Below are positions 1 through 64,000 of a DNA stretch of 64,000 bases, one piece after another. The stretch comes from Nocardiopsis listeri NBRC 13360 (GTDB lineage Bacteria; Actinomycetota; Actinomycetes; Streptosporangiales; Streptosporangiaceae). The DNA is taken from assembly GCF_001570765.1 (NCBI RefSeq), contig NZ_BCSH01000008.1, positions 62,001 through 126,000 on the forward strand, read 5' to 3'. The position numbers were made by a program, and so were the translations under genes. How positions within the stretch are numbered: position 1 is the stretch's first letter; every line of letters begins with the position of its first letter. Under the pieces are notes generated by a model, which made no database searches, was not told the DNA's origin, and saw only the letters and a list, made by a program, of their open reading frames with translations.

Positions 1-507
1 TTTCTCGGCGGACGCTTCGACCCCGAGTCGACCCATACCCGGATCAACCCGGCCTGGGCCCAGTACACGGATCACGCCGAAGAGCAGGGCGTGAGTTCGG
101 TGACCTGGTCCAGGACCCGGCCGCTACACCCCGATCGGCTCTCCGACGCGTTGGAGGAGATCGTCTCCTTGAGCCTGCGAGGCAGGGGCAGGTTCTGGCT
201 GGCCAGTCAGCCCGACACCCTCCTGGTGTGGGACTCCCACCAGGACCTGCTCATGGTGGAGAACGGCGGCCCCTGGATGGCCGCGCTCCCCGACGCCGCC
301 ATGGACCTGGTCTCACCCGCCCGGCGTTCCTCCGCCCTCCTGGACTGGGACCCGGTGGTGGGCGATCGCCGCCAGCACCTGTCCTTCACGGGGGTCGGTA
401 TGGACAGCGGGCGCCTGTTGTCCCTGTTGGATTCGTGCCTGGTCACCGACGCCGAAGCCGACCAGGACTTCCAGAACGATCCCTTCGCCGAGTTCTCAGA
501 AAGGTGA
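1..507 (+). CDS. CobW/YjiA-type GTPase, C-terminal part (partial)
   Basis: The reading frame is open from the first base, so only the last 168 residues are present. The segment around [17 protein letters not shown] matches the CobW_C domain that follows the GTPase domain in CobW/YjiA (ZNG1/COG0523) metallochaperones; the GTP-binding motifs lie outside the window. A GTG at 91 is internal rather than a start. It ends two bases before rpsR, so it probably heads or belongs to the same operon as the three zinc-independent ribosomal proteins, as in Zur regulons of actinomycetes. The zinc-chaperone role is inferred from family and context. Confidence 0.75.
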
Positions 508-509
508 CC

Positions 510-761
510 ATGCCCACCCGCCATCGCCGCACCCTCAAGCCACCCCGCGAACGCCGCTTCGCCAACCCGTTGGGCGACGCCGACCGCGTCGACTACAAGG
601 ACACCGCCCTTCTCCGCAAATTCATCTCGGAGAAGGGAAAGATCCGCAGCCGCCGGGTCACCCGCGTGACCGCACGCCAACAGCGCCTGATCGCCGCGGC
701 GGTCAAGAACGCCCGCGAGATGGCCTTGCTGCCCTACCCATCCTCGACGAAACAGAGCTGA
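510..761 (+). CDS. rpsR: 30S ribosomal protein bS18, alternative paralogue
   Basis: An 83-residue basic protein with the bS18 core ([19 protein letters not shown], then [10 protein letters not shown]). The ATG is preceded by GAAAGG inside the end of the GTPase gene, two bases after its stop, so translation is probably coupled. bS18 binds the 30S platform next to bS6. Its place with rpmB and rpsN paralogues of the C-minus type indicates the alternative copy made during zinc limitation rather than the main copy, which is normally beside ssb and rplI. Confidence 0.9.
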
Positions 762-777
762 CCAGGAGGAATCCAGC

Positions 778-1014
778 ATGTCCCGTGTCTGCCAGGTGAC
801 CGGAAAAGCACCCGGTTTCGGTAACTCCGTCTCCCACTCGCACCGCCGCACCAAACGCCGTTTCGACCCCAACATCCAGAACAAGCGCTACTGGCTGCCC
901 AGTGAACGGCGATTCGTCAAGTTCCGGATCAGCACCAAGGGGATGAAGGTGGTCGACGCCCGAGGCATCGAACGCGTGGTCGCCGACATTCGCGCCCGAG
1001 GAGGAAGGGTCTGA
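778..1014 (+). CDS. rpmB: 50S ribosomal protein bL28, zinc-free (C-minus) form
   Basis: A 78-residue protein resembling the proteobacterial bL28 that lacks zinc: it begins [16 protein letters not shown], where the usual CxxC pair is reduced to one Cys, and no second Cys pair follows. A strong AGGAGG site precedes the ATG. The stop overlaps the start of rpsN (TGATG), so the two are translationally coupled. C-minus bL28 replaces the zinc-binding copy when zinc is scarce and frees zinc from ribosomes; this is family knowledge, while the missing cysteines are visible. Confidence 0.93.
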
Positions 1015-1319
1015 TGGCCAAGAAGAGCAAGATCGCCCGCAACGAACAGCGCAAAGCGGTCGTCGCCCGCTACGCAGAGCGCCGTGCCGAGCTGAAGCGG
1101 CTCATCAAGAGCCCGCACACCGGCGAGGCCGAACGCGCCGCCGCCGTCACCGAACTGCGCCGACAGCCCCGGGACGCCAGCGCCACCAGGGTGCGCAACC
1201 GCGACTCGGTGGACGGTCGACCCCGCGGCCACCTGACCAGGTTCGGCCTGTCCCGGATTCGCTTCCGCGAGATGGCCCACCGAGGGGAGCTGCCCGGGAT
1301 CACCAAGTCGAGCTGGTGA
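1014..1319 (+). CDS. rpsN: 30S ribosomal protein uS14, zinc-free (long) form
   Basis: A 101-residue uS14 of the long type ([13 protein letters not shown] at the N-terminus, [20 protein letters not shown] near the C-terminus) with no CxxC motifs, so it does not bind zinc. Its ATG overlaps the rpmB stop. It is the last gene of the GTPase-rpsR-rpmB-rpsN operon. Such paralogues are normally repressed by Zur in actinomycetes; the operon's promoter lies upstream of the window. No rpmG paralogue follows, although many actinomycete versions of this operon have one. Confidence 0.93.
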
Positions 1320-1406
1320 CCCCGGGCGGGGACCGCCGTTCGCGATCCGACCGGCCCGCGGGTCCCGGGTGTACACCTCTCCCGGGGCCCGCGACCACGA
1401 TCGTGC

Positions 1407-1712
1407 TCAGGAAGCGGGGTGTTCGTCCCAGTGGTCGTCGTGCCGACGGTGGAGGTGCCCATCATGTACGTAGTCCACGTGGTCCTCGTGCGGTACGGAC
1501 ACGTGCCCGCAGCCCTCCCCGTGCTCGTGCGGGTGGTCCTCGTGGGCGACGTGTTCCTCGGTGGAGCACTCGTCCCAGTGGTCGTCGTGGACGTGGTGCA
1601 GATGCCCGTCGTGCACGTAGTCCACATGGTCGTGGTGGGGCACGGAGACGTGACCACACCCCTCACCATGCTCGTGTGCGTGGCCCTGGTGCGTCAGATG
1701 TGCGGTCGCCAT
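1407..1712 (-). CDS. Histidine-rich metal-binding protein with an internal tandem duplication
   Basis: A 101-residue soluble protein made of two near-identical halves, each running HEHGEGCGHVSVPH, DHVDYVHDGHLH, then HDDHWDE. About a quarter of residues are His, with one GCGH per half, so it should bind several Zn(II) or similar ions. The start is set by GGGGGAG seven bases before the ATG; an upstream in-frame extension lacks this composition. It converges on the zinc-free ribosomal protein operon, and a possible Zur box lies 173 bp upstream. A zinc store or buffer is the likely role, by inference only; proteins of this kind are common hypotheticals in actinomycetes. Confidence 0.75.
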   Translation of the reverse strand: MATAHLTHQGHAHEHGEGCGHVSVPHHDHVDYVHDGHLHHVHDDHWDECSTEEHVAHEDHPHEHGEGCGHVSVPHEDHVDYVHDGHLHRRHDDHWDEHPAS

Positions 1713-2228
1713 ACTCTCCCCCGAATACGGTTCCTTCACGATGATCCCGAAAACAGCAATAACGTATCCATTCGCCATCCGCCCTTCAAGGGTCCGCGAA
1801 GACGGAAACAATACTTTGCCCCGACATGCACAGCGGAACGGGTTCGACGGCCAAGCAAAGCCATCACCTGCATCGATGCGATCATGACAATGGTTTCCAT
1901 CGCCGCTTGAAGCGTCGAACAAGAACGGCTTTTCACCTGCCCCGGAAATCTTTTCGGAATCGGACACGGGCCCAAGGGTGTTCGATTCGGCTCACGCGAA
2001 GAGGTCGCCTTCCCCTTGCCGATGACCAGAGGCGGGACGGTGACAGCGATCGCCTCCCCTCCCCTCCCCTCCCGGCCCCTGCCCGCTCGACGTGACCAGG
2101 GAACCGGGGTGGCGGAAACGACCCACCGACCAAGAGTCCCTTCCAACCGTTGTCCACCGACACCCATCGATGGGAAGACCGAGCAACCGCTCTCGTCCAC
2201 TTCCCAGGTACGACCAAGGAGACGAACG
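1713..2228. other. Intergenic region between divergent genes, with a possible Zur operator
   Basis: This 516-bp gap separates the histidine-rich gene (leftward) from the methyltransferase (rightward). It is locally richer in A and T near 1740-1930. Apart from the candidate Zur box at 1885-1899 and the AAGGAGA site at 2216-2222, I see no gene. Open frames that cross it lack coding-like third-position bias. Confidence 0.6.
1885..1899. promoter_or_regulatory. Candidate Zur operator
   Basis: TGACAATGGTTTCCA is an imperfect 7-1-7 palindrome that matches the actinomycete Zur consensus TGAAAATGATTTTCA at 12 of 15 positions. It lies 173 bp upstream of the histidine-rich gene and beside a Zur-type ribosomal operon. 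The distance to the start is long, so the assignment is tentative. Confidence 0.4.
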
Positions 2229-2981
2229 TTGCCCGAACACGACGATCCCTACGACCACTCCGGTCAGTTCATCGACCCGATGATCACCGGGTGGTGGGAA
2301 CACCACGGCACGACGGTCGCCGACGCCCTGCGAGACCTTCCCACAGACGCAGGACCCGTGGTCGACGCGGGTGCCGGCGGCGGCCTGGGAACACGGCTCA
2401 TCGCCCGCACCCTTCCCCGAGCACACGTCCTCGCGATCGAGCCGTCGCTTCCCTTGCGCTCGGTCCTGCTGTCACGGGTGTTCGAGGACCCGCACCTACG
2501 TCCGCGAGTGACCGTGGACGGCGACGATCTACTCTCGGCCCGGCTGCCGAACCGGCTCGGCGGAGTGGTGGCGGCCAACCTCATCGGCCACTTCAGCCCG
2601 CACGAGCGGGATCGGCTCTGGGAAGACCTGGTGGCCCGCCTGACTCCGGGAGCGTTCGTCCTGCTCAACCTGCCCGCACCGGTCGAGCCGGAACGTGTCG
2701 GGCGCACCAGGATGGCCGAACTCCACATCGGAGGGCGGCACTACGTCGGCTGGGCCGAGGCGGAGCCGATCGGTACGGAACAGCTCTCCTGGAACATGAC
2801 CTACGAGGTCTACGAAGGCGACCGGCTCATCAGTCGCGACGAGATCCACTACGCCTGGTGGACGCTCTCCGAACAGGCGCTCCATGCCGAAGCCACCCCG
2901 CATGGTCTGCTCGTGGTCCCCCACGGTCCGGCGGAGGCGGGCCTGTTCAAGGTTCTTCGCGAAGAGAATCATCGGATGTGA
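2229..2981 (+). CDS. Class I SAM-dependent methyltransferase
   Basis: A 250-residue protein starting at TTG, seven bases after AAGGAGA. Residues about 44-54 (VVDAGAGGGLG) form the SAM-binding motif I, followed by an acidic residue (AIEPS) at the end of strand 2, typical of class I methyltransferases. The C-terminal part carries a beta-rich insert (YEVYEGDRLISRDEIHYAWW) that may hold the substrate pocket. The substrate is unknown. Longer upstream starts are possible but have no ribosome site and poor codon bias. It is transcribed alone and converges on the PL11 lyase. Confidence 0.7.
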   Translation: MPEHDDPYDHSGQFIDPMITGWWEHHGTTVADALRDLPTDAGPVVDAGAGGGLGTRLIARTLPRAHVLAIEPSLPLRSVLLSRVFEDPHLRPRVTVDGDDLLSARLPNRLGGVVAANLIGHFSPHERDRLWEDLVARLTPGAFVLLNLPAPVEPERVGRTRMAELHIGGRHYVGWAEAEPIGTEQLSWNMTYEVYEGDRLISRDEIHYAWWTLSEQALHAEATPHGLLVVPHGPAEAGLFKVLREENHRM

Positions 2982-3035
2982 GGCCGCCGTTCGGTGGCTC
3001 GGCACTCCCCCGTGCGGCACCACCCGTACCAGGGG

Positions 3036-5372
3036 TCAGGGGCGGGGATAGAGGGGGCGTGGCACGGTCACCCGTGACCAGTCGGTGTCCGAGCCCAAGT
3101 AGAACTCCGGATAGGTCGGCTGGTTGTAGGTGGTCTGCTGCGAGGCGATCCCGACCCGGTACCCGGGATCGTGCATGAGTGTGTGCAGCATGTGTTCGGT
3201 CTCCTCGGTGGAGGTGTACACGCGCAGCGCCGATCCGTCCTCGGTGCGCAGGACGAGTTCCTCCCGCCAGTCGCCGAGCACGTCGGCGACCAGGGACGGG
3301 TTGCCCTTGGTCCCGTTGTTGGTCGAGGTGCCCTCCGCGTTCAGCAGCGTGCCACGGTCCCAGTCCTCGATCGTGGGGGACTCCGCCTCGCCGTCGACCT
3401 CGGCGCCCTCGATGATCTGGGTGGTCATGTCACCCGCCCAGCGGATACTCATGTCGGTGCCGGGGACCTGCTCGCCCAGCCGCTCGCCGTCGGCCGACCA
3501 CAGGCCACCATCGCCATCCTCACCCGGGGGCATCGACGACCACACCTCGTGACCGGGACTACCGGGGTCGACGTCGCCGACCATGCCGCGGCCGGTGTCG
3601 CGCCCGGAATAGGAGCCGAACAGCACCTCGCCGGTGTCGGCGTCGCGCATGGCCTGACCGTAGGGCGCCATGGTGGCGCCCTCGTGGACGGTCCAGATCC
3701 GCACGTCACCATCGGGGGTGAACCGGCCGGTGTGCATGGCATCGCCGTGGCCGAGTTTGACGTACTCACCCGGAGATCCGCTTCCGGGCGGCAGGGTGTC
3801 GTGGGAGGAGTAACGCAAAGCGCCGTCCGGGTTCAGGGTGGCGGCCCCATAGACGATCTCCTGGCGGTGATCGCCGTCCACGTCGGCCACGCTCAGGGAG
3901 TGGAAACCCTGCCCGGCCAGGGTGCCCAGTCGGGGGTCGGTGCCCACGCCTTCGTGCGGGGCGGCGTCGAAGGGGTTGTCCATGGGCACGTGCCCGCTGT
4001 CGGCCACCCAGCGTTCCCGGATCCGTTCACCATCGAAATCGTGGGCCACGATCACCGATCGCGTGTAATAGCCGCGAGCGAAGATCGCGGAGGGGGTGCG
4101 ACCGTCCAGATAGGCGACGCCGGCCAGGAAACGGTCCACCCGGTTGCCTGGTTCGATGCGACTCATGGCGTAGTCGCCCCACAGGAGGCCGTCGTCCCCG
4201 CGGCCTGGCTCGTAGGGGACGGTGTCCAACTCTTGGCCGCTGAGACCGTCGAACACGGTGAGGTACTCGGGCCCGTCCACGATGAACCCCTCGAACTCGC
4301 GCAACCGGTTGTTCTCGCTGCGCCCCGGCGCGTAGACGTCCATGAAGTGGTCGGTCAAGGCCTCCGCGTCGGCGCGTGAGAGCGGGTAGTCGTACTCGGG
4401 GACGATCCCGAAGGCCTTCTCCAGGGTGACGGGCCAGTCGCCCGCCACCACCTCGGGGTGTTCGTGCCAACCGAGGAACAGGTCGACGACGTGGTCGTAG
4501 TAGTCCTCGGCGCTCATGCGGTGGTCGTCCTCGTGGGTGACGCCCGCCGCGACGTCCTCGTCCGGCAGGGTGATGTGGTCTTCCTCGACTACCTCCCCGT
4601 CCGGCCCGTAGGTGGTGCTCTTCGTTCCGGGCGCGGTTTTGAACATCAGTTCGGCGCGGCCGTCGCCGTCGAGGTCGTAGACCAGGAACTGGGTGTAGTG
4701 GGCACCGGAGCGGATGTTCACGCCCAGGTCGATCCGGTTCAGCAGGGCGCCGTCGAGCGTGTAGGTGTCGATGAGGGTGTTACCGGTGTAGCCCGGCTGG
4801 GAGACGTCCTTGGAATCGGTGGGGTCCCACTTGACCACGAACTCGTACTGTCCGTCGCCGTCCACGTCACCTACGGAGACGTCGTTGGCGGTGTGGGTGT
4901 ACTCGTCTCCGGCGGGGGTGGTGCCGCCCTCGGGTTGTTCGAGGGGGATGTCGAGGTGGCCGTCGACCCAGGCGGCGACGGCTTTGGAGGCATCCTGTTC
5001 TCGGCCACGGACCACCGCGGCGACCCGGTACTCGGAGTCGGTGGATCCTTCGACGTCCAACAGGTTCGTGCCGTCGGCGACGGTCGCGATCGGCTCCCCG
5101 TCCCGGTAGACGCGGAAGTCGGGGCCGGTCAGTCCCGTGTCCGAGTGTCCGGTGACCTCGTGGGCGAGCAGCCGCCATCCCAGGTGGACGCCTTCGTCGG
5201 TGTCGACGGCGACCAGTCCACGGTCGAGCCGCTCGAGTTCCATCAGATGTCGGGGGCCGATGTCCGTGTGGGTCTTTGGTGCGGCCGCGGCGAAGCCGGG
5301 GATGAGGAGCAGTGCGGCGGCGGTGAGTGCGGTCAACCGAAAAGGGATGTGCACGGGGGTACCGGGGGACAA
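3036..5372 (-). CDS. Secreted rhamnogalacturonan lyase, PL11 family
   Basis: A 778-residue protein. The TTG start follows AGGAGG by seven bases; the resulting N-terminus (HIPFRLTALTAAALLLIPGFAAA) is a Sec signal peptide. The mature part begins with a small beta-domain and continues into repeated DxDGDGxxEFVVKWD-type blades with Ca-binding acidic loops, as in the eight-bladed YesW/YesX beta-propellers of PL11. These enzymes cut the rhamnose-galacturonate backbone of pectin rhamnogalacturonan I by beta-elimination outside the cell. Length fits a single-domain PL11 with no extra binding module. A LacI-type operator sits inside its promoter, so expression is probably substrate-induced. Confidence 0.9.
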   Translation of the reverse strand: MSPGTPVHIPFRLTALTAAALLLIPGFAAAAPKTHTDIGPRHLMELERLDRGLVAVDTDEGVHLGWRLLAHEVTGHSDTGLTGPDFRVYRDGEPIATVADGTNLLDVEGSTDSEYRVAAVVRGREQDASKAVAAWVDGHLDIPLEQPEGGTTPAGDEYTHTANDVSVGDVDGDGQYEFVVKWDPTDSKDVSQPGYTGNTLIDTYTLDGALLNRIDLGVNIRSGAHYTQFLVYDLDGDGRAELMFKTAPGTKSTTYGPDGEVVEEDHITLPDEDVAAGVTHEDDHRMSAEDYYDHVVDLFLGWHEHPEVVAGDWPVTLEKAFGIVPEYDYPLSRADAEALTDHFMDVYAPGRSENNRLREFEGFIVDGPEYLTVFDGLSGQELDTVPYEPGRGDDGLLWGDYAMSRIEPGNRVDRFLAGVAYLDGRTPSAIFARGYYTRSVIVAHDFDGERIRERWVADSGHVPMDNPFDAAPHEGVGTDPRLGTLAGQGFHSLSVADVDGDHRQEIVYGAATLNPDGALRYSSHDTLPPGSGSPGEYVKLGHGDAMHTGRFTPDGDVRIWTVHEGATMAPYGQAMRDADTGEVLFGSYSGRDTGRGMVGDVDPGSPGHEVWSSMPPGEDGDGGLWSADGERLGEQVPGTDMSIRWAGDMTTQIIEGAEVDGEAESPTIEDWDRGTLLNAEGTSTNNGTKGNPSLVADVLGDWREELVLRTEDGSALRVYTSTEETEHMLHTLMHDPGYRVGIASQQTTYNQPTYPEFYLGSDTDWSRVTVPRPLYPRP

Positions 5373-5400
5373 GGTTCCACCTCCTGGTGCGAAGGGGAAC

Positions 5401-5429
5401 AAATTGACACTGAAAGCGCTTTCCGTCAA
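5401..5429 (-). promoter_or_regulatory. Promoter with LacI-family operator for the PL11 lyase
   Basis: On the minus strand TTGACG (5429-5424) and CAATTT (5406-5401) are separated by 17 bp. The spacer contains GAAAGCGCTTTC (5412-5423), a perfect 12-bp palindrome with the central CG typical of LacI/CcpA-family operators. The position between -35 and -10 predicts direct repression. No LacI gene is present in the window. Confidence 0.65.
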
Positions 5430-5551
5430 GAGGTCCGAAACCCGCGCCCTTCTTCCCGAAGACATCCGAGAGAACGGGTGCGCACCCGTGGGGGTCCGGT
5501 GTGAAGCGGGGTGAGGCCGGTGGGCCGAGGCGATGCGGCCCACCGCGCCGA

Positions 5552-6412
5552 TCACAGGTTCTTGCTCTGCGCGTCCCACTCGGGGTCGACGCACAGACCA
5601 CATTCCTCGCCCACGAACATGCCCGCGGCCTCGGTGTCGTCCTTGAGTTGCCAGCGCAACCACGCGCTACCGACCCGCCCGTACTCGCCGCCGTCGGGTT
5701 CGGGGAAGGTCCCGTAGTGCCCCACGTCGAGGTGGCCCATGAACGCGGGCAACCCCTCCGGAAGATCGCGCCAGTCGTTGAGCGCGTTGTCGTAGGCGAT
5801 GTCGCTCGGCCCGCCGGTGAAGTAGGCGATCGGGGCGTGCAGGTGGTCGAGGCGGCCCGGGTCCCTATCACTGAACATGCCGCTGTTCCAGATCACCGTG
5901 GTCGTGATGCGAGGGTCGTCGGCGACGTCGTAGGTCTCCAGCCCACCGCACGACTGCCCCATGACGGCGATCCGTTCGGTGTCCACGTGTCCGCGGTACT
6001 CGCTCAACAGCCGGGTGTTCTCATCGACCGCCCAGTCCACGGACTCGATGAGCATCTCCGCGTCGGTGCTGCCCGAACCGTCCGGGCGACCGTTGGCGAT
6101 GACCAGGAAACCGTGTGAGGCGAACTCGGTGAGGATGTTCTCGAACCACGTCCCATCGGCGCGGCAGGCGCCGTTGCCCCAGGCCACGATCGGCAGGGGC
6201 TCGTCCTCGGGCAGGTCCAGGGGTCGATAGACGGTGTGGGCGGGCAGGCGACGATCGGTGACGTATCCGGCCTCATGGGGACCGCTACCACCGGCGACCT
6301 CCACGACGTCGGCGGAGGCCGCGGCCCCCGAGGGGACCCCGACCAGGGCGGCGGCCAGGAGCGTCCCGGTCAGGAGTGCGGCGGATCTTCGGGCGGGGGT
6401 CGATGTTCCCAT
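5552..6412 (-). CDS. Secreted alpha/beta hydrolase (dienelactone hydrolase/chlorophyllase-like)
   Basis: A 286-residue protein whose ATG follows AAGGGAG; the N-terminus (TPARRSAALLTGTLLAAALVGVPSGAAA) is a signal peptide. The nucleophile elbow reads GQSCGG, an oxyanion-type stretch VAWGNGACRADG precedes it, and a candidate His lies in GHLDVGHYGTF. Four or five Cys residues suggest disulfides in the exported protein. It lies upstream of the PL11 lyase on the same strand but has its own promoter region. An esterase acting on plant polymer acyl groups is a reasonable inference; the substrate is not evident. Confidence 0.65.
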   Translation of the reverse strand: MGTSTPARRSAALLTGTLLAAALVGVPSGAAASADVVEVAGGSGPHEAGYVTDRRLPAHTVYRPLDLPEDEPLPIVAWGNGACRADGTWFENILTEFASHGFLVIANGRPDGSGSTDAEMLIESVDWAVDENTRLLSEYRGHVDTERIAVMGQSCGGLETYDVADDPRITTTVIWNSGMFSDRDPGRLDHLHAPIAYFTGGPSDIAYDNALNDWRDLPEGLPAFMGHLDVGHYGTFPEPDGGEYGRVGSAWLRWQLKDDTEAAGMFVGEECGLCVDPEWDAQSKNL

Positions 6413-6435
6413 CGCTGTCTCCCTTGGATGGAGGA

Positions 6436-6457
6436 GAACACCGGCCATCCGGTGTTC
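6436..6457. promoter_or_regulatory. Perfect palindrome upstream of the secreted hydrolase
   Basis: GAACACCGG and CCGGTGTTC flank a CCAT centre. The site ends 24 bp upstream of the hydrolase start, inside the 222-bp divergent region shared with the next gene. It could be an operator or a leader hairpin. Confidence 0.4.
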
Positions 6458-6634
6458 AGGGAGTGAATATCCGCGCCGCGCACCAGGGCGTCAACGGGGC
6501 CTGTCGACGAACGGGTGGGATCACCGATCCCCGACCCCCGCACCGCGAACAGATCGCGGTGTTCCACCGATGCGCGCCCCGAGCCCGAGGCAGAGAGTGA
6601 GACGGAGAACATCCGACCGACAAGGGAGACCCGC

Positions 6635-7441
6635 GTGGACGACAGCCCCCTGCGCATCTACGACTTCATGGCCTGCGACGTCTTCTGGGACTTCGACGGA
6701 ACACCGTTTCCCGCGGAGCAGCACAAGTTCCTCGTCTCCTTCCATCCCACCCCGGGGGTCCCCACCCCGGAACTGATTCGATCCATCACCGCGCGCGGCC
6801 CGGACGGGTACCGGGTGGAGTTCGCCGACCAGGAGTTCACCCCCGCCAACACCAATGGCCACATCTATGACCACGCCCTCGACCACTACTGGTACATGGT
6901 CAACCTCCCCACCGGTTTCCTGCCCGGGGGCGTGTACTCCATCGAGGTGTCGGGGGTCGACGGTGAGGTCCGGACCCGTTCGCGTCACCACGACATCGCG
7001 GCCTCGCGGCGCCTGGTGGAGTTCTACACCTCGCACCGGAGCGAGCTCGCGGAGTCCTTCGCTCCCTCGGGCCGAACCCGGTTGGGGACGGTACCGGCCG
7101 ACGATGAGCTGGAGTGTTCCTGGTCGACCTTGAAGGACCTGGGCGGACCCGACGCCCACTACATCTTCCGTCTGTCCACCGGGGGGTCGGCCAAGGAATT
7201 CGACACCCAGAACCTCACCTGGTGGGACAACATCTTCGTCGAGCGCATGCGCGGGCACACCGACGCCGGCCTGAACCGTTCCTCTGTGCGGGTGGGCGCC
7301 GACCTGGCGGCCGACACCCCCTACGCCTACTTCGTGGAGGCCACCGACTCCAACGTGCAGAGCGAGACCAACATCTGTCTCTTCCAACCGCACCAGTACT
7401 TCCACACCCCGGCTCGGGCCGCGGCCGGCACCGGGGCCTGA
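6635..7441 (+). CDS. Hypothetical protein with a possible beta-sandwich region
   Basis: A 268-residue protein I do not recognise. The GTG start follows AAGGGAG by seven bases. There is no signal peptide or membrane segment. The sequence is rich in aromatic and polar residues, with a beta-rich middle (GFLPGGVYSIEVSGVDGEVRTRSRH) reminiscent of Ig- or FN3-like folds, and a Trp-rich segment (LTWWDNIFVERMRGHTDAG). It is divergent from the secreted hydrolase and converges on the xylanase. Codon bias is strongly coding-like, so it is a real gene. Function is unknown. Confidence 0.65.
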   Translation: MDDSPLRIYDFMACDVFWDFDGTPFPAEQHKFLVSFHPTPGVPTPELIRSITARGPDGYRVEFADQEFTPANTNGHIYDHALDHYWYMVNLPTGFLPGGVYSIEVSGVDGEVRTRSRHHDIAASRRLVEFYTSHRSELAESFAPSGRTRLGTVPADDELECSWSTLKDLGGPDAHYIFRLSTGGSAKEFDTQNLTWWDNIFVERMRGHTDAGLNRSSVRVGADLAADTPYAYFVEATDSNVQSETNICLFQPHQYFHTPARAAAGTGA

Positions 7442-7501
7442 GTCGAAGCCCCGCAGGGGTCGGAGAGATCGCTCGACGGTGGGGCGCACGTTCGAGGCGC
7501 G

Positions 7502-7539
7502 CCCGTGCACCGGGCCACGGACCGGGCCCGGTGCACGGG
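7502..7539. terminator. Bidirectional hairpin terminator between convergent genes
   Basis: Fifteen-base arms CCCGTGCACCGGGCC (7502-7516) and its complement (7525-7539) enclose an 8-base loop. There is no T-run, as is common in high-GC actinomycetes. It separates the rightward hypothetical gene from the leftward xylanase gene. Confidence 0.7.
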
Positions 7540-7574
7540 GGGCACGACGGCCGGCGTCCGTCGCGCCCCCGGTC

Positions 7575-8264
7575 TCAACCGCTGACGTTGAGGTCGGAAC
7601 TTCCGCTGCTCTGGTAACCCTCGGTGGCCAGGATCATGTAGTGCACGAAGTCACCCAGTTGCATGCCCGCGGCGTTCCAGGCGTCGAAGTGGTTTCCGGT
7701 GGTGATGGTCCCGCCCGTACGGGTCGACTGACGCACGCTCCAGAACTGCGGGAACGTATCGCTGTCGCCCTCCACCGACGGGGCGTCATAGCGCATCGTG
7801 TGGTAGAGGTCGTAGCTTCCGCCGTCGCTGTTCACCGTGCCGCGGAAGTCACCCTCGGGCCGGTAGGTGCCGAAGTTCTCGACGACGTAGTACTCCACGA
7901 GCGGGTTCGAGGTCCACCCGTACAGGCACAGGTAGCCGTTGCCGGACGGGTTGAAGCTCCCCGAGTAGTCGACGTTCCTTCGGCCTCCGGTGCTCCAGCC
8001 CTTGCCGCACACGAAGTTGCCGGTATCGCTCCACTGGGTGCTGTAGGAGCCCCCGGCGCCCAGGGTCATGGAGACCGAACCGCCACCGTCGGTCCAGAAC
8101 GAGTAGAAGTACCCGTCGTGGGTGCCGGTCTGGTTCTCGGTGATGGTCTGGGCATGCGCGGTGCCGGGCAGCAGCAGCGGGGGCACCGCCACGGCCAGGG
8201 CGCCGGCTCCGGTGAGTCCGATGAATTTCCTGCGGTCGAACGTGGGGTGGGGGGTGTCGTTCAT
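7575..8264 (-). CDS. Secreted endo-1,4-beta-xylanase, GH11
   Basis: A 229-residue single-domain GH11 enzyme that hydrolyses xylan internally outside the cell. The ATG follows AGGAGG. The signal peptide is Tat-type (twin Arg at 11-12, RRKFIGLTG) with cleavage after AHA near residue 38. The GH11 signatures are present: PLVEYYVVE with nucleophile Glu124 and ATEGYQSSG with acid/base Glu215, plus the thumb-region sequence. No carbohydrate-binding module follows, unlike many actinomycete xylanases. It is transcribed alone, with inverted repeats upstream that may be the xylan-responsive operator. Confidence 0.95.
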
Positions 8265-8417
8265 GGTCGTCTTCCTCCTGGTGGGCCAGGCGGCGCGGCA
8301 CGGAAGGACCCTTGGTGACCAGGGACGCGTCACCGTGTGTCGGCGCCGTGCGGCGCAGCGGGGTCGGCTTTTCGCCGTGCCATGAAGTATCTGTTCCACA
8401 CGTACGCTCGTCAACAA

Positions 8418-8564
8418 TTTCCGGAATATTTCGGAAACATTAACGGCTATTCAGTTGCCATCTTGCCTGGTCAGTCACCTTTCTTACGACTCTAGCCTCA
8501 GATAACCTTGGAACCCGGTTCCTCCGCATCTGCCGGGATCAACTAGGTTTCCGAAACTTTTCGG
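8418..8564. promoter_or_regulatory. Two related inverted repeats upstream of the xylanase
   Basis: TTTCCG (8418-8423) and CGGAAA (8432-8437) form one inverted repeat. CCGAAA-CT-TTTCGG (8551-8564), extended by TTT on one side, forms another built from the same half-site. Both lie 150-300 bp upstream of the xylanase start. GAAA/TTTC palindromes are typical of operators at actinomycete xylanase genes. The rest of 8265-8756 holds no gene that I can see. Confidence 0.45.
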
Positions 8565-8756
8565 ACACTTTCGAGCAGTGAGCGTCCGCCCCACCCCCTG
8601 AGGCTCGGAAGGGATCCCCACAACGGCCGGCGAGCTCCGGCCCGATCGGCTTCGTAGGACCTTGCTCGGTGAACGAACGCGAGTCGATGTTCTCCTGAGG
8701 GTTTCGGGCCTCGCGGTCGCCCAAGGACACGTTCGGGAATCAAGGCGCGAGCCCCG

Positions 8757-9111
8757 AGGCCGGGTCGGCCAGAGCACTGTCTCACTCGAAGCCGCGGAGC
8801 GCAGATCGGCGATCTTCTGGTATTCGGGGTCGGCGACCATGCGACCGAACGTTTCTCGATCGGGATAACGCACCGGCAGGACCGCGCCCCACCCGCGCAC
8901 GTCTTCAGCGATCAAGGGGCGCGAACACGTCGCCGGCATAGAGCGGTTCGGCTCCGTATTTCCGCGAAAAAGGGCCGCTCGTCGTGAGTCCCCTTCGCAG
9001 GAGGAGCGACCTTCTGGGGGTGAGGCGCGGCAGGTCGAGCATGACAACGGGATCCTCCCCGCCCCGCACCGACATGTCCGCGGGGGCCGACCCGGAGGGG
9101 CCGACGGCCAT
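8757..9111 (-). pseudogene. DUF1330-like protein, frameshifted
   Basis: The start region reads GEDPVVMLDLPRLTPRRSLL and KYGAEPLYAGDVFAPL in one frame, then switches at about 8915 to IAEDVRGWGAVLPVRYPDRE and MVADPEYQKIADLR in the next frame. Joined, this matches the DUF1330 (dimeric alpha-beta barrel) pattern. A single extra T in CCCCTTGATC explains the switch. AAGGAG precedes the ATG at 9111 by six bases. The second frame then runs on without a normal end, so the 3' boundary is approximate and there may be further damage. Confidence 0.6.
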
Positions 9112-9693
9112 GGGCCACTCCTTGTGCGGTCGTTGGACGCACCGAGCGTGAGCGGTGATGCCCACCATGGAAACCGACTGGTCGGTATGTAACGCCGACA
9201 CGCTCGAACGCCCACCAGGGACACACGCCCATCGAGCACCTCACCCCTCGCCGCGAGTCACACCACCCCGAACGCGGGAAGCCGGTCAGAAGCGGCGTTC
9301 CCACAGCTCACAGCGCACGCCGAAGGTCCCGAAATGCAGTGCATTCTGCCACAGAAGATCACGTGGAAATAACAGAACGATATCGCCAAATCACTCCCCC
9401 CGTGACCCACTTCAGACTTATACGACACCCGAAAATCACCCGACTTGCACCTTTTGCTATAGTCCGTCTGTTGGTCCCAACCGCCCCATGCGTCCCACAC
9501 GGATCACGCGACATCGGGCGGCGGACAAACGGCCACCTTCCCCGCCGATCCGCAATCGGCGGGCCCACGCGACGACGAAACCACGGCCGGATGCCCAGCG
9601 CACAGCGTCGTGCGCACGGGCCGAAGCTCCATGGTCGTTGCGTGCCACAAAAACCGACGGGTGATCCGGCGCCCGTCCTCAGAAAGGAAATGA
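9112..9693. other. Intergenic region upstream of the symporter
   Basis: This 582-bp gap has no gene I can support. It contains the perfect palindrome AATGCAGTGCATT (9333-9345), a possible GntR-type operator, and a CTATAGT stretch at 9457-9463 that could be a -10 box although no good -35 is in place. The symporter promoter must lie here. Confidence 0.4.
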
Positions 9694-11379
9694 ATGAGCT
9701 CGGAGGAAATGGCGGCCCAGCAACTGAGTGGCCCCGTCACCATTTTTCTCATCGCACTTTTCTTCGGTGGAACGCTGTTCATGTCGATCATGATCAGCAA
9801 GAAGAAGGAAAATGCCGATGGTTACATGAATGCCGGGCATAACATCGGTTTCGGCATCGCAGCCACCTCCATGACCGCGACATGGATCTGGGCGTCCTCC
9901 ATGTACGCCTCGGCCACGGCGGGTTACACCTACGGCATCTCCGGCCCCATCCACTACGGACTGTGGGGCGCGTTGATGATCCTGTTCATCTACCCCTTCG
10001 GGCGACGCATCCGTGCGGTCGCCCCTCGCGCGCACACTCTCGCCGAGGTCATGTACGCCCGCCATGGACGTTCCAGTCAGTTGATGCTCGCCGGCTCCAA
10101 CGTTCTGGGCAGCGTCATCTCACTGACCTCCAACTTCATCGCCGGTGGTGCGCTGGTCGCGATGCTTTCGCCCTTCAGCTTCACCCAGGGCATCGTGGTG
10201 ATGGCGGCCGGTGTCCTGCTCTACACCTTGTGGTCCGGCTTCCGCGCCTCGGTACTCACCGACTTCGCCCAGGCGATGGCGATGCTGGGCGCCGTGGTCG
10301 TCATCATCCCGGTCGTCTTCTACGCCGCCGGCGGCCCCGGCATGTTCGAGACCGGGGCGCAGAACCTGACCCCCCAGCAGTCGAACTTCTTCTCCTCGGA
10401 CGCCTTCCTGAATCAGGGCGCGCCCTACATCGCCGCCGTCCTGGCCTACGCGATCGGCAACCAGACCATCGCCCAGCGCCTCTTCGCGGTACGAGAAGAC
10501 CTCATCAAGCCCACCTTCATCACCGCCACCATCGGTTACGGCGCCACCGTCATCGGCATCGGCATGCTCGGTGTGATGGCCCTCTACCTGGGCCTGGAAC
10601 CGATGAACGGGGACGTCAACAACCTCATTCCCCAGATGGCGACCACCTTCCTGGGCCCGATCCTGCTGTGCGTCTTCTTCATCATGATCATCGGCGCGCT
10701 GGCCTCCACGGCCGACTCCGACCTGGCCGCGCTCTCGTCGATCATGATGGCCGACGTCTACGGTCAAAACGTCGCCGGGCGCAAGAAGGCCGACCCGAAG
10801 ACGATGCTGCTGATCGGCCGCGTCACCATGATCGTCGCCACCGCCGCGGCCCTGTATTTCGCCAGCGGTCAGATGAGCATCCTCGACCTGCTCGTGTTCG
10901 TCGGCGCCCTGTGGGGTGCACTGGTCTTCCCGGTCATCGCCTCTTTCTACTGGGGCAAGGTCACCAACGTGGCCTTCACCGTGTCCACCCTGGCGGCCGT
11001 GGCGATCTTCATCCCCGTCCGCTTCGAGATGCTGCCGATGGACACCCCGGTCGGTCTCGTCGTGGACGTGCTGTCGGTCGTCGGTGTCGGCGTGGTCCTG
11101 GGCCTGATGTCCTTCGGCTTCTTCGGGCTCAAGCCCGCGCTGTGGATCGGTTCGATCGCCGCGCTCATCACCGCACCGTTCGGGATCGGGTTCCTGCACG
11201 ACTACCACGTGCTCAGTGGGTCGCTCGTCGCCTACGCGGTGAGCACGTTGGTCTGCTACCTCATGAGCTTCCGCAACAAGGAGTCCTTCGACTTCGCCCT
11301 GATCAAGAAGCGCATCGGTTCGTTCGACAGCGAGGAGGAGCCCGAGAAGGCCCTCGACGACAACGCTCCGAAGCACTGA
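9694..11379 (+). CDS. Sodium:solute symporter, SSS family (urea/DUR3-like branch)
   Basis: A 561-residue membrane protein with about 13-15 hydrophobic segments and the SSS core, including GYTYGISGPIHYGLWG and the IGALASTADSDLAALSSIMMADVY segment that carries the Na2-site serines and threonines. It should couple Na+ entry to uptake of a small polar solute across the cell membrane. The ATG follows AGAAAGGAAA. It is followed after 24 bp by a tiny membrane protein typical of this transporter type, and then by a hairpin. The solute is not determined; similarity to the DUR3-type branch is my impression from motifs. Confidence 0.85.
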   Translation: MSSEEMAAQQLSGPVTIFLIALFFGGTLFMSIMISKKKENADGYMNAGHNIGFGIAATSMTATWIWASSMYASATAGYTYGISGPIHYGLWGALMILFIYPFGRRIRAVAPRAHTLAEVMYARHGRSSQLMLAGSNVLGSVISLTSNFIAGGALVAMLSPFSFTQGIVVMAAGVLLYTLWSGFRASVLTDFAQAMAMLGAVVVIIPVVFYAAGGPGMFETGAQNLTPQQSNFFSSDAFLNQGAPYIAAVLAYAIGNQTIAQRLFAVREDLIKPTFITATIGYGATVIGIGMLGVMALYLGLEPMNGDVNNLIPQMATTFLGPILLCVFFIMIIGALASTADSDLAALSSIMMADVYGQNVAGRKKADPKTMLLIGRVTMIVATAAALYFASGQMSILDLLVFVGALWGALVFPVIASFYWGKVTNVAFTVSTLAAVAIFIPVRFEMLPMDTPVGLVVDVLSVVGVGVVLGLMSFGFFGLKPALWIGSIAALITAPFGIGFLHDYHVLSGSLVAYAVSTLVCYLMSFRNKESFDFALIKKRIGSFDSEEEPEKALDDNAPKH

Positions 11380-11403
11380 CCAAGAGAGCAAGAGAGGAAC
11401 CCC

Positions 11404-11535
11404 ATGTCGACCCTGCTGTTGACCGGCTACGTGCTCATCTGGCCCATCATCGTGGCCTTCGTTTTCTACTTCCTCGCGCGCGGCTTCTTGAAGGACTGGA
11501 GCCGAGCACGTAAGGACGGTCGTCCGATCATCTGA
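11404..11535 (+). CDS. Small transmembrane partner of the symporter (43 residues)
   Basis: A 43-residue protein, MSTLLLTGYVLIWPII then a hydrophobic stretch, ending FLKDWSRARKDGRPII. It has one transmembrane helix and a basic C-terminus. GAGAGG precedes the ATG. It lies 24 bp after the symporter and just before a strong hairpin, so the two form an operon. Proteins like this are annotated as putative transporter small subunits next to SSS-type carriers; no role has been shown that I know of. Confidence 0.75.
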   Translation: MSTLLLTGYVLIWPIIVAFVFYFLARGFLKDWSRARKDGRPII

Positions 11536-11551
11536 TCCTTCCGACCGTCCC

Positions 11552-11587
11552 GGCCGGGTACCGATCCCCAGGACTCGGTACCCGGCC
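11552..11587 (+). terminator. Hairpin terminator of the symporter operon
   Basis: A 13-bp perfect stem (GGCCGGGTACCGA and its complement) with a 10-base loop starts 17 bp after the stop of the small subunit. No T-run follows. Confidence 0.75.
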
Positions 11588-11589
11588 CC

Positions 11590-11935
11590 TTGAGTCGAAT
11601 TCCCCGAGGGGAGAAGGCACCGGCCACGTGCACGCATATCCAGGTGAGCGCTCCGGCCGATGCCCACCTCGGTGCCATGGACAGCGCCTCTTCGACCGTG
11701 AGGGTCCCCGCCGTCCACGCCGCCGCGCCGTTCCCGGGCCCGGTGGCCGAAGTGGAACGGGCTCGCGCGCTCATCCGCGAGGCCGACCCAACGGCGAGCG
11801 TCTGGTCGCCTTCTCCCAGACCCACCTTCCCGATCACCCGTACCGGGTCTGGTTCCGCACCCCGGCATCCTGTACAACACTCAAGCCCATGACTCCCCGG
11901 CAAGGGGTCGCCCGGAATTCTTCGGATCGGGCCTG
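11590..11935 (+). pseudogene. Possible decayed gene of unknown family
   Basis: Coding-like third-position bias moves through three frames: VHAAAPFPGPVAEVERARAL and IREADPT, then GERLVAFSQTHLPDHPYRVW and FRTP, then GILYNTQAHDSPARGRPEFF. The pieces join with small indels, suggesting the 3' end of a decayed gene. I do not recognise the family. The remaining stretch up to 11979 holds nothing else visible. Confidence 0.3.
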
Positions 11936-11979
11936 TGGACAACCCCATCCGGGCCCCTGTCGCGGCGCACACTGGAATC

Positions 11980-12414
11980 ATGCTCTCCACCAGCGCGCAC
12001 ACCCTGTTGCGTTCCCTCTTCCAAGACCTGTCCGGTGACCGTCACATCCTCAACCTGAGTTTCCGATACGTCATGTCCACCGCCGTCGACCGGTGGGCGG
12101 ATCACTTCGAAGTGGAACACCCGGTGGTGATCGAGCGCCTGCACATGGCTCTGACCGGGCAGACCCCGGCCGCCCTGATCGTGCGCACCTTCACCGACCG
12201 TGTCCACGAGACCCGTCCCGATGGCACGATCATCCCCCTCAAGCTGGTCCGCGGATGGCGGGTGGAGTACCGCCGACTGGTCCCCTTGGACGAGGCCCAG
12301 ATGTTCAACGCCCACTGCATTGACGCCGCGTCCGGGGAACCCGTGCCGCCCGAGGCCGGGGTGGAGTACGTGAGCGCCCCCGAAGTGGACCTGTCCGCCC
12401 TGGAACGGTCGTGA
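11980..12414 (+). CDS. Hypothetical protein
   Basis: A 144-residue soluble protein starting at ATG (MLSTSAHTLLRSLFQDLSGD); an in-frame GTG at 11935 would add 15 residues with no better ribosome site. It has an alpha/beta appearance with Trp and Arg residues (LKLVRGWRVEYRRLVPLDEA) and no signal or membrane segment. Codon bias is coding-like throughout. I do not recognise it and the neighbours give no hint. Confidence 0.5.
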   Translation: MLSTSAHTLLRSLFQDLSGDRHILNLSFRYVMSTAVDRWADHFEVEHPVVIERLHMALTGQTPAALIVRTFTDRVHETRPDGTIIPLKLVRGWRVEYRRLVPLDEAQMFNAHCIDAASGEPVPPEAGVEYVSAPEVDLSALERS

Positions 12415-12423
12415 AGTCGCCGC

Positions 12424-12822
12424 TCAGGGCGTGTGAGCCACGCCTCGTACCTGTCGACCTCGGGTGGGAGCCCGAACCCCGTCTCTTCGTCGCGCCACCG
12501 GCTCACCGGGCCCCGCTTCCACGAGCTCCAGGCCTTCGAAGAAGGCCGCGCTCTCCTCCGATGAGCACTGGAGGTAGGGGGCTCCCCCGCTCTGGTCGTA
12601 CTGTTCGTGCGCCTCCGAGTTGGCCGTACCGAGTACGTTGGTGCCATCGTTGATCGTCGAGAAGCTCCCTGATGGCAGCGAGTCCAGCAGCCGAAGGACC
12701 AGGTCCCGGGCCTGGCCATGATCGGTGAGGTGTCCCAGGGTCCTCATGAACATCAGGGCGATCGGGCGGTCCAGGTCCGATGTCCGGACCGCCGATTCCA
12801 GGATCCGCTCCGGTTCGCGCAC
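12424..12822 (-). pseudogene. SAM-dependent methyltransferase (PF04672/DUF574) remnant
   Basis: About 120 residues match the C-terminal half of the actinomycete S-adenosyl methyltransferase family: LDRPIALMFMRTLGHLTD, LVLRLLDSLPSGSF, then SSEESAAFFEGLELVEAG near the end. The N-terminal half with the SAM-binding motif is missing: upstream sequence runs at once into the promoter region of the metallophosphatase on the other strand. The gene is therefore truncated and should be non-functional. Confidence 0.6.
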
Positions 12823-12936
12823 CGACTCGCCCGTTCATCGATGGGCACAGCGGTGGCAGCGGCGTGTTCACGGTTCGTTACCGCGGACTGGCTAGGTTCG
12901 CCGTGTTCACGCCCCCACCCGGAAAGCAGCCCGACC

Positions 12937-14226
12937 ATGTCGGTCACCCGCCGTTCGAAGGCCCACCGTCCCCTCGCCCTGCTCGCCCTCGGCGCGCTCA
13001 ACGTGGTGCCCGCGGTGGCCCTGCCCTCCACCGCCTGGGCCCAGACCTCTCCCGAACGTGTCCTGCTCTCCCCCACCGCCGACCCCGCCACCTCCCAGCA
13101 CGTGACCTGGCGAACCGAGAACCTGGACGAGGGAGCACACCTGGAGCTCATTCCGGTGCGCGGCGCGTCCTCGACCTCGCTCCTGCCCGCCGAACCCACC
13201 GGGCGGACCGCGGACCGTCAGTACTATCGGGTCACCCTCACCGACTTGACCCCCGACACCGAGTACCGCTACCGCGTCGTCCCCGGTGAGGGCGCGGCCG
13301 GGCGTTGGCAGAGCTTCACCACCGCCGACGGTGACGCGGTGCCCTTCGACTTCCTCTACTTCGGCGACATCCAGAACGACATCTCCGCCGGGGCCGCGCC
13401 CGTGGTCCGGGCCGCCCTGACCGCCGAGCCCGAAGCCCGACTCGCCGTGCACGCGGGCGATCTGATCGACCACGCCGAGAACGACTCGCAGTGGGGCGAG
13501 TGGTACGAAGCCTTCGGGGCCGAGGGCACCGGCGGCATCAACCACGTGACCACGCCCGGAAACCACGAGTACTCCTCCAACGCACTCAGCGGCCACTGGA
13601 ATCCGCAGTTCCCCGGCGCAGGCAACGGTCCCGCGGAGGGTGTGGACCTGAACGAGACGGTTCACCACACCGATTACCAGGGTGTGCGGTTCATCAGCCT
13701 GAACTCCAACTACCGTGACGCCGACGTCGACGACGTCGACGCGTGGTTGGAGTCGCAGACCGAGTGGCTGGTCCAGGTTCTGGAGGACGACCCGAACGAG
13801 TGGACCATCGTCACCTTCCACCATCCGTTGTTCTCCAACAGCCCCGGCCGGGACAACGAGCCGCTGCGCCGGGCATGGTTGGAGGTATTGGAGGAGTACG
13901 ACGTGGACCTGGTCCTACAAGGCCACGACCACTCCTACAGTCGCGGCAACCTGGTGGAGAACCGCACCGAGGACCCCGACATGCACACCGGGCCGGTCTA
14001 CGTGGTCGCGGTGACCGGCCCCAAGATGTACGAGGCCGACGACGTGAACTGGACCTCCAACGGCGCCGAGGCGCGGGTTCAGGTGAGCCACACCCAGACC
14101 TTCCAGTCGGTCTCGGTGGACGGCTCCACCCTGGAGTACGTGTCCACCACCGCAGCCGGTGAGGTCGTGGACGCCTTCACCATCGACAAGGGCGAGGGCG
14201 GCAAATCGGTCACCGACGACCGTTGA
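12937..14226 (+). CDS. Secreted purple-acid-phosphatase-like metallophosphatase
   Basis: A 429-residue protein. The N-terminus (SKAHRPLALLALGALNVVPA to STAWA) is a signal peptide. Residues about 40-130 form an FN3-like domain (YYRVTLTDLTPDTEYRYRV). The calcineurin-like phosphoesterase motifs follow in order: GDIQND (144-148), AGDLIDH (173-179), GNHEYS (208-213), FHHPLF and QGHDHSY. These bind a dimetal centre that hydrolyses phosphomonoesters or diesters outside the cell. GGAAAG precedes the ATG. The layout matches bacterial purple acid phosphatases; phosphate-scavenging is inferred and no PHO box was found. Confidence 0.88.
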   Translation: MSVTRRSKAHRPLALLALGALNVVPAVALPSTAWAQTSPERVLLSPTADPATSQHVTWRTENLDEGAHLELIPVRGASSTSLLPAEPTGRTADRQYYRVTLTDLTPDTEYRYRVVPGEGAAGRWQSFTTADGDAVPFDFLYFGDIQNDISAGAAPVVRAALTAEPEARLAVHAGDLIDHAENDSQWGEWYEAFGAEGTGGINHVTTPGNHEYSSNALSGHWNPQFPGAGNGPAEGVDLNETVHHTDYQGVRFISLNSNYRDADVDDVDAWLESQTEWLVQVLEDDPNEWTIVTFHHPLFSNSPGRDNEPLRRAWLEVLEEYDVDLVLQGHDHSYSRGNLVENRTEDPDMHTGPVYVVAVTGPKMYEADDVNWTSNGAEARVQVSHTQTFQSVSVDGSTLEYVSTTAAGEVVDAFTIDKGEGGKSVTDDR

Positions 14227-14375
14227 CCCGTCGGTGTCCATGATGTGCGCCGCGTGCCCGGTCCGTGTGGGTGCGTCGAGGGGCGGTCTTCGTTCGCGAC
14301 GCGCCCGCCCGGACCTGGTCGGTCCCGTGCGCCGGTGGCCTCGGGCCGGGGCCGACGATCCCGGCCCGAGGTTCG

Positions 14376-15347
14376 TCAACCGACCAGGGCCCGCCAGGTG
14401 ATGGGGCCGGCCTGGCCGTCGGAGACCAGACGGTTGGCGCTTTGGAAGTTGCTCACCGCGGTGTGCATCACGGGCCCGAAGTTGCCGTCGACCTCGACCC
14501 CGGCGCTTCGCTTGTTCATCACCGTTTGCAGGGCGCGCACGTGCGAGCCGTCGGCCACACCCTCCTCCAGCTCGTAGATCAGGTGCGGCCAGGTCAGGGG
14601 GCCGACCTGGCCGTCGTCCACCAGACCTTGGTCGCGTTGGAAAGCCTTGATCTCGGCCACGGAGACGGGCCCGTGGTAGCCGTCGACCTCCAGTGAGCTT
14701 CCGCGCTGGTTCATCAGGTGCTGGATGGCGCGGACGCGGGATCCGTTGGATTCGGGGTCGATGCTGGACCACCCTCCGCCCAGGTCGACTCCGCGCGCGG
14801 ACATGAACGGGACGGGGTCGGTGTGCGATCCCAGTGACCCGTTGTGGGTTTCGAAGTGCAGGTGGGGTCCGGTGACGTTGCCGGTGGCGCCCATGTCCGC
14901 GATGCGTTGCCCGGTCGAGACCGAGGCGTTCAGGGCGACGCGGTAGGCGCTCAGGTGGCCGTAGTAGGTGTAGACACCGCCTCCGTGGTCGAGGACGAGC
15001 GCCTCACCGGTGCGTCCGGGTAGGCCACCGCCCCAGGATCGGCGGACGACGGTGCCCGCGGCGGCCGCGTAGACGGCCGTTCCGGTGGAGTTGGTGACGT
15101 CCTGGCCCGCGTGGGGGCCGCCGCCGCGTGGGGCGCCGTAGTGCCCCCCGTTGGGGAAGTATCCGAGTGCGGGGTTGCACCAGGCGCCGTTCATGGCCGA
15201 GGCCGCGTGGGCCGTGGCGCCGCCGAGGCCGGCCACGGCGACGGTCGCGCCCAGTCCGAGCCCGATGAGCGCGCGTCGGGACCATGGAGTAGGGGATGGG
15301 TCGGTACCGCTCGGAGCGGGGGTGGGGGCCGAGCAGGAACCGCACAT
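14376..15347 (-). CDS. Secreted M23 peptidase with two peptidoglycan-binding domains
   Basis: A 323-residue protein. A Tat-type signal (SRRALIGLGLGA, twin Arg at 24-25) ends near AHA at 48. The M23 LytM-type domain holds HAGQD (His79, Asp83) and PHLHFE (HLH at 162-164), the zinc ligands and catalytic base. Two PG_binding_1 repeats follow (IQHLMNQRGSSLEVDGYHGP and LQTVMNKRSAGVEVDGNFGP regions). It should cleave peptide cross-links in peptidoglycan, for wall remodelling or lysis of other cells. Start ATG after GGAG. It is divergent from the CE1-like esterase. Confidence 0.9.
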   Translation of the reverse strand: MCGSCSAPTPAPSGTDPSPTPWSRRALIGLGLGATVAVAGLGGATAHAASAMNGAWCNPALGYFPNGGHYGAPRGGGPHAGQDVTNSTGTAVYAAAAGTVVRRSWGGGLPGRTGEALVLDHGGGVYTYYGHLSAYRVALNASVSTGQRIADMGATGNVTGPHLHFETHNGSLGSHTDPVPFMSARGVDLGGGWSSIDPESNGSRVRAIQHLMNQRGSSLEVDGYHGPVSVAEIKAFQRDQGLVDDGQVGPLTWPHLIYELEEGVADGSHVRALQTVMNKRSAGVEVDGNFGPVMHTAVSNFQSANRLVSDGQAGPITWRALVG

Positions 15348-15584
15348 ATGGTCTCCACAAAGATTAGTTTCGCGTGTAGCATCTTCGGCGTTGGTTTCCT
15401 ACACACGAGGGAGAGTAGAGGCTTCGGACCCGCTTGAACAGGGGGTCACCGCTCCTTTCCTCCGACCCACCGCCCTTGTCCTGGCCGGTCCCCGCGCGCC
15501 CCACCAAGGGCCGTCTCTCCCGAGACCGATACGACACCGGCGCCCCGCCGCGTGACACCCCCCATCACCCCCGCAGGAGTCACG
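15348..15584. promoter_or_regulatory. Divergent promoter region with an imperfect inverted repeat
   Basis: Read on the minus strand, GTGTGTAG (15407-15400) and CTACACGC (15380-15373) pair at 7 of 8 positions across 19 bases, about 25 bp upstream of the M23 gene. The signature segments of a c-di-AMP (ydaO) riboswitch, often found at such genes, were looked for and not seen. Confidence 0.3.
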
Positions 15585-16577
15585 GTGAACCAGCACCACC
15601 CCAGCCGTAGAAACGCTTTCAAGACCATCGGCGGCATCTCCCTCGGCCTGGCCGCCGCCTCCGGCGGATTCCTCGCCACGACCACTTCGGCCCGCGCGGA
15701 CACCGTATCCGCCGCCGGGCTGAACGTCGTGGAGAGCGACGAGTCCGACCCCCGCATGTGGTATTACCGCTTCGAGACCCCCGAGATCGGTTGGAACCCC
15801 GCCGTCAACGTCCTACTCCCCGAGGGCTACCGGGACGACGGCCGAACCTACCCGGTCCTGTACCTGCTGCACGGCGGCGGAGTCGGCCAGGACTTCATCA
15901 GTTGGGATCGCAGCGGAATCCGGGACCTGTCCGCGGGCAGGCCCATCATCATCGTGATGCCCGACGGTGGACCGTGCGGGTGGTACAGCAACCCGGTCGG
16001 CTCCAACGTCGGCCCGCGCAACTGGGAGACGTTCCACATGGAGCAGGTCATCCCATGGATCGACGCCAACTTCCGGACCTTCGCCGATCCCGAGGGGCGC
16101 GGGGTGTCGGGCTTCTCCATGGGCGGCTTCGGAGCGCTCAAGTACACGGCCAAGTACTACGGCCATTTCGCCTCGGTGAGCTCGCACTCGGGCCCGGCCA
16201 GCATGCGCCGCGACCTCGGGGCGGTCACCCACTGGGCGAACGTCACCTCGGCCGCGGTCGAACTCGGCGGTGGCACGGTCTACGGCGTGCCCTGGAACGA
16301 GGCCCGGGTCAGTGCGGACAACGCCGTGGAGAACATCGAGAGCTACCGGGGCAAGCGCGTCTTCCTGGCCGCGGGGTCCAGCCCCGATCCCGTCAACTGG
16401 TTCGACCAGATCACCGAGAACGAAGTGCGCCTCGGCCAGCGTGAGTTCCGCGCCGCACTCGACGAGGCGGGCATCGCCTACGAGGCGCACGAGCCCGACG
16501 GCGGCCACTTCATCCGGCCCGACCTCGTCCAACGCGACCTCGACGGCACGATCGAACGGCTGCGCTCGGCCGGGTAG
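15585..16577 (+). CDS. Secreted CE1-type esterase (esterase D / antigen 85-like fold)
   Basis: A 330-residue alpha/beta hydrolase. GTG start after GGAG. The N-terminus is a Tat-type signal (SRRNAFKTIGG, Ala-rich, cleavage near ARA). The catalytic serine lies in GFSMGG (Ser178), the oxyanion strand is LLHGGG, and the C-terminal His is in DGGHFI. This is the layout of CE1 feruloyl or acetylxylan esterases and of the mycolyltransferase-like esterases. With the xylanase and PL11 lyase in the window, deacylation of plant cell-wall polysaccharides is plausible. It is divergent from the M23 gene and ends at a bidirectional hairpin. Confidence 0.8.
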   Translation: MNQHHPSRRNAFKTIGGISLGLAAASGGFLATTTSARADTVSAAGLNVVESDESDPRMWYYRFETPEIGWNPAVNVLLPEGYRDDGRTYPVLYLLHGGGVGQDFISWDRSGIRDLSAGRPIIIVMPDGGPCGWYSNPVGSNVGPRNWETFHMEQVIPWIDANFRTFADPEGRGVSGFSMGGFGALKYTAKYYGHFASVSSHSGPASMRRDLGAVTHWANVTSAAVELGGGTVYGVPWNEARVSADNAVENIESYRGKRVFLAAGSSPDPVNWFDQITENEVRLGQREFRAALDEAGIAYEAHEPDGGHFIRPDLVQRDLDGTIERLRSAG

Positions 16578-16605
16578 CCGACCACCGGGAACCGACGAAG
16601 TGACG

Positions 16606-16636
16606 CCCGGGGCGGGCCGCCACGGCCCGCCCCGGG
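16606..16636. terminator. Bidirectional hairpin terminator between convergent genes
   Basis: Thirteen-base arms CCCGGGGCGGGCC (16606-16618) and its complement (16624-16636) with a 5-base loop. It lies between the esterase and the leftward MFS gene. Confidence 0.75.
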
Positions 16637-16661
16637 GTCGGCTCCGGATGACCCTTGGCCC

Positions 16662-17889
16662 TTACCCTCTTCGGGGCCCTGCCGTCGGTCCGGGACGTAG
16701 GACCCCGGCGAGCATGATGACCAGTACTCCGGCGACCGGGACGACCATCAGCCCGATCCTCAGTTCCGTGGCCTCGGCGATGAAGCCGACCAGTGGAGGG
16801 CACAGCAGAAAACCCAGGCGCATCAGCCAGGAGACCACCGTGAGTCCGGTCCCCGGGCGCAGGCCGGGGAGTTCATCGGCCTCGTTCAGGGCGGCGGGGA
16901 CGAGCGTGGCCACGCCCAGACCGGCCAGACAAAAGCCCAGGACGGTTCCGGGGACCGTGGGGAAGAGCAGCGCCGAACCCATGCCCACGGCGGTGACCGA
17001 CCCGCCGACCCGCGCCACGGAGCGCTGCCCGAAGCGGTCCACGAGCCGATCACCGAAGACCCGACCCAGGAACTGTCCGGCGACCAGGGCGACGTACCCC
17101 GCCGCGGCCAGGGCCGCCGGCACGCCGAGCGGACCGGAAAGGTAGAGCGCGGCCCAGGTGTTCCCGGCGTCCTCCACGCCCGTTCCGGCGACCGCGATCA
17201 GGACCAGGGCGACCACCACCAACACGGTTCCCCTCCCTGCTCCCGTGGGCGGAACCGCCTCGCTCCTCGCCGTCTCGGGGATCGGCCGACGCTCGGCGCG
17301 TTCCTCCCGGCCGGGAAGACAGAACCACAGCGCGGTGACCGCGACGATGGCCGAGAGTGCCGTGGACAGGCCCAGGTGCACACCGGCCGACAGCCCCAAC
17401 GCGATGGCTCCCGCGGCCACCGATCCACCCAGGATGGCGCCGACGGACCACACCGCGTGGAAGGCGTTGATGATCGACCTGCCGTAGCGGCGCTGCACAC
17501 GCATGCCGTGAACGTGCATGGCCACGTCGGTGACCGCGTCCATGGCCCCTGCGAAGAACAGTCCCGCCACGAAGACGGCGGTGGAGGGCGCCAGACCGGC
17601 CGTGATCGACCCGAACCCGGTGAGGACGGTGCCCGCCACGGCCACGTTCGCCGACCCGAACCGCCGTACCAGTACCGCGGCGGCCAGACCGGCCAGGAAC
17701 GCCCCCCAGGGGGAAGGCCGCCACGGCCACGCCGTAGACGGCGTTGTCGATACCGATGTCAGCCTTGATCTCGGGAAACCGGGGGACGAGGTTGGCGAAC
17801 AGGGCACCGTTGGTCAAGAACAGGGCGGCGCCCGCGATCCGTGCCCTCCGGTCGACGCGGGCGACCCGATCCCATGTGTCGACGCTCAC
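16662..17889 (-). pseudogene. MFS transporter, frameshifted in a C6 run
   Basis: The N-terminal part, from GTG at 17889, reads RARIAGAALFLTNGALFANL and GIDNAVYGVAVAAFPLGG. The rest (FLAGLAAAVLVRRFG to the end, about ten more membrane segments) is in the next frame. The switch falls in CCCCCC at 17702-17707, and one base fewer would restore a full 12-helix MFS carrier of about 408 residues. This is either a recent mutation or a sequencing error in a homopolymer. The restored protein resembles fucose/sugar-type or drug MFS carriers; the substrate is unknown. Confidence 0.75.
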
Positions 17890-17966
17890 GGGTTCGAACC
17901 TATCCGCAGTCCGCCCTCGCCGGTGAAGCGAGGGCGGACGGGGACACGGCCGGTTGGGACCAACGG

Positions 17967-18524
17967 TCAGGTCAGCGCGGCGACCACTGCCTCCCCTCCG
18001 TCCCACCTGGCACGCAGCCGCCACCTTCCTCGGGGCTCGGACTCCAGCACGTGCGGGACCAGGACCCGATCGCCGGATTCACCGACCTCGGGTTCCTCAC
18101 CGGCTTCCCTGGTGATCAGCACTTTCTGTGGACGTCGCCCCACCGAACGGCCGTCCTTCCAGACCTCCAGTTCCGCCTGTTCCTGCTCGCCGTTCAGCGC
18201 CCGCCGGAAACAGTCGAGCGCCACCTCGTCGGCGGTGCCGTCGTAGACCCAGCGCGCCCCCAGGACGGAGTGTTCCAGGGTTCCCACGAGGTACTCCTCG
18301 TGATCGGGCAGGGGCGCACCCCGGTAGGTCAGTGGGAGGTGGTGCAGGTGGCCGGCGCGCCGCAGCAGGAACACCTCCACCCCGACCTCTCCCTTCGGAT
18401 CGTCGAACCGGTAGGTACCCAGAACCTCGTCGGGCCCCTCTCCCGTCCACGGTCTACCATCCAGCCAGGAACCGATCAGGGTCGGTTTGTCCGGTGTCAG
18501 AGTCGCGTCGTAGATGATCGCCAT
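17967..18524 (-). CDS. Maltokinase N-terminal cap-like domain protein
   Basis: A 185-residue protein beginning MAIIYDATLTPDKPTLIGSW. The sequence, including RPWTGEGPDEVLGTYRFDDP, HLPLTYRGAPL and EYLVGTLEHSVLGARWVYDG, matches the cap domain found at the N-terminus of actinomycete maltokinases (Mak_N_cap) and as stand-alone proteins annotated near glucan metabolism genes. No kinase domain is present. Stand-alone versions have no established role. It is leftward between the MFS pseudogene and the SDR gene, with no operon spacing to either. Confidence 0.65.
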   Translation of the reverse strand: MAIIYDATLTPDKPTLIGSWLDGRPWTGEGPDEVLGTYRFDDPKGEVGVEVFLLRRAGHLHHLPLTYRGAPLPDHEEYLVGTLEHSVLGARWVYDGTADEVALDCFRRALNGEQEQAELEVWKDGRSVGRRPQKVLITREAGEEPEVGESGDRVLVPHVLESEPRGRWRLRARWDGGEAVVAALT

Positions 18525-18588
18525 GGTCCCAGTATCCGCCCGAGACGGTCCGGCCGCACCCTCCGGTGCGCCGCTTCCTCTGGAAGGT

Positions 18589-19410
18589 TCAGAGCGTCAT
18601 CGCCGTGGGGAAGTCCTCGGGACGTATGGCGGCGTCGGTACCGCCGTCGACGTAGAGGACCGACCCGGTGGTGAAACGGGCCTCGGGGCGCAGGAACTGG
18701 TGCACCCAGAACGCGACCTCCTCGGGGCGACCGAACTCGCCCAGCGGCATAGGGGTGTTGAAGGAGTCCGGGTCAGGGGCGGTGCCGGTCGAACCGATCA
18801 TGAGCGGGGTGAGCACCGCGCCGGGCGCGATCGCGTTGAGGAGCACGCCTTCGCGACCCCACCTGGGGGTGACCGCGGTGCGGCGCACCCATCGGGCGAG
18901 CGCGAACTTGGAGGTGGCGTAGGCGCTGATGGAAGGGGCGAACGCCCGGACCTTGTCGGGTACGTCCTCTTGCGTTCGGACCGCGTGCCCGCGGGCGGCC
19001 TCCTCCTCACCGGCCAAGGCCAGGTCCACCAGGGTCTGGTCGATGAACGGCACGGTGGTGGCGGAGTTGGATCCGATCACCACGGCCCGCCCGGCCTCGG
19101 AGCGGGCCAGGGCCGGCCGCAGCCCCTCCAACAGGGCGACCGGGCCGAAATAGTCGATGGACATGACGGCGGCGGGGTCCTTCATGTCGGGCCCCACACC
19201 CGCGACCGCCGCGACTCCGTCGAGGGACCCATCACTCGCTTGGAGGATCCCTTCGGCCGCTCCGGCGCGTCCCTCCTGGGTGCCCAGGTCGGCGATGATC
19301 TCCGCGTCGCGCAGGTCGACCCCGATGACCGTGTGCCCGGCCTCGGTCAAGGCGGCGGCGCTCGCGGCGCCCATGCCCGAAGCGGCTCCGGTAACGGCGT
19401 AGGTACCCAA
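18589..19410 (-). CDS. SDR family oxidoreductase
   Basis: A 273-residue short-chain dehydrogenase. The TTG start follows AAGGAG by nine bases and places GTYAVTGAASGMG at the N-terminus, the NAD(P)-binding TGxxxGxG motif, with an Asp (GVDLRD) at the end of strand 2 that favours NAD(H). The catalytic pair is in SAYATSKFAL. A long middle insert resembles the 3-alpha-hydroxysteroid dehydrogenase/carbonyl reductase-like branch. The substrate is not determined. It is divergent from the MFS gene at 19564, sharing a 153-bp promoter region. Confidence 0.8.
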   Translation of the reverse strand: MGTYAVTGAASGMGAASAAALTEAGHTVIGVDLRDAEIIADLGTQEGRAGAAEGILQASDGSLDGVAAVAGVGPDMKDPAAVMSIDYFGPVALLEGLRPALARSEAGRAVVIGSNSATTVPFIDQTLVDLALAGEEEAARGHAVRTQEDVPDKVRAFAPSISAYATSKFALARWVRRTAVTPRWGREGVLLNAIAPGAVLTPLMIGSTGTAPDPDSFNTPMPLGEFGRPEEVAFWVHQFLRPEARFTTGSVLYVDGGTDAAIRPEDFPTAMTL

Positions 19411-19563
19411 AATTCGGCGCTCCTTTCTTAGATCCGACTCTTCGTCGAAGTCGGCCTTCGATGAACGAACGGGGGGTAGGGGTTCCACTATGTACCCGGA
19501 TTCACCCCGGATCCGGAGTGGCGCACCCGGGCCACGACACCTTCCATCCCTAGCGTTGAGGAC

Positions 19564-20913
19564 ATGACCCCGACCGAGAGAATCTACTCAGCTCTGGTCA
19601 GACGCGATCGGCAGAGCGAGTCCGACCTGCCCGATCCCGTACGCGCCGACGTCGCGCGCAACGGCCTGCGCCTGGTGTCGGCCAACGCCCTACAGTCCTC
19701 CGGCGACCAGACGGTCAACGCCTCGACCGTGCTGCCCTGGCTCTTCCACGCCCTGGGTGTGCCGACGGCACTGGTGGGATTGCTCGTGCCCATCCGTGAA
19801 TCCGGTTCGATGCTGCCGCAGGCACTGCTGACCCCCCTGATCCTGCGGGTGCGGTACCGCAAGTGGGTGTTCGTCTTCGGTGCGCTGGTCCAGGCGATGT
19901 CGGTGGCGGTGATGGCGGCGACGGCCGCGCTCGCGCAGGGGCTCGCCGCCGGTGTGGTCATCGTGGTGGCCCTGGCGATCTTCTCCCTGGGCCGGTGTCT
20001 GTGCTCGATCTCCTCCAAGGACGTCCAAGGGCGCACCGTTCCCAGCGGCGAACGCGGGCAGATCAACGGGCTGGCCACCACCGCCGCCGGGCTCGTGGCC
20101 ATCACCCTGGGGGTGGCGATCCGGGTACTGGGCGGGGAGGACCTGGACGCCGGCCGGCTCGCCTGGGTCCTGGCCGGTGGCGCCGTCCTGTGGGCGGGTG
20201 TGGCCTGGGTCTACGCGGGGGTTCGGGAACCGGCCGACGAGTCGGCTTCGGCGGCCGAAGGATCGGGGAGGGCCTCCGACCACGAGCCGGTGCGGTGGCA
20301 CGACTGGTTCGTCCAAACCCTGCGCCTGCTGCGCGATGACCGGGCCTTCCGACACTTCGTCACGGTGCGCGGTCTGTTGCTGGTCTCGGCCCTGAGCCCA
20401 CCGTTCGTGGTCACCCTGGCCACCGACTCGGGCACCACCGGTCTGTCCGGTCTGGGCGGGTACGTCATCGCCTCCGGGGTCGCGGCCCTGGTGGGCGGTC
20501 GCCTGTCGGGCCGGCTCGCCGACTGGTCGAGCCGCAAACTGATGACGTTCGGGGCCGCGATCGCCTCGGCCATCATCCTGGTACTGGTACTGGTGGTGTC
20601 GTTGCCAGGTTTCAGGGGAGAGACCGCGTGGGGGTCTGCCGTCTTCATCGGGGCGTACTTCCTGCTCACGCTGACGCACACAGGGATCAGGGTGGGCCGC
20701 AAGACCTACGTGATCGACATGGCCGAAGGCGACCTGCGCACCACCTACGTGGCGGTGTCGAACTCGGCGATGGGGCTGATCCTGCTGGTGGTAGGCGGTG
20801 TCAGCTCGCTGCTGACGCTCTTGGGCGTGGAGTGGACGCTGCTCTTCCTCGCCGCCCTGGGTCTGGCCGGAGTGGTCGGCGGTGGCCGACTCCCCGAGGT
20901 CTCGCGAGGCTGA
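19564..20913 (+). CDS. MFS transporter
   Basis: A 449-residue integral membrane protein with about 12 hydrophobic segments and a cytosolic loop rich in Glu and Ala in the middle (REPADESASAAEGSGRASDH), as in MFS carriers. The motif VGGRLSGRLADWSSRK after helix 8 is the usual second-half MFS loop. GAGGAC lies directly before the ATG, so the mRNA leader is short. The substrate is unknown. It is divergent from the SDR gene and converges on the TauE gene, with only 21 bp between stops. Confidence 0.75.
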   Translation: MTPTERIYSALVRRDRQSESDLPDPVRADVARNGLRLVSANALQSSGDQTVNASTVLPWLFHALGVPTALVGLLVPIRESGSMLPQALLTPLILRVRYRKWVFVFGALVQAMSVAVMAATAALAQGLAAGVVIVVALAIFSLGRCLCSISSKDVQGRTVPSGERGQINGLATTAAGLVAITLGVAIRVLGGEDLDAGRLAWVLAGGAVLWAGVAWVYAGVREPADESASAAEGSGRASDHEPVRWHDWFVQTLRLLRDDRAFRHFVTVRGLLLVSALSPPFVVTLATDSGTTGLSGLGGYVIASGVAALVGGRLSGRLADWSSRKLMTFGAAIASAIILVLVLVVSLPGFRGETAWGSAVFIGAYFLLTLTHTGIRVGRKTYVIDMAEGDLRTTYVAVSNSAMGLILLVVGGVSSLLTLLGVEWTLLFLAALGLAGVVGGGRLPEVSRG

Positions 20914-20934
20914 AGTGGCATCGGCGAGTCGCCG

Positions 20935-21807
20935 TCAGCTCCGTGCTCGCAGGAGTGGCACCAGCGGACAACGATCACCGATCAGGCGACACACCAGCAC
21001 CACCCCGGCCAGGACCGCCACGGCCACCACCGGGATCGGACCGAAGGGATCCGGGAGCTCCTGCGTCAGTACGAGCACGCCCATGACCAGCACGAAACCC
21101 CCGAAACCCTTACGCAGTGCGGCCTCGGGCACTCGGGAGGTCAGGAGCGAGCCCACGAGCGATCCCGCGATCGCGGCGGCGGTCACCATCACCACCAACG
21201 CCCAGTCCGGGCTCACACTCGTCAGGTAGCCGGTGAGTCCGGCGAAGGACTTCATCGCTATCACGAGCAGGGAGGTTCCCACCGCCACCGGCATGGCCAG
21301 GCCACCGAGCAGAGCGAGGGCGGGCACGACGAGGAATCCTCCCCCGGCACCGACGAGCCCGGTGATCGCCCCGACCGCCACACCGTCCGGGATGATCCGT
21401 CGCAGGGGAAGCGCTCCGGGTTCTTCGGCCCGATCGGTGGCCCCGGCCCTCCCCCGGAGCATGGTCGCGGCGGTGGCGACCATCATCAGGGCGAAGGCGA
21501 TCATCAGCAGAGCGCCGGGCAGGTACCCGCCCACCAGTCCGCCGAGGACGGCCCCCGCCATACCGGAGGCTCCGAACACCAGCCCGGTGCGCCAACGGAC
21601 GTTGCCCGCCCGCGCGTGCGTGAACGTACTGACCAATGAGGTGACACCGACGACGAACAGGGACGCGGCGATGGCCTCCTTGGGCTCCATCCCCGCCACG
21701 TAGGTCAACAGCGGGACCATCAGGATGGAACCGCCGCCTCCGAGCAGACCGAGCGCGAGCCCGACCACCACCGCGAGGCCCAGGACAAGGACCGGTTGGA
21801 ACTCCAT
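20935..21807 (-). CDS. TauE/SafE family sulfite/organosulfur exporter
   Basis: A 290-residue membrane protein with eight to nine hydrophobic segments and the paired TauE/SafE repeats (GLALGLLGGGGSILMVPLLT and GAITGLVGAGGGFLVVPALA). Such proteins move sulfite, thiosulfate or related anions across the cell membrane. The ATG follows AGAAAG. It is the last gene of the leftward persulfide cluster, 121 bp after the dioxygenase-rhodanese gene with a hairpin between them. Export of sulfite made by persulfide oxidation is the likely role, inferred from context. Confidence 0.85.
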   Translation of the reverse strand: MEFQPVLVLGLAVVVGLALGLLGGGGSILMVPLLTYVAGMEPKEAIAASLFVVGVTSLVSTFTHARAGNVRWRTGLVFGASGMAGAVLGGLVGGYLPGALLMIAFALMMVATAATMLRGRAGATDRAEEPGALPLRRIIPDGVAVGAITGLVGAGGGFLVVPALALLGGLAMPVAVGTSLLVIAMKSFAGLTGYLTSVSPDWALVVMVTAAAIAGSLVGSLLTSRVPEAALRKGFGGFVLVMGVLVLTQELPDPFGPIPVVAVAVLAGVVLVCRLIGDRCPLVPLLRARS

Positions 21808-21866
21808 GTTCGACTTTCTTCTCGAGGCCGGGCGCCGTGGACACGACCGGCCGCCGTCAAGGGAGC

Positions 21867-21917
21867 GGGGCGGTGCCATTCCCCCGGCGGACCGGCCAGC
21901 GGGTCCGGCACCGCCCC
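21867..21917 (-). terminator. Hairpin after the persulfide dioxygenase gene
   Basis: Arms GGGGCGGTGCC (21867-21877) and GGCACCGCCCC (21907-21917) with a 29-base loop lie between the dioxygenase stop and the TauE start. It may give partial termination. Confidence 0.5.
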
Positions 21918-21928
21918 GGTCGGGGTGA

Positions 21929-23344
21929 TCAACCGCTGATCGTCTCGGGGGCGGACCGACCTCGCCCCCGTGCCACCCAGTCCGAGTACCCTCCGTCGAG
22001 CTCGACGACGTGGTATCCGGCACGGCGCAGCACCCCGGCCGCCACGGAGCTACGCGCGCCCGCCTGGCAGTAGCTCACGATGGTGCCCTCGTTCGGCAGA
22101 GCGTCGAGGTTCCACAGGACCCGACCGGCACTGAGCTGCCGTGATCCCGGGATGTGCCCCTCGGCGTGTTCGGTCCTGTTGCGCACGTCCAGGACGAGTG
22201 CGACGTCGGCTTCGGCCAGCTCGGTCGGGGCGAGGCGTTCCGGCACGAAAGTCGGCAGGCCCTCCATCGTCGTGGTGTGACCGGCCACGCGGTCGATGCC
22301 CACGCGGAGCAGATGGTCGCGCACCTTACGGGCGTCGTCCGCGTCGGATGTGAGCAGCACCAGGGGCCGGGTCTCGGTCTCGGGATCATAGGTCCAGGCC
22401 CCGAAGGACGCGGCCTTGTCCGGGCCGGGGATGTTCAGCGCCCCGGCCACGGTTCCCCGGTGGACGTCGGTGTGGGATCGGGTGTCGACGAGGACGATCG
22501 CGTCCTGGTCCAGGGACTTCCGAATCTCCTCGGTGCCGAGTTCGGGCGGCGGGGTGAGCGGTCCCAGGATCCGCGGCCCTTCCTTGTTCTGACGCTTCAT
22601 CCGCGCGAAGTAGGCGTGGACGTCGGGTTGGCCGTCGAGCAGTTCCCCGACGAAGCCGTCCATGTCGTCTTCGCGCAGGTACGGCCCCCACCAGGCGTTG
22701 AGCCGTTCGTAGCCGACCGTGGTGGCCGGGAGCGCGCCGAGGGCCTTACCGCAGGCACTGCCCGCGCCGTGTCCGGGCAGGACCTGTACGTGGTCGGGCA
22801 GGGTCAGGAACACCTCGCGCAGGCTGGTGAAGAGCAGACGTGCGCCCTCGAACCGGGTGTCGATCCCTCCGGCGGCCGCGTCGAGCAGGTCGGGGCGGCC
22901 CAGGTCCCCCGCGAAGACGAAGTCACCGGAGAGCATGTAGCCCGGTTCCTGACTGAAGGCGCCATCGGTGACCAGGAACGACAGGTGTTCGGGTGTGTGT
23001 CCGGGTGTGTGGCGTGCACGCACGGTGACGTTGCCGATGGTGATGGTGTCGCCGTCGCGGAGTCTTCGCGCTTCGAAGCCGTACTGCCAGTCCTGGCCGC
23101 CTTCCCCGGAGACGTACACCGTGGCGCCGGTCGCCGCCGCGAGTTCACGGGTGCCGGAGAGGTAGTCGGCGTGGATGTGGGTCTCGGTCACGGCCACGAT
23201 CCGCATGCCGTGTGCGCGGGCCAGGTCGAGGTAGTCGTCGATGTCTCGACGGGCGTCGACCACGATGGCCTCTCCCCTGGCCTGACAGCCGATGAAGTAG
23301 CCGGCCTGGGAGAGGTCGTTGTCGTAGACGCGTTCCAGCAACAT
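21929..23344 (-). CDS. Persulfide dioxygenase-rhodanese fusion (ETHE1-type)
   Basis: A 471-residue protein; ATG after AAGGAG. Residues 1-230 are an MBL-fold domain with THIHAD (His56, His58, Asp60) and later His/Asp ligands (HTPGHTPEH, SGDFVFAGDLGRPD, LPGHGAGSACG), as in ETHE1 persulfide dioxygenases, which use Fe(II) and O2 to turn glutathione or low-molecular-weight persulfide into sulfite. Two rhodanese domains follow: the first lacks a catalytic Cys (VLLTSDAD), the second has YCQAGARSS with Cys426. The fusion suggests direct sulfane-sulfur transfer. A CstR-type operator lies 63-81 bp upstream. Confidence 0.88.
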   Translation of the reverse strand: MLLERVYDNDLSQAGYFIGCQARGEAIVVDARRDIDDYLDLARAHGMRIVAVTETHIHADYLSGTRELAAATGATVYVSGEGGQDWQYGFEARRLRDGDTITIGNVTVRARHTPGHTPEHLSFLVTDGAFSQEPGYMLSGDFVFAGDLGRPDLLDAAAGGIDTRFEGARLLFTSLREVFLTLPDHVQVLPGHGAGSACGKALGALPATTVGYERLNAWWGPYLREDDMDGFVGELLDGQPDVHAYFARMKRQNKEGPRILGPLTPPPELGTEEIRKSLDQDAIVLVDTRSHTDVHRGTVAGALNIPGPDKAASFGAWTYDPETETRPLVLLTSDADDARKVRDHLLRVGIDRVAGHTTTMEGLPTFVPERLAPTELAEADVALVLDVRNRTEHAEGHIPGSRQLSAGRVLWNLDALPNEGTIVSYCQAGARSSVAAGVLRRAGYHVVELDGGYSDWVARGRGRSAPETISG

Positions 23345-23406
23345 GTTCACTCCTTGGACGAAGAGTTCGGTGTGGAGAGTTCGAGGTGGTGTGCCCACGC
23401 GGGATC

Positions 23407-23425
23407 GATACCCCGGGGAGTATCC
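23407..23425. promoter_or_regulatory. CstR/CsoR-type operator 1
   Basis: GATACCCCGGGGAGTATCC, a near-palindrome with a GC core and ATAC/GTAT ends, upstream of the dioxygenase-rhodanese gene. It is identical over 18 bases to the site at 24062. Confidence 0.75.
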
Positions 23426-23456
23426 AAGGGGCAAGGTTCGACCCTGGCCACGGGGC

Positions 23457-24029
23457 TCAACGGCGAGCGCCGATCCGCGAGAGGGAGTCCTCGATGTCGA
23501 CGTCGTTGTAGGGCCGGTTGTAGGGCAGACGCGCCAACGCCATGCCCATGGCGCAGGTGTCGGTGACGGCCGCGAAGGCCAGTCCTGCGCCGACGATCCC
23601 GGCGAGGGCCACCGCGGGGGGCCACGCCAGGGAGACGAGTACGGAGGTCAGGACGATGGTGCCGGCCACCAACCGGACCTGGCGTTCGAGCGCCCACTTC
23701 TGACGTCCCCGCACGACGGGGGCGCCTTGAGCCTCCCAGGCGTTCATGCCGCCGTTCATCACGACCGTGTCGCTCAGCCCGGCCCCGGCCAGCTTGTCCC
23801 GGCATTGCCCGGCCCGGTTTCCGGACTGACAGACCAGGACGAGGCGGCCGTCGGCGTCGGTGACGATGCGCTCCAGGTGCGCGTCCACGCGACCCAAGGG
23901 CAGGTTGATCGCACCGGGGATGTGGGAGCTCTCGTATTCGGCGGGGGTGCGCACGTCCACGAGCAGGGTGTGCGGATCGGTTTCGAGGAGGTCGCGCACG
24001 GTGCGCGCGTCGATGTCGTGGTCGCTCAT
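23457..24029 (-). CDS. Rhodanese with C-terminal DUF2892 membrane domain
   Basis: A 190-residue protein; ATG after GGAAGGA. Residues 1-105 are a rhodanese domain with active-site loop CQSGNR (Cys67), which carries sulfane sulfur. Residues about 118-165 hold two hydrophobic segments ending TDTCAMGMALARLPYNR, the DUF2892 pattern that anchors such rhodaneses to the membrane. It lies between the CstR-like gene and the dioxygenase gene, with two operators upstream. It probably passes sulfane sulfur to the dioxygenase or thiol acceptors. Confidence 0.85.
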   Translation of the reverse strand: MSDHDIDARTVRDLLETDPHTLLVDVRTPAEYESSHIPGAINLPLGRVDAHLERIVTDADGRLVLVCQSGNRAGQCRDKLAGAGLSDTVVMNGGMNAWEAQGAPVVRGRQKWALERQVRLVAGTIVLTSVLVSLAWPPAVALAGIVGAGLAFAAVTDTCAMGMALARLPYNRPYNDVDIEDSLSRIGARR

Positions 24030-24061
24030 GATTTTCCTTCCGTGGTGACGAATCCGACCTG

Positions 24062-24079
24062 GATACCCCGGGGAGTATC
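24062..24079. promoter_or_regulatory. CstR/CsoR-type operator 2
   Basis: GATACCCCGGGGAGTATC, 33 bp upstream of the rhodanese start. Confidence 0.75.
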
Positions 24080-24130
24080 TGGAGAACGGATGGGGCCCTT
24101 GGTGCGAGAAAGTGACGTCCGAGTTCGTTC

Positions 24131-24149
24131 TATACCGGGGGGAGTATCC
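24131..24149. promoter_or_regulatory. CstR/CsoR-type operator 3
   Basis: TATACCGGGGGGAGTATCC, a slightly diverged copy about 100 bp upstream of the rhodanese start and about 70 bp from operator 2. Confidence 0.65.
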
Positions 24150-24242
24150 GAAGGCCAGGGGTGCACCTTGATCGAGAACAAGGGTGCCTCACAAAGGTTC
24201 GTTTCGCGGGTGCGCGCCCATGGGTCGCACACCCGCGAAGCG

Positions 24243-24518
<276 letters not shown>

Positions 24519-24536
24519 TCACCCTGTGGATGACAA

Positions 24537-24555
24537 CATACCCCCGGGTGTATCC
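24537..24555. promoter_or_regulatory. CstR/CsoR-type operator 4
   Basis: CATACCCCCGGGTGTATCC, 31-49 bp upstream of the CstR-like start. It shares the ATACCCC and GTATC ends with the three other sites. The rest of the gap to 24711 shows no other feature. Confidence 0.7.
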
Positions 24556-24711
24556 ATTCCGCCACTCGGGTCACGCGCCGGACCACGGGAGCCCGTGTAC
24601 GGACCCGTTTCGTCCCTTGCCCGCCCGCGGCCGAGCCGACGCGGCGGGCTCACGGACCGGCGGCCACCCCATCCTCGTCGACCCGATGACCACCGCCCTG
24701 ACGGAACGGGT

Positions 24712-27291
24712 TCAGGGCCGGCCCGCGCCGACTCGTTCGGCGGGCCCATCCAAGGCCCGGGGGGCCTGTGGCCGTTCCAACGCCGCGCCCTCGACATCGA
24801 CGTCGGGCAGGATCCGGTCGAGCCACTTCGGGAGGTACCAGGCGGCGGGCCCGCACAGGTGCAGCAGGGCGGGCACCAACAGCAGTCGGACCACGAAGGC
24901 GTCGATGAGCACACCCACGGTCAACCCCAGTCCCAAGGGAGCCGACATCGGATCCGGGCTGAACGCGAAACCCGCGAAGATCGACGCCATGATCAGCGCG
25001 GCCGCGACGACGACCGAACGTCCCGCGCGCAGACCCTGTCGGACCGCGAGCCGTGGGTCCGATCCCCGGGCATAGGCCTCGCGCATCCCCGAGGCGGTGA
25101 AGAGCTGATAATCCATGGCCAGCCCGAAGAGCACACCGACCGCGAGGACCGGCATGAAGGTGAGCACGGGCCCTGGATCACCGAAGGGGAAGAGCCCACC
25201 GAACCAGCCCCACTGGTACACCGCGACGACGACTCCCATCGCCCCGGCGAAGGATCCGATAAAGCCGAGGGTGGCGATCACCGGCAACAACAGGGACCGG
25301 AACACCATGATCATCAGCACCAGGGACAGGGCGATGACCAACACCAGGTAGAGCGGTAGCGCGTCGGCGATGATGTCGGAGATGTCGATGTTGGCCGCGG
25401 GCCAACCGGCGACCGACAGCTCCGCGTCGTCCAGCCGGGTTCCCTCCAGCGGGTCACCGTCACGGAACTCGTGCACCAGCGCTTCGGTGGATTCGGCAGT
25501 GGGGCCGTCCACGGGGATGATCTGGAAGGCCGCGACCGTGTTCTCGTCGTTGAGGGCGACCGGCATCACCGAAACGATGCCGGAGTGCCGCCCGAGTTCC
25601 TCGGCGATGTCGATCCGGTACTGTTCGGCGGCCTCGTCCCCAAGACCACCGGGAAGGTCCGCGACGGCGAGGAAGGGGCCGTTCCAGCCGGCTCCGAAGG
25701 CCTCCGCCGTGGCGTGGTAGGCCTGGTAGGGGGCGGTGTCCTCCGGTTGGGCGCTGTTGTCGGGAAGGCCCAGACGCAGGTCGAGGGTGGGCACCGCGAG
25801 TACGGCCAATCCGACCAGGCTCAGCACCACGACACCGATCGCCTTGGGGGTGCTCATCGGCCGGTCGATCGCGGTTTCACGTGCGGGTGCCTCGCCGGCG
25901 ACGGTTTCGTGCCACACCTCCTCCAGGGCCCTGCGTTCCCTTCGCGCGAGGATCCGTGGACCGACCAGGGACAGCAGTGCCGGGGTCATCGTGATCGCCA
26001 TGAGCACGGCGATGGCCACGCAGAACGCGCCCGCCGTCCCCATCATGCCGAGGAAGGGCAGGCTCGTGACGTTGAGCGCCAGCAGCGCGATGATGACGGT
26101 GGCTCCGGCGAACATCACCGCGTTGCCGGCCGTGCCGTTCGCCAGCGGGATGGAGTCCGCCACGCTCATGCCCTGTTTGAGCTGGGTGCGGTGCCGGTGC
26201 AGGATGAACAGCGCGTAGTCGATGCCCACCGCGAGGCCGAGCATCAGACCCAGGGTCGGCGTGATGGCCATCATGTCCACGAACGCCGAGGCGGACACGG
26301 TCAGCAGCACGCCCACTCCGACGCCGAGCAGCGCGTTGAGCAGCGGAAGGCCGACGCCGATGAACGTGCCCAGCATGACGAACAGCACGACGGTGGCCAC
26401 CACGAGGCCGATGACTTCGACGATGCTCATCAGGTGCGCTTCTTGGACCGAGAGTTCCTCACCGGTGAGGAACTCCACGCCGTCGATGTCGGCTTCGGTG
26501 AGCGTGTCGGTGAGTTCGTCGAGACGTTCGGGGGCGACGCCGTCGAGTTCGCCGTCGAACCGCAGGGTGATGATGGCGGTGTCTCCGTTGTCGGAGACCA
26601 GTGCAGCGTCCTCGACGAGTTCCAGCATCGCCTCGGCGCGCTTCAGCTCCGCGCCGCCTTCGGTGTGTTCACGCTCGGCCTGTTCCAGGTCCTGCTCGGC
26701 GGCCTCGAGCTCGGTGAGGGCCTGGTCGAGCTCTTCTTGGCGTTGTTCGAACTCGGCTGCGGCGGCCTCGTGGGTGCCGTCGTCGCGGGCCTGCTCGATG
26801 GCCTCGTCGAGGTCTTCCTGTGCGCCTTCGATCTGTTCCCGCGCGGGTTCGGTCTCCTCTCGTGCGGTGTCGATCTCCGCTCGGGCGGAGTCGAGTTCCT
26901 CGCGTGCGGTGTCGATCTCGTCGTATCCGGCGGCGATGTCGGTCTCGGTGGCGAACGGGTCGGCGACCGTGGTGACGGGTTCGTGGTCTTCGAGTCGCTC
27001 CATCAGTTGCCTGAGAGCGCTTTCCTGTTCTGCGGTGAACGGCGCCTCGTTCGTGGTTCGCACCACCACGTCGGCGCTGCCTCCGGCGAGTTCGGAGTCG
27101 GGGAACTCCTCATCGACGCGGTCCGCCACCTCCAGTGTCTCCAGCTCCGGCAGGGATATCTCGGTGGTCAGCTGCCCGCCGAAGCCGGCGACGGCCGCGA
27201 ACGCGAGCAACAAGAGGGCGAACCATGACGCGATGACGGTCTTGGCCCGGCGCGCGGCCAGGCGCCCAAGACGATGGAGTAGTAGTGCCAT
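24712..27291 (-). CDS. MMPL-family RND transporter
   Basis: An 859-residue protein with the MMPL layout: N-terminal helix (SWFALLLLAFAAVAGFGG), a large external loop, five to six helices, a second external loop and a final helical bundle. The first loop is unusual in holding a long acidic coiled coil from about residue 120 to 210 (repeats of EIDTARE, EELDQAL, DLEQAE). MMPL proteins use proton flow to export lipids or drugs. The mRNA looks leaderless and its promoter overlaps a 14-bp palindrome, next to the TetR-type gene that is its probable regulator. Confidence 0.88.
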   Translation of the reverse strand: MALLLHRLGRLAARRAKTVIASWFALLLLAFAAVAGFGGQLTTEISLPELETLEVADRVDEEFPDSELAGGSADVVVRTTNEAPFTAEQESALRQLMERLEDHEPVTTVADPFATETDIAAGYDEIDTAREELDSARAEIDTAREETEPAREQIEGAQEDLDEAIEQARDDGTHEAAAAEFEQRQEELDQALTELEAAEQDLEQAEREHTEGGAELKRAEAMLELVEDAALVSDNGDTAIITLRFDGELDGVAPERLDELTDTLTEADIDGVEFLTGEELSVQEAHLMSIVEVIGLVVATVVLFVMLGTFIGVGLPLLNALLGVGVGVLLTVSASAFVDMMAITPTLGLMLGLAVGIDYALFILHRHRTQLKQGMSVADSIPLANGTAGNAVMFAGATVIIALLALNVTSLPFLGMMGTAGAFCVAIAVLMAITMTPALLSLVGPRILARRERRALEEVWHETVAGEAPARETAIDRPMSTPKAIGVVVLSLVGLAVLAVPTLDLRLGLPDNSAQPEDTAPYQAYHATAEAFGAGWNGPFLAVADLPGGLGDEAAEQYRIDIAEELGRHSGIVSVMPVALNDENTVAAFQIIPVDGPTAESTEALVHEFRDGDPLEGTRLDDAELSVAGWPAANIDISDIIADALPLYLVLVIALSLVLMIMVFRSLLLPVIATLGFIGSFAGAMGVVVAVYQWGWFGGLFPFGDPGPVLTFMPVLAVGVLFGLAMDYQLFTASGMREAYARGSDPRLAVRQGLRAGRSVVVAAALIMASIFAGFAFSPDPMSAPLGLGLTVGVLIDAFVVRLLLVPALLHLCGPAAWYLPKWLDRILPDVDVEGAALERPQAPRALDGPAERVGAGRP

Positions 27292-27298
27292 GACGGCA

Positions 27299-27319
27299 AT
27301 ACTAAACGCTACGTAGCGT
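27299..27319 (-). promoter_or_regulatory. Leaderless mmpL promoter overlapped by a TetR-type operator
   Basis: TAGTAT (minus strand, 27304-27299) is a -10 box seven bases before the MMPL ATG, so transcription should start at or next to the ATG. ACGCTACGTAGCGT (27306-27319), a perfect 14-bp palindrome, abuts it upstream. A TetR dimer there would block the polymerase. Confidence 0.65.
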
Positions 27320-27334
27320 ATCGAATATCAGGGT

Positions 27335-27919
27335 TCACCCTGACAAACCCCTGAGAACGAGATCGACGAGATCCTCGCACCACTGCTCAGAGGGCTGGAC
27401 CCCCGCCAGGATGCGAACCGCCATGGTGTGGCTGAGGGAAGCCGCCGCCGCCGAGAAGTCCTCCTTGGGCTCGATGACACCGCTCTGGGCCGCCCTGTGC
27501 AGCCGTTGAACAAGGTGCCGGTCGTCCCACACCCCGACGTAGCCCTCGGCGCTCCGCCCCACCGCGTCCAGATCCGCCGAGAGCACCGCGCGCGCCAGGC
27601 TCATGTGATCGGGGTCGAACGCCTCCTGCCGCAATCCCAACACCCAGGCGAGCAGATCCGCTCGAAGGTCCCCGGTGTCCCCCACCTCCAGACCTCCGAC
27701 CCGAAGAAACCCGGAAAGGGTCGCCTCGCGCACGATCTCCGCCTTGGAGTTCCACCGCCGGTAGATCGTCGTCTTGGCCACCCCTGACTCGGCGGCGATC
27801 CCCTCGATCGTCAGATCGTCATAGGGCTTGGCGCCCACCAACCTCGCGGTCGCCTCGAGCACGGCCCGCCGCGAAGCCTCACTGCGTGGACGCCCACGCC
27901 GTACCTTGTCCTCAGTCAT
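27335..27919 (-). CDS. TetR/AcrR-family regulator
   Basis: A 194-residue protein. The N-terminal helix-turn-helix is clear (LTIEGIAAESGVAKTTIYRR) after the usual GRPRSEASRRAVLEATARL helix; the C-terminal part is a TetR_C-type ligand-binding domain. ATG at 27919 is chosen because AGGATG stands at good spacing; an ATG three codons earlier has none. Its stop is 43 bp before the MMPL start, with the palindromic operator in the gap. It should repress the transporter and release when its ligand, perhaps a toxic lipid or drug, binds. Confidence 0.88.
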   Translation of the reverse strand: MTEDKVRRGRPRSEASRRAVLEATARLVGAKPYDDLTIEGIAAESGVAKTTIYRRWNSKAEIVREATLSGFLRVGGLEVGDTGDLRADLLAWVLGLRQEAFDPDHMSLARAVLSADLDAVGRSAEGYVGVWDDRHLVQRLHRAAQSGVIEPKEDFSAAAASLSHTMAVRILAGVQPSEQWCEDLVDLVLRGLSG

Positions 27920-28076
27920 GCCCGTCATCCTAGAACCGGACTCGGTACCCGGCGTGGAAACGAATGCCTCCCATCGGCATCTCCTCTCGAACGACCACCA
28001 CGCTGACAGGCACGTCCGAATTCTCAGGGGCGCGCTCCACCCGACCCAGGTGGACATTTCTTCTACAGTCGTTCGG

Positions 28077-28607
28077 GTGACACGCTCCCCCATCACACCG
28101 AGAACCCTGGACGCGGTGTCGGCCGACACCCTTCGGGCCACCCAAGAGTTCGACAACGCCCGTGCCTGGCTGGAGCAAGCACGCCACGGGTCCATTCCAC
28201 CCATCGCGGCGGAGGTCTGGGCACTCGATCACGAGCACCGCCATGTCCTACTCGTTCGGCACCGCCGGCGCGGCTGGGTACCTCCCGGGGGCAAGGTCGA
28301 CTTCGGGGAAACACCGATCGAAGCGGCCGCTCGCGAACTCCTGGAGGAAACCGGCGTGGCCGGGAAGCTCGATCCCGTGCCCGCCGCCGTCAGTGTGCGT
28401 TCCTACCGTTCGGATTGGGAACCCACGCTGGGTCTCTCATACGTGACGACCATCGACCGCGCCCTCCCCTTGTCCGAGGAGGACGGCCAACCGGCCGCTT
28501 GGATCCCCCTGGAGCACGACTGGGAAACCGTCTTTCCCGAGGACCAGGGCAGGATCCGCGAACACGTACAGTGGTCGGCTTCCCAGCTCGGAAGCCGACC
28601 GTACTAG
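28077..28607 (+). CDS. NUDIX hydrolase
   Basis: A 176-residue protein with a complete NUDIX box at residues 71-94 (GGKVDFGETP to EETGV). It probably hydrolyses a nucleoside diphosphate linked to another group; the substrate is unknown. The GTG start has no ribosome site; TACAGT at 28064-28069 puts the transcription start at the GTG, so the mRNA is probably leaderless. It lies divergent from the TetR gene and is followed after 138 bp by the DUF6177 gene. Confidence 0.8.
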   Translation: MTRSPITPRTLDAVSADTLRATQEFDNARAWLEQARHGSIPPIAAEVWALDHEHRHVLLVRHRRRGWVPPGGKVDFGETPIEAAARELLEETGVAGKLDPVPAAVSVRSYRSDWEPTLGLSYVTTIDRALPLSEEDGQPAAWIPLEHDWETVFPEDQGRIREHVQWSASQLGSRPY

Positions 28608-28745
28608 CCGGTGGGGAGCGAGGGCTCAAGGGGACGCGTCGGATGTTCCGTGGGGATCTGGTTATGCTCAGCCACGAAAAGTGGCCCGCCCGTGGCTGTT
28701 TCAGACGATGGCCGGTCACCCTCGCCGGACAACGAAGGAGAGTCG

Positions 28746-30155
28746 TTGAGCTACGACGTGGTGGCCCTGGTCGGTGGACGCCCCGATGAACAGGCGATCG
28801 TCGACGCCTTGCAGGACGTCGATCCGGAACTGCGACTGCACTGGCACGGGAACACTGACGTCCTCCAGGTTCGAGACCAGGACGGGCGATTGCTGGCCAC
28901 CCTGGAGCCCGGCCGGGAGGTGGAGCGAACCGACGACGTAGTCCGTCTGCTCGGCGAGGACGTCGTGGCCGGCCTCCCGGAGTCCTACTGGTGGATGGAG
29001 ACCCGCGCATGCCCCGACGAACAGGGCCGTGAAGTGGCGCATCGGTTCTCCGATGGACTCGCGCTACGCCTCGGCGGGGCGGTGTGGACCTCGGGAAGGG
29101 CCGACTTCGACCTGCGAGAGGACACCCGGCACCCCGCGGCCGAGCGAACTGCGGACCGGGCGCTCCTGGTCGCCCAGGATCGGGACGTGGTGCCGTTCTC
29201 CTCCTGGCTCAGCGACGCGGTGACCACATACGGACGGGAGAAGACGCTACAGGTACTCACCCCTGCCACCGCACGGCTCACCTACGCGACCCGCGCCTTC
29301 CTGGCCGGCCCTTTAGGGCGCTGGGTCGTTCAGGGCGAGGATGGTGGACACTTCGACGGCCTCACCGGACTGGCCGTGCACTGGGACCAGACCTACGGTT
29401 TCCGGCCGGTCGAGGAACCGGTCGGGCCGAACTGGACCGCAAGGCACCCCGACGCGGCACCGGTCTCTGGGTTCCTCGCCGACTTCGCCGAAACATCGGG
29501 AACCCACCTGGTGGTGGACGTGTCCGTTCTGCATCAAGACCCCTTCACCCCGGAGTTGGGTCGGGCCACGCAGATCATCACCGAGCACCTCACCGGAGCG
29601 AAACCATCGGTCTGGGGCCCGCATGAGCCCGCGCTCTTGGCCTGGGACCGTGCGCGAATCATCGAATCGGCTCTTCGCCGCAGGCCCCGACCATGGATCC
29701 TGTACCTGTCCGGACCGCTGGATCAGGGTCCTGCGTTCTCGGGACAGTCCCGTCTCTCCTGGCGTGGAAGTCAAGTCCTGGAGCGAATTTCGGTGGTCAT
29801 CGGGTTCGAGAACGAGAACACGGTGCCTTTCGAGGAACTCCCCACCCTGGTGGAGAACTTGGCCGGGGAGGGGCTCTTGGGAGCGTTGCGGGTGCGCCGG
29901 CTTCCCGGTCGCCCCGACCTCACCTACGAACCGGTATGGACGGGACCCGCCGTTCCGGTCGGGCTCGCGATAGGACCTGACCACCTGCTCCGTATCGGAT
30001 CTGGCGCCGCCCAGGCCGGACCCATTCCGGGTGTGCTCCTGGGTGAGGGCGACAAGCAGGCGGTTTGGTATCCGGTGTTGGCGGACGCGAGCGCCCCCTT
30101 GCGCGCACTGGATCTCGCCCAGCGGCAATCGGCCCACCTGTTCGCGTCGACCTGA
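28746..30155 (+). CDS. DUF6177-like protein of a type VII-type locus
   Basis: A 469-residue soluble protein; TTG start seven bases... after AAGGAG, giving MSYDVVALVGGRPDEQAIVD. The features I associate with DUF6177 are GTHLVVDVSVLHQDPFTP, ITEHLTGAKPSVWGPHEPAL and a C-terminal alpha/beta part ending RQSAHLF. Such proteins sit next to WXG100/LXG-type secretion genes in actinomycetes, as here. No signal peptide or membrane segment. The role is unknown; a chaperone or adaptor for the toxin is an inference from context. Confidence 0.55.
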   Translation: MSYDVVALVGGRPDEQAIVDALQDVDPELRLHWHGNTDVLQVRDQDGRLLATLEPGREVERTDDVVRLLGEDVVAGLPESYWWMETRACPDEQGREVAHRFSDGLALRLGGAVWTSGRADFDLREDTRHPAAERTADRALLVAQDRDVVPFSSWLSDAVTTYGREKTLQVLTPATARLTYATRAFLAGPLGRWVVQGEDGGHFDGLTGLAVHWDQTYGFRPVEEPVGPNWTARHPDAAPVSGFLADFAETSGTHLVVDVSVLHQDPFTPELGRATQIITEHLTGAKPSVWGPHEPALLAWDRARIIESALRRRPRPWILYLSGPLDQGPAFSGQSRLSWRGSQVLERISVVIGFENENTVPFEELPTLVENLAGEGLLGALRVRRLPGRPDLTYEPVWTGPAVPVGLAIGPDHLLRIGSGAAQAGPIPGVLLGEGDKQAVWYPVLADASAPLRALDLAQRQSAHLFAST

Positions 30156-30426
30156 GGAGAGGCACGCCCGTTGCAGCCTGCTCGGCGCCCCTGACTCCAA
30201 CGAAGACCACCAACGAGAAAAAGTGCCGTGCGTCACTTTTTTGAGGGTTTCAGCTTTCTCATCTGCATGTTCTGCGACGAATACCGGTGCGCTGCCTCTT
30301 CAATCGCATCGATGTACCTTTCCTACGAACCATGGCCCTTCATGGAGAGTCACCCCCTATGTGCATACTGCTGAGGTAAGGCCACAGACCCCCGCGGGGT
30401 CAGGAAAGAACCGAGGAGGCTCCTGA

Positions 30427-30753
30427 ATGAAATTCGAGATGGTCGAGCCTCCTGAGGGTGTCGACGACGGTGCGACGTCCGGGTTTGCGCGCCCCACGTC
30501 CACGGCTGAGCGTCTCAAGGAACCACAGCTCGCCAAGACCGGCAAGGAACGGCTCGGCACCAAACCCATCGGAAAGCGGATGGCCAAAGCCGTCGGTGGT
30601 GTCCGCACCTCGTTGAACCGCCTGAGGGCGCACGTCATCGAGCAGGACATGATCGAGGCCGACCGTATCGCCGCCGGCCAGGTGGAGAGCGACCCCGGAG
30701 CGGAGTTCCACCCCCACCGTTTCACCCCTTCCCCCGGCAAGGAGGACCGATGA
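30427..30753 (+). CDS. Hypothetical protein of the toxin locus
   Basis: A 108-residue, charged, mostly helical protein (FARPTSTAERLKEPQLAKTG, then KRMAKAVGGVRTSLNRLRAH). AGGAGG stands seven bases before the ATG. It ends inside the next start (ATGA), so it is coupled to the DUF6507-type gene. A hairpin (30387-30401) lies in its leader. I do not recognise it; position suggests a small partner or chaperone for the secreted proteins that follow. Confidence 0.6.
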   Translation: MKFEMVEPPEGVDDGATSGFARPTSTAERLKEPQLAKTGKERLGTKPIGKRMAKAVGGVRTSLNRLRAHVIEQDMIEADRIAAGQVESDPGAEFHPHRFTPSPGKEDR

Positions 30754-31085
30754 GCGAATGGAGCATCGACGTCTACGGGGTCTCACTGGTACTGACCGAC
30801 CTCGGAGACCAGATCGGTTTGGAAGGAGGAGGTTTCTCCTCCACCATCGACTCCACCTCGGACGGGATCGACATGGCGTTGTCCAATGCCAAGAGCCCAC
30901 CGGTGGAATCCGCCCTATCCGGATTCTTCGAACACTTCAGCGGCGAAACCGACGCCATGTTCACACGGAGCCTGTCCTGTCTTCAGGGCGCCACCGACGC
31001 CACCACGGCCTATACCCAGGGCCAGGAGGACATGGCCGCCGAAGCACAACGCCAGGCGGGCACCGCGGAGAACCTCGACCTCTGA
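30750..31085 (+). CDS. DUF6507-like, WXG100-type small secreted protein
   Basis: A 111-residue helical protein with the pattern of DUF6507: SEWSIDVYGVSLVLTDLGDQ at the start, a FFEHFSGETDAMFTRSL middle and GATDATTAYTQGQEDMAAEA near the end. No classic WxG is present, but the two-helix, coiled-coil-like layout and length fit the ESX/WXG100 group, secreted without a signal peptide by type VII systems. Its start overlaps the stop of the preceding gene, and it lies just before the large toxin gene. The EssC/EccC-type secretion genes are not in the window. Confidence 0.65.
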   Translation: MSEWSIDVYGVSLVLTDLGDQIGLEGGGFSSTIDSTSDGIDMALSNAKSPPVESALSGFFEHFSGETDAMFTRSLSCLQGATDATTAYTQGQEDMAAEAQRQAGTAENLDL

Positions 31086-31142
31086 CCTCCCCCTGACCAA
31101 CCCCACCCCCACCCCCGCTCCAGTTCCCCGGAAGGCTTCCTG

Positions 31143-33599
31143 GTGAGTTTCGAACCCACCGAGCCCCAGGACGGCGTGGACCCCAATCCGTTCACGCTGA
31201 TCGACCCTGAGGCCATTCCCTATCCCCTGACCGACGTGTGGTCCCTCAACTACGCCGCTGAAACGCTACGCAGCGGCGGGGAGGACATCGCCAGTGGGGC
31301 CGAGGACATGCGTTCCACCTGGCAGGGACTCCAAGCCCACTACGAGGCCCCCGAGAGCGAGACGCTCTTCGCCAAGATGGACCCGGTCGTGGACCGTGGT
31401 GATGGCCTGGAAAGCGACCTGGCCACCGTCGCCGGCGCGTTGGAAGATCTCGCCGAAGCCGCAAAAACCGCCAGGGGCGAACTCAACACCCTCAAGATCG
31501 AGGCCCAGAGTCTTTGGAACCGCAACCACGACAACAAGCTGTGGTGGCTGGACAAGGACGACGAAACCGACGAGTGGGCCCTGCAGGAGAACCTCAGACT
31601 CAAGAGCGCGGTCAACGCAGCTTGGGCCACCTTCAACGAGGCCGAGAACGACTGTGCCACCCGGATCTCGAACCTCTTCGACGGACCCGCCTATGCCTCC
31701 CCCGACCAGGCGAGCGGAGATGACGTTCTCGTCTACGGGTTGCCCACCGACGCCGGTGACGTCGACATGGATCCGCTGGACCCGGAACTGTCCTTCGATT
31801 ACGTGAACAACACGGTGAACAACGTCGCGAACTGGGCGAGGGAGGAGTTCCATCCCGACCTGGCGAAGTTCGACAACCCTTACGGCCAAGCCGTGTGGGA
31901 CACGGTGGTCACCGACGTGCTGTGGGGAACAGCAGTGGGGTTCCAGTCCAAAATCGGCTTCTGGCATCCCGACAACGGGTGGCGTTTCGATCCGACCGGC
32001 CGCAAGGACAACGCCAAGGCCGCCTGGATCGACGCGGGGATGGACACAGCCGCTCTGATCGGTATCCACGACGAGCACGGGTGGTTGTGGGAACCAGGCG
32101 AAGACGGGCAAGAAGGGGCCGGCGCCGGGTGGGACCGGTGGGTCGACAACATAGGAGACACCAAGGACGAGCTGATCGAAGGCCATACCGCCTGGTCCAC
32201 CCGTGAGGACGGCGTCGCCTACTCCAACACCACCATCGCCACCAACGCGGTGATGATGACCGGAGGTCTACCGCTCAAGCTGGTCAAGATCGTGGTCGGG
32301 TCGGGGGTGGACATGCCCTCCGGGGATTCCGGCTCCGGCGGGTCCCCTGGCACCGGCTCTGGCGGATCCGGTTCAGAGAGCTCCGACGTTTTCAGGGCGC
32401 GTGGTGGGCCCGGGGCCGAGGGCTGGCCCAGCAGCCCGCTCCCTCAGGATCGTCCGGATGGCGCCACGCCGACCACCGAGCGCTTCGCCGACCAACTCGC
32501 GATGACGCAGGAATCGCTGCTGGACCCGAACCAGCACCGGCCCACGCCATCTCCCCCTACAGACCGTCCCACTTCCGGTGACGCTTCGGCCCCTCAGGCC
32601 CCGACCACACCACATCGGGACGAGAGCAGCCCGTCGCAGGAAGGCGAGGGGTCGAGCGACCGCCCCCGCAGCGAAGACTCTCAACGTCGTCCTGCTGGGG
32701 ACGATCAGTCAGCATCCCCGTCTCGACGCGAAGACACGGACGCACAGAGAAACCCCGACCGGGAGTTGGAGACTTCCACGTCGAAGCCGCGTTCTGGCAA
32801 CGACCCCCAATCCGAGGGCTCCAGCACTCCCCGGAATGAGGAGGGCGGTCAAGGACCCCGCGACGATGGGTCCGACCGCCAGGACGACGTTCCCGACCAG
32901 CACCACGATAATGATGCACGGGGCAGGACCGGTCCACGCGAGGAGACCGAGCAACCCACACCCGCCACCGGCAGCGGAGGCGAAGGTGGGGGCGACCAAC
33001 CTCCCCACGACCGCACCGGACTCGGCGATGATGGCACCAACGACCGTGGTGACGGCACCGGCGATGGCGAGGATGCCACGAACTCGCCGACGCAAAACCA
33101 GGAAAGACTACTGGATGTTTTTCCGAATAAGGTGGACACGGAAGGCAGAGTCCCTCGTCCCGATCAGACTGCTCCGGGCCGATATTCAGAATCCCAAGTT
33201 TCGGTTGACGACCTGCGACGCGACGGCCTGATCGATGAAGGTTGGGAAAGCTTTGAGTCCAAGGAGCGAGAAGTTGCTCAATTCCTCTTGGATCACGGGC
33301 TAAGGGTCCAGTCGGTCACTGAATCGACAGTGGACGGGAGAACAACTCCGGATGCCGTCATTTCGGGCACAGAAAAAACAATTGAATTCAAAATTCTCGA
33401 ATCCAGTAGCCCCCGAGCCATTGAAGCGAACATCCGAAAAGGGAGGAAGCAGTCGAGCATGATGGCCTTGGATTTGCGTGGGCCTCAAGTCGACAGCGAA
33501 ACAGTCATGAAATCCATTGGGCGGACCCTGCATCAAAATGGAGGAGACCTAGATGAATTGATCATCATTGGCGACGGTTACGTGATTGTCTGGCCCTAA
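31143..33599 (+). CDS. Polymorphic toxin with CdiA-CT-like nuclease tip
   Basis: An 818-residue protein; GTG start after GGAAGG. Residues 1-380 are a helical WXG/LXG-like trafficking region. Residues about 385-665 are a long disordered linker rich in Ser, Pro, Gly, Asp and Glu. The last about 130 residues form the toxin: EREVAQFLLDHGLRVQSV, PDAVIS (Asp737) and TIEFK (Glu748, Lys750), a D-ExK nuclease centre as in CdiA C-terminal tRNases, then RKGRKQSSMMALDLRG. G+C falls sharply in this tip, a sign of module exchange. Delivery by a type VII pathway to kill neighbours is inferred. Confidence 0.8.
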   Translation: MSFEPTEPQDGVDPNPFTLIDPEAIPYPLTDVWSLNYAAETLRSGGEDIASGAEDMRSTWQGLQAHYEAPESETLFAKMDPVVDRGDGLESDLATVAGALEDLAEAAKTARGELNTLKIEAQSLWNRNHDNKLWWLDKDDETDEWALQENLRLKSAVNAAWATFNEAENDCATRISNLFDGPAYASPDQASGDDVLVYGLPTDAGDVDMDPLDPELSFDYVNNTVNNVANWAREEFHPDLAKFDNPYGQAVWDTVVTDVLWGTAVGFQSKIGFWHPDNGWRFDPTGRKDNAKAAWIDAGMDTAALIGIHDEHGWLWEPGEDGQEGAGAGWDRWVDNIGDTKDELIEGHTAWSTREDGVAYSNTTIATNAVMMTGGLPLKLVKIVVGSGVDMPSGDSGSGGSPGTGSGGSGSESSDVFRARGGPGAEGWPSSPLPQDRPDGATPTTERFADQLAMTQESLLDPNQHRPTPSPPTDRPTSGDASAPQAPTTPHRDESSPSQEGEGSSDRPRSEDSQRRPAGDDQSASPSRREDTDAQRNPDRELETSTSKPRSGNDPQSEGSSTPRNEEGGQGPRDDGSDRQDDVPDQHHDNDARGRTGPREETEQPTPATGSGGEGGGDQPPHDRTGLGDDGTNDRGDGTGDGEDATNSPTQNQERLLDVFPNKVDTEGRVPRPDQTAPGRYSESQVSVDDLRRDGLIDEGWESFESKEREVAQFLLDHGLRVQSVTESTVDGRTTPDAVISGTEKTIEFKILESSSPRAIEANIRKGRKQSSMMALDLRGPQVDSETVMKSIGRTLHQNGGDLDELIIIGDGYVIVWP

Positions 33600-33607
33600 G
33601 GAGTGAC

Positions 33608-33952
33608 ATGTCGAGAGTAGAGTTCATCTGGATTTCCGCTGAGCTCAATGATGCTTTGAATGAAATTCGAGACTTCCCAGAATTGACCTCAGAGCAGGAA
33701 ATCATCGAAGGAGATTTCCGATTTTCCTTCGAGGGGGTGCGCCCAGAAGTGGGAAGAATTACGATCGGAATCGAAGCCGACGTCAGCGACGACTACCCCA
33801 CGGTCATAGATGTTGACCAGGCTCGATGGATGGACGCACCCGAAAAGGTTCAGGCCTTCTTTGACCTTCTCGCCCGGAGGACAAAATGGGAGATAGCATC
33901 ACGGTTCGATAATGATGATCACCCCTTGGTTTACAGACCTCCCCTGAAGTAG
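33608..33952 (+). CDS. Presumed immunity protein for the adjacent toxin
   Basis: A 114-residue acidic protein (VEFIWISAELNDALNEIRDF, then DDYPTVIDVDQARWMD). AAGGAG overlaps the toxin stop and lies a few bases before the ATG, so it is coupled to the toxin gene. It shares the low G+C of the toxin tip. Position directly after a nuclease tip, small size and acidity are typical of immunity proteins. I recognise no named immunity family, so binding to the tip is inferred. Confidence 0.7.
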   Translation: MSRVEFIWISAELNDALNEIRDFPELTSEQEIIEGDFRFSFEGVRPEVGRITIGIEADVSDDYPTVIDVDQARWMDAPEKVQAFFDLLARRTKWEIASRFDNDDHPLVYRPPLK

Positions 33953-34114
33953 TCTGCCTCCCCTCTGACCGATTCCAACGAAAATCCTACGAGGAGCCCA
34001 GGGACAGAAAAACGATAGCTAGGACCGGGAGAGGTTCCTCAATATCAGAAAGTTGAATTTCAGGGAGGACATCTCTTCGGCACACAGTTCTTTGGGCCGG
34101 GAGAGATTCTTAAT

Positions 34115-34507
34115 ATGCCTCCCATGCGTTTCGACATCAACCAAAATCAAACCAATACCGCCTTCTCGGACCGACTCCCCGAAGAACACGGGACGATCGA
34201 CGGGTCATTCTATAACTTGGAGCGCAGCTGGCGCGGACTACTGAAACATGGAGACGAATGGCATAATTTCAATAATCCGGATTTCAATAATGGTGAATGG
34301 AACGATGCGGTTGCCCTAAAACCTGGAAAGCCCGACATCCAGGCGAAGATCACTAGCGAGTTCGATCCAAGCATGCCTCGGATCGAATATCCACCCAAAT
34401 CTGGCAAGTTCATCAACCCACCGCCATCCTCCTTCCATATCGAATGGAGCATTAATGGCGTACCCATGAAGCCACTAGACTATGAGAACTTTCCACCATT
34501 GCATTAG
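34115..34507 (+). CDS. Small protein in the toxin/immunity array, possible orphan toxin tip
   Basis: A 130-residue hydrophilic protein rich in Asn, Pro and Trp (LLKHGDEWHNFNNPDFNNGE, later PSSFHIEWSINGVPMK). G+C is low like the rest of the array. GGGAGAG stands 10-13 bases before the ATG; a second ATG lies three codons in. It ends 15 bp before the first YezG-type gene, so it may be the displaced C-terminal module of a toxin kept with its immunity gene. No catalytic motif is evident, and an immunity protein is the alternative. The gap 33953-34114 holds only a short diverged repeat of the leader at 34025-34045. Confidence 0.5.
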   Translation: MPPMRFDINQNQTNTAFSDRLPEEHGTIDGSFYNLERSWRGLLKHGDEWHNFNNPDFNNGEWNDAVALKPGKPDIQAKITSEFDPSMPRIEYPPKSGKFINPPPSSFHIEWSINGVPMKPLDYENFPPLH

Positions 34508-34522
34508 AACAAGGAGTAAAAC

Positions 34523-34987
34523 TTGGCCAGCAAGCATTTCAAAAGGGGGCACCTAAGCCACGATCAGCAGCTAGAACTCCTCAATAAGATTGGCCATGAA
34601 CTTCTAGACAAGGCACCCCAAGGGTGGGCGAAAATTGTATACGAAAGGGCTTCAGTATTCGATCACAGCTCGTCCGATTATCGTGTGGAAGATGAACATG
34701 GCGCCAATATAGCCGGCTGGGGGCCAAGCACACTGAATCCTCTATTAAGGGAGCTTCGCCCTGGCATGTACCAAAAAGGAGAAGGCACATGGTTCTCAAT
34801 GTGCTATACCATCCTCAGGCCTGGAAAATTCCACGTCGAATATAACTACGATGAAGATCCTCATATCCTCTTCCCTGCCGCATTGGGGTACACCAACGAC
34901 CTTAAGTATTTCCCTCGAGAAGACGATCACATCCCTGCCTGGCTCCAACAGAAACTCAGCGAGGAACCCCGCATGCAATCCGAGTGA
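34523..34987 (+). CDS. YezG/DUF600-family immunity protein, copy 1
   Basis: A 154-residue protein; TTG start after AAGGAG. It matches the YezG (DUF600) layout: an N-terminal helical part (LSHDQQLELLNKIGHELLDK), APQGWAKIVYERASV, then GTWFSMCYTILRPGKFHVEY with NYDEDPHILF, and a helical end (HIPAWLQQKL). YezG proteins neutralise LXG toxins in Bacillus. It is one of three paralogues in this array. An orphan immunity role, protecting against toxins of other strains, is inferred. Confidence 0.8.
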   Translation: MASKHFKRGHLSHDQQLELLNKIGHELLDKAPQGWAKIVYERASVFDHSSSDYRVEDEHGANIAGWGPSTLNPLLRELRPGMYQKGEGTWFSMCYTILRPGKFHVEYNYDEDPHILFPAALGYTNDLKYFPREDDHIPAWLQQKLSEEPRMQSE

Positions 34988-35068
34988 TAATAGGAGCGAG
35001 TGATGGATTGCGAAGCAGTCTCGGGGCCGACTGCCACGACCATCTCTCACCAAGAAGAGGAGTAATCC

Positions 35069-35542
35069 ATGGGAAAACGATACTCAGATGCAGGACTTCT
35101 CGAACTCACCGGGAAGCAACTGGATCCAGCAAAGCAACAAGAGCTTTTGGTGAAAATTGGCCGGAAAATGGTCGAAGAGGCACCTGACAACTGGGCTGAG
35201 ATTTTTTACACCCGCGCTTCGGTAGCCGATCAGTCGTTCACCACGTACACGGTCAAACACCAAAACGGGGACACCCTCGAATCCAGCGAACCAGCTGAGA
35301 TCAACCTGTTGTTCGAGGACTTGAAGGCGGGCCTCTACCGAGATGGAAAAGGAACCTGGTTCTCGGTTCGCTACTCCGTCACCCGTCCCGGACGATTCTC
35401 CGTAAAATACAACTATGAGGATCCTGAAATCCCGACTCTCACCGGCCCAGCCTTCACCAACGACCTCAAGTATTTTCCTCGCAACGACGAACACATCCCT
35501 GCTTGGCTCCGACAAAAGCTCGATGGAGAAGCGGATGGGTAG
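35069..35542 (+). CDS. YezG/DUF600-family immunity protein, copy 2
   Basis: A 157-residue paralogue of copies 1 and 3, with the same blocks (EEAPDNWAEIFYTRASVADQ, GTWFSVRYSVTRPGRFSVKY, AFTNDLKYFPRNDEHIPAWL). GAGGAG precedes the ATG. It is the most diverged of the three in its N-terminal part. The 140 bp after its stop resembles the sequence after copy 3, so duplication included the 3' flank. It lies 81 bp after copy 1 in the same direction. Confidence 0.8.
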   Translation: MGKRYSDAGLLELTGKQLDPAKQQELLVKIGRKMVEEAPDNWAEIFYTRASVADQSFTTYTVKHQNGDTLESSEPAEINLLFEDLKAGLYRDGKGTWFSVRYSVTRPGRFSVKYNYEDPEIPTLTGPAFTNDLKYFPRNDEHIPAWLRQKLDGEADG

Positions 35543-36315
35543 GGATTCGGTTGCATATCGCTTCGCAGAACACCACGGAATCCCATTTCTCCCGCCTGGA
35601 CGAAACAGACCGAACCTGCCGCAGGTTAGACGGAGTCATGACCGTTCCGGAAGACGCACAAATCTACCCGGACTAGGTCTTAAATGACTCAGATACTCAG
35701 CGCATCTAGCGAAATTGCTTCCTGGGGCTGGTATGTCGAAATTGAGAATGGAAAAGTCCTTGATAGTGCTTCTGCTATGACGCTGTCAATATCCAGAGCC
35801 CTCGACCAAAAAGCCCTTATGGAACTTGCCGGGATACAAATATCCTGGCACCGACACGGACAAGGTTCGATCGGATTTCGCTCCCGGGTCTCCCTTTGCG
35901 ATCTCCAAAGGTTGAACGAAGAGTTCATTACTGAGCGAATCACGGAGAGCCAACCGGTAGGCCATACGGATACACATGTGGGCCAGATCGAACTTCTGGG
36001 CTCAGGGTACTGGATCAACGCTGATGGGGAGAAGAAGAGAGTAAACCGTCTTGTCGATGTCTCAATTCTCCTGGATCCAGATGATATCAGTGTGGCACTC
36101 GGAGTCCGACATGACATTTGGATGTGGTTCGATTTTTCAGGAAAACCACATCCAAAAGTTTACTACAACAACAAAACGCGCCTATCTGAAGCACTCAAGG
36201 AAATCGAGGGGATACTAGGGACCGATACCATCCCGGGAGACCCCACTTATTTTGCCGAACCAGAAAAATATGGAATAGTCACCCCTGAAGCCAATTCGGA
36301 AGGATTCAGTTACAA

Positions 36316-37166
36316 TGAGGTGATCCCAGCGTCCCTGAGATAGGAGGAAAGCGGAAATCGGGACTCGAGTGGAGATATGACCGTTCGGCAGACATAGACG
36401 TGAGCCCCAGGCAGAAGGCGAGGTATCGAATCTTGCCGGGCTACCGTGAAAGGCTCCACCTGGTCGCCTATAGTGCCATCCTTGACGTCCCCAGGGAAGC
36501 CGTTCTCTTCCTCTCCCGCCTTCTGCCCGCCGAACGCAAGCTCCGTGGTACCCGTAACCGAACCCGCGCCCTGACCTGCTTCCACCAAGCGGTGATGGCC
36601 CTGCGCCACTTCCCCGAGGGGACCGGTCCTGCCACCCTGGCACGCGACCACGGCATCGGCCGCTCCACCGGCTACCGCTACATCGACCAAGCCACCTACG
36701 AACTCGCCGATCAGGACCGTGACCTTCGCCAAGCACGGCACGAGGCCCACAAGGCGAGCGCGGGCCACCTAGTACTCGACGACATGGTGATCCTGACCGA
36801 CCGCTGCCTGGAGAAGACCACCAGCCTCAAGGGTCGCAGCATCGACCTCTGGTACTCGGGAAAGTCCCGCCACCACGGAGGCAACCTCCAAGGCGTCATG
36901 GAACCGGACGGATTTCCCCTGTTCATCAATGGTGTCGAGCCCCGATCAGCGAACGGCCTGCCCCCGACCCGCGCCCACGTGCTCAGTGCGCTCTACGCCC
37001 CTGCGGCCCAAGGCCTGCCCACGCTGGCCGACCTGGGATATCAGGGTGCTGGCATCGGCGTCATCACCGCCAGCCCCGGCAAGATCGGAGGCATCGTCAG
37101 AGCCGCGCTCGTTCTCACGTGTTTCGAGCATGGACGCCTGAAATGAAACCCGCTGGGATCACCTCA
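36316..37166 (+). mobile_element. IS5-family element A, internally deleted
   Basis: Perfect 16-bp terminal inverted repeats, TGAGGTGATCCCAGCG (36316-36331) and its complement (37151-37166), bound an 851-bp element. Its transposase lacks an internal segment, so the element should not move by itself. No target duplication is visible. It interrupts the gene at 35684. Confidence 0.75.
36400..37146 (+). pseudogene. IS5-family transposase, internally deleted
   Basis: A 248-residue frame from GTG. It has an N-terminal helix-turn-helix region (GPATLARDHGIGRSTGYRYI), the first catalytic Asp region (LVLDDMVILTDR) and the second (TLADLGYQGAGIG). Directly after GIG the sequence jumps to the typical C-terminal ending (KIGGIVRAALVLTCFEHG), so the segment with the catalytic Glu is missing. 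The family normally has some 30-50 more residues here. It is therefore inactive. Confidence 0.7.
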
Positions 37167-37223
37167 CTGGAACCTCAGCGGTACAGCAACCTACCACCGC
37201 TTAATTGACACAAGGAACATCCT

Positions 37224-37679
37224 TTGGTAAGCAAATTTTTCAAAAGGGGACACCTTAATCAAACTCAACAGCTTGACCTAATCAAGAAGATCTGCCAGTC
37301 CATTCTTTTGCGGGCACCACAAGGATGGAAAAACATAATGTATAGAAGCAACGCCGTAATCGACCACAGTTCTTCTAAGTTTCAGGTGCGCGATACATAC
37401 GGAAAAAACATAGCAGGCTGGGGTCCTAATACTATCGGACCTTTACTCGACAACTTGCGCGCAGGGATGTATCGAGAAGGCGAGGGAGCCTGGTTTTCGA
37501 TTAAATTCACAATCACTCGACCTGGAAATTTCCAGGTCGAATATAACTACGACGAAGACCCTCACATTCTCTTTCCCGCGGCATGGGGATACACCAACGA
37601 CCTCAAGTACTTTCCTCGCGACTACGAACACATACCCACCTGGCTCCGACAAAAGCTCGCTGGGGAAGCGGACGTATAG
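37224..37679 (+). CDS. YezG/DUF600-family immunity protein, copy 3
   Basis: A 151-residue paralogue closest to copy 1 (shared KFFKRGHLNQTQQLDLIKKI-type start, APQGWKNIMY, GAWFSIKFTITRPGNFQVEY, NYDEDPHILFPAAWGYTND). The TTG start follows AAGGAA. It overlaps the end of the gene broken by IS element A when that gene is reconstructed. Low G+C. It should bind a toxin related to that of copy 1. Confidence 0.8.
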   Translation: MVSKFFKRGHLNQTQQLDLIKKICQSILLRAPQGWKNIMYRSNAVIDHSSSKFQVRDTYGKNIAGWGPNTIGPLLDNLRAGMYREGEGAWFSIKFTITRPGNFQVEYNYDEDPHILFPAAWGYTNDLKYFPRDYEHIPTWLRQKLAGEADV

Positions 37680-37793
37680 GGATTCGGGTACCTGTGGTTT
37701 CACAGAACTCCATGGCAGACCGACCCTTCTACCTGAAAAAACAGACCGCACTCGTCGCAGGTGAGCTGAGCAGGAACATCGAACGAACCCTAA

Positions 37794-38726
37794 GAGCGTG
37801 TTTGAGAAGGGGTAACGGTCCGGGCACTTCCCCCACGCTGCTGCTGTCAGGCCGCAAGCATGAGCCCCATGCCGCGACGCCCGACCTACCCCTCTGACCT
37901 GACCGATGAGCAGTGGGCCCTGATCGAGCCCCTGCTCCCACCGGCCAACACCGGAGGCCGACCCGAGAAGCACCCCCGCCGCGACGTGGTGGACGCGATC
38001 TTGTACGTGGTGCGTACCGGCTGTTCCTGGCGGCACCTGCCCGTGGACTTCCCACCCTGGCAAACCGTGTACTGGTACTTCTCCCGCTGGGAGGAAGCCA
38101 CGGTCACCGAGCAGGTCATGGCCGTGCTGCGCCGTCGGGTGCGCACCGCTCAAGGACGCGGGGGCGAGCCCTCGGCGGGGATCATCGACTCCCAGAGCGT
38201 CAAGGGCGCCGACACCGTCGGCCAGGGGACCAGGGGCTATGACGCGGGCAAGAAGGTCAACGGCCGTAAGAGGTTCATCGTCACCGACACCCTGGGGTTG
38301 TTGCTGGTGGTGTGCGTGATGGCTGCCTCGGTTCAGGACCGGGACGGGGCCAGGACCACCTTGTTGAGTCTGTACCTGTGCACGCCGGTGCGGTTCGTGT
38401 TCGCTGACGCGGGGTTCGCGGGAAAGCTGGTGGCCTGGGCGGAGAGGTTCGTGGCCACGACTGTGCATATCGTGCGCAAGGCTCCTGGCCAGGTGGGGTT
38501 CGCGGTGATCCCGCGGCGGTGGGTGGTGGAGCGTTCGCTGGCGTGGTTGACCGCTCACCGTCGTCTGGCACGGGACTACGAGCGCGACCCGGCGGTGTCC
38601 GAGGCGATGGTGCGCTGGGCCGCGATCGGTCAGATGGCCCGACGCCTCGCCCGAGGACGAGATACCGTCCGTCAGCGTGCTTGGACGAGCGAAGACCTCA
38701 TTTCCTGACCCTTCTCAAACACGCTC
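37794..38726 (+). mobile_element. IS5-family (IS402-type) element B, intact
   Basis: A 933-bp element with perfect terminal inverted repeats GAGCGTGTTTGAGAAGGG at both ends. It is flanked by the 3-bp direct repeat TAA (37791-37793 and 38727-38729), the TNA-type target duplication of this group. It holds one intact transposase gene. The matching target duplication means the insertion is fairly recent. Confidence 0.9.
37860..38708 (+). CDS. IS5-family transposase
   Basis: A 282-residue protein with the DUF4096-type N-terminus (YPSDLTDEQWALIEPLLPPA, GRPEKHPRRDVVDAILYVVR) and a complete DDE centre: IIDSQSVKGAD (Asp110), FADAGFAGKL (Asp183) and WVVERSLAWL (Glu224). It cuts and joins the ends of element B. 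A second ATG three codons in is an alternative start. No frameshift is needed, unlike some members of this family. Confidence 0.92.
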   Translation: MSPMPRRPTYPSDLTDEQWALIEPLLPPANTGGRPEKHPRRDVVDAILYVVRTGCSWRHLPVDFPPWQTVYWYFSRWEEATVTEQVMAVLRRRVRTAQGRGGEPSAGIIDSQSVKGADTVGQGTRGYDAGKKVNGRKRFIVTDTLGLLLVVCVMAASVQDRDGARTTLLSLYLCTPVRFVFADAGFAGKLVAWAERFVATTVHIVRKAPGQVGFAVIPRRWVVERSLAWLTAHRRLARDYERDPAVSEAMVRWAAIGQMARRLARGRDTVRQRAWTSEDLIS

Positions 38727-39016
38727 TAAGGCTCATGCCTCGACCGCTGGTCACTCACGGAGATTTCGCATCGTGATCTTGGTTCGTTGACATCGGGTGC
38801 AAGGCCCCACAGCCCGGACTGTGGCGGCCGCTGTCATTCCACGCCGTAGTCCGCCCGTTACCTCCCGGTAGGGCCTTGGCGCGAGGAAGGCGCGTGCGCG
38901 TACCTTGGGGCTGAGTACAGGCGGAGCTTGCACGCTCCTACACCTGCCTGGCCTGGAGGAGAGATCATCAAGATCACAACCGTCGTATCCGAACCCGCGG
39001 CGGAAGGACCAGCCCG

Positions 39017-40069
39017 ATGACCAACCCCGAGGCGAACCCGGACACCCACGTGTGCGTCGATGGTGGCCTTCCGGGGCCGTGGGCCGAGCGGGAGGGTGGA
39101 GCTCCCGTCGAGCTCATCACCGCCCGCGACGTGCCCCTGGGCGGACCGCGTGCCATGAACGTGCGCCGTACCCTGCCGCAACGGCAGCGTTCGTTGATCG
39201 GCGCGTGGTGCTTCATCGACCACTACGGGCCGGACGACGTATCGGCCAGCGGCGGTATGGACGTGGCTCCGCACCCGCACACGGGACTTCAGACGCTGAG
39301 CTGGCTGTTCGAAGGTACCGTCGCCCACATCGACTCCGGTGGCAACAGCGCCCACGTCCTTCCCGGTGAGATGAACCTGATGACCGCCGGCGCCGGCATC
39401 TGCCATTCCCAGACCTCCACGGAGGACACCGACCGACTCCACGGGGTGCAGCTCTGGATCGCCCTCCCCGAGGAGGCGCGCAACCGGCCGGGCCGCGACT
39501 TCGAGCACTTCGTCCCCGAGCCCGTCACCTTCGACGGCGGTTCCGCGCTCGTCTTCCTCGGTTCACTGCTGGGTTCACAGTCCCCGGTGAGCATGTATTC
39601 GCCGCTGGTGGGGGCCGAGATCAGGCTCGATCCCGGCGCGGCCCTCGACCTGACGGTCGATTCCGGATTCGAGCACGGCCTGCTGGTGGACACGGGCGAG
39701 GCCATCACGCTGGAGGGCGTGCGCGTGCCCAAGGACGCCGTGGGTTACACCGGTGTGGGGAGCCGGAACCTGCGTATCGCCAACGGCGGTGACGAGCCGG
39801 CCAGGCTCGTGCTCGTGGGAGGAGCCCCCTTCACCGAAGAGCTCGTCATGTGGTGGAACTTCCTGGGCCGTACCACCGAGGAGATCCGGCAGTACAGAGA
39901 GGAATGGCAGAACCACGGTGAGCGGTTCGGTCGCGTCGAAGGCTACGTGGGTCACGGCGGCCCGGGAAAGAACCGCGAAGGGATGGGGTGGATCCCCGCC
40001 CCTGAACTGCCACCGGTCAGGATGAGGCCGAGGAAGAACCCACCGCCCCACGCACAGATCCAGGACTGA
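39017..40069 (+). CDS. Pirin family protein
   Basis: A 350-residue bicupin. The metal site of the first cupin is seen in DVAPHPHTGLQTLSWLFEG and in GAGICHSQTSTED with LHGVQLW. GGAAGGA precedes the ATG. Pirins bind iron; some act as quercetinases, others as cofactors or redox sensors, and which applies cannot be told. It is followed by a GNAT and an AhpD-like gene in the same direction, suggesting a stress-related group. The 287-bp gap between IS element B and this gene has no gene that I can see. Confidence 0.88.
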   Translation: MTNPEANPDTHVCVDGGLPGPWAEREGGAPVELITARDVPLGGPRAMNVRRTLPQRQRSLIGAWCFIDHYGPDDVSASGGMDVAPHPHTGLQTLSWLFEGTVAHIDSGGNSAHVLPGEMNLMTAGAGICHSQTSTEDTDRLHGVQLWIALPEEARNRPGRDFEHFVPEPVTFDGGSALVFLGSLLGSQSPVSMYSPLVGAEIRLDPGAALDLTVDSGFEHGLLVDTGEAITLEGVRVPKDAVGYTGVGSRNLRIANGGDEPARLVLVGGAPFTEELVMWWNFLGRTTEEIRQYREEWQNHGERFGRVEGYVGHGGPGKNREGMGWIPAPELPPVRMRPRKNPPPHAQIQD

Positions 40070-40159
40070 ACCACCCCGGTCACCCACCCCGCCGGGCCGA
40101 GGCGCCGTCGTGCCAGCCATCGACCGGACCGGCACGATCCCCATGGAGAGGTCTTCGCC

Positions 40160-40552
40160 ATGACCGAGCCACAGACCGACAAAACCGGCGCTGTCGTGCA
40201 TATCGCCCTTGACGAAACGCGCGCCATCAGCGCCTATACCGTGACCCTGGAGGACGGCACCCTCGCGGGCCGCGCGGACTTCATCGACCCGCCGGAAGGC
40301 GAGGACGAACGCGTCTTCTTCCACACCGAGGTCTCACCGGAGTTCGGTGGGCGGGGTCTGGGCGGACTCGTGATGCGCCAGGCCCTGGCCGACAGCGTCC
40401 GCAGGAACATCACCGTCGTACCCGTGTGCCCACTGTTCGCCAAGTACCCGAAGGAGCACGGCGAGGAGTACACGGCCCAGGGCGGCAGGTTCCGCAAGCC
40501 GAGGCCCGCGGACCTGCAGCTGGTCCAGAAGACGACCGAGGAGCAGGCATGA
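40160..40552 (+). CDS. GNAT-type N-acetyltransferase (PF14542-like)
   Basis: A 130-residue protein. The acetyl-CoA loop reads VSPEFGGRGLGGLVMRQALA and is followed by VVPVCPLFAKYPKEH, the pattern of the small YidJ/GNAT-like proteins. GGAGAGG precedes the ATG. Its stop overlaps the start of the AhpD-like gene (ATGA), so the two are translationally coupled. The acceptor is unknown. Confidence 0.85.
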   Translation: MTEPQTDKTGAVVHIALDETRAISAYTVTLEDGTLAGRADFIDPPEGEDERVFFHTEVSPEFGGRGLGGLVMRQALADSVRRNITVVPVCPLFAKYPKEHGEEYTAQGGRFRKPRPADLQLVQKTTEEQA

Positions 40553-41007
40553 GCGCGGAGCGTCCCTACATCGACAAGGAACACCCCACGGTGTACAAGG
40601 CGCTCGGCAAGGCGGCCGTGGCCTCCCGGGCCGCTTCGCACGAGGCGAGTCTGGGCGATGACACCATCGAGCTGATCAACGTCCGGGTGTCCCAGATCAA
40701 CGGGTGCCCGACCTGCCTGAGCATCCACGTTCCCAAGGCCCGCAAGGCCGGGGTGAAGCAGAGCGTCCTGGACGTGCTGCCGTCCTGGCGTGAGGCCGGC
40801 GTGTTCACCGACATGCAAAAGGCCGCTCTGCTCCTGGCGGAGTCCCTCACCGTCATCGACCCCACCGTCGATCGGCAGGCGATCAACGCCCGTGCGGCCG
40901 CCCACCTGACCACCGCCCAGATCTCCGCGGTGGAGTGGACGACCACGCTCATCAACGCGTTCAACCGGGTCTCGATCGCCAGTGGTCATCCCGTGATCAC
41001 ACGATAG
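40549..41007 (+). CDS. AhpD-like carboxymuconolactone decarboxylase family protein
   Basis: A 152-residue helical protein with the AhpD-type redox centre INGCPTCLSIH (Cys53, Cys56, His60). Such proteins reduce peroxides or peroxiredoxins in antioxidant defence. It is coupled to the GNAT gene and ends the pirin-GNAT-AhpD series. A leftward gene converges 284 bp further on. Confidence 0.88.
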   Translation: MSAERPYIDKEHPTVYKALGKAAVASRAASHEASLGDDTIELINVRVSQINGCPTCLSIHVPKARKAGVKQSVLDVLPSWREAGVFTDMQKAALLLAESLTVIDPTVDRQAINARAAAHLTTAQISAVEWTTTLINAFNRVSIASGHPVITR

Positions 41008-41290
41008 GGAAAGCGATTTCCACCGCTGTAACGCCCTCCCTCCGTGAGGTGCGCTACAGCGGTGGGTCCCCTTTCCGGAAGCCCACCTTCTCCAACAGGG
41101 CGACGTGCTCGGCACACAGGGTTCGGGGCAAGGCGGTCACATCCGAACGGGGCTCCCGACACGGTGGTCTGCCGGCCCTCAGCAGCCCTGAGACGATTGC
41201 TGCCGCGCGCCTCTCCTACGGGCAGGGAGGGTCCGGACAGGTCGAGGACGGCTCTTCAGGCCTCCCGTCTCCCGGACCTCCCGACCGTAT

Positions 41291-42625
41291 TCAGTGCGGT
41301 GACGGCGGCCGTTCCAGACCCAAATGGCCCCGAAGCGTGTCCGCCTCGTACTCGCGACGGAACAGCCCTCGCTGTTGCAGGACGGGAACCACATGGTCCA
41401 CGAAGTCCTCGATCCCGCCCGGCAACGACGGCGGCATGAGGTTGAACCCGTCCGCGCCACCGTTCTCGTACCACCGGGTCATCCGATCGGCGATCTGCTC
41501 GGGCGTTCCGACCATGGTGCAGTGTCCGCCGCCGGCGGCCAGACGGCCCAGCAGTTGCCGCACCGTGGGCCGTTCGGAGTCGATGATGCGCAAGATGGTC
41601 TCGTAGCGTCCCTTGGGACCGGTGAACTCCTCCAGTGACGGCAGCTCGGGAACCGGCGCGTCCAACTCCCAGTCAGAACAGTCCTGTTCGGTGAACAGGC
41701 CCAGCTGCCGCAATGACTCCTCGGTCGGCAGCAATTCGTCCAGTTCGCGCTGCTTGGCTCGGGCCTCCCGTTCGGTGGAACCGACGTAGGTGACCAGTCC
41801 GGGCATGATGGCGACGGACCGAGGGTCGCGGCCCGCCTGCCGGATCCGCGCCTTGACGTCGCCGTAGTAGTCCTGGGCGCTGGGCAGGTCATAGGCCACG
41901 GAGTAGATGGCCTCGGCGCGGCGGGCCGCCAGCGTGCGTCCCTGCTCCGACGAGCCCGCTTGGAACAGCACCGGGTTGCCCTGTACCGGGCGCGGCACGT
42001 TCAACGGTCCGTCGACCTGGAAGTGCTCTCCCCGGTGGCCGATGGGGCGCACCAGGTCCGGGTCCGCGAAGACCCCGTCCCGGTCATACTGGAAGGCCTT
42101 GTCGCTCCAGGAGTCCCACAGCCCCAGCACCACCTCCACGAACTCCTCTGCTCGCGCGTAGCGCTCCTGGTGCGCGGGCATCCGCTCGTATCCGTGGTTG
42201 CGGGCCTCGGTGTCGAACATGGACGTCACCACGTTCCAGCCCACTCGTCCTCCGCTGATGTGGTCCAGGGAGGCCAGCAGGCGTGCCGCGTGGAAGGGCG
42301 TGTAGAACGTGCTGGAGACGGTGCTGACCAGACCGATGTGCCGGGTGGCCCGGCTCATAGCCGCCAGAGTGGTCAATGGTTCGAGGAACCACCACGGGCC
42401 ACTGGCGACGTCGCCTGTGGCGTGGCCGTCGGCGAAGAACACCGCGTCCAGGCGGCCGCGTTCGGCGGTGCGGGCCAGTCCTTCGAAGTAGGTGATGTCA
42501 CCGATCCGTTCGGCCGGCGAGTCGGGGTGACGCCAGGCGGCCTTGTGGTGACCGCAGCCGAAGATGAACAGGTTGAGGTGCATCCGGCGGTCGGGATCCT
42601 GGTCGGGCGCGGGAGCGGAGGCCAT
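41291..42625 (-). CDS. NtaA/SnaA/DszA-family FMN-dependent monooxygenase
   Basis: A 444-residue bacterial-luciferase-like protein of the NtaA/SoxA branch: LNLFIFGCGHHKAAWRHPDS at the start, EGLARTAERGRLDAVFFADG, SRATRHIGLVSTVSSTFYTP, HISGGRVGWNVVTSMFDTEA, and GSSEQGRTLAARRAEAIY. These enzymes use FMNH2 and O2 to oxidise small organic substrates and need a separate flavin reductase. The ATG overlaps the SDR stop (TGATG), so both are translated as an operon under the TPP riboswitch. A substrate related to thiamine or its breakdown is inferred from the riboswitch only. Confidence 0.88.
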   Translation of the reverse strand: MASAPAPDQDPDRRMHLNLFIFGCGHHKAAWRHPDSPAERIGDITYFEGLARTAERGRLDAVFFADGHATGDVASGPWWFLEPLTTLAAMSRATRHIGLVSTVSSTFYTPFHAARLLASLDHISGGRVGWNVVTSMFDTEARNHGYERMPAHQERYARAEEFVEVVLGLWDSWSDKAFQYDRDGVFADPDLVRPIGHRGEHFQVDGPLNVPRPVQGNPVLFQAGSSEQGRTLAARRAEAIYSVAYDLPSAQDYYGDVKARIRQAGRDPRSVAIMPGLVTYVGSTEREARAKQRELDELLPTEESLRQLGLFTEQDCSDWELDAPVPELPSLEEFTGPKGRYETILRIIDSERPTVRQLLGRLAAGGGHCTMVGTPEQIADRMTRWYENGGADGFNLMPPSLPGGIEDFVDHVVPVLQQRGLFRREYEADTLRGHLGLERPPSPH

Positions 42626-43407
42626 CAATTCATCACCAGCCCGCCGTCGACGACCAGATTCTGACCGGTGACCGCGCGCGCCCAAGGGGAGGCGAAGTAC
42701 AGGGCCGCGTCGGCGAACTCGGCAGGGGTGGTGACCCGGCGCAGCGGTGTGGAGGAGGCGATCATGTCGAAGACGCCCTCGGGGGTGGCGGAGCTGGCGT
42801 CGGTGGTGCGCAGCAGACCACCGGAGACCATGTTGACGGTGATGCCGTCGGGGCCCAGGTCATGGGCGAGCGTACGGGTCAGCGACAACAGCGCCGCCTT
42901 GGCCGCGGTGTAGTCGTGGTAGGGGACCACCGGGTGCTGGAACAGGTTGGTGCCCACGTTGATGACCCGACCGAACCCCTGGCCGCGCATGGAGACCAGG
43001 GCGGCTTGGACGGTGTTCAGTGCGCCGTGGACGGTACCGCTGAACTGCTGGTCGAGGTGTTGTGGGGTGAGCGTGTCGGCGTGAGGCCGTGCGTCGCCGT
43101 TGAAGGAGAAGTCGGCGAGCGCGTTGTTGACGACGGTGGAGATGGAGGAGCCGAAATGGCCCTCCGCGGCTTGGACCATCGCGGCGACCTGTTCGGGATC
43201 GCGCACGTCCGCTCGCACGGCCAAGGCGCGATCGGGGTGGGTGGCGGTGAGCTCGCCGGCTGCTTCGGCACTGTGGAGGTAGTTGATCACCACACGGGCG
43301 CCTTGCCCCAGGAAGGCCTGGACCAGCCGGGACCCGAGCCCTCGGGCCCCGCCGGTGACGACGACCGTCTGCTGGTCGATGGGGAGCGCGGTGCGGGAAG
43401 AACTCAT
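42625..43407 (-). CDS. SDR family oxidoreductase under a TPP riboswitch
   Basis: A 260-residue short-chain dehydrogenase: VVVTGGARGLGSRL (cofactor loop), VNNALADFSFNG in the NNAG position, and YHDYTAAKAAL with the catalytic Tyr and Lys. AAAGG stands seven bases before the ATG at 43407. It is first in a two-gene operon with the flavin monooxygenase. The TPP riboswitch 63 bp upstream means it should be shut off when thiamine pyrophosphate is plentiful. The substrate is unknown; a thiamine salvage or precursor step is inferred. Confidence 0.85.
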   Translation of the reverse strand: MSSSRTALPIDQQTVVVTGGARGLGSRLVQAFLGQGARVVINYLHSAEAAGELTATHPDRALAVRADVRDPEQVAAMVQAAEGHFGSSISTVVNNALADFSFNGDARPHADTLTPQHLDQQFSGTVHGALNTVQAALVSMRGQGFGRVINVGTNLFQHPVVPYHDYTAAKAALLSLTRTLAHDLGPDGITVNMVSGGLLRTTDASSATPEGVFDMIASSTPLRRVTTPAEFADAALYFASPWARAVTGQNLVVDGGLVMN

Positions 43408-43469
43408 CGGTGGCCTTTCTGACATGGGCGAAGGCGTCCCTTCGACCACCGATACCACCGGCCGTGTAC

Positions 43470-43553
43470 GGACATCCCTTCGCCGGTATGACCCGGATCA
43501 GGTTCGACGGGTGTTATCTCAGCCCGAATCAGTGGATTCAGGGCACCCCGTGT
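43470..43553 (-). promoter_or_regulatory. TPP riboswitch (THI element)
   Basis: On the minus strand the conserved blocks appear in order and spacing: GGGGTGCCC, then GGGCTGAGATAACACCC, then GAACCTGATCCGGGTC, then ATACCGGCGAAGGGA. These are the P1/P2 start, the pyrimidine-sensing CUGAGA loop, the P4/P5 part and the closing GCGAAGGGA. It lies 63 bp upstream of the SDR start. No clear terminator hairpin follows, so control of translation start is likely, as usual in actinomycetes. The remaining sequence 43554-43804 has no gene that I can support. Confidence 0.93.
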
Positions 43554-43804
43554 CACTGCCGATCAAGGTAGCCCATAGGCACCGTCTCGGGCCACCGGCC
43601 GGCACCTCGCTCGTCTCCCGCTCGACGTCAGAGGCGAGCAGCGTCCTCTCGCTATGACCGCTGAGGACAAGATTTCCGCCCTCGCTGAGCTCGAACGCGT
43701 TGAAGATGGCCTGGGGACGTAGCGTCGAGCAACTTCACCGGTTCGGATTCGTTCGTCTTCTCAGCGAACGCGACCCGGCCGCGCGGGCAGCCACCCCTCC
43801 CCGC

Positions 43805-44518
43805 TCAGGAGGCCGAACGCAGCAGAGGCGGTGTGAGCAACGAAGAGCCTCCTTTGCGGTACAGGGCGGCCGGACGCCCCGCCCGCTGGGCGCGCTGCCC
43901 CCCGCTGGGTTCCACGAACCCCTCCGCCTTGGTGACCTTGCGTCGGAAGTTGCTGGGATCCAGTTCACGCCCCCAGATCACTTCGTAGACCTCCCTTAGC
44001 TCGCTGAGGGTGAACGGTTCGGGGCAGAAGACCGTGGCGACGGTGGTGTACTCCAGCTTCTCCCGAACGCGCTCCAGCGCATCGCCGAGAATGCGGTCGT
44101 GGTCGAAGGCCAGGAGGAGGGGACCTTCCAGGATCTCCCCCACCGGCACCCAGTGGGCATGGGCCGCGTCACTTCCTCCCACGGCTTCGGGCAGGTCCGC
44201 CCCCAAGGCCAGGTAGGCGATGGTGACGACCCGCCCCCGCGGGTCACGGCCGGGATCGCCGAAGGCACCGAGTTGTTCCAGGTGAAGCCGAGAGCCGTCG
44301 ATCCCGGTCTCCTCCAAGAGTTCGCGCCGAGCACCTTGGTCGAGGGTCTCCTGTCTTCGGACCCTCCCGCCGGGCAAGGCCGAGCACCCTTGGAACGGCT
44401 CCTCCCCTCTCTCGATCAACAGGACCATCAACGCCCCGTTCCTGATGGTGAAGATGGCCAGGTCCACCGTGACCAGGGACAACCCCACGTCAACGGCTCG
44501 CGCCAAGCGCTCGTCCAC
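43805..44518 (-). CDS. NrtR-like regulator: NUDIX domain plus winged helix
   Basis: A 237-residue protein. A NUDIX domain with a complete box (GGRVRRQETLDQGARRELLE then ETGI) is followed by the NrtR-type winged helix (PFTLSELREVYEVIWGRELD, NFRRKVTKAEGFVE). NrtR proteins sense ADP-ribose or related NAD metabolites. I choose GTG at 44518, after GGGGGG, because an ATG at 44563 would place the first operator repeat inside the gene. It is divergent from the membrane protein-PNP operon, with two operator-like repeats between. Its NUDIX residues are intact, so it may also hydrolyse its ligand. Confidence 0.75.
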   Translation of the reverse strand: MDERLARAVDVGLSLVTVDLAIFTIRNGALMVLLIERGEEPFQGCSALPGGRVRRQETLDQGARRELLEETGIDGSRLHLEQLGAFGDPGRDPRGRVVTIAYLALGADLPEAVGGSDAAHAHWVPVGEILEGPLLLAFDHDRILGDALERVREKLEYTTVATVFCPEPFTLSELREVYEVIWGRELDPSNFRRKVTKAEGFVEPSGGQRAQRAGRPAALYRKGGSSLLTPPLLRSAS

Positions 44519-44533
44519 TACGCCCCCCTTAAA

Positions 44534-44584
44534 GGTCATCTTGACTTTAATCATCCGATCCACTTATGGTCATCCCGACCTTAA
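44534..44584. promoter_or_regulatory. Pair of operator-like repeats for the NrtR-like regulator
   Basis: GGTCATCTTGACTTTAA (44534-44550) and GGTCATCCCGACCTTAA (44568-44584) are direct repeats (14 of 17 matches) 34 bp apart, about three helical turns. Each is itself an imperfect inverted repeat. They fill the gap between the divergent NrtR-like gene and the membrane protein operon. Confidence 0.65.
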
Positions 44585-44607
44585 CTGGATCGGCACAGGA
44601 GAAGTGC

Positions 44608-46380
44608 ATGTCCATCACCGCTCACGTCTCTCCATCCCCTGTCCTTCGCCCTCCTCCGGAACAGGAGGAACCGACCGGGGCCACCCGTCACCTCTGTGCC
44701 GGTGTGCACATCGACGAGGACTTCCGAGACCTCGTCATCAAACAGGTGTGTACGGCCCCTTCACGACGCGCGGCCCCCTCCTACGAATTCGACCTCGTTC
44801 CGGTGATGCGCCACGCGTGGTTGTCCCTGCACCTGACCTCGTTGTCGAGGTCGGGGTTGCTCACCGCCCTCGCCGCGCCCTACTTCTGGGGGTTGACGGT
44901 GACGACCCTCTTGGTCGCCGGTGGATACGTACTTCTCGTACTCCTTGACCACGCCTGGCGGATCTCCAAGGAGCTCACACGACCCGAAGAGCCCTTACTG
45001 ACGAAGAAGAGGCGCAAGCGTCGACCGAAGTTGCCTTCCAGGTCCAGCTGGAAGTACGGGGAGGAGAGCAAACGTCTCAAGAACACTGGCGCGTTCGCCC
45101 TGGTCCTTGCCCTCGCCATGATGGTCCTGGCCTTCTCCCATCCCATTCAGGGAACTCTGGCCCTCTACCTGGGCTGCGCCGTCGCCCTCCTCACCGCGAT
45201 CGTCGGTGGTCTGCGCCAGGCGTGCATCAACCACGCTCACAAGGCCACCGCTCTCAGACCCAAGCGCCTCTCCCATCGGGAGAAGGTCGTCGACGAGCAG
45301 CAGAAGCATCCCTGTGTGGTCTATCAGCGCCCCGCCCACAAGAAGGACGGCGAGGACGAAGATGCGGGTGTGTTCACGCTCTTCGGTGAGGAATCACCCT
45401 TCATCGGAGCGGGGGAACTGATCCACCAGTGGAATCCACCCATGAGTGTCCAACTCCTGCGCAAGGGAAGCGACGACAAACCCCTGCACGAACGGGAACA
45501 CCGGCACCCGCCCTTCAAGCCGCACGAACTGATGGACCACCTGCGCGCGGCCGTCGCCGACCTTCGGGAGGACCATGAGAACGTCCGTCTTCCGGCGCAG
45601 GTACGCGACCGTATCTACGTCTCCCATTCGGACGTGTCCACTGACCGCTCCATCCTGCGGGAATCGGTGGATCCGGTCGCGATGCGCCGGATCATCGACC
45701 GACAGGACTCCGCGCACCAGCACTTCCTCGAAGTGAGCGTCCCCGACGCGGGAGGAGAGCTGGTCGCCACGGTGCTGCTCCAGGTAAGGGTGCGTGGCCG
45801 AACGCTGAGCCTGGCGTTCGCGGCCTGCGCACTGACCCGTAATCCGGACGACTTCCGTAAGGCGGAAGAGTTCGGCCAGCACGGAAAACGGGCCATCGTC
45901 AGTGCCGCTTGGCACGACCTGTTCCGCCTCCCTCGCCACATCCGTTCACTGGGGCGCATCACCCGTTACCCGTTCTACCTGGCCAAGGCCCTCTCCGGCC
46001 TCCTACACCGGGCCTTGGTGCTCCGCGGCATCGACTTCACCCTCGTTCCTCGACGCAATATCGGGATCGGCAGTCGAATCAGCGTTCGCCAGGAATTGGC
46101 GGAGGACTGGAGCAAGGTCCAACTCGACAAGACCACGCTTCTCGGCCACATCAAGAACGTCGAACAGCGGCTGCTCAAAGCCACCAGCGACTTCCTCGAC
46201 TCTCACGGTGTCGACGTCTCCGACTTCGATGATCGCGCGCTACAGATCATCAACAGCGGCATCGTCAACATGGGCGGAACCAACGACTTCACCAACACCG
46301 CGGTCGGCGACCAGGCGCACCAGCAGACGCAGAACCCTCCTTCCACCCCCAATGACTCACAGAACGGGAAAGCCGCATGA
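44608..46380 (+). CDS. Membrane protein with a C-terminal amyloid-like signalling motif
   Basis: A 590-residue protein; ATG after AGGAG. Three hydrophobic segments lie at about 84-113, 161-177 and 181-201, separated by a highly basic loop (KKRRKRRPK). The remaining 390 residues form a soluble domain I do not recognise. At residues 549-570 is NSGIVNMGGTNDFTNTAVGD followed by QA, nearly identical to the N-terminus of the next gene's product. The start codon of that gene overlaps this stop. I infer a membrane sensor that signals to the phosphorylase-like effector through the shared motif. Confidence 0.65.
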   Translation: MSITAHVSPSPVLRPPPEQEEPTGATRHLCAGVHIDEDFRDLVIKQVCTAPSRRAAPSYEFDLVPVMRHAWLSLHLTSLSRSGLLTALAAPYFWGLTVTTLLVAGGYVLLVLLDHAWRISKELTRPEEPLLTKKRRKRRPKLPSRSSWKYGEESKRLKNTGAFALVLALAMMVLAFSHPIQGTLALYLGCAVALLTAIVGGLRQACINHAHKATALRPKRLSHREKVVDEQQKHPCVVYQRPAHKKDGEDEDAGVFTLFGEESPFIGAGELIHQWNPPMSVQLLRKGSDDKPLHEREHRHPPFKPHELMDHLRAAVADLREDHENVRLPAQVRDRIYVSHSDVSTDRSILRESVDPVAMRRIIDRQDSAHQHFLEVSVPDAGGELVATVLLQVRVRGRTLSLAFAACALTRNPDDFRKAEEFGQHGKRAIVSAAWHDLFRLPRHIRSLGRITRYPFYLAKALSGLLHRALVLRGIDFTLVPRRNIGIGSRISVRQELAEDWSKVQLDKTTLLGHIKNVEQRLLKATSDFLDSHGVDVSDFDDRALQIINSGIVNMGGTNDFTNTAVGDQAHQQTQNPPSTPNDSQNGKAA

Positions 46381-46466
46381 GCCTCCACCAACCTCCGAAC
46401 AACAGTGGCATCGTCAACATGGGCGGAACCAACAGCTTCACCAACACCGCGGTCGGCGACCAGGCG
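46252..46466 (+). repeat. 66-bp direct repeat encoding the shared motif in two adjacent genes
   Basis: The blocks 46252-46317 and 46401-46466 are almost identical at the DNA level and encode the motif SGIVNMGGTN-x-FTNTAVGDQA at the end of the membrane protein and the start of the phosphorylase-like protein. The reading frames differ between the two genes but each repeat is read in its own correct frame. Confidence 0.9.
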
Positions 46467-47324
46467 AAGATGATCACGCCCTCGGACCCCACACGGCCCT
46501 CCCAGGTACGCACCTCCTCGGCGCACTCCGAGTCCGACCAACGGAAGGACGTCGGAATCGTCACGATCCTGCCCGTGGAGACACGAGCGATCCTCGACGA
46601 ACTGGGACTGGAGCGGCCCCGCAAACAAGAAGGCCTGTTCTTCAGCGCCGGTGACGTCTCCACCGAAAGTGGTACGGCGAGCGTGGTGGCCACCCAGACC
46701 CTCGGTCCCGGGCAACGCTCGGTGATGTCGGCACTGGACCATCTGCGCCACCATTTCTCCCCACGTCTGTGGGTCCTGGTCGGCATCGGAGGCGGACTTG
46801 GGAGCTCCCCCAGCCGCGCCGGCGGTGGCCGTATCGGTGACGTCATCGTCTCGACCCGGATCGTCTACTACGACTCACGCAAGATCACGGCCGGCGACCG
46901 CGTTCAGCGCCGTGGTGAGGAACGGCAGGCACCGGCCCGCGTCGTCCACGCGGCGAACGCCTACTTCACCGACCGGGGAGAGCCGGCGGTGATCCGCGGC
47001 CGTGTCGACGGGCACCGTAAGCGCAGCTTCGAGGTCCACCATGGCCTGATCGGTTCAGGGGAGGCCGTGATCGCCCACGAAGACGCCGAAGAGCGGCAGT
47101 GGCTGAAGCACTACAACGACAAGGTCATGGCCGTGGACATGGAGTCGGGCGGGCTCAGCCAGTTCTGGCAGGAGAACTCGGTGCGCGATGAGGGCAACCC
47201 GGACTGGGTCGTGGTTCGGGGCATCTCGGACGGAGCGGACGCGCAGAAGGACGACGACGCCCATGCTCTGGCCGCGCACAACGCGGCGCACGTCGTCCAC
47301 GAACTGCTCCCGTATCTACTCTGA
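46377..47324 (+). CDS. Nucleoside phosphorylase-superfamily effector with N-terminal signalling motif
   Basis: A 315-residue protein whose ATG overlaps the preceding stop. Residues 9-30 are the shared motif (NSGIVNMGGTNSFTNTAVGD then QA). The rest is a complete PNP/MTAN-type domain: VGIVTILPVETRAILDELG, VLVGIGGGLG, GSGEAVIAHED, the nucleoside-binding AVDMESGGLS and VRGISDGADAQKDDD. Such domains cleave nucleosides or related nucleotides. PNP domains with short N-terminal amyloid motifs are known effectors in bacterial and fungal NLR immunity. The target nucleotide is unknown. Confidence 0.8.
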   Translation: MSLHQPPNNSGIVNMGGTNSFTNTAVGDQAKMITPSDPTRPSQVRTSSAHSESDQRKDVGIVTILPVETRAILDELGLERPRKQEGLFFSAGDVSTESGTASVVATQTLGPGQRSVMSALDHLRHHFSPRLWVLVGIGGGLGSSPSRAGGGRIGDVIVSTRIVYYDSRKITAGDRVQRRGEERQAPARVVHAANAYFTDRGEPAVIRGRVDGHRKRSFEVHHGLIGSGEAVIAHEDAEERQWLKHYNDKVMAVDMESGGLSQFWQENSVRDEGNPDWVVVRGISDGADAQKDDDAHALAAHNAAHVVHELLPYLL

Positions 47325-47366
47325 CCCGCTCTGGTCCCCAGCGATCCGAACAAGGGAAGTGATCAC

Positions 47367-48056
47367 ATGGTCGCGTTCGTCCTCGGTGTGCTCAGTTCGA
47401 TCCTGGCCACGATGATCCTCGTCCTCGTGGGGTGGATGCGATCCTCCCGCCCTCGTTGGTGGCTGGTGGCCCTACTCGCCCGGCTGACCGGAACCGGTGT
47501 GCACCGCGTGTACCGACGGCAGTCGTCGGCGGAGAAGGATGTGGCTCGGGATCTGGCGCGGGCTCGCTGGGTGAGGGTGTTGACCGGCCGGGGCAACACC
47601 CTCACCAGGGACGTTTTCACGCCGTTGTGGTCGGATACCACCGGCCGGGTCGAATCCGTGCGGGTGCTGCTGCCCGATCCCGACGCGGTTCCCGGCGAAT
47701 GGCTGGCGCTTCGGGCCGCGGAGCTGGAACCCATCGACCCGGGGTTCACCCCCGATCTGCTGAGAAACCAGATCCGCGCCAATACCTCCTATCTGAGCTC
47801 CGTGGCGAAGGGCCGGGAGGGGATCGAACTCCGCCGATTCGATCTGCCTCATCTGTACCGCGTCATCGTCACGGACCAGGCCGCCTACATCACCTTCTAC
47901 GACCGGGGTAGGCACGGGCGGCACTCCCCCTGCCTGTACGTGCGTGCTCCGGGTGTGCTCTACGAGGCGGCCCTCCATTTCTTCTCCACCACCTGGGCCG
48001 GTTCACAGGCGGTGCCGACGGAGCAGAGCCCCGACACGGGAGCACCGAACAGCTGA
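47367..48056 (+). CDS. Small membrane-anchored protein, third gene of the operon
   Basis: A 229-residue protein; ATG after GGAAGTG. One N-terminal helix (FVLGVLSSILATMILVLVGW) is followed by a basic stretch and a cytosolic domain. The C-terminal part (FDLPHLYRVIVTDQAAYITF, RHGRHSPCLYV, then YEAALHFFSTTW) resembles the end modules of PLD-like or receptor-like actinomycete proteins, but no HKD motif is present. It follows the effector by 42 bp in the same direction. Its role in the putative system is unknown; a second membrane component or modulator is a guess. Confidence 0.6.
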   Translation: MVAFVLGVLSSILATMILVLVGWMRSSRPRWWLVALLARLTGTGVHRVYRRQSSAEKDVARDLARARWVRVLTGRGNTLTRDVFTPLWSDTTGRVESVRVLLPDPDAVPGEWLALRAAELEPIDPGFTPDLLRNQIRANTSYLSSVAKGREGIELRRFDLPHLYRVIVTDQAAYITFYDRGRHGRHSPCLYVRAPGVLYEAALHFFSTTWAGSQAVPTEQSPDTGAPNS

Positions 48057-48090
48057 ACAACCGGCCAGAGGAGGAGAGGAATCACGGCCC

Positions 48091-49173
48091 TCATTCCAGA
48101 TGAGCGCGTACCGCTTCACGGATCTTGTCGGCGTGGAGGTAGATCTCGTCGATCGATCCCAGCGGATGGCGGGTCTCGTTCTTCTCCGCGTCGAAGGTGC
48201 CGAGGTACTTCTTCGACTTGGCGTTGAAGTGCAAACGCGCGATCGGCTTACGGTTGTTGTCGTCCAGCAGGATCGCGAAGTAGCTCTTGGAGTCCCGTTG
48301 TGCGATCCGCTGGGGTTTGACCTCGCTGCACGCGATCGCCTTGACGACCTGGTATCCCTCCAGCTCCTCCAGGGTGGTCTCGATCCCGGTGCCTCGGACC
48401 AGGTCCTCCTCGGCGACCTCCGCGCTGTCGATCGACGCCGAATCGGACTGGGGACGTGTCGTCTCCAAGGCCTTCTTCAGCCGGATGTTGACCTGGTCGT
48501 CGAGGAAGGTGGACGCGGCCTCTTGGACCAGCGGGGTGAACTGCTCGCGCGCCCGCTTGGTGAAGGATCCGTCATAGACGCGGCCGGCGAAGAACTTGAC
48601 CCACTCGTCCTCGGGCTCCTGGAACTGTTCCGCCAAGGTGCGTTTGATCGCGCCGATGTACTTGAGCTTCTCGGCGGCGTCGATCACCGAATTCAGGTCG
48701 AAGGACGACTTGGTGAGTTTGCGCAGTTCGGGAAGGAGGCTCTCGTCGACGTCACCGAGGTCGAGCACCATGAACGGCCTGGAGTCCATCCGGTTCGGCG
48801 CGTCGAGGTCGGTGTAGAACTGGTATTCGACGCCGTTGGTGAGGACGGCGATCCGCGCGTTGGTGACGGAGAAGTACCGGTACAGCTGTGAGGCGTTCTC
48901 GATCGTCAGAGTCCCGTTCGACTTCTTGCATTCGATGAGCATCTGTACTTCGTTGTCGCGCATGATGGCGTAGTCGACCTTCTCCCCCTTCTTCACCCCC
49001 ACATCGGCGGTGAACTCGGGGACCACCTCACGCGGATCGAAGACGTCGTATCCGAGGACCGTCGCGATGAAGGGCATGACGAAGGCGGTCTTGGCCGCCT
49101 CTTCGGTCTGAGTCATCTCCCGCTGGTTCTGCACCTTGGTGCTGAGAGCGGAGACCTTCTCGGAGAATTCCAT
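48091..49173 (-). CDS. HsdR N-terminal-domain nuclease-like protein
   Basis: A 360-residue protein; ATG at 49173 after GGAAGG. The N-terminal half matches the type I restriction HsdR_N domain: KTAFVMPFIATVLGYDVFDP, EKVDYAIM (Asp) and MLIECKKSNGTL, the D-ExK nuclease motif, then YRYFSVTNARIAVLTNGVEY. The C-terminal half has no helicase domain. Orphan HsdR_N proteins are widespread and some occur in defence islands; the function is unknown. It converges on the putative PNP immunity operon, 34 bp from its end. Confidence 0.8.
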   Translation of the reverse strand: MEFSEKVSALSTKVQNQREMTQTEEAAKTAFVMPFIATVLGYDVFDPREVVPEFTADVGVKKGEKVDYAIMRDNEVQMLIECKKSNGTLTIENASQLYRYFSVTNARIAVLTNGVEYQFYTDLDAPNRMDSRPFMVLDLGDVDESLLPELRKLTKSSFDLNSVIDAAEKLKYIGAIKRTLAEQFQEPEDEWVKFFAGRVYDGSFTKRAREQFTPLVQEAASTFLDDQVNIRLKKALETTRPQSDSASIDSAEVAEEDLVRGTGIETTLEELEGYQVVKAIACSEVKPQRIAQRDSKSYFAILLDDNNRKPIARLHFNAKSKKYLGTFDAEKNETRHPLGSIDEIYLHADKIREAVRAHLE

Positions 49174-49557
49174 AGCGACCTTCCTACGAAGTTCGGCCGG
49201 AGAACCAGGCAATCGGAAGGATCGATGTCAGAGGCAGGGCTTGTTCTCACGACGGGGCCGCAGGGACATGCGGATTCAGGACAAGCTTCGCCTCTGGGGG
49301 CATTTCACCCACCCCGGTAAACCGGGAGGGCTGCTCCGTCGTCTTGATCATCAAGGACATCGATCACTTCACAGATAGCACCATACACGGACTGCTTGTG
49401 AATATAGTTAACAATTGAATCTCGGTGCGGACAAGGCGCACTCTGGCCCACTGACCTTCGACGACACGTCCCGCAGCGGTGTCGCAAGGGAGGGCGTCCA
49501 CCCGAGACGAACAACCCTGGTCGGCATCGAGCCACGGGTTCAAGGACCGCCCGAGAC
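49174..49557. other. Intergenic region with a 31-bp promoter-like element
   Basis: A 384-bp gap upstream of the HsdR_N gene, with lower G+C near 49370-49420. Besides the element at 49382-49412 I see no gene or hairpin. Confidence 0.5.
49382..49412. promoter_or_regulatory. Element CATACAC-N8-TGTGAA-N2-TAGTTAAC, copy 1
   Basis: The blocks CATACAC, TGTGAA and TAGTTAAC occur with the same spacing as at 51141-51171. The element is far more A+T-rich than its surroundings and lies about 210 bp upstream of the HsdR_N start, so it could be an operator or a promoter. Confidence 0.55.
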
Positions 49558-50259
49558 TCAGACCCGGTTCCACTCACCGCAGCCGCTCGTCTCGAAGGCC
49601 ACGTCCGAACCGCTGATGGTCACGATCTGGCTGCCGCCGCCGAAGTTGTTGGCGATGATGGAATCCAAGGAACCGTCGGTTCCGGACAGCCTGGCCCAGT
49701 AGCAGTTCGAGGTGCCCTCGGAGCGGTAGGTTCCCGGTGAGATCTCGTCGCCCACCAGGAAGGTCCCGGAACCGGGAAAACTGTTCTCCTCGGCCTCGGT
49801 CTCCAGGTCGGTGACCTCGCCCTCCCTGGTGTCCAGGTCCTCTTCTCGCTGGTCCAGCTCTTCGGAGCGTTCGTCCAGATCGCCTTCACGGTCGTCGAGC
49901 TCACCCTCTCGGGTGTCCATCCCTTCCTCCCGGTCGTCCAATCCGTCCTCGCGTTCGTCCAGCTCCCGGAAGGGGCGTTCAAGCTGTTCCACCTCTTCGC
50001 GCAGACCACTGATGGTGTCCTGGTAGTCCAGTTCCTTCTCCAGAGCCTGTTCCAGGTCGGATCCGGCCGACTCGTGCCGTTCGGACAACTCCAGGTAGAC
50101 CGGTGTGCGCTCCGGCACTCGCGACGACCACCCCAGGAGGGCTCCCACGCCGAGCGCCCCGACCACGATCAGCACCAGGGGCAGCGGCGGCCTTCTACGG
50201 CCGCCCTCCCGCACCTGGTCGAGTGCACCGTCCTCCGTGCGCACCGAATCATCGGCCAT
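49558..50259 (-). CDS. Membrane-anchored coiled-coil protein
   Basis: A 233-residue protein. An N-terminal cytosolic stretch of about 25 residues is followed by one transmembrane helix (LPLVLIVVGALGVGALLGW). Then comes a coiled coil built from seven-residue repeats (ELDEREDGLDDREEGMDTRE and on to about residue 155), and a small C-terminal beta-domain (FLVGDEISPGTYRSEGTSNC, then VAFETSGCGEW) like the short extracellular domains of actinomycete surface proteins, with two Cys that may pair. Outside location of the C-terminus is inferred. It may share regulation with the next leftward gene. Function is unknown. Confidence 0.65.
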   Translation of the reverse strand: MADDSVRTEDGALDQVREGGRRRPPLPLVLIVVGALGVGALLGWSSRVPERTPVYLELSERHESAGSDLEQALEKELDYQDTISGLREEVEQLERPFRELDEREDGLDDREEGMDTREGELDDREGDLDERSEELDQREEDLDTREGEVTDLETEAEENSFPGSGTFLVGDEISPGTYRSEGTSNCYWARLSGTDGSLDSIIANNFGGGSQIVTISGSDVAFETSGCGEWNRV

Positions 50260-50378
50260 GGCAGATCACCGCTTTCCCGGTGCCGTCCGCACCGAATTCC
50301 GAACCGGAAAGGACTCTTGACTCACTCGGACGAGGGATTGCGAACCAGAGCCTCAACGTCGAAGGCCCACGGCCCGGC

Positions 50379-51041
50379 TCAGTCCAGGTCGACGCGGACT
50401 CCATCGGCGAAGCCGCCCTGTCCGTTGACCAGCATGTGGTCGACCTCGAAGTCGACCGGCACGTCGTAGGCGAGCACGCCGGTCTCTTCGGAACCGGGGT
50501 TGGTGTCGAAGCCGAACAGCGTGGAGGCCCACAGCTCATACCGGTACATGGAACCGGCCTCGTCCATGAGGACCTGGTCTCGTTCACCGAACGACCGCGG
50601 CTCACCGCTGATGTTCTTCACCGTCAACTCAACGGTGACCCACTGCCCCGAGGGCTCCTCGGCGAAGAACTCGTCGAGCTGCGCGGTGGGGACGTCGTAC
50701 TCGATCGCGTGCACGATGATCTCCCAGTCTCCGTGCTCGATGCTCTCTCCCAGGCTCGGGGGCGTTTCCTCGGGCTGCGCATCTTCCGCGCCCTCGTCTT
50801 CCGTCTCGCCTCCACCGCCCTCTTCGTCGGTACCGGTCGGGGCGTCGGCCACCGTGGTGTCACCCCCGTCGTCGGTGGTGGACACCAGCGCTCCGAGGAA
50901 GAGCAGAGCGAAGAAACCCATCACGCCCATGCCCAAGCACCCGAGGCATCCGAGGCATCCGAGGCCGAACTTGGCACCGGTGGACATGCCCGGTCGGGGA
51001 CCGGGAGCGGGTCGACCGTGGGGGTAGTGGCCGTAACTCAT
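50379..51041 (-). CDS. DUF4352-type membrane-anchored protein
   Basis: A 220-residue protein; ATG after GGAG. A Gly/Pro-rich start with CLGCLGCLG repeats leads into one hydrophobic helix (GVMGFFALLFLGALVST), an acidic disordered linker (about residues 60-95) and a C-terminal beta-sandwich of the DUF4352 type (WVTVELTVKNISGEPRSFGE, then VLAYDVPVDFEVDHMLV). Such proteins are exposed outside the membrane; their roles are unknown. It is divergent from a lipoprotein-like gene with the 31-bp element between. Confidence 0.7.
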   Translation of the reverse strand: MSYGHYPHGRPAPGPRPGMSTGAKFGLGCLGCLGCLGMGVMGFFALLFLGALVSTTDDGGDTTVADAPTGTDEEGGGGETEDEGAEDAQPEETPPSLGESIEHGDWEIIVHAIEYDVPTAQLDEFFAEEPSGQWVTVELTVKNISGEPRSFGERDQVLMDEAGSMYRYELWASTLFGFDTNPGSEETGVLAYDVPVDFEVDHMLVNGQGGFADGVRVDLD

Positions 51042-51140
51042 GGGATCACTCCGGTCTGGTGGATGTGGATACCGGCGGAGTCGACTCCGCCGAGGATCGG
51101 GAGCGAGGCGGGAAAGACTCTTTATCATCGCTTCACACAA

Positions 51141-51188
51141 CATACACCATGTATATGTGAACCTAGTTAACCCTATAGTGTTCACATA
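51141..51188. promoter_or_regulatory. Element copy 2 with an overlapping inverted repeat
   Basis: The CATACAC-N8-TGTGAA-N2-TAGTTAAC element (51141-51171) recurs here. It overlaps a perfect 9-bp inverted repeat, TATGTGAAC (51154-51162) and GTTCACATA (51180-51188). TATAGT at 51174-51179 could be a -10 box for the rightward lipoprotein gene. The site lies between the divergent DUF4352 gene and that gene. Confidence 0.6.
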
Positions 51189-51211
51189 CGACACCAGCTC
51201 AAGGAGTTCCC

Positions 51212-51379
51212 ATGCGCAGTTGCCTCGGCCTCGTCACCGCCACCCTCGGCCTGCTCCTGACCGGCTGCGATGAAAACGAGACCGTACGCCTGGAGCCTCT
51301 CGCCCCTTCTCCTACGCCGGCGGCCATCACCCCCGCGATCTCCCCGCCCTCCACCCCCATCGGCCACCGGGGCGCGTGA
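51212..51379 (+). CDS. Short lipoprotein, probably the front of a broken gene
   Basis: A 55-residue frame with AAGGAG before the ATG. It is a lipoprotein signal peptide with lipobox (MRSCLGLVTATLGLLLTGC) followed by a short Pro/Ser/Thr-rich tail. The frame stops early. Another frame downstream (from about 51650) holds a DUF4352-like domain without any signal, so the two are probably parts of one lipoprotein separated by frameshifts. The front part may still be expressed. Confidence 0.5.
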   Translation: MRSCLGLVTATLGLLLTGCDENETVRLEPLAPSPTPAAITPAISPPSTPIGHRGA

Positions 51380-51497
51380 ACGGCCCCGTCCGCACCAACA
51401 GGTGGCCTCGACAGCACCAAGACGAGAGCACGCAGCGCGGAAGGATCGTCCGGCCCATGTCCACAAAATCGGAACGCCCCGAGAAGGTGAGTCACGA

Positions 51498-52040
51498 ATG
51501 CGGAGCACGCCGGAGGGCGGTCTCGCCGGACAGGTCGAGCGGAAACGCGAGGTGGTGGCGGATCGGTGGCCGGACTCGATGTCGAATACCGCCGGGTCAT
51601 CCGCCGCGGGACGATCACGAATACGTTCGCCGGCCACCGGCTCCCAAGTACCCGCCGGGCCTCCGGAGGGCGAGCCGAGCGACGGTGTGTTCGATTACGA
51701 GGTCACCGATTCGCGCACTTCGGCCACCTACAACGATGATTCGTGTGGTGAGCAGTACTCCGCGTCGGGCGAGTACCACGTGCTCACCATCAGGGCGCAG
51801 AACGTGGGGTCGACGCCGGCCTACCCGCCGTCGGATTCCTGGGAAGGGGTGTACGCGTACTCCGAAAACGGCACCCAGTACTCCACGGAAGACAACATCT
51901 GCGCCTTCGCGGACGAGACCAACCCCGGCAACAGCACCGAGTACGAGCTGGTGTTCGACGTTCCCGAGAACACCGAACTGACCGTGATCGACCTGTCAGC
52001 GGAATCGGCACCCGAGGTAGCCGTGGTGGAGGTCCCTTGA
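51498..52040 (+). CDS. DUF4352-like domain, probably the back of a broken lipoprotein gene
   Basis: A 180-residue frame from ATG 51498. The last about 125 residues (VFDYEVTDSRTSATYNDDSC, EYHVLTIRAQNVGSTPAYPP, then STEYELVFDVPENTELTVID) form a DUF4352-type beta-sandwich that is normally outside the cell. The N-terminal 50 residues look like out-of-frame sequence and have no signal peptide. The lipoprotein signal needed lies at 51212 in another frame. The gene is therefore probably disrupted, although a cytosolic product cannot be excluded. Confidence 0.45.
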   Translation: MRSTPEGGLAGQVERKREVVADRWPDSMSNTAGSSAAGRSRIRSPATGSQVPAGPPEGEPSDGVFDYEVTDSRTSATYNDDSCGEQYSASGEYHVLTIRAQNVGSTPAYPPSDSWEGVYAYSENGTQYSTEDNICAFADETNPGNSTEYELVFDVPENTELTVIDLSAESAPEVAVVEVP

Positions 52041-52194
52041 CGGGGCTTCGCAGGCGCCGTTCGGCACCTCCCCCGGCAGCTGGTGACCGACCCGGGCAAG
52101 GCATTCGGTGAAGCCGCCCTAGCCGCGTTTCACCCGACCTGTGTGAAACCGGCCTGGATGACCACCGGTACTCCCTGCCCAGAGGCCTCTTCCG

Positions 52195-52560
52195 GGGTTT
52201 CCACTGGAAAAGGTGACCGCCACCGTTTCCAAGGAGATCGCGCTGGAGGTCACCCGTCTCGACCACCGTCTCGATGGGCCTACCGGAACGGTCGACGTAG
52301 CGAAACCGGCCGCTACCGTCTCGGCCTGGCCTGACCCAAGGAACGCGTGCCCCGGGTGCTTCCGGTCGATCCTGTCGGAAGCACCCGGCCCGCTTCGGGC
52401 GGGCAAGGGCAGCGTCCTGTCTCTGTGGCGGCATCGCCTCATGACCGAGACCTGGGCCATGAAATCCCCATCGGCGGCGTGATGGAGGGTGGGTCACCCC
52501 AGGAGGACGCCGCGCGCGAGGTCGACGAAGAGACGGAACGGCGTCCAGGTACCGGGTTTC
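52195..52560 (+). pseudogene. NUDIX hydrolase remnant
   Basis: One frame holds VSKEIALEVTRLDHRLDGPT through VLSLWRHRLMTETWAM; the next holds EIPIGGVMEGGSPQEDAARE then VDEETERRPG. Joined near 52470 they spell the approach to and most of a NUDIX box, matching the ADP-ribose pyrophosphatase-like group. The change of frame and the altered last part of the box (EETERR) show decay. The rest of 52041-52584 has no intact gene. Confidence 0.5.
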
Positions 52561-52584
52561 CTCAGTCCATGGTGCTCGGCCGGT

Positions 52585-53817
52585 TCACACCACCTCGATC
52601 CGCTCATCCCGTAGTCGAGTCCGGATACGCGAGACGAACCACGCCGCGGCGGCGGAGGCCAGCAGACAGTAGGTGCCCAGGGTCATGACCTGGGCCGGGT
52701 AACCGACGCCGGCGTCGATCAGTAGCCCGGTGACACCGGGACCCGCAGCGGATCCCAACACCAGGACCGCCACGATGATCGACCGGATGGAGCCCAGATG
52801 TTCCACCCCATACACCTCCGGCCACACCGCCCCGAACAGGCTCAGGGACAACCCGTTCGTGATCCCGTACAGCAGCATGAACAGCACGACGCTCCATGGC
52901 CCTTCCACCGTCGCCAGGACGAGCAGCCCCAGGCCGAGGGGAACCAGGTAGAAGGGGACGATCCGCAGTGCGGTGAGGCGGTCGACGAGGACGCCTCCCA
53001 CCAGGTTGAACACCACGGTCGTGACCGCGTAGACCGACAGGGCCGAGGCGAACAGGGCCGGGGACCACCCACGCAGTTCGGTCAGGTACGCCTGGTGGAA
53101 GAACACGGTGTTACCGACCAGAGCCGGTGCGGCCATGGCGGCGAGCAGCAGGTAGAAGTAGGGGTCCCGCAGAGTCTGACGTCGTGTCCAACCGCGGACC
53201 CCGGTCACCGGTCGACCATCGACCGCGCCGGTCTGCGTACGCTTCCAACGCATGAGAACGGACATCGGCCACACGAGCAACAGGAGCAGCGCGGCCACGA
53301 TCCACCACGCCTCCCGCCATCCCGCGACGGCCAGGAGGGCGACGATCGCGAGCGGCAGCACGGCCTCACCGACGTTCAATCCCAGGGTGGCCACCGAAGT
53401 CGCACGGCCACGTTCCCGGTCGAACCACCGTCCGGTAAGGGTGAAGGAGGTGTGGGTCATCATGCCCTGCCCGAACAGCCGCAGGACGAACAGGGCCAGG
53501 AAGAGGATCCACACCTGCGTGGCCAGCGCCATGATCGCGGCACCCAACGCCAGCATCAGCGTGAGCGCGGGAACGATCCGCCCGGCGCCGTGACGGTCCA
53601 CCACCTTGCCCAGTTGGGTCATCGCCAGGGCACCGGCCAGGGTCGCGAGCATGAACAGGGAACCGAACTGGCCGTGGGTGAGGTCGAGGTCCTGGCGGAT
53701 GTCGGCGGAGAAGAGGGAGACGAAGAAGGTCTGACCGAAGGCGGAGAACAGGAAGAGGGCGAAGCAGCCCAGCAGCGGTCGCCGGTTGGTGGTCAGGAAG
53801 GATAGGTAGGCACGCAT
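52585..53817 (-). CDS. MFS transporter
   Basis: A 410-residue protein with 12 predicted helices. The loop after helix 2 reads MTQLGKVVDRHGAGRIV and the matching loop in the second half is LVGGVLVDRLTALRIV, the usual MFS motif A positions. The group resembles oxalate/formate antiporter-like and other anion carriers (SGAGPGVTGLLID-type glycines in helix 11). The substrate is unknown. The ATG has only a weak GGACTG before it. The 230 bp upstream of it hold no visible feature. Confidence 0.8.
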   Translation of the reverse strand: MRAYLSFLTTNRRPLLGCFALFLFSAFGQTFFVSLFSADIRQDLDLTHGQFGSLFMLATLAGALAMTQLGKVVDRHGAGRIVPALTLMLALGAAIMALATQVWILFLALFVLRLFGQGMMTHTSFTLTGRWFDRERGRATSVATLGLNVGEAVLPLAIVALLAVAGWREAWWIVAALLLLLVWPMSVLMRWKRTQTGAVDGRPVTGVRGWTRRQTLRDPYFYLLLAAMAAPALVGNTVFFHQAYLTELRGWSPALFASALSVYAVTTVVFNLVGGVLVDRLTALRIVPFYLVPLGLGLLVLATVEGPWSVVLFMLLYGITNGLSLSLFGAVWPEVYGVEHLGSIRSIIVAVLVLGSAAGPGVTGLLIDAGVGYPAQVMTLGTYCLLASAAAAWFVSRIRTRLRDERIEVV

Positions 53818-54047
53818 GTCAGTCCGGTATCCGATCGGTCGACGCCATGGCGAACACGGCGTGATCGTCGTGCCGGTTCACGTCGTGATGAGCCACCATT
53901 ATCCGGAGGTCCCACCCGTGCCGAGAGGGCACCCCACCCTCGACATGGGCCGCGGTGCCGAACGCACTCCGGTTCGGCGGAACTTTCCGCCAGAGTCGGT
54001 TGCACGGCGTGTGTGCGGCCGTTGTCCGTCCGGGTGTCCGGACACGG

Positions 54048-54824
54048 TCAGTCCCACCAGAAGTTCCAAAGGGGACGTTCGATCAAGGCTTCGGCGTAGG
54101 CTCTCAGTCGGTGCGGAGGATTCTGCAGGATGTTGTCCGGGCAGAACGCGAAGTGTTCGGCCGCCACGCGCAGAGCCTGATCGATGTCGGTGGGTGGGGC
54201 GGCCACACTCAGGGTCAGGGTGTCGAACCCCAAGCCCAGAACTCTCGCGCCGAAGCGGCGCTCCCAGTCGGCCACCACGCAGGCGAACACGGCCGTGTCA
54301 TTGTCGTAGTTGAGCGGCCCCGTCCATCCGGACTCGGTCATCGCCTCGGCCCCCGACCTGGCTCGGACCAGCCCCAGTCTGTAGCCGTGCCTGTACTCCA
54401 CGAGGAGTTCGGCGTATTCGCACGCCCTCTGCTCAGCGGCTCCTCGCTGAACGCCATGGGCGGGCGCCCGGCCCGGCCAGAGCCCGAACGGCGCGGTCTC
54501 CAGTGACTCCGGAGGGGCAACACCGTCCTTGACGTGAGCGTGCTCGTTCCACCACGTGGTGAGCAGTTCCTCCGGGTCATGCTCAGTGAGACGGGAGAAC
54601 CCTGAGACGGTCAACTCCTGTGACTCCCATGGTCGATCGGGTTCGTGGTGACGCCCATCCAGCAACAAGGGCCACAGACCGAAACGGGAATGTTCGGCGA
54701 GCATCCGAGACCACAGGCCCGATGAAACCGGAGCGTCACTCAGCCATAGGATCGGCTCCCCCTGAGCCGGGGACACCATACGGCCGGCGGGAAGCTGGAG
54801 GGATCGTGCTTCTGAGAGTTCCAT
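54048..54824 (-). CDS. DUF4253 family protein
   Basis: A 258-residue soluble protein. The last about 110 residues match DUF4253: EYAELLVEYRHGYRLGLVRA, then CVVADWERRFGARVLGLGFD, TLTLSVAAPPTDIDQALRVA and AEHFAFCPDNI. These are common in actinomycetes and of unknown function, sometimes near toxin immunity genes. The ATG at 54824 has no clear ribosome site; TACAGT 8 bases upstream suggests a nearly leaderless mRNA. The sequence upstream in the same frame is not coding-like. Confidence 0.7.
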   Translation of the reverse strand: MELSEARSLQLPAGRMVSPAQGEPILWLSDAPVSSGLWSRMLAEHSRFGLWPLLLDGRHHEPDRPWESQELTVSGFSRLTEHDPEELLTTWWNEHAHVKDGVAPPESLETAPFGLWPGRAPAHGVQRGAAEQRACEYAELLVEYRHGYRLGLVRARSGAEAMTESGWTGPLNYDNDTAVFACVVADWERRFGARVLGLGFDTLTLSVAAPPTDIDQALRVAAEHFAFCPDNILQNPPHRLRAYAEALIERPLWNFWWD

Positions 54825-54949
54825 GGTCGTCGACTGTAGGGCTCCCCTGCGACAGTCCCCTGGGTGCGGAGAAGAACCACCCGGCCCCGTATGGCAGCGC
54901 GACCCCGTTGGAAACGGACCAAGGGCCGAGGCTTCTAGGGTTGGGCGCT

Positions 54950-55226
54950 GATCGACACCGAGGGCGATCTCGCTCTGGTTCAGGGGCTGGACGTATTGGG
55001 CATGAGCCGGTTCCGCTTCCTGGTGAATAGCCGCGAAGCGTTCCGCGGTCTTCTGAAGGTGTTCGGCATCGCCGGGGAGAACTGCGATGGGGGTCCTGGC
55101 GACATTGGAATAATTCAACGAAGAGGGCTCCGCTTCCGTCTCCAAGGTGTCGGTCGAAGAGCACGGTCGATGACTTCGTGGGACCTTGGGAACGGCTTGG
55201 GAGAAGTGGTGAAGGACAGATCATGA
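54950..55226 (+). pseudogene. Short remnant of an unknown gene
   Basis: Coding-like sequence on the plus strand reads LIDTEGDLALVQGLDVLGMS then RFRFLVNSREAFRGLLKVFG, continuing to a stop at 55226. An ATG at 54996 would give 76 residues. No ribosome site or complete domain is seen. It is probably the broken part of a larger gene, possibly related to the decayed lipoprotein that follows. Confidence 0.35.
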
Positions 55227-55230
55227 GGGT

Positions 55231-55761
55231 GTGGTGGGACGGGCCCGACTGTCCGCGGTGGTGCGCGCGGCGCTGTTTCTTCCTTTGGCCGGCTGCGGGC
55301 TGTCTTCGGGCACGAATCATTCCACGGCTGATGCCACCACCCACAACGGGTCGAGCCGATGAGTTGGCTGTGGGGGTCCCGGAGGAGGCTCGGCTCATCG
55401 ACACCGTTTCGGTACCTGTCGGTCTTGCCGCTCCCCTGGGAGGACGGCTCCGCGGCGCTGGCGGGGGAACAGGTGGGGAGTTGTGGCGGTACCGCGTAGT
55501 GGAGGATGCCCGCGCGGTGTACGCATCGCATTCGGGAGACTATCCGGCCATCGAAGTCGAGCCCCCGGGGAAGGACCCGCGTTGGTCGAACTCGAACCAC
55601 TCACGGACGAGGTGCTGCGAGAGGCCGAATCGAAGGGGTCCAGCGGCGGTGACATCGGGATCGATGAGGGCTCCTTCAGCCAGAACGTGGCCGGTGGTGT
55701 GAGCGCCGCCGGTGGTCCGGTGTTGAGAGCCCTCTCACTGGGGACCGGTGAGGCCCTGTGA
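55231..55761 (+). pseudogene. Decayed lipoprotein gene with two frameshifts
   Basis: From GTG 55231 the frame encodes a lipoprotein signal (RLSAVVRAALFLPLAGCGLS). Coding bias then moves to a second frame (ADELAVGVPEEARLIDTVSV, then GELWRYRVVEDARAVYASHS) and to a third (ALVELEPLTDEVLREAESKG to the stop at 55761). The pieces join to one lipoprotein of about 175 residues of unknown family. The damage makes it non-functional. Confidence 0.5.
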
Positions 55762-55893
55762 TTTCGTGAAAAGCCCGCCGAGTGCACGGCGGTCGACGGT
55801 CCGAGCGTGGCGTTTTGAAGAGGACTTCGGCCCTTCCGAGCCCGACCTGGGCCCGCCTGAACGCCGTTACGATCCTCTATCCGAAACGCGTGG

Positions 55894-58032
55894 TCAGGCG
55901 ATGCCAGCTTCGGTCAGGAAGGGGCTCGGTGCGCCGTGCCAGGACATGTGCAGGTGGTCGCGTGCCCTGGTGCACACCACGAAGAGCAGACACCGCTCCG
56001 CCATCATGTCGGCCTTGTGCTGGAGTTCGTCCACCTCTTCGGGGGTGATCGCCTTGGGGTTGGGCACCGCTCCGTCGGAGACCCCGACCGCGGCGACACA
56101 CCGGAACTCCAGGCCCTTGAGCGAGTGCATCGTGCCCACGCGCACACCGGGGGTCTCCTCGTCGGCTCCACGTAGATCGCGCGCTTGGATCCCGGCCTCC
56201 TTCAGGGCGGTCACCACGTCCTTGGCCACCCACCGGACCCGGGTGGCCACCGCCACCGATGACGGTTCCACCCCGGCGTCGATCCACTCACGCACCCGTT
56301 CCACGAGCCCGTCCAGTTCCTGCTCGTGGTCGGCGGCGGCGTAGGTGGTGGGCCTGGGTCCTTGGAGCGCCGAGCGGTATCCGGCCAGGGACTCGGTTCC
56401 ACCGTCGGCCAGAGACTCCACCTTCGACCCGTCCAACAACGGCCGGGACCAGGTGAGGATCTGCTGGGTGCTGCGGTAGTTGCGGCGCAGCCGCTGGGAA
56501 CGGCCCACCACGTTGATGCCGAGGGTCTTCAGGGAGACCTTCGCGTCGTAGATGCGTTGGTGGGGGTCACCGGCGATGAACAGGTCGTCGGGCGCGGGCG
56601 TCACGGCGGCGCGCAGGAACCGCCACTGGGCGGGGTGCAAGTCTTGGGCCTCATCGACCACCACGTGTCGGAAGCGCGGACCTCGTTCCTCCAGGACTCG
56701 GGCAGCCAGGTCGCAGCCGCGAAGGTGGGTCTGCGTCCCGTCGGCGTCCAGACCGGTGGTGAAAGCGGTCATGGCCTTCCACACCCGTTCCCGCTGTGCA
56801 GCGGCGAGACGGCTTCCCCTTCCGCTACGGGTGGCGTCCTGATACTCCTCCAGGGTGTCCAGACGCTGGGCGAGGACGACGTGCCGGTACTCCTGTTGGA
56901 GGAACTCGGCGTTCCACTCCAGACCTTGGTCCTGGACGATCGTGCGCCAGCGGTCGAGCTCTTGGACGTCACTGATGAACCGCGGGGCACGCCCACCGTT
57001 CTCCTCGGTCAGGACCTTGCTGGCCTGGAAGTTGACGGTGGTGATGTCGAGCCGCTCCATGTGTGCGGGCTCGTCGACGAGTCGACGGATCCCCGTCCCC
57101 AGGGCGTCGGCGAGGGCGTTGGTGAAGGTGGTGAGCAGGATGCGTTCGTCAGGGCGCAGGTAGGTGAGCAGGTGTTTGACCCGGTGCATGGCCACCACGG
57201 TCTTTCCGGTGCCCGGTCCCCCGGTGACCTGGTAGCTGCCGGGGTAGCTGGCCTTGTAGGCGACCTTGCGCTGCGCCGGGTGCAGGAAGATGCGCCAGGC
57301 AGCGAAGGGTTGGGAGAGGATCTCCTCCAACTCGTCCAGACCCGAGACCAGACGCACACGGGTGGGTGTGTTGCGGATGGCGGTGTCCATGTCGCCGCTG
57401 ACCGGGCCGGAGGGGCGGTGGGCGACGATGTCGCGCCAGACCTCCTCCACGGAGAATCCGGCGGCCAGGTACTGCAACACCTCGGCTTGGTCCTCGGGCA
57501 GGAGCGGAACGATGCCGGGGAGAGCGTCGGAATCCACGACGGTGCGGGCCGCACGCAGCACCTTCTCACTGAGGCCCAGGGTGCGGAGGTCCCCGTCGGA
57601 GACCTGGGCGAACAGGCCCTGTCCAGCGGCGGCCGGATCGGTCTTCTCCTCCAGCCCGGAGGTCAGGCGGTCCAGCCCCTCGTCGTCCCAGATCTCCACC
57701 GAGCCGGTGAGCCGGTTGACGTCGGCGTCCTGTTTGTTGGCCCAGTCGTAGGCGGGGTCGTGGTTCATGACCTTGAGCAGGACGTAACTGTCACCGCTCG
57801 GCGGGGCCAGGACCACGCCGCGGTAGAAGTTGTCCACCTTGAAGGTGAAGATGTCGCGGCTGCGACGCGCTTTGGGCGGTTTGAAGTTGAGGCCCTTGTC
57901 GGCCTTCAGCTCGGCCGGGGTGAGCAGGCCGAACTTCTCCATGGCGAGCCGGACGTTCTTGCGCGCCGACGGCGGAAGCTCGTCGTACTCTCCGCTTTCG
58001 AAGAACTGCTGTCCCAGGAAGAGCTGAGGCAT
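55894..58032 (-). CDS. UvrD-like helicase with an N-terminal RelE/ParE-like domain
   Basis: A 712-residue protein; ATG after AAGGAG. Residues 1-105 resemble the RelE/ParE toxin fold (RRSRDIFTFKVDNFYRGVVL, then VLLKVMNHDPAYDWA). A superfamily 1 helicase follows: Walker A GGPGTGKT (271-278), TTFTNALADALG, VVDEAQDLHPAQW (Walker B), FIAGDPHQRIYD, RLRRNYRSTQQI, GTMHSLKGLEF and VVCTRARDHL. It should unwind DNA with ATP in a DNA repair or defence role. It lies 52 bp downstream of the kinase gene on the same strand, so they may be co-transcribed. Confidence 0.85.
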   Translation of the reverse strand: MPQLFLGQQFFESGEYDELPPSARKNVRLAMEKFGLLTPAELKADKGLNFKPPKARRSRDIFTFKVDNFYRGVVLAPPSGDSYVLLKVMNHDPAYDWANKQDADVNRLTGSVEIWDDEGLDRLTSGLEEKTDPAAAGQGLFAQVSDGDLRTLGLSEKVLRAARTVVDSDALPGIVPLLPEDQAEVLQYLAAGFSVEEVWRDIVAHRPSGPVSGDMDTAIRNTPTRVRLVSGLDELEEILSQPFAAWRIFLHPAQRKVAYKASYPGSYQVTGGPGTGKTVVAMHRVKHLLTYLRPDERILLTTFTNALADALGTGIRRLVDEPAHMERLDITTVNFQASKVLTEENGGRAPRFISDVQELDRWRTIVQDQGLEWNAEFLQQEYRHVVLAQRLDTLEEYQDATRSGRGSRLAAAQRERVWKAMTAFTTGLDADGTQTHLRGCDLAARVLEERGPRFRHVVVDEAQDLHPAQWRFLRAAVTPAPDDLFIAGDPHQRIYDAKVSLKTLGINVVGRSQRLRRNYRSTQQILTWSRPLLDGSKVESLADGGTESLAGYRSALQGPRPTTYAAADHEQELDGLVERVREWIDAGVEPSSVAVATRVRWVAKDVVTALKEAGIQARDLRGADEETPGVRVGTMHSLKGLEFRCVAAVGVSDGAVPNPKAITPEEVDELQHKADMMAERCLLFVVCTRARDHLHMSWHGAPSPFLTEAGIA

Positions 58033-58084
58033 GGGGGAGGTCTCCTTCTGGCTGTTGCGGCTTTGGGGTGGCCTGGGTCCGGGG

Positions 58085-59737
58085 TCAGCGGGGACCGTCT
58101 CCCAGCCTGACCAGGAGCTCGGCGATCTGGAGGGTTTCGGGGGCACCGGGGCCGTAGGCCGCGCGCAGGTCAGCGTACAGCGAGCGCAATTCGGAGGAGG
58201 CCTGTTCGGTCCCACCCGAGCGAAGTCTCCACATGGCCATCTCCCTGCGCAGGTCCAGGGCGTCCTCGGAACGTTCCCCGAAGACGCGCCGGAACCGGTC
58301 CAGGACGTGTTCGGCTTCCCGAAGCGCCCGGGTGTTCTCCCCCAGTTGCGCCATGCAGTACACGGCCTGTTGGCGGCAGAGGAGTGCTCGTTCGTCCCGG
58401 GAACCGGCCTGGCGTTCGAGGATGTCGGCCAGGTCGGTGAATTCCGGCAGGGCTCGGCGCGCGTCCCCGTTGATGGCCAGGGCGTTGGCCCGCAACAGAC
58501 GTAGTTCCACGACCTGGGCGGACTCTGCTCCCAGCGCGGTGGCGGCCGGGTCGATCACGTCGTCCAGGACACCGATGGCCTGGGTGACGCGCCCCTCCTC
58601 GATGAGCGCCTGTGCGTGTTGGTCGGCTTCGGCCAGTTCGCCCGGGGCCAGGCCGACGATGGGGGCCGCACCGAAGGTGGTCTCCCCCGACCTGGGCGGC
58701 AGTGGCTTGGTCGGGGCGACCATGACGGCTTTGGGCCGGGGCGATATCGGGCGCCGGTAGGGGCGGGTGGGGTCGGGGAGGGCTCCCGGAGGCAGAGGCC
58801 GGTCCGGGACGGACGGCTCGGGTAGCGGTAGATGGGGGACGAGGCGTTCGTAGACGTCCTGTGCCGAGGCGGGGCGGTCCTCCGGGTCCTTGGCGAGCAG
58901 GTCCAGGGTGAGTTCTTCCAGGTCTTGGGGCAGCCCGTCCAAGTGGACCGAGGGAGGGAGCGGGGTCTCCCCCACGTGTGCGACCTGCAACTGGAAGACG
59001 GTGTAGTCGTCGGGGAAGATCGATTGCCCGGTGAGCATCTGGTACAGGACGCACCCCAGGGAGTAGAGGTCGCTCGCGGGGGTGGCCGGGAGGCCGCGTA
59101 CCTGTTCGGGGGGCATGTAGGCGTAGGTGCCCAAGGGTGTGCCGGTCTGGGTGAGGCGGGTGACGTCGGTGCGCAGAACGGCGGCGATCCCGAAGTCCAG
59201 CACCTTCACCGTGCCGTCGTCGGCCACCATGATGTTCCCGGGTTTGAGGTCACGGTGCACGATGGGGACCGCGTGCGCCTCGGAGAGTACGGCGCAGATC
59301 TGGGCGGCCACCGCCGCCGCGGTGGCGACCGGCAGGGGTGCCGCCTCGTTGATGGTGTCGGAGAGCGAGACCCCGTGCACCAGCTGCATCACCAGGTACA
59401 GCGAGCCCTTGTCCTTGTCGATGGCGGCGTCGTAGACGGCGGGCACACCGGGGTTCTCCATCTGGGCGGTGACACGGGCCTCGCGTTTGAACCTGCGGGC
59501 GTATTCGTCGTAGAGCCTGGGGTCGGCGACCGCGTCGGGACGGATCACCTTGACGGCGACCTCGCGGTCGAGGACGGTGTCGTAGCCTCGCCAGACTTGC
59601 CCCATGCCGCCGGTGCTGATACTACCGACGAGTTCGTACCGGCCGGCGATCCGCTCGGGTGTGGTGTGCACCGGGCCCCAATCCGCCTCGGGCGCGGCCC
59701 ATCGCCAACCGGCCCGGCCACGCGGCTCATGCGTCAT
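58085..59737 (-). CDS. Cytosolic Ser/Thr protein kinase with a TPR-like C-terminal part
   Basis: A 550-residue protein. The kinase domain spans about residues 33-300: GSISTGGMGQVWRG (P-loop), AVKVI (Lys63), VHRDLKPGNIMV (catalytic loop), VLDFGIA and GTYAYMPPEQ. A Pro-rich linker follows, then about 200 helical residues resembling TPR repeats (HAQALIEEGRVTQAIGVLDD, later REAEHVLDRFRRVFGERSED). No transmembrane segment or PASTA repeat is present, unlike PknB. The TPR part probably binds partner proteins. ATG after AGGA. It precedes the RelE-UvrD helicase gene. Confidence 0.9.
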   Translation of the reverse strand: MTHEPRGRAGWRWAAPEADWGPVHTTPERIAGRYELVGSISTGGMGQVWRGYDTVLDREVAVKVIRPDAVADPRLYDEYARRFKREARVTAQMENPGVPAVYDAAIDKDKGSLYLVMQLVHGVSLSDTINEAAPLPVATAAAVAAQICAVLSEAHAVPIVHRDLKPGNIMVADDGTVKVLDFGIAAVLRTDVTRLTQTGTPLGTYAYMPPEQVRGLPATPASDLYSLGCVLYQMLTGQSIFPDDYTVFQLQVAHVGETPLPPSVHLDGLPQDLEELTLDLLAKDPEDRPASAQDVYERLVPHLPLPEPSVPDRPLPPGALPDPTRPYRRPISPRPKAVMVAPTKPLPPRSGETTFGAAPIVGLAPGELAEADQHAQALIEEGRVTQAIGVLDDVIDPAATALGAESAQVVELRLLRANALAINGDARRALPEFTDLADILERQAGSRDERALLCRQQAVYCMAQLGENTRALREAEHVLDRFRRVFGERSEDALDLRREMAMWRLRSGGTEQASSELRSLYADLRAAYGPGAPETLQIAELLVRLGDGPR

Positions 59738-59895
59738 CGAATGGCGATCCTACGGGGGTCGCGGAGTGAGGCTCGCAGCCGGAGGTCCTCAATCGGACAA
59801 GCGGCTACCGGCCCCGATCTCTAGGTACAGCTACCCCAGAGGCATCACCGATCCGTCACTCACTCTTGGTCGTGACCCACTGCCATAATGTCGCC

Positions 59896-60486
59896 ATGTC
59901 TTCCCCTTCCGCGCCCCTGTCCCCCAAGTCCCCGAAGGCTCCACGTGAGCGTCCTCTGCGCAGCGGCTACGTCGCGAGTTTGGTCTGCGCCGCCGTCACG
60001 CTGGTGGTCTTCGGAATCCTGCTCGTGTTGGGCCCCTGGGTACGTCATCCCACACCCGACTTCATCAGCGAAGTAGGCCGTAATCTGGAGGTCCGGCTGG
60101 ACGTCGAGGAAGAGGACATCGGTGAACTCGGGGTCTATGGTCTGACGTTCGAGGGCTTTTGCACGGTCACGACTCCCTCTGGCGCTCGCGGAGAATCCCA
60201 CCGGCAGGGGACGAGTGGCTACGATTTCGGGGCCGAGGAATGGGACCTGGTCCAGACCTTGGAGATCACTGAGACCGGCACCCATGACATCGTCTGCGAA
60301 AATCCGGACACCGAGTTCGGTATCGCTTCCAAGGATGTTGTCGAAAACGCCGGAATGCGACAGGGCCTGTGGACACTCACCCGGATCGGCCTGCCCATCT
60401 TGGGACTCTTCGCCACTGTGACCATCGCCATGGTCACCAGGATGCGCGACAGACAGGAGAAGGCCGCCATGCCGCAGAGTCACTGA
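59896..60486 (+). CDS. Two-helix membrane protein of unknown function
   Basis: A 196-residue protein with a helix near the N-terminus (SLVCAAVTLVVFGILLVLGP) and one near the C-terminus (IGLPILGLFATVTIAMV). The loop between, about 100 residues, is probably outside and has two Cys (EGFCTVTTP and HDIVCENPD) that could form a disulfide. CATAAT at 59884-59889 places transcription start at the ATG, so it is probably leaderless. It is divergent from the kinase gene. I do not recognise the family. Confidence 0.7.
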   Translation: MSSPSAPLSPKSPKAPRERPLRSGYVASLVCAAVTLVVFGILLVLGPWVRHPTPDFISEVGRNLEVRLDVEEEDIGELGVYGLTFEGFCTVTTPSGARGESHRQGTSGYDFGAEEWDLVQTLEITETGTHDIVCENPDTEFGIASKDVVENAGMRQGLWTLTRIGLPILGLFATVTIAMVTRMRDRQEKAAMPQSH

Positions 60487-60539
60487 CTTGTACTTGAGCC
60501 TCTGGGGCCCGTCATCGTACGGGCCCCGGCCGCCTCGGG

Positions 60540-60665
60540 CACGACCCACCGCCCACCCTGCCCGGCAACACGGCTTCTGTGTCCTCGAATGGCGATTCGA
60601 CGGGGTCACGACGACGAGCATGCTGTCAAAGGGCCTCGATCGGACAAAGGGATGGCTCGACCGCC
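60540..60665. repeat. Degenerate copy of the kinase gene's 5' end and upstream region
   Basis: About 110 bp here match 59695-59815, the first codons of the kinase gene (minus strand) and its upstream sequence: both contain CGAATGGCGAT, then ACGGGG, then ATCGGACAA at similar spacing. This copy lacks the rest of a kinase gene. Confidence 0.5.
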
Positions 60666-60784
60666 CATGAGATCCGATTCGTCATGCCGAGGGTCTGACC
60701 GAGACTGCTCTTGGACTTACCCAGGGACCGGAATTCTCGCGGTTCAGATCCATACCGCCGGCCCATGTGGGTGCCGAGTAGATC

Positions 60785-61290
60785 TACGTGCTGCTGGATA
60801 GCGGCAGGAAACGCGAGGCGCTCGCGGTACTGGAATCCGCGCGCCAACGGACACGGGTCATTGCCCTCGCTGTCGCGTTCGTTGCTGTGGACCACCGGAG
60901 GAGAAGTGCGCGCCTGTCTGGGCCAGGAGTCCGAGTCCTAGAGAGCTTTGGAGCGGGCTTTCGCTCTCCTTCCTCAACAACCGGATGATGCCGCGCTGCC
61001 TTTTCTCATGCTGGGCCACACCCATCTGCTGCGCTGACGGGAACACTGTTCGGCACGCCTCGGGCACACCGAGGCGATCGAGGACCTTTCTCGGGCTTTG
61101 GAAGGGATCGCGCCCATGGGGCTGGGGCGTGCCGAGGCCAGGTTACGCACCGACTTGGCCTTGGCCTATTCCGCTCATGGTGACCTCACTCAGGCCCGCC
61201 GACAGGCACGACGCGCCGTCGAGTCGTCCGAGCGTTCCGGTTCGGTCCGCCCACGCGCTCGCTTGTCCCGGTTGCTGGGGCCCGGGTCCT
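60785..61290 (+). pseudogene. Remnant of a TPR-type regulator
   Basis: Coding-like segments in more than one frame, LLDSGRKREALAVLESARQR and later AIEDLSRALEGIAPMGLGRA, then RTDLALAYSAHGDLTQARRQ and ARRAVESSERSG, resemble the C-terminal TPR repeats of actinomycete XRE-type regulators. Stops and frame changes separate them, and no DNA-binding part is present. It is a decayed fragment. The stretch 60487-60784 otherwise holds only the repeat described at 60540. Confidence 0.5.
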
Positions 61291-61291
61291 G

Positions 61292-61837
61292 TCAGGAGAC
61301 AAGAAGGTGGAGTAGGGCGACGAGAGTGCCCGAACTCTGCACCTTCCCCTCCCCCATCAGGCTTCGGACCTTGAGCAGGGGCACCCACTCGTAGACACCC
61401 TCGTCGAACTCGGTCGGGTCCGCGACCAGTTCGGCCTCATGCCCAACGAAGACGTGGTGGGGACTGCGGACCGTGCCGATCATCGGCTCGAACGTGGCCA
61501 CGTGCTCCACCGAACCGACTCGGTGTCCGGTCTCCTCCAAGGCCTCCCGGACAGCGGTCTGTTCTGGGCTCTCCTCAGGGTCCAGGAGTCCTCCGGGGAG
61601 CTCCCACCCCCATACGTCGGGCACGAAGCGGTGCCGGTAACTCATCAGGACGTGTTCCTCGCCCTGGTCCAGGATCGCAATGACCGCGGCCGAGGGCAGG
61701 GTCACGGTGTGGTGCTCGAACCTGCTCCCCGAGGGGGTGGTGATGTCGGCCTTGCCCAACCTCACCCACGGGTTGTCGTACAGGCTGCGCTCTGCGTGCA
61801 CCACCCAGCGACCCTGGCGGGTTTCCATCGCGTCCAT
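61292..61837 (-). CDS. NUDIX hydrolase, ADP-ribose pyrophosphatase-like
   Basis: A 181-residue protein with the NUDIX box GGLLDPEESPEQTAVREALE then ETGH. The N-terminal strand-rich part (SLYDNPWVRLGKADITTPSG, then EHVLMSYRHRFVPDVWGWEL) is typical of the ADP-ribose/sugar-nucleotide group. ATG at 61837 is favoured; another lies three codons later, and neither has a strong ribosome site. It probably cleaves ADP-ribose or a related compound. It lies alone, downstream of a TPR-remnant on the other strand. Confidence 0.8.
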   Translation of the reverse strand: MDAMETRQGRWVVHAERSLYDNPWVRLGKADITTPSGSRFEHHTVTLPSAAVIAILDQGEEHVLMSYRHRFVPDVWGWELPGGLLDPEESPEQTAVREALEETGHRVGSVEHVATFEPMIGTVRSPHHVFVGHEAELVADPTEFDEGVYEWVPLLKVRSLMGEGKVQSSGTLVALLHLLVS

Positions 61838-61938
61838 GGTGGTGACGTTACCGCGATCGCGAAACACCAGGATGGGCCATTGGAGGCCGCGCCGGGCTGG
61901 GTGCGGCGCGGCCCTGTGGTGGCTGGGTCGGGTGGTTC

Positions 61939-62430
61939 TTAGAGCAGGGGTGAGGCCAGGTGGTGGGCCAGGGCTCCGGCGGCGGTGGCCAGGGCGTAGC
62001 CGCACAGGCGCCACCCCACCCGTGAGTGGCGGCGACGGGGTTTGCGGTGGCTGTGCGGGCGGCGGGGCCGACGCGGAAGTGGTGGGCGCGGCGGCCGGGG
62101 CGGGGGCGGGCCGTCGTCCGGGGCCGGCCTGGGGCGCGGGATCGTGGGCCGCGGCCGGTATTGCGGAGCAGGTGTGGGTTTCCACGGGCTCTCAGGACGC
62201 TCGGAGAGTTCAGGAACTTCGTGGGCGCGACGCTCGTCTTCGGTCATGCGGGTGGAGTACAGGGGTGCCCAGAGTGGGAGGACCCCGTGGGGGTTGTCGG
62301 CCATCTGGGCCAGGAGACGTTGTTCGCGGGCGAGAGCGGTCGTAGTCGGGGCGTGGGGGCGAGAGAAACGCCGGCCGCGGGGTGCGTCCAGGACCGCTCG
62401 GAGTTCGGCCGAGACCGGTCCCGGGCTCAT
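61939..62430 (-). CDS. Pro/Arg-rich protein coupled to the ATP-binding protein gene
   Basis: A 163-residue basic protein. The N-terminal 80 residues (SAELRAVLDAPRGRRFSRPH, REQRLLAQMADNPHGVLPLW) may fold; residues about 90-135 are a Pro/Arg-rich disordered stretch, and the end is weakly hydrophobic (LCGYALATAAGALAHHLAS). Its start overlaps the stop of the ATP-binding protein gene (ATGA), so the two are made together. I do not recognise it; small proteins of this type often follow such genes in actinomycetes. Confidence 0.6.
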   Translation of the reverse strand: MSPGPVSAELRAVLDAPRGRRFSRPHAPTTTALAREQRLLAQMADNPHGVLPLWAPLYSTRMTEDERRAHEVPELSERPESPWKPTPAPQYRPRPTIPRPRPAPDDGPPPPRPPRPPLPRRPRRPHSHRKPRRRHSRVGWRLCGYALATAAGALAHHLASPLL

Positions 62431-62972
62431 ACCTGAGCCCCGGTGCTGCCAGTGGTGTCAGCGGCGGTGGTGAGGGTGAACTCGGCCCAGACCAGGGTGC
62501 CCAGGCCGGCGCAGAACGGGAAGTCCACCACCGCTCGGCTACCCCAGCGGGTGGCCAGGTGGTCGATGAGCAGCAGGCCCCGGCCCCGTTCGGCCTCTTC
62601 CCAATCGGTGACGGTGCGCTGGTGCGGGATGTGGGGGAAGGTGGGGGCGTCGGTGCGGGCCCCGTCGTCGATGATGCCCACGTACAAGGTGTGTGCGTCG
62701 GGCATGAACAGGTTCCGGATGGCCCGGCCATCGAGCTGACCCGAGCGAGAGTGATCGCACGCGTTTGAAAACATCTCGCTCGCGCACAGGATCACCGTGT
62801 CGGTCAGATCCGAGCACAGGCCTTCGATGCGGTACAGATCCGCGCGCAGATCTTCACGAACCCAGGAAGCCTGGGCCAGATCGCCCGGGTAGGCGCGCGA
62901 AGCCCACCGGCGCCCGGCGAAGGGCGGGGTGGGGGTGTGGAACGGCGCGCGGGGACGCGGCACAATGTTCAT
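62427..62972 (-). CDS. HATPase-type anti-sigma-like ATP-binding protein
   Basis: A 181-residue protein of the RsbW/SpoIIAB-like histidine kinase ATPase group: SEMFSNACDHSRSG (N box with the conserved Glu and Asn), VGIIDDGARTDAP (G1 box) and ERGRGLLLIDHLATRWG (G2 box). AGGAG stands nine bases before ATG 62972. In actinomycetes these single-domain proteins pair with XRE/DUF5753 and DUF397 proteins in WhiJ/AbaA-like loci; an XRE gene is divergent here. It may bind a sigma or anti-sigma partner; kinase activity is not shown. Confidence 0.85.
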   Translation of the reverse strand: MNIVPRPRAPFHTPTPPFAGRRWASRAYPGDLAQASWVREDLRADLYRIEGLCSDLTDTVILCASEMFSNACDHSRSGQLDGRAIRNLFMPDAHTLYVGIIDDGARTDAPTFPHIPHQRTVTDWEEAERGRGLLLIDHLATRWGSRAVVDFPFCAGLGTLVWAEFTLTTAADTTGSTGAQV

Positions 62973-63012
62973 GACGCACAACTCCTCATGCAGAGAGTCC
63001 TGTGTTGTCGTT

Positions 63013-63047
63013 GGGCTCTGGGGGCGCCGTAATCGCCCCCAGAGCCC
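63013..63047 (+). terminator. Intrinsic terminator with T-rich tail, pointing toward the XRE gene
   Basis: Arms GGGCTCTGGGGGCG (63013-63026) and CGCCCCCAGAGCCC (63034-63047), 7-base loop, followed by GTTTTCTTG. This is the only hairpin in the window with a clear T-run. No gene on the plus strand ends before it, so it may be an attenuator or may end a small RNA. Confidence 0.75.
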
Positions 63048-63205
63048 GTTTTCTTGTGGTCACCAACCCGTAGCCAGGCGACCTCCACGACCTGAAGAGA
63101 GACCGAAGTCGCCTGGCATCAGCGACGTCAGCTTCCCGGCCGTGATTCACGGCTTCAGCACCACGGAGTGTGTGAAGCCGACTACAGTAAAACCCAGCAG
63201 GCATC

Positions 63206-63225
63206 AACTTACAAGCCTGCAAGTT
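63206..63225. promoter_or_regulatory. Operator-like palindrome upstream of the XRE gene
   Basis: AACTTACAAGCCTGCAAGTT is a palindrome with one mismatched pair per arm, 100 bp upstream of the XRE start. Half-sites of the type CTTGCA are typical for XRE/DUF5753 regulators, so it may be an autoregulatory site. Confidence 0.55.
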
Positions 63226-63325
63226 AAAGGCGTGTAGATTACCCAAGAAGATCCGTTTTGGGCACAAGAACGCAGTTCACAGGCACGCCAGAGTCAGAAC
63301 ACGACGCTGAAGAACGAAGGACGCG

Positions 63326-64000
63326 ATGGCTGAACCGATCCCCACCGTGCGGCAGTACCGGCTTGCTCAGGCCCTGCGTGAACTCCGGACCGAGGCGAAG
63401 ATGACCCAAGAGCAGGTCGCCGCCCACATGGACTGGCACGTCTCCAAACTCTTCCGGCTAGAGAACGCGCGTAGCCCTCGGGTGAACTGGTTGGACATCC
63501 AGGGGCTGCTCGACCTCTACGGTGTGGCCAGCCCTCAGCGGGAAGCCCTCATCCAGCTGGCGAAGGATGCCAAGAAGCGAGGCTGGTGGACTTCCTACCA
63601 GGATGTCTTCACCGGATCGTTCGTCGCCCTGGAAGACGAGACCAACCTGATCCGGTACTACTCCTCAGAACTCGTTCCGGGTCTATTCCAGACAGAGAAG
63701 TACGCACGCGCCATCATCCAAGCCCTACGCCCCGGGTATGACATGCAGAGCGTCGAGCGCCGTGTCTCGGCACGCATGGCACGGCAAAGAATCTTCGAGC
63801 GAGAAAAGCCCCTCCACCTGGATTTCATCCTCAACGAAGCCGTGGTCAGGCGTGCTATCGGCGGCAGAGAGGTCATGGCCGAACAGCTGGAGGCTCTGCA
63901 CAAGACCGCAAGCAGTCAATCAGCGACGCTACGCCTGCTCCCGTTCGGTTCAGGCGCGCACACGGCCATGGAAGGTGCCTTCACCATTTTCTCGTTCCCT
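63326..64000 (+). CDS. XRE-family regulator with DUF5753 (partial)
   Basis: The first 225 residues are present; the frame is open at the window edge. Residues about 10-65 are the helix-turn-helix (LRELRTEAKMTQEQVAAHMD, then WHVSKLFRLENARSPRVNW). DUF5753 follows (YSSELVPGLFQTEKYARAII, VERRVSARMARQRIFEREKP, LDFILNEAVVRRAIGGREVM). ATG after GAAGGA. Such regulators in Streptomyces-type WhiJ/AbaA loci control development or antibiotic genes together with a divergent HATPase protein, which is present here, and a small DUF397 protein, which may lie beyond the edge. Confidence 0.9.
   Translation, partial: MAEPIPTVRQYRLAQALRELRTEAKMTQEQVAAHMDWHVSKLFRLENARSPRVNWLDIQGLLDLYGVASPQREALIQLAKDAKKRGWWTSYQDVFTGSFVALEDETNLIRYYSSELVPGLFQTEKYARAIIQALRPGYDMQSVERRVSARMARQRIFEREKPLHLDFILNEAVVRRAIGGREVMAEQLEALHKTASSQSATLRLLPFGSGAHTAMEGAFTIFSFP

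Follow-up and report, generated by a model that had tools for sequence, protein, structure and literature searches.

Within the 64-kb window (the whole stretch of Nocardiopsis listeri DNA that was analysed), an aptamer of the TPP riboswitch class precedes a two-gene operon encoding an SDR and an FMN-dependent monooxygenase, and the linkage between riboswitch and gene pair is conserved across Actinomycetota and Pseudomonadota among the best 80 of at least 593 SDR candidates. The link to thiamin is strong, and the view that the pair represents an uncharacterised branch of thiamin metabolism, making or salvaging a precursor, is well supported by the conserved TPP link, the neighbouring transporter and thi genes and the pattern of TenA. 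The preliminary description had proposed such a branch and offered three functions for it: making a precursor, salvaging one or oxidizing a breakdown product. The branch stands, while the data single out none of the three; we incline to salvage, with a pyrimidine breakdown product as the substrate, and the operon probably recycles B1 fragments. The features are as follows:

43458..43560, minus strand: TPP riboswitch aptamer (RF00059) in the operon 5' leader, from cmscan
43408..43457, minus strand: leader between the aptamer and the likely SDR start, read from the sequence
42625..43407, minus strand: first gene, SDR-family reductase/dehydrogenase (NF006393/PRK08642, PF13561/PF00106)
41291..42625, minus strand: second gene, NtaA/SnaA/DszA (DmoA)-family luciferase-like FMN-dependent monooxygenase (TIGR03860, PF00296)

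The 5' leader matched RF00059 with 69.2 bits (gathering threshold 54.3, E 1.6e-11) over the complete model (1–105), in agreement with the earlier statement that the riboswitch blocks are complete, and this match, at 43560–43458 (−), is the sole Rfam match at or above the gathering threshold in the 64-kb window. Assigned to the TPP riboswitch class by this match, the aptamer is predicted to bind TPP and to control the operon; TPP riboswitches usually act by repression. It is conserved in 12 aligned Nocardiopsis leaders, with the blocks CUGAGA, GAACCUGAUC and GCGAAGGGA retained and a U replacing the A after GCG in one of the 12. The likely SDR start is the ATG at 43407, which lies about 62 nt downstream of the aptamer core (a spacing of 63 bp had been given before) and is preceded by a Shine–Dalgarno-like AGAAAGG at 43420–43414 (−); the ORF spans 43458–42625 (−) and has alternative starts at 43425 (ATG) and 43458 (GTG). 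In the predicted MFE fold, a hairpin encloses both the Shine–Dalgarno sequence and the AUG and is a possible translational expression platform. The stability of the fold is no better than that of shuffled sequences (z-score −0.40), and the hairpin arms, compared by eye, are not retained in all 12 leaders.

The SDR scored 420.4 bits against the curated equivalog NF006393/PRK08642 (cut-off 292) and matched PF13561/PF00106 in Pfam. It has the glycine-rich motif TGGARGLG and the catalytic Tyr166 and Lys170 (numbered from ATG 43407), and none of the 68 clade rows deviates at this Tyr or Lys. Thr153 occupies the classical catalytic Ser position, where Thr is found in all 68 clade rows and Ser in four of six outgroup rows; the exchange is a conservative replacement, and the score still exceeds the curated family cut-off. 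Near-duplicates (17 of the 80 loci described below) were excluded from the SDR tree. The structure model (pLDDT 75.6, moderate, with low values in the active-site loops) matched only general SDRs in Foldseek and gave no substrate clue. The label '3-oxoacyl-ACP reductase' is an annotation name, and the function it denotes is putative.

The ATG of the monooxygenase gene and the SDR stop codon share one base (TGATG, 42627–42623), so that the SDR gene does overlap an NtaA/SnaA-type monooxygenase gene, as had been noted. The second product scored 546.6 bits against TIGR03860 (cut-off 279.7), with PF00296 as its Pfam match, which places it in the NtaA/SnaA/DszA family; it is predicted to depend on FMNH2 supplied by a separate reductase, and no flavin reductase is encoded in the two-gene operon, which holds only the SDR and the monooxygenase. 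The nearest solved relatives are YtnJ/CmoJ, nitrilotriacetate monooxygenase and DszA/BdsA. The model (pLDDT 88.9) shows the TIM-barrel fold of group C monooxygenases, and its fold matches include BdsA (Z 46.8), CmoJ (45.9), NTA monooxygenase (45.8) and RcaE (44.6).

Pair-bearing genomes make up 12 of 40 Nocardiopsis genomes, one of them with two SDR copies, and a TPP riboswitch over the family cut-off lies directly upstream of all 13 close SDR copies; each of the 40 genomes contains three to six TPP riboswitch matches. We also collected 80 SDR loci regardless of the RNA; these are the best 80 of at least 593 confirmed candidates, and locus counts therefore describe the family members nearest to this SDR. 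The monooxygenase is present in 68 of these best 80 loci. Each of these 68 includes a TPP riboswitch, which lies immediately 5' of the SDR gene in 61 and solely on the side of a divergent transporter in seven. Chance or artefact as the source of the linkage is ruled out by the 13/13 and 68/68 loci. Among the same best 80, 12 loci have the SDR without the monooxygenase, four of them with a TPP riboswitch, which leaves eight loci with neither. A true monooxygenase copy is absent from the genomes of three of these four TPP-linked loci (one possibly an incomplete MAG) and from G455. Solo SDRs of this kind are in keeping with a reaction order in which the SDR comes last and its step is shared. In a class sample, two of four SDR relatives from outside the genus lack the riboswitch.

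The TPP-linked monooxygenases form a single clade (support 100/100), apart from 19 paralogues for which no TPP riboswitch reaches the gathering score. This 51-row tree combined 29 of the 66 rows from loci L110–L189 whose match was long enough with L105, L109, the window protein and the 19 paralogues; a stop within the given coordinates led to the removal of L189 from the alignment. Many of the paralogues, inspected by eye, sit in ABC-transporter operons. The next matches are at most 41% identical for the SDR (among the matches listed, in the sampled genomes) and, in the order, at most 56% identical for the monooxygenase. To describe the pair as general members of the large SDR and monooxygenase families is too loose, since the paralogues are diverged and TPP-unlinked and the clade has full support.

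Three unrelated families of TPP-controlled transporters occur near the pair. A sodium:solute symporter, here called ThiV-like (one member tested, PF00474), is found at 48 pair loci out of 68, and in 47 of these 48 a TPP riboswitch lies no more than 300 bases from the 5' end of the symporter gene itself (loci from the best 80 of at least 593). The SAR11 ThiV is a likely HMP importer according to part of PMC11452348. One locus (L153) carries an NMT1/THI5-type ABC system (ThiXYZ-like) and another (L151) a YkoE-type ECF system (YkoEDC-like), each behind a TPP riboswitch. The latter assignment is based on an ATPase gene and on PF09819, which we take to be YkoE; a tblastn comparison (1e-8) of this locus with the window genome's own YkoE-type protein gave no match. 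In most pair loci (best 80 of at least 593), the adjoining transporters are of types for pyrimidine vitamers, which points to the pyrimidine side. A formamidase-like gene, named by eye, adjoins the pair in two Nocardiopsis and would fit a formamide product.

In a few loci, thi genes also occur: thiG lies directly 3' of the pair in L128 and L133, and thiE/thiO/thiG adjoin it in L117. By genus, thiG is a neighbour of the pair at two loci of Marinobacter and at one of Cryobacterium. These neighbours would suit an action on the thiazole or sulfur side, in which the monooxygenase oxidizes or cleaves a sulfur-containing thiamin fragment (an oxidized or carboxylated thiazole, e.g. cHET), the SDR acts on the side-chain alcohol or aldehyde and the product feeds the thiazole branch. 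Of the PDB sequence matches of the monooxygenase, the best (CmoJ) and the third best (DszA/BdsA) are enzymes that act on C–S bonds, and for this reason a sulfur-containing (thiazole) substrate is still a candidate. We consider this explanation unlikely in view of the pyrimidine-vitamer transporters, ThiV-like at 48 of 68 pair loci and ThiXYZ-like and YkoEDC-like at one each (best 80 of at least 593), of the Nocardiopsis TenA pattern, which concerns pyrimidine salvage, and of the thiG gene, retained by 39 of the 40 Nocardiopsis genomes and not found only in the pair-free G018 (970 contigs).

Searches of the 64-kb window with ThiC, D, E, G, O, TenA, YkoE and ThiY queries (tblastn, E 1e-8) found no thi gene, as the preliminary description had said of known thiamin genes. 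Together with the names '3-oxoacyl-ACP reductase' and 'NtaA/DmoA family FMN-dependent monooxygenase', this would be in keeping with an operon unrelated to thiamin chemistry (e.g. fatty-acid or xenobiotic oxidation) and placed under TPP control secondarily, for instance through co-regulation with a TPP-dependent enzyme. Such an origin is highly improbable against the TPP linkage of all 68 pair loci, most of them beside vitamer transporters or thi genes (best 80 of at least 593), and against the separation of the fully supported TPP-linked monooxygenase clade from its riboswitch-free paralogues, many of which belong to ABC-transporter operons.

A Pfam search for PF03070 (TenA) found no match in the SDR or the monooxygenase, which would be only functional analogues of TenA (thiaminase II). 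Within Nocardiopsis, a PF03070 gene is wholly absent from eight of 40 genomes, all eight among the 12 with the pair, and is present in all 28 pair-free genomes; N. alba carries the operon and has TenA. An E. coli control genome gave no PF03070 match. When TenA types were separated by score and range, one type was missing in 11 of the 12 genomes with the pair, and all 28 others had it (one partial). Independent contrasts for this type on a 39-genome tree, from which G018 was excluded, gave four in the same direction, none in the opposite direction and one tie, and the phylogeny-aware test returned p values of 0.0625–0.25, with 0.05 out of reach. TenA and thiC were also assessed in the genomes of 38 of the best 80 (of at least 593) loci, 36 with the pair and two with the SDR only, all outside Nocardiopsis. 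PF03070 was found in 28 of these 38 genomes, including 27 of the 36 with the pair (26 strong), and this coexistence indicates that the pair is not a plain TenA replacement. Replacement as a general rule is ruled out, and the association is kept as a Nocardiopsis pattern.

The pair is distributed patchily, with at least five changes on the genus tree, and one genome has two copies. Both observations would also be expected if the pair detoxified or degraded a thiamin antivitamin or damaged thiamin (e.g. methoxy- or oxo-pyrimidine analogues) that poisons TPP enzymes or misleads the riboswitch, and released antivitamins, bacimethrin and methoxythiamin, do occur in nature (part of PMC12345177). A detoxifier repressed by TPP, however, would be off when TPP is plentiful, and this role leaves unexplained both the loss of TenA only alongside the pair in Nocardiopsis and the vitamer importers beside it, which makes it quite unlikely.

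Outside Nocardiopsis, intact thiC is absent from 15 of the 38 genomes (13 without a match, two with fragments or stops) and kept in 23, and six of the 15 also lack TenA, five with the pair and one with the SDR only (loci from the best 80 of at least 593). Within the genus, thiC is missing from two of 40 genomes, both pair-bearing (Fisher 0.085), namely G004 and G033, which are 99–100% complete and lack TenA too. These genomes would accommodate a pair that circumvents ThiC by synthesizing HMP, or a similar pyrimidine, de novo from some other metabolite. Yet thiC is absent anyway from 68 of 118 genomes of the class (each at least 90% complete), for which reason its loss is no evidence and was dropped as support for the role of the pair, and it is kept in 10 of the 12 Nocardiopsis pair genomes as well as in the 23 of 38 elsewhere. 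One oxygenation and one reduction are, moreover, too few to assemble the HMP ring from common metabolites. De novo synthesis by the pair is thus very unlikely.

Our preferred reading, held tentatively and falling somewhat short of being probable, is that the operon serves, under TPP control, to salvage the pyrimidine moiety of thiamin, with the monooxygenase acting first and the SDR then yielding HMP. At low TPP, the riboswitch, if it represses in response to TPP, would permit synthesis of both enzymes. The FMN-dependent monooxygenase would oxidize the CH2 beside the leaving group (CH2–N or CH2–X) of a 4-amino-2-methylpyrimidine vitamer, the likeliest being the breakdown products FAMP (N-formylaminomethyl) or AmMP (aminomethyl), or possibly a thiamin-like molecule. 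The hydroxylated intermediate would collapse to 4-amino-5-formyl-2-methylpyrimidine and an amine or amide, the SDR would reduce this aldehyde to HMP, presumably with NADPH, and ThiD and ThiE would carry HMP on to thiamin. Such a path, an oxidation followed by a reduction, would stand beside the hydrolytic route through YlmB and TenA as an alternative. A more far-reaching version, which we regard as doubtful, would make it a third, oxidative salvage of the B1 pyrimidine that N-dealkylates FAMP to the aldehyde and formamide (or converts AmMP to the aldehyde and ammonia), yields HMP through a dedicated SDR with Thr in place of the catalytic Ser, bypasses YlmB and TenA, has spread horizontally through Actinomycetota and Pseudomonadota and is coupled to ThiV, ThiXYZ or YkoEDC importers.

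In soils and waters, B1 fragments form a limited common pool, and many bacteria depend on salvage. If oxidative pyrimidine salvage holds, scoring based on ThiC and TenA misjudges which B1 fragments bacteria can use, and a definite vitamin-related function can be assigned within two large, generic enzyme families. Should the proposed reaction prove incorrect in detail, a pair that is TPP-linked at 68 of 68 loci (best 80 of at least 593) still marks a conserved blank in a pathway that has been studied thoroughly, and simple enzyme assays can tell the hypotheses apart.

No description of the SDR–monooxygenase pair was found among the matches listed in the literature searched, and the main text of a 2013 RNA-regulon survey (PMC3766115) contains, in the part available, neither 'oxidoreductase' nor 'monooxygenase'. 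The use of 'oarX' for a THI-element SDR likewise did not appear among the matches listed in that literature. Rodionov et al. are said to have given this name in 2002 to an SDR that follows a THI element and carries the annotation 3-oxoacyl-ACP reductase; it is possibly the same gene, and is not known to have been described with a monooxygenase partner, a link to TenA or so wide a distribution. The SDR-like gene that the preliminary description places in THI-element surveys would correspond to this oarX.

The pair shares its RNA class with the THI-element regulon (RF00059; HMP transporters ThiV, ThiXYZ and YkoEDC) and often adjoins regulon genes, but unlike that regulon its enzymes match, among the matches listed, no thiamin biosynthesis or salvage family. 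TenA (thiaminase II) and YlmB have the same proposed outcome, HMP from AmMP or FAMP; they are hydrolases, whereas the pair consists of unrelated proteins, an oxygenase and a reductase, and TenA, missing only from pair-bearing genomes within Nocardiopsis, often coexists with the pair elsewhere (27 of 36 pair genomes from the best 80 of at least 593). NtaA, EmoA and the riboflavin lyase RcaE share family and fold with the monooxygenase (33–41% identity) and cleave C–N bonds of N–CH2 groups oxidatively, RcaE acting on a vitamin; they are catabolic, their known substrates are chelators or riboflavin, and we know of none under TPP control. CmoJ (YtnJ), the S-alkylcysteine sulfoxide monooxygenase of Bacillus subtilis, is the best PDB sequence match (1yw1/6ask, 334 bits, about 40% identity) and, by fold, one of several structures that tie for the best match (Z 45.9, with rmsd 3.7 and 423 aligned; BdsA, Z 46.8); to our knowledge, it has neither an SDR partner nor TPP control. 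Its flavin-dependent oxidative dealkylation yields an aldehyde, according to part of PMC10863075. This is a chemical precedent for the aldehyde proposed here. CmoJ cleaves a C–S bond in cysteine salvage, whereas the window monooxygenase is proposed to act at C–N (or C–X).

The operon lies on the minus strand, in the order TPP riboswitch aptamer, SDR gene, monooxygenase gene:

43560-43458, minus strand: complete TPP riboswitch aptamer (69.2 bits; cut-off 54.3)
43407 (likely ATG) to the stop at 42625, minus strand: SDR gene (NF006393/PRK08642, far above cut-off)
42625-41291, minus strand: NtaA/DmoA-family monooxygenase gene (TIGR03860, far above cut-off)

The SDR stop and the monooxygenase start have one base in common, and the preliminary description had placed all three elements correctly, including the 63 bp between riboswitch and SDR. 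Among 40 Nocardiopsis genomes, 12 carry a total of 13 SDR copies with 77–100% identity to the window SDR, the next-best matches reaching at most 41%. A TPP riboswitch is located directly upstream of all 13 copies, and the monooxygenase follows the SDR in 10 of the 12 genomes. The monooxygenase frame is interrupted in genome G023 (locus L045), and the second G015 copy (L043) is truncated at roughly 141 residues; the SDR alongside looks intact in both. In G019 the genes are split, with TPP riboswitch and SDR on one contig and TPP riboswitch, monooxygenase and a small SDR remnant on another, so that both genes are under TPP riboswitches even when apart. The distribution of the pair requires at least five changes when mapped on a thiO-S-G tree covering 39 genomes.

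Among 394 genomes sampled evenly across the class, four SDR relatives occur outside the genus (63–68%): one TPP-SDR-monooxygenase, one TPP-SDR and two where no TPP riboswitch reaches the gathering score. When a collection of named genomes was scanned with the SDR alignment, at least 593 relatives were confirmed, of which the best 80, mostly from Actinomycetota and Pseudomonadota, were kept; TPP riboswitches were sought with a covariance model trained on 11 such elements, and the monooxygenase with tblastn. The monooxygenase adjoins the SDR in 68 of these best 80 loci, with projected gaps of -36 to +152 bases. The arrangement singled out in the preliminary description, a TPP riboswitch with SDR and NtaA-family genes, is widely conserved. 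Some TPP riboswitch is present at all 68 pair loci: directly upstream of the SDR in 61, and on the divergent thiV-like side in the remaining 7 (Achromobacter and Schauerella). The 12 loci without an adjacent monooxygenase include four with a TPP riboswitch and eight of the same SDR clade without one (L155, L169, L172, L173, L176, L178, L183 and L188), possibly reflecting a different use of the same reductase. Most of these eight come from xanthomonads; others are SDR copies from two Achromobacter carrying a monooxygenase elsewhere. Locus L142 (NZ_JADHDY010000010.1), labelled Sporosarcina beigongshangi, is probably a contaminant contig; the GC content of the stretch is 66%, and its monooxygenase clusters with Arthrobacter sequences.

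The commonest third gene encodes a sodium:solute symporter (PF00474, from one member tested), found at 48 of the 68 pair loci; in 47 of the 48, a TPP riboswitch lies no more than 300 bases from the 5' end of the symporter gene. It is termed ThiV-like here. ThiV is described as a panF-homologous transporter under THI-element control (PMC2211319), and the ThiV of SAR11 as its likely HMP (thiamin pyrimidine) importer (PMC11452348). In Cryobacterium tagatosivorans (L153) an NMT1/THI5-type ABC system stands behind a TPP riboswitch instead, and in a Micrococcaceae locus (L151) a YkoE-type ECF system does. YkoEDC and ThiXYZ import pyrimidine vitamers. Transporters of three unrelated families linked to pyrimidine vitamers are therefore neighbours of the pair, those of one family very often. 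Biosynthetic genes are also found there, namely thiE, thiO and thiG in Cryobacterium sp. Y50 (L117) and thiG immediately after the monooxygenase in two Marinobacter loci (L128 and L133). A role for the pair on the thiazole side of thiamin is less likely than one in pyrimidine salvage, as is one directed at antivitamins.

The glycine-rich motif, Tyr and Lys are all present in the SDR, but Thr takes the place of the classical SDR Ser in all 68 rows of the clade. In a PDB sequence search the monooxygenase matched YtnJ/CmoJ best, then nitrilotriacetate monooxygenase and DszA, followed by EDTA monooxygenase, DmoA, an alkane monooxygenase, hexachlorobenzene oxidative dehalogenase and riboflavin lyase; its predicted structure (pLDDT 88.9) also matches this enzyme group. 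Oxidative dealkylation by CmoJ yields an aldehyde (PMC10863075).

The link to thiamin, the conservation of the pair and its neighbours are computational observations. They are explained most economically by pyrimidine-vitamer salvage, for which we infer substrate, step order, cofactors and repression by TPP. The vitamer would be imported, cleaved oxidatively at its CH2 to an aldehyde and reduced to HMP, and TPP would repress the operon. No true monooxygenase copy was found anywhere in G455 or in the genomes behind L136 (a MAG), L160 and L171, which carry TPP-SDR, indicating that the SDR can serve without it. The RNA is a typical riboswitch of its class, and both enzymes belong to large known families; this SDR may already have been noticed in 2002, as oarX. 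Among the literature matches listed, no description of the pair or its reaction was found, so what is new would be an uncharacterised enzyme pair in TPP-controlled precursor salvage, itself a known theme. Two sister Nocardiopsis have FmdA-like (formamidase/acetamidase) and FmdB-like genes, recognized by eye, close to the pair, and one lone SDR has FmdA nearby:

L048:4209-5792 and L112: FmdA/FmdB-like locus, N. xinjiangensis
L044:667-2241 and L111: FmdA/FmdB-like locus, N. kunsanensis
L108:1728-3334: FmdA near the lone SDR of genome G547

These neighbours would be weakly consistent with formamide as a second product, if N-formylaminomethyl pyrimidine were N-dealkylated.

The known pyrimidine-salvage enzyme TenA (PF03070) is absent from eight of the 40 Nocardiopsis genomes, all pair-bearing (G000, G004, G005, G015, G017, G019, G033 and G036; seven 98–100% complete, G019 85%), and present in all 28 pair-free genomes. 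Of the 12 pair genomes, 11 lack one PF03070 type (about 92–106 bits; types separated by score and range) that the 28 others all have, the match in G009 being only partial; one tested member falls under the thiaminase II equivalog cut-off. Fisher tests ignoring kinship gave 6.4e-6 for any PF03070 and 5.2e-9 for this type. Tree contrasts of this type against the pair gave four same, none opposite and one tie, and p stays at 0.0625–0.25 across ways of pairing because the events are too few. Outside Nocardiopsis, the test covered the genomes behind 38 of the 80 loci (36 with the pair, two with SDR only); 28 contain PF03070. Among the 36 pair genomes 27 do, 26 of these with strong matches, and replacement of TenA by the pair is therefore rejected as a general rule. 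Loss of thiC was dropped as support. Within Nocardiopsis only G004 and G033 lack it, two genomes with the pair and no TenA. Intact thiC is missing in 15 of the 38 genomes outside, but so it is in 68 of the 118 class genomes with a completeness of at least 90%. The host genome, in which no PF03070 gene was found, has four further TPP riboswitches, before a thiO-thiS-thiG-like operon (thiS and thiG identified by eye), a YkoE-type ECF transporter, thiD and thiC (the last scoring under cut-off), and thus looks like a thiamin prototroph carrying an additional TPP-controlled operon.

Around the operon, an NrtR-like gene (43805-44563) recurs near the pair in several Nocardiopsis. At 44566-47324 (plus strand), a 604-aa protein that matches nothing in Pfam or NCBIfam is encoded together with a PNP_UDP_1 protein. 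The two share a GIVNMGGTN-x-F-TNTAVGDQ motif and resemble a conflict module of the nucleosidase type; ORFs similar by eye lie near the pair in several Nocardiopsis, with relatives in L040, L043 and L045. Downstream of the pair (39017-41007, plus strand) are Pirin, a small GNAT-like protein (by eye) and an AhpD-like gene, again beside the pair in Nocardiopsis loci L040 and L041 and partly in L042 and L046. An IS5-family transposase at 37860-38708 (plus strand) may bear on the mobility of the pair; a fragment similar by eye lies at a contig end of G017 (L040:10396-10698).
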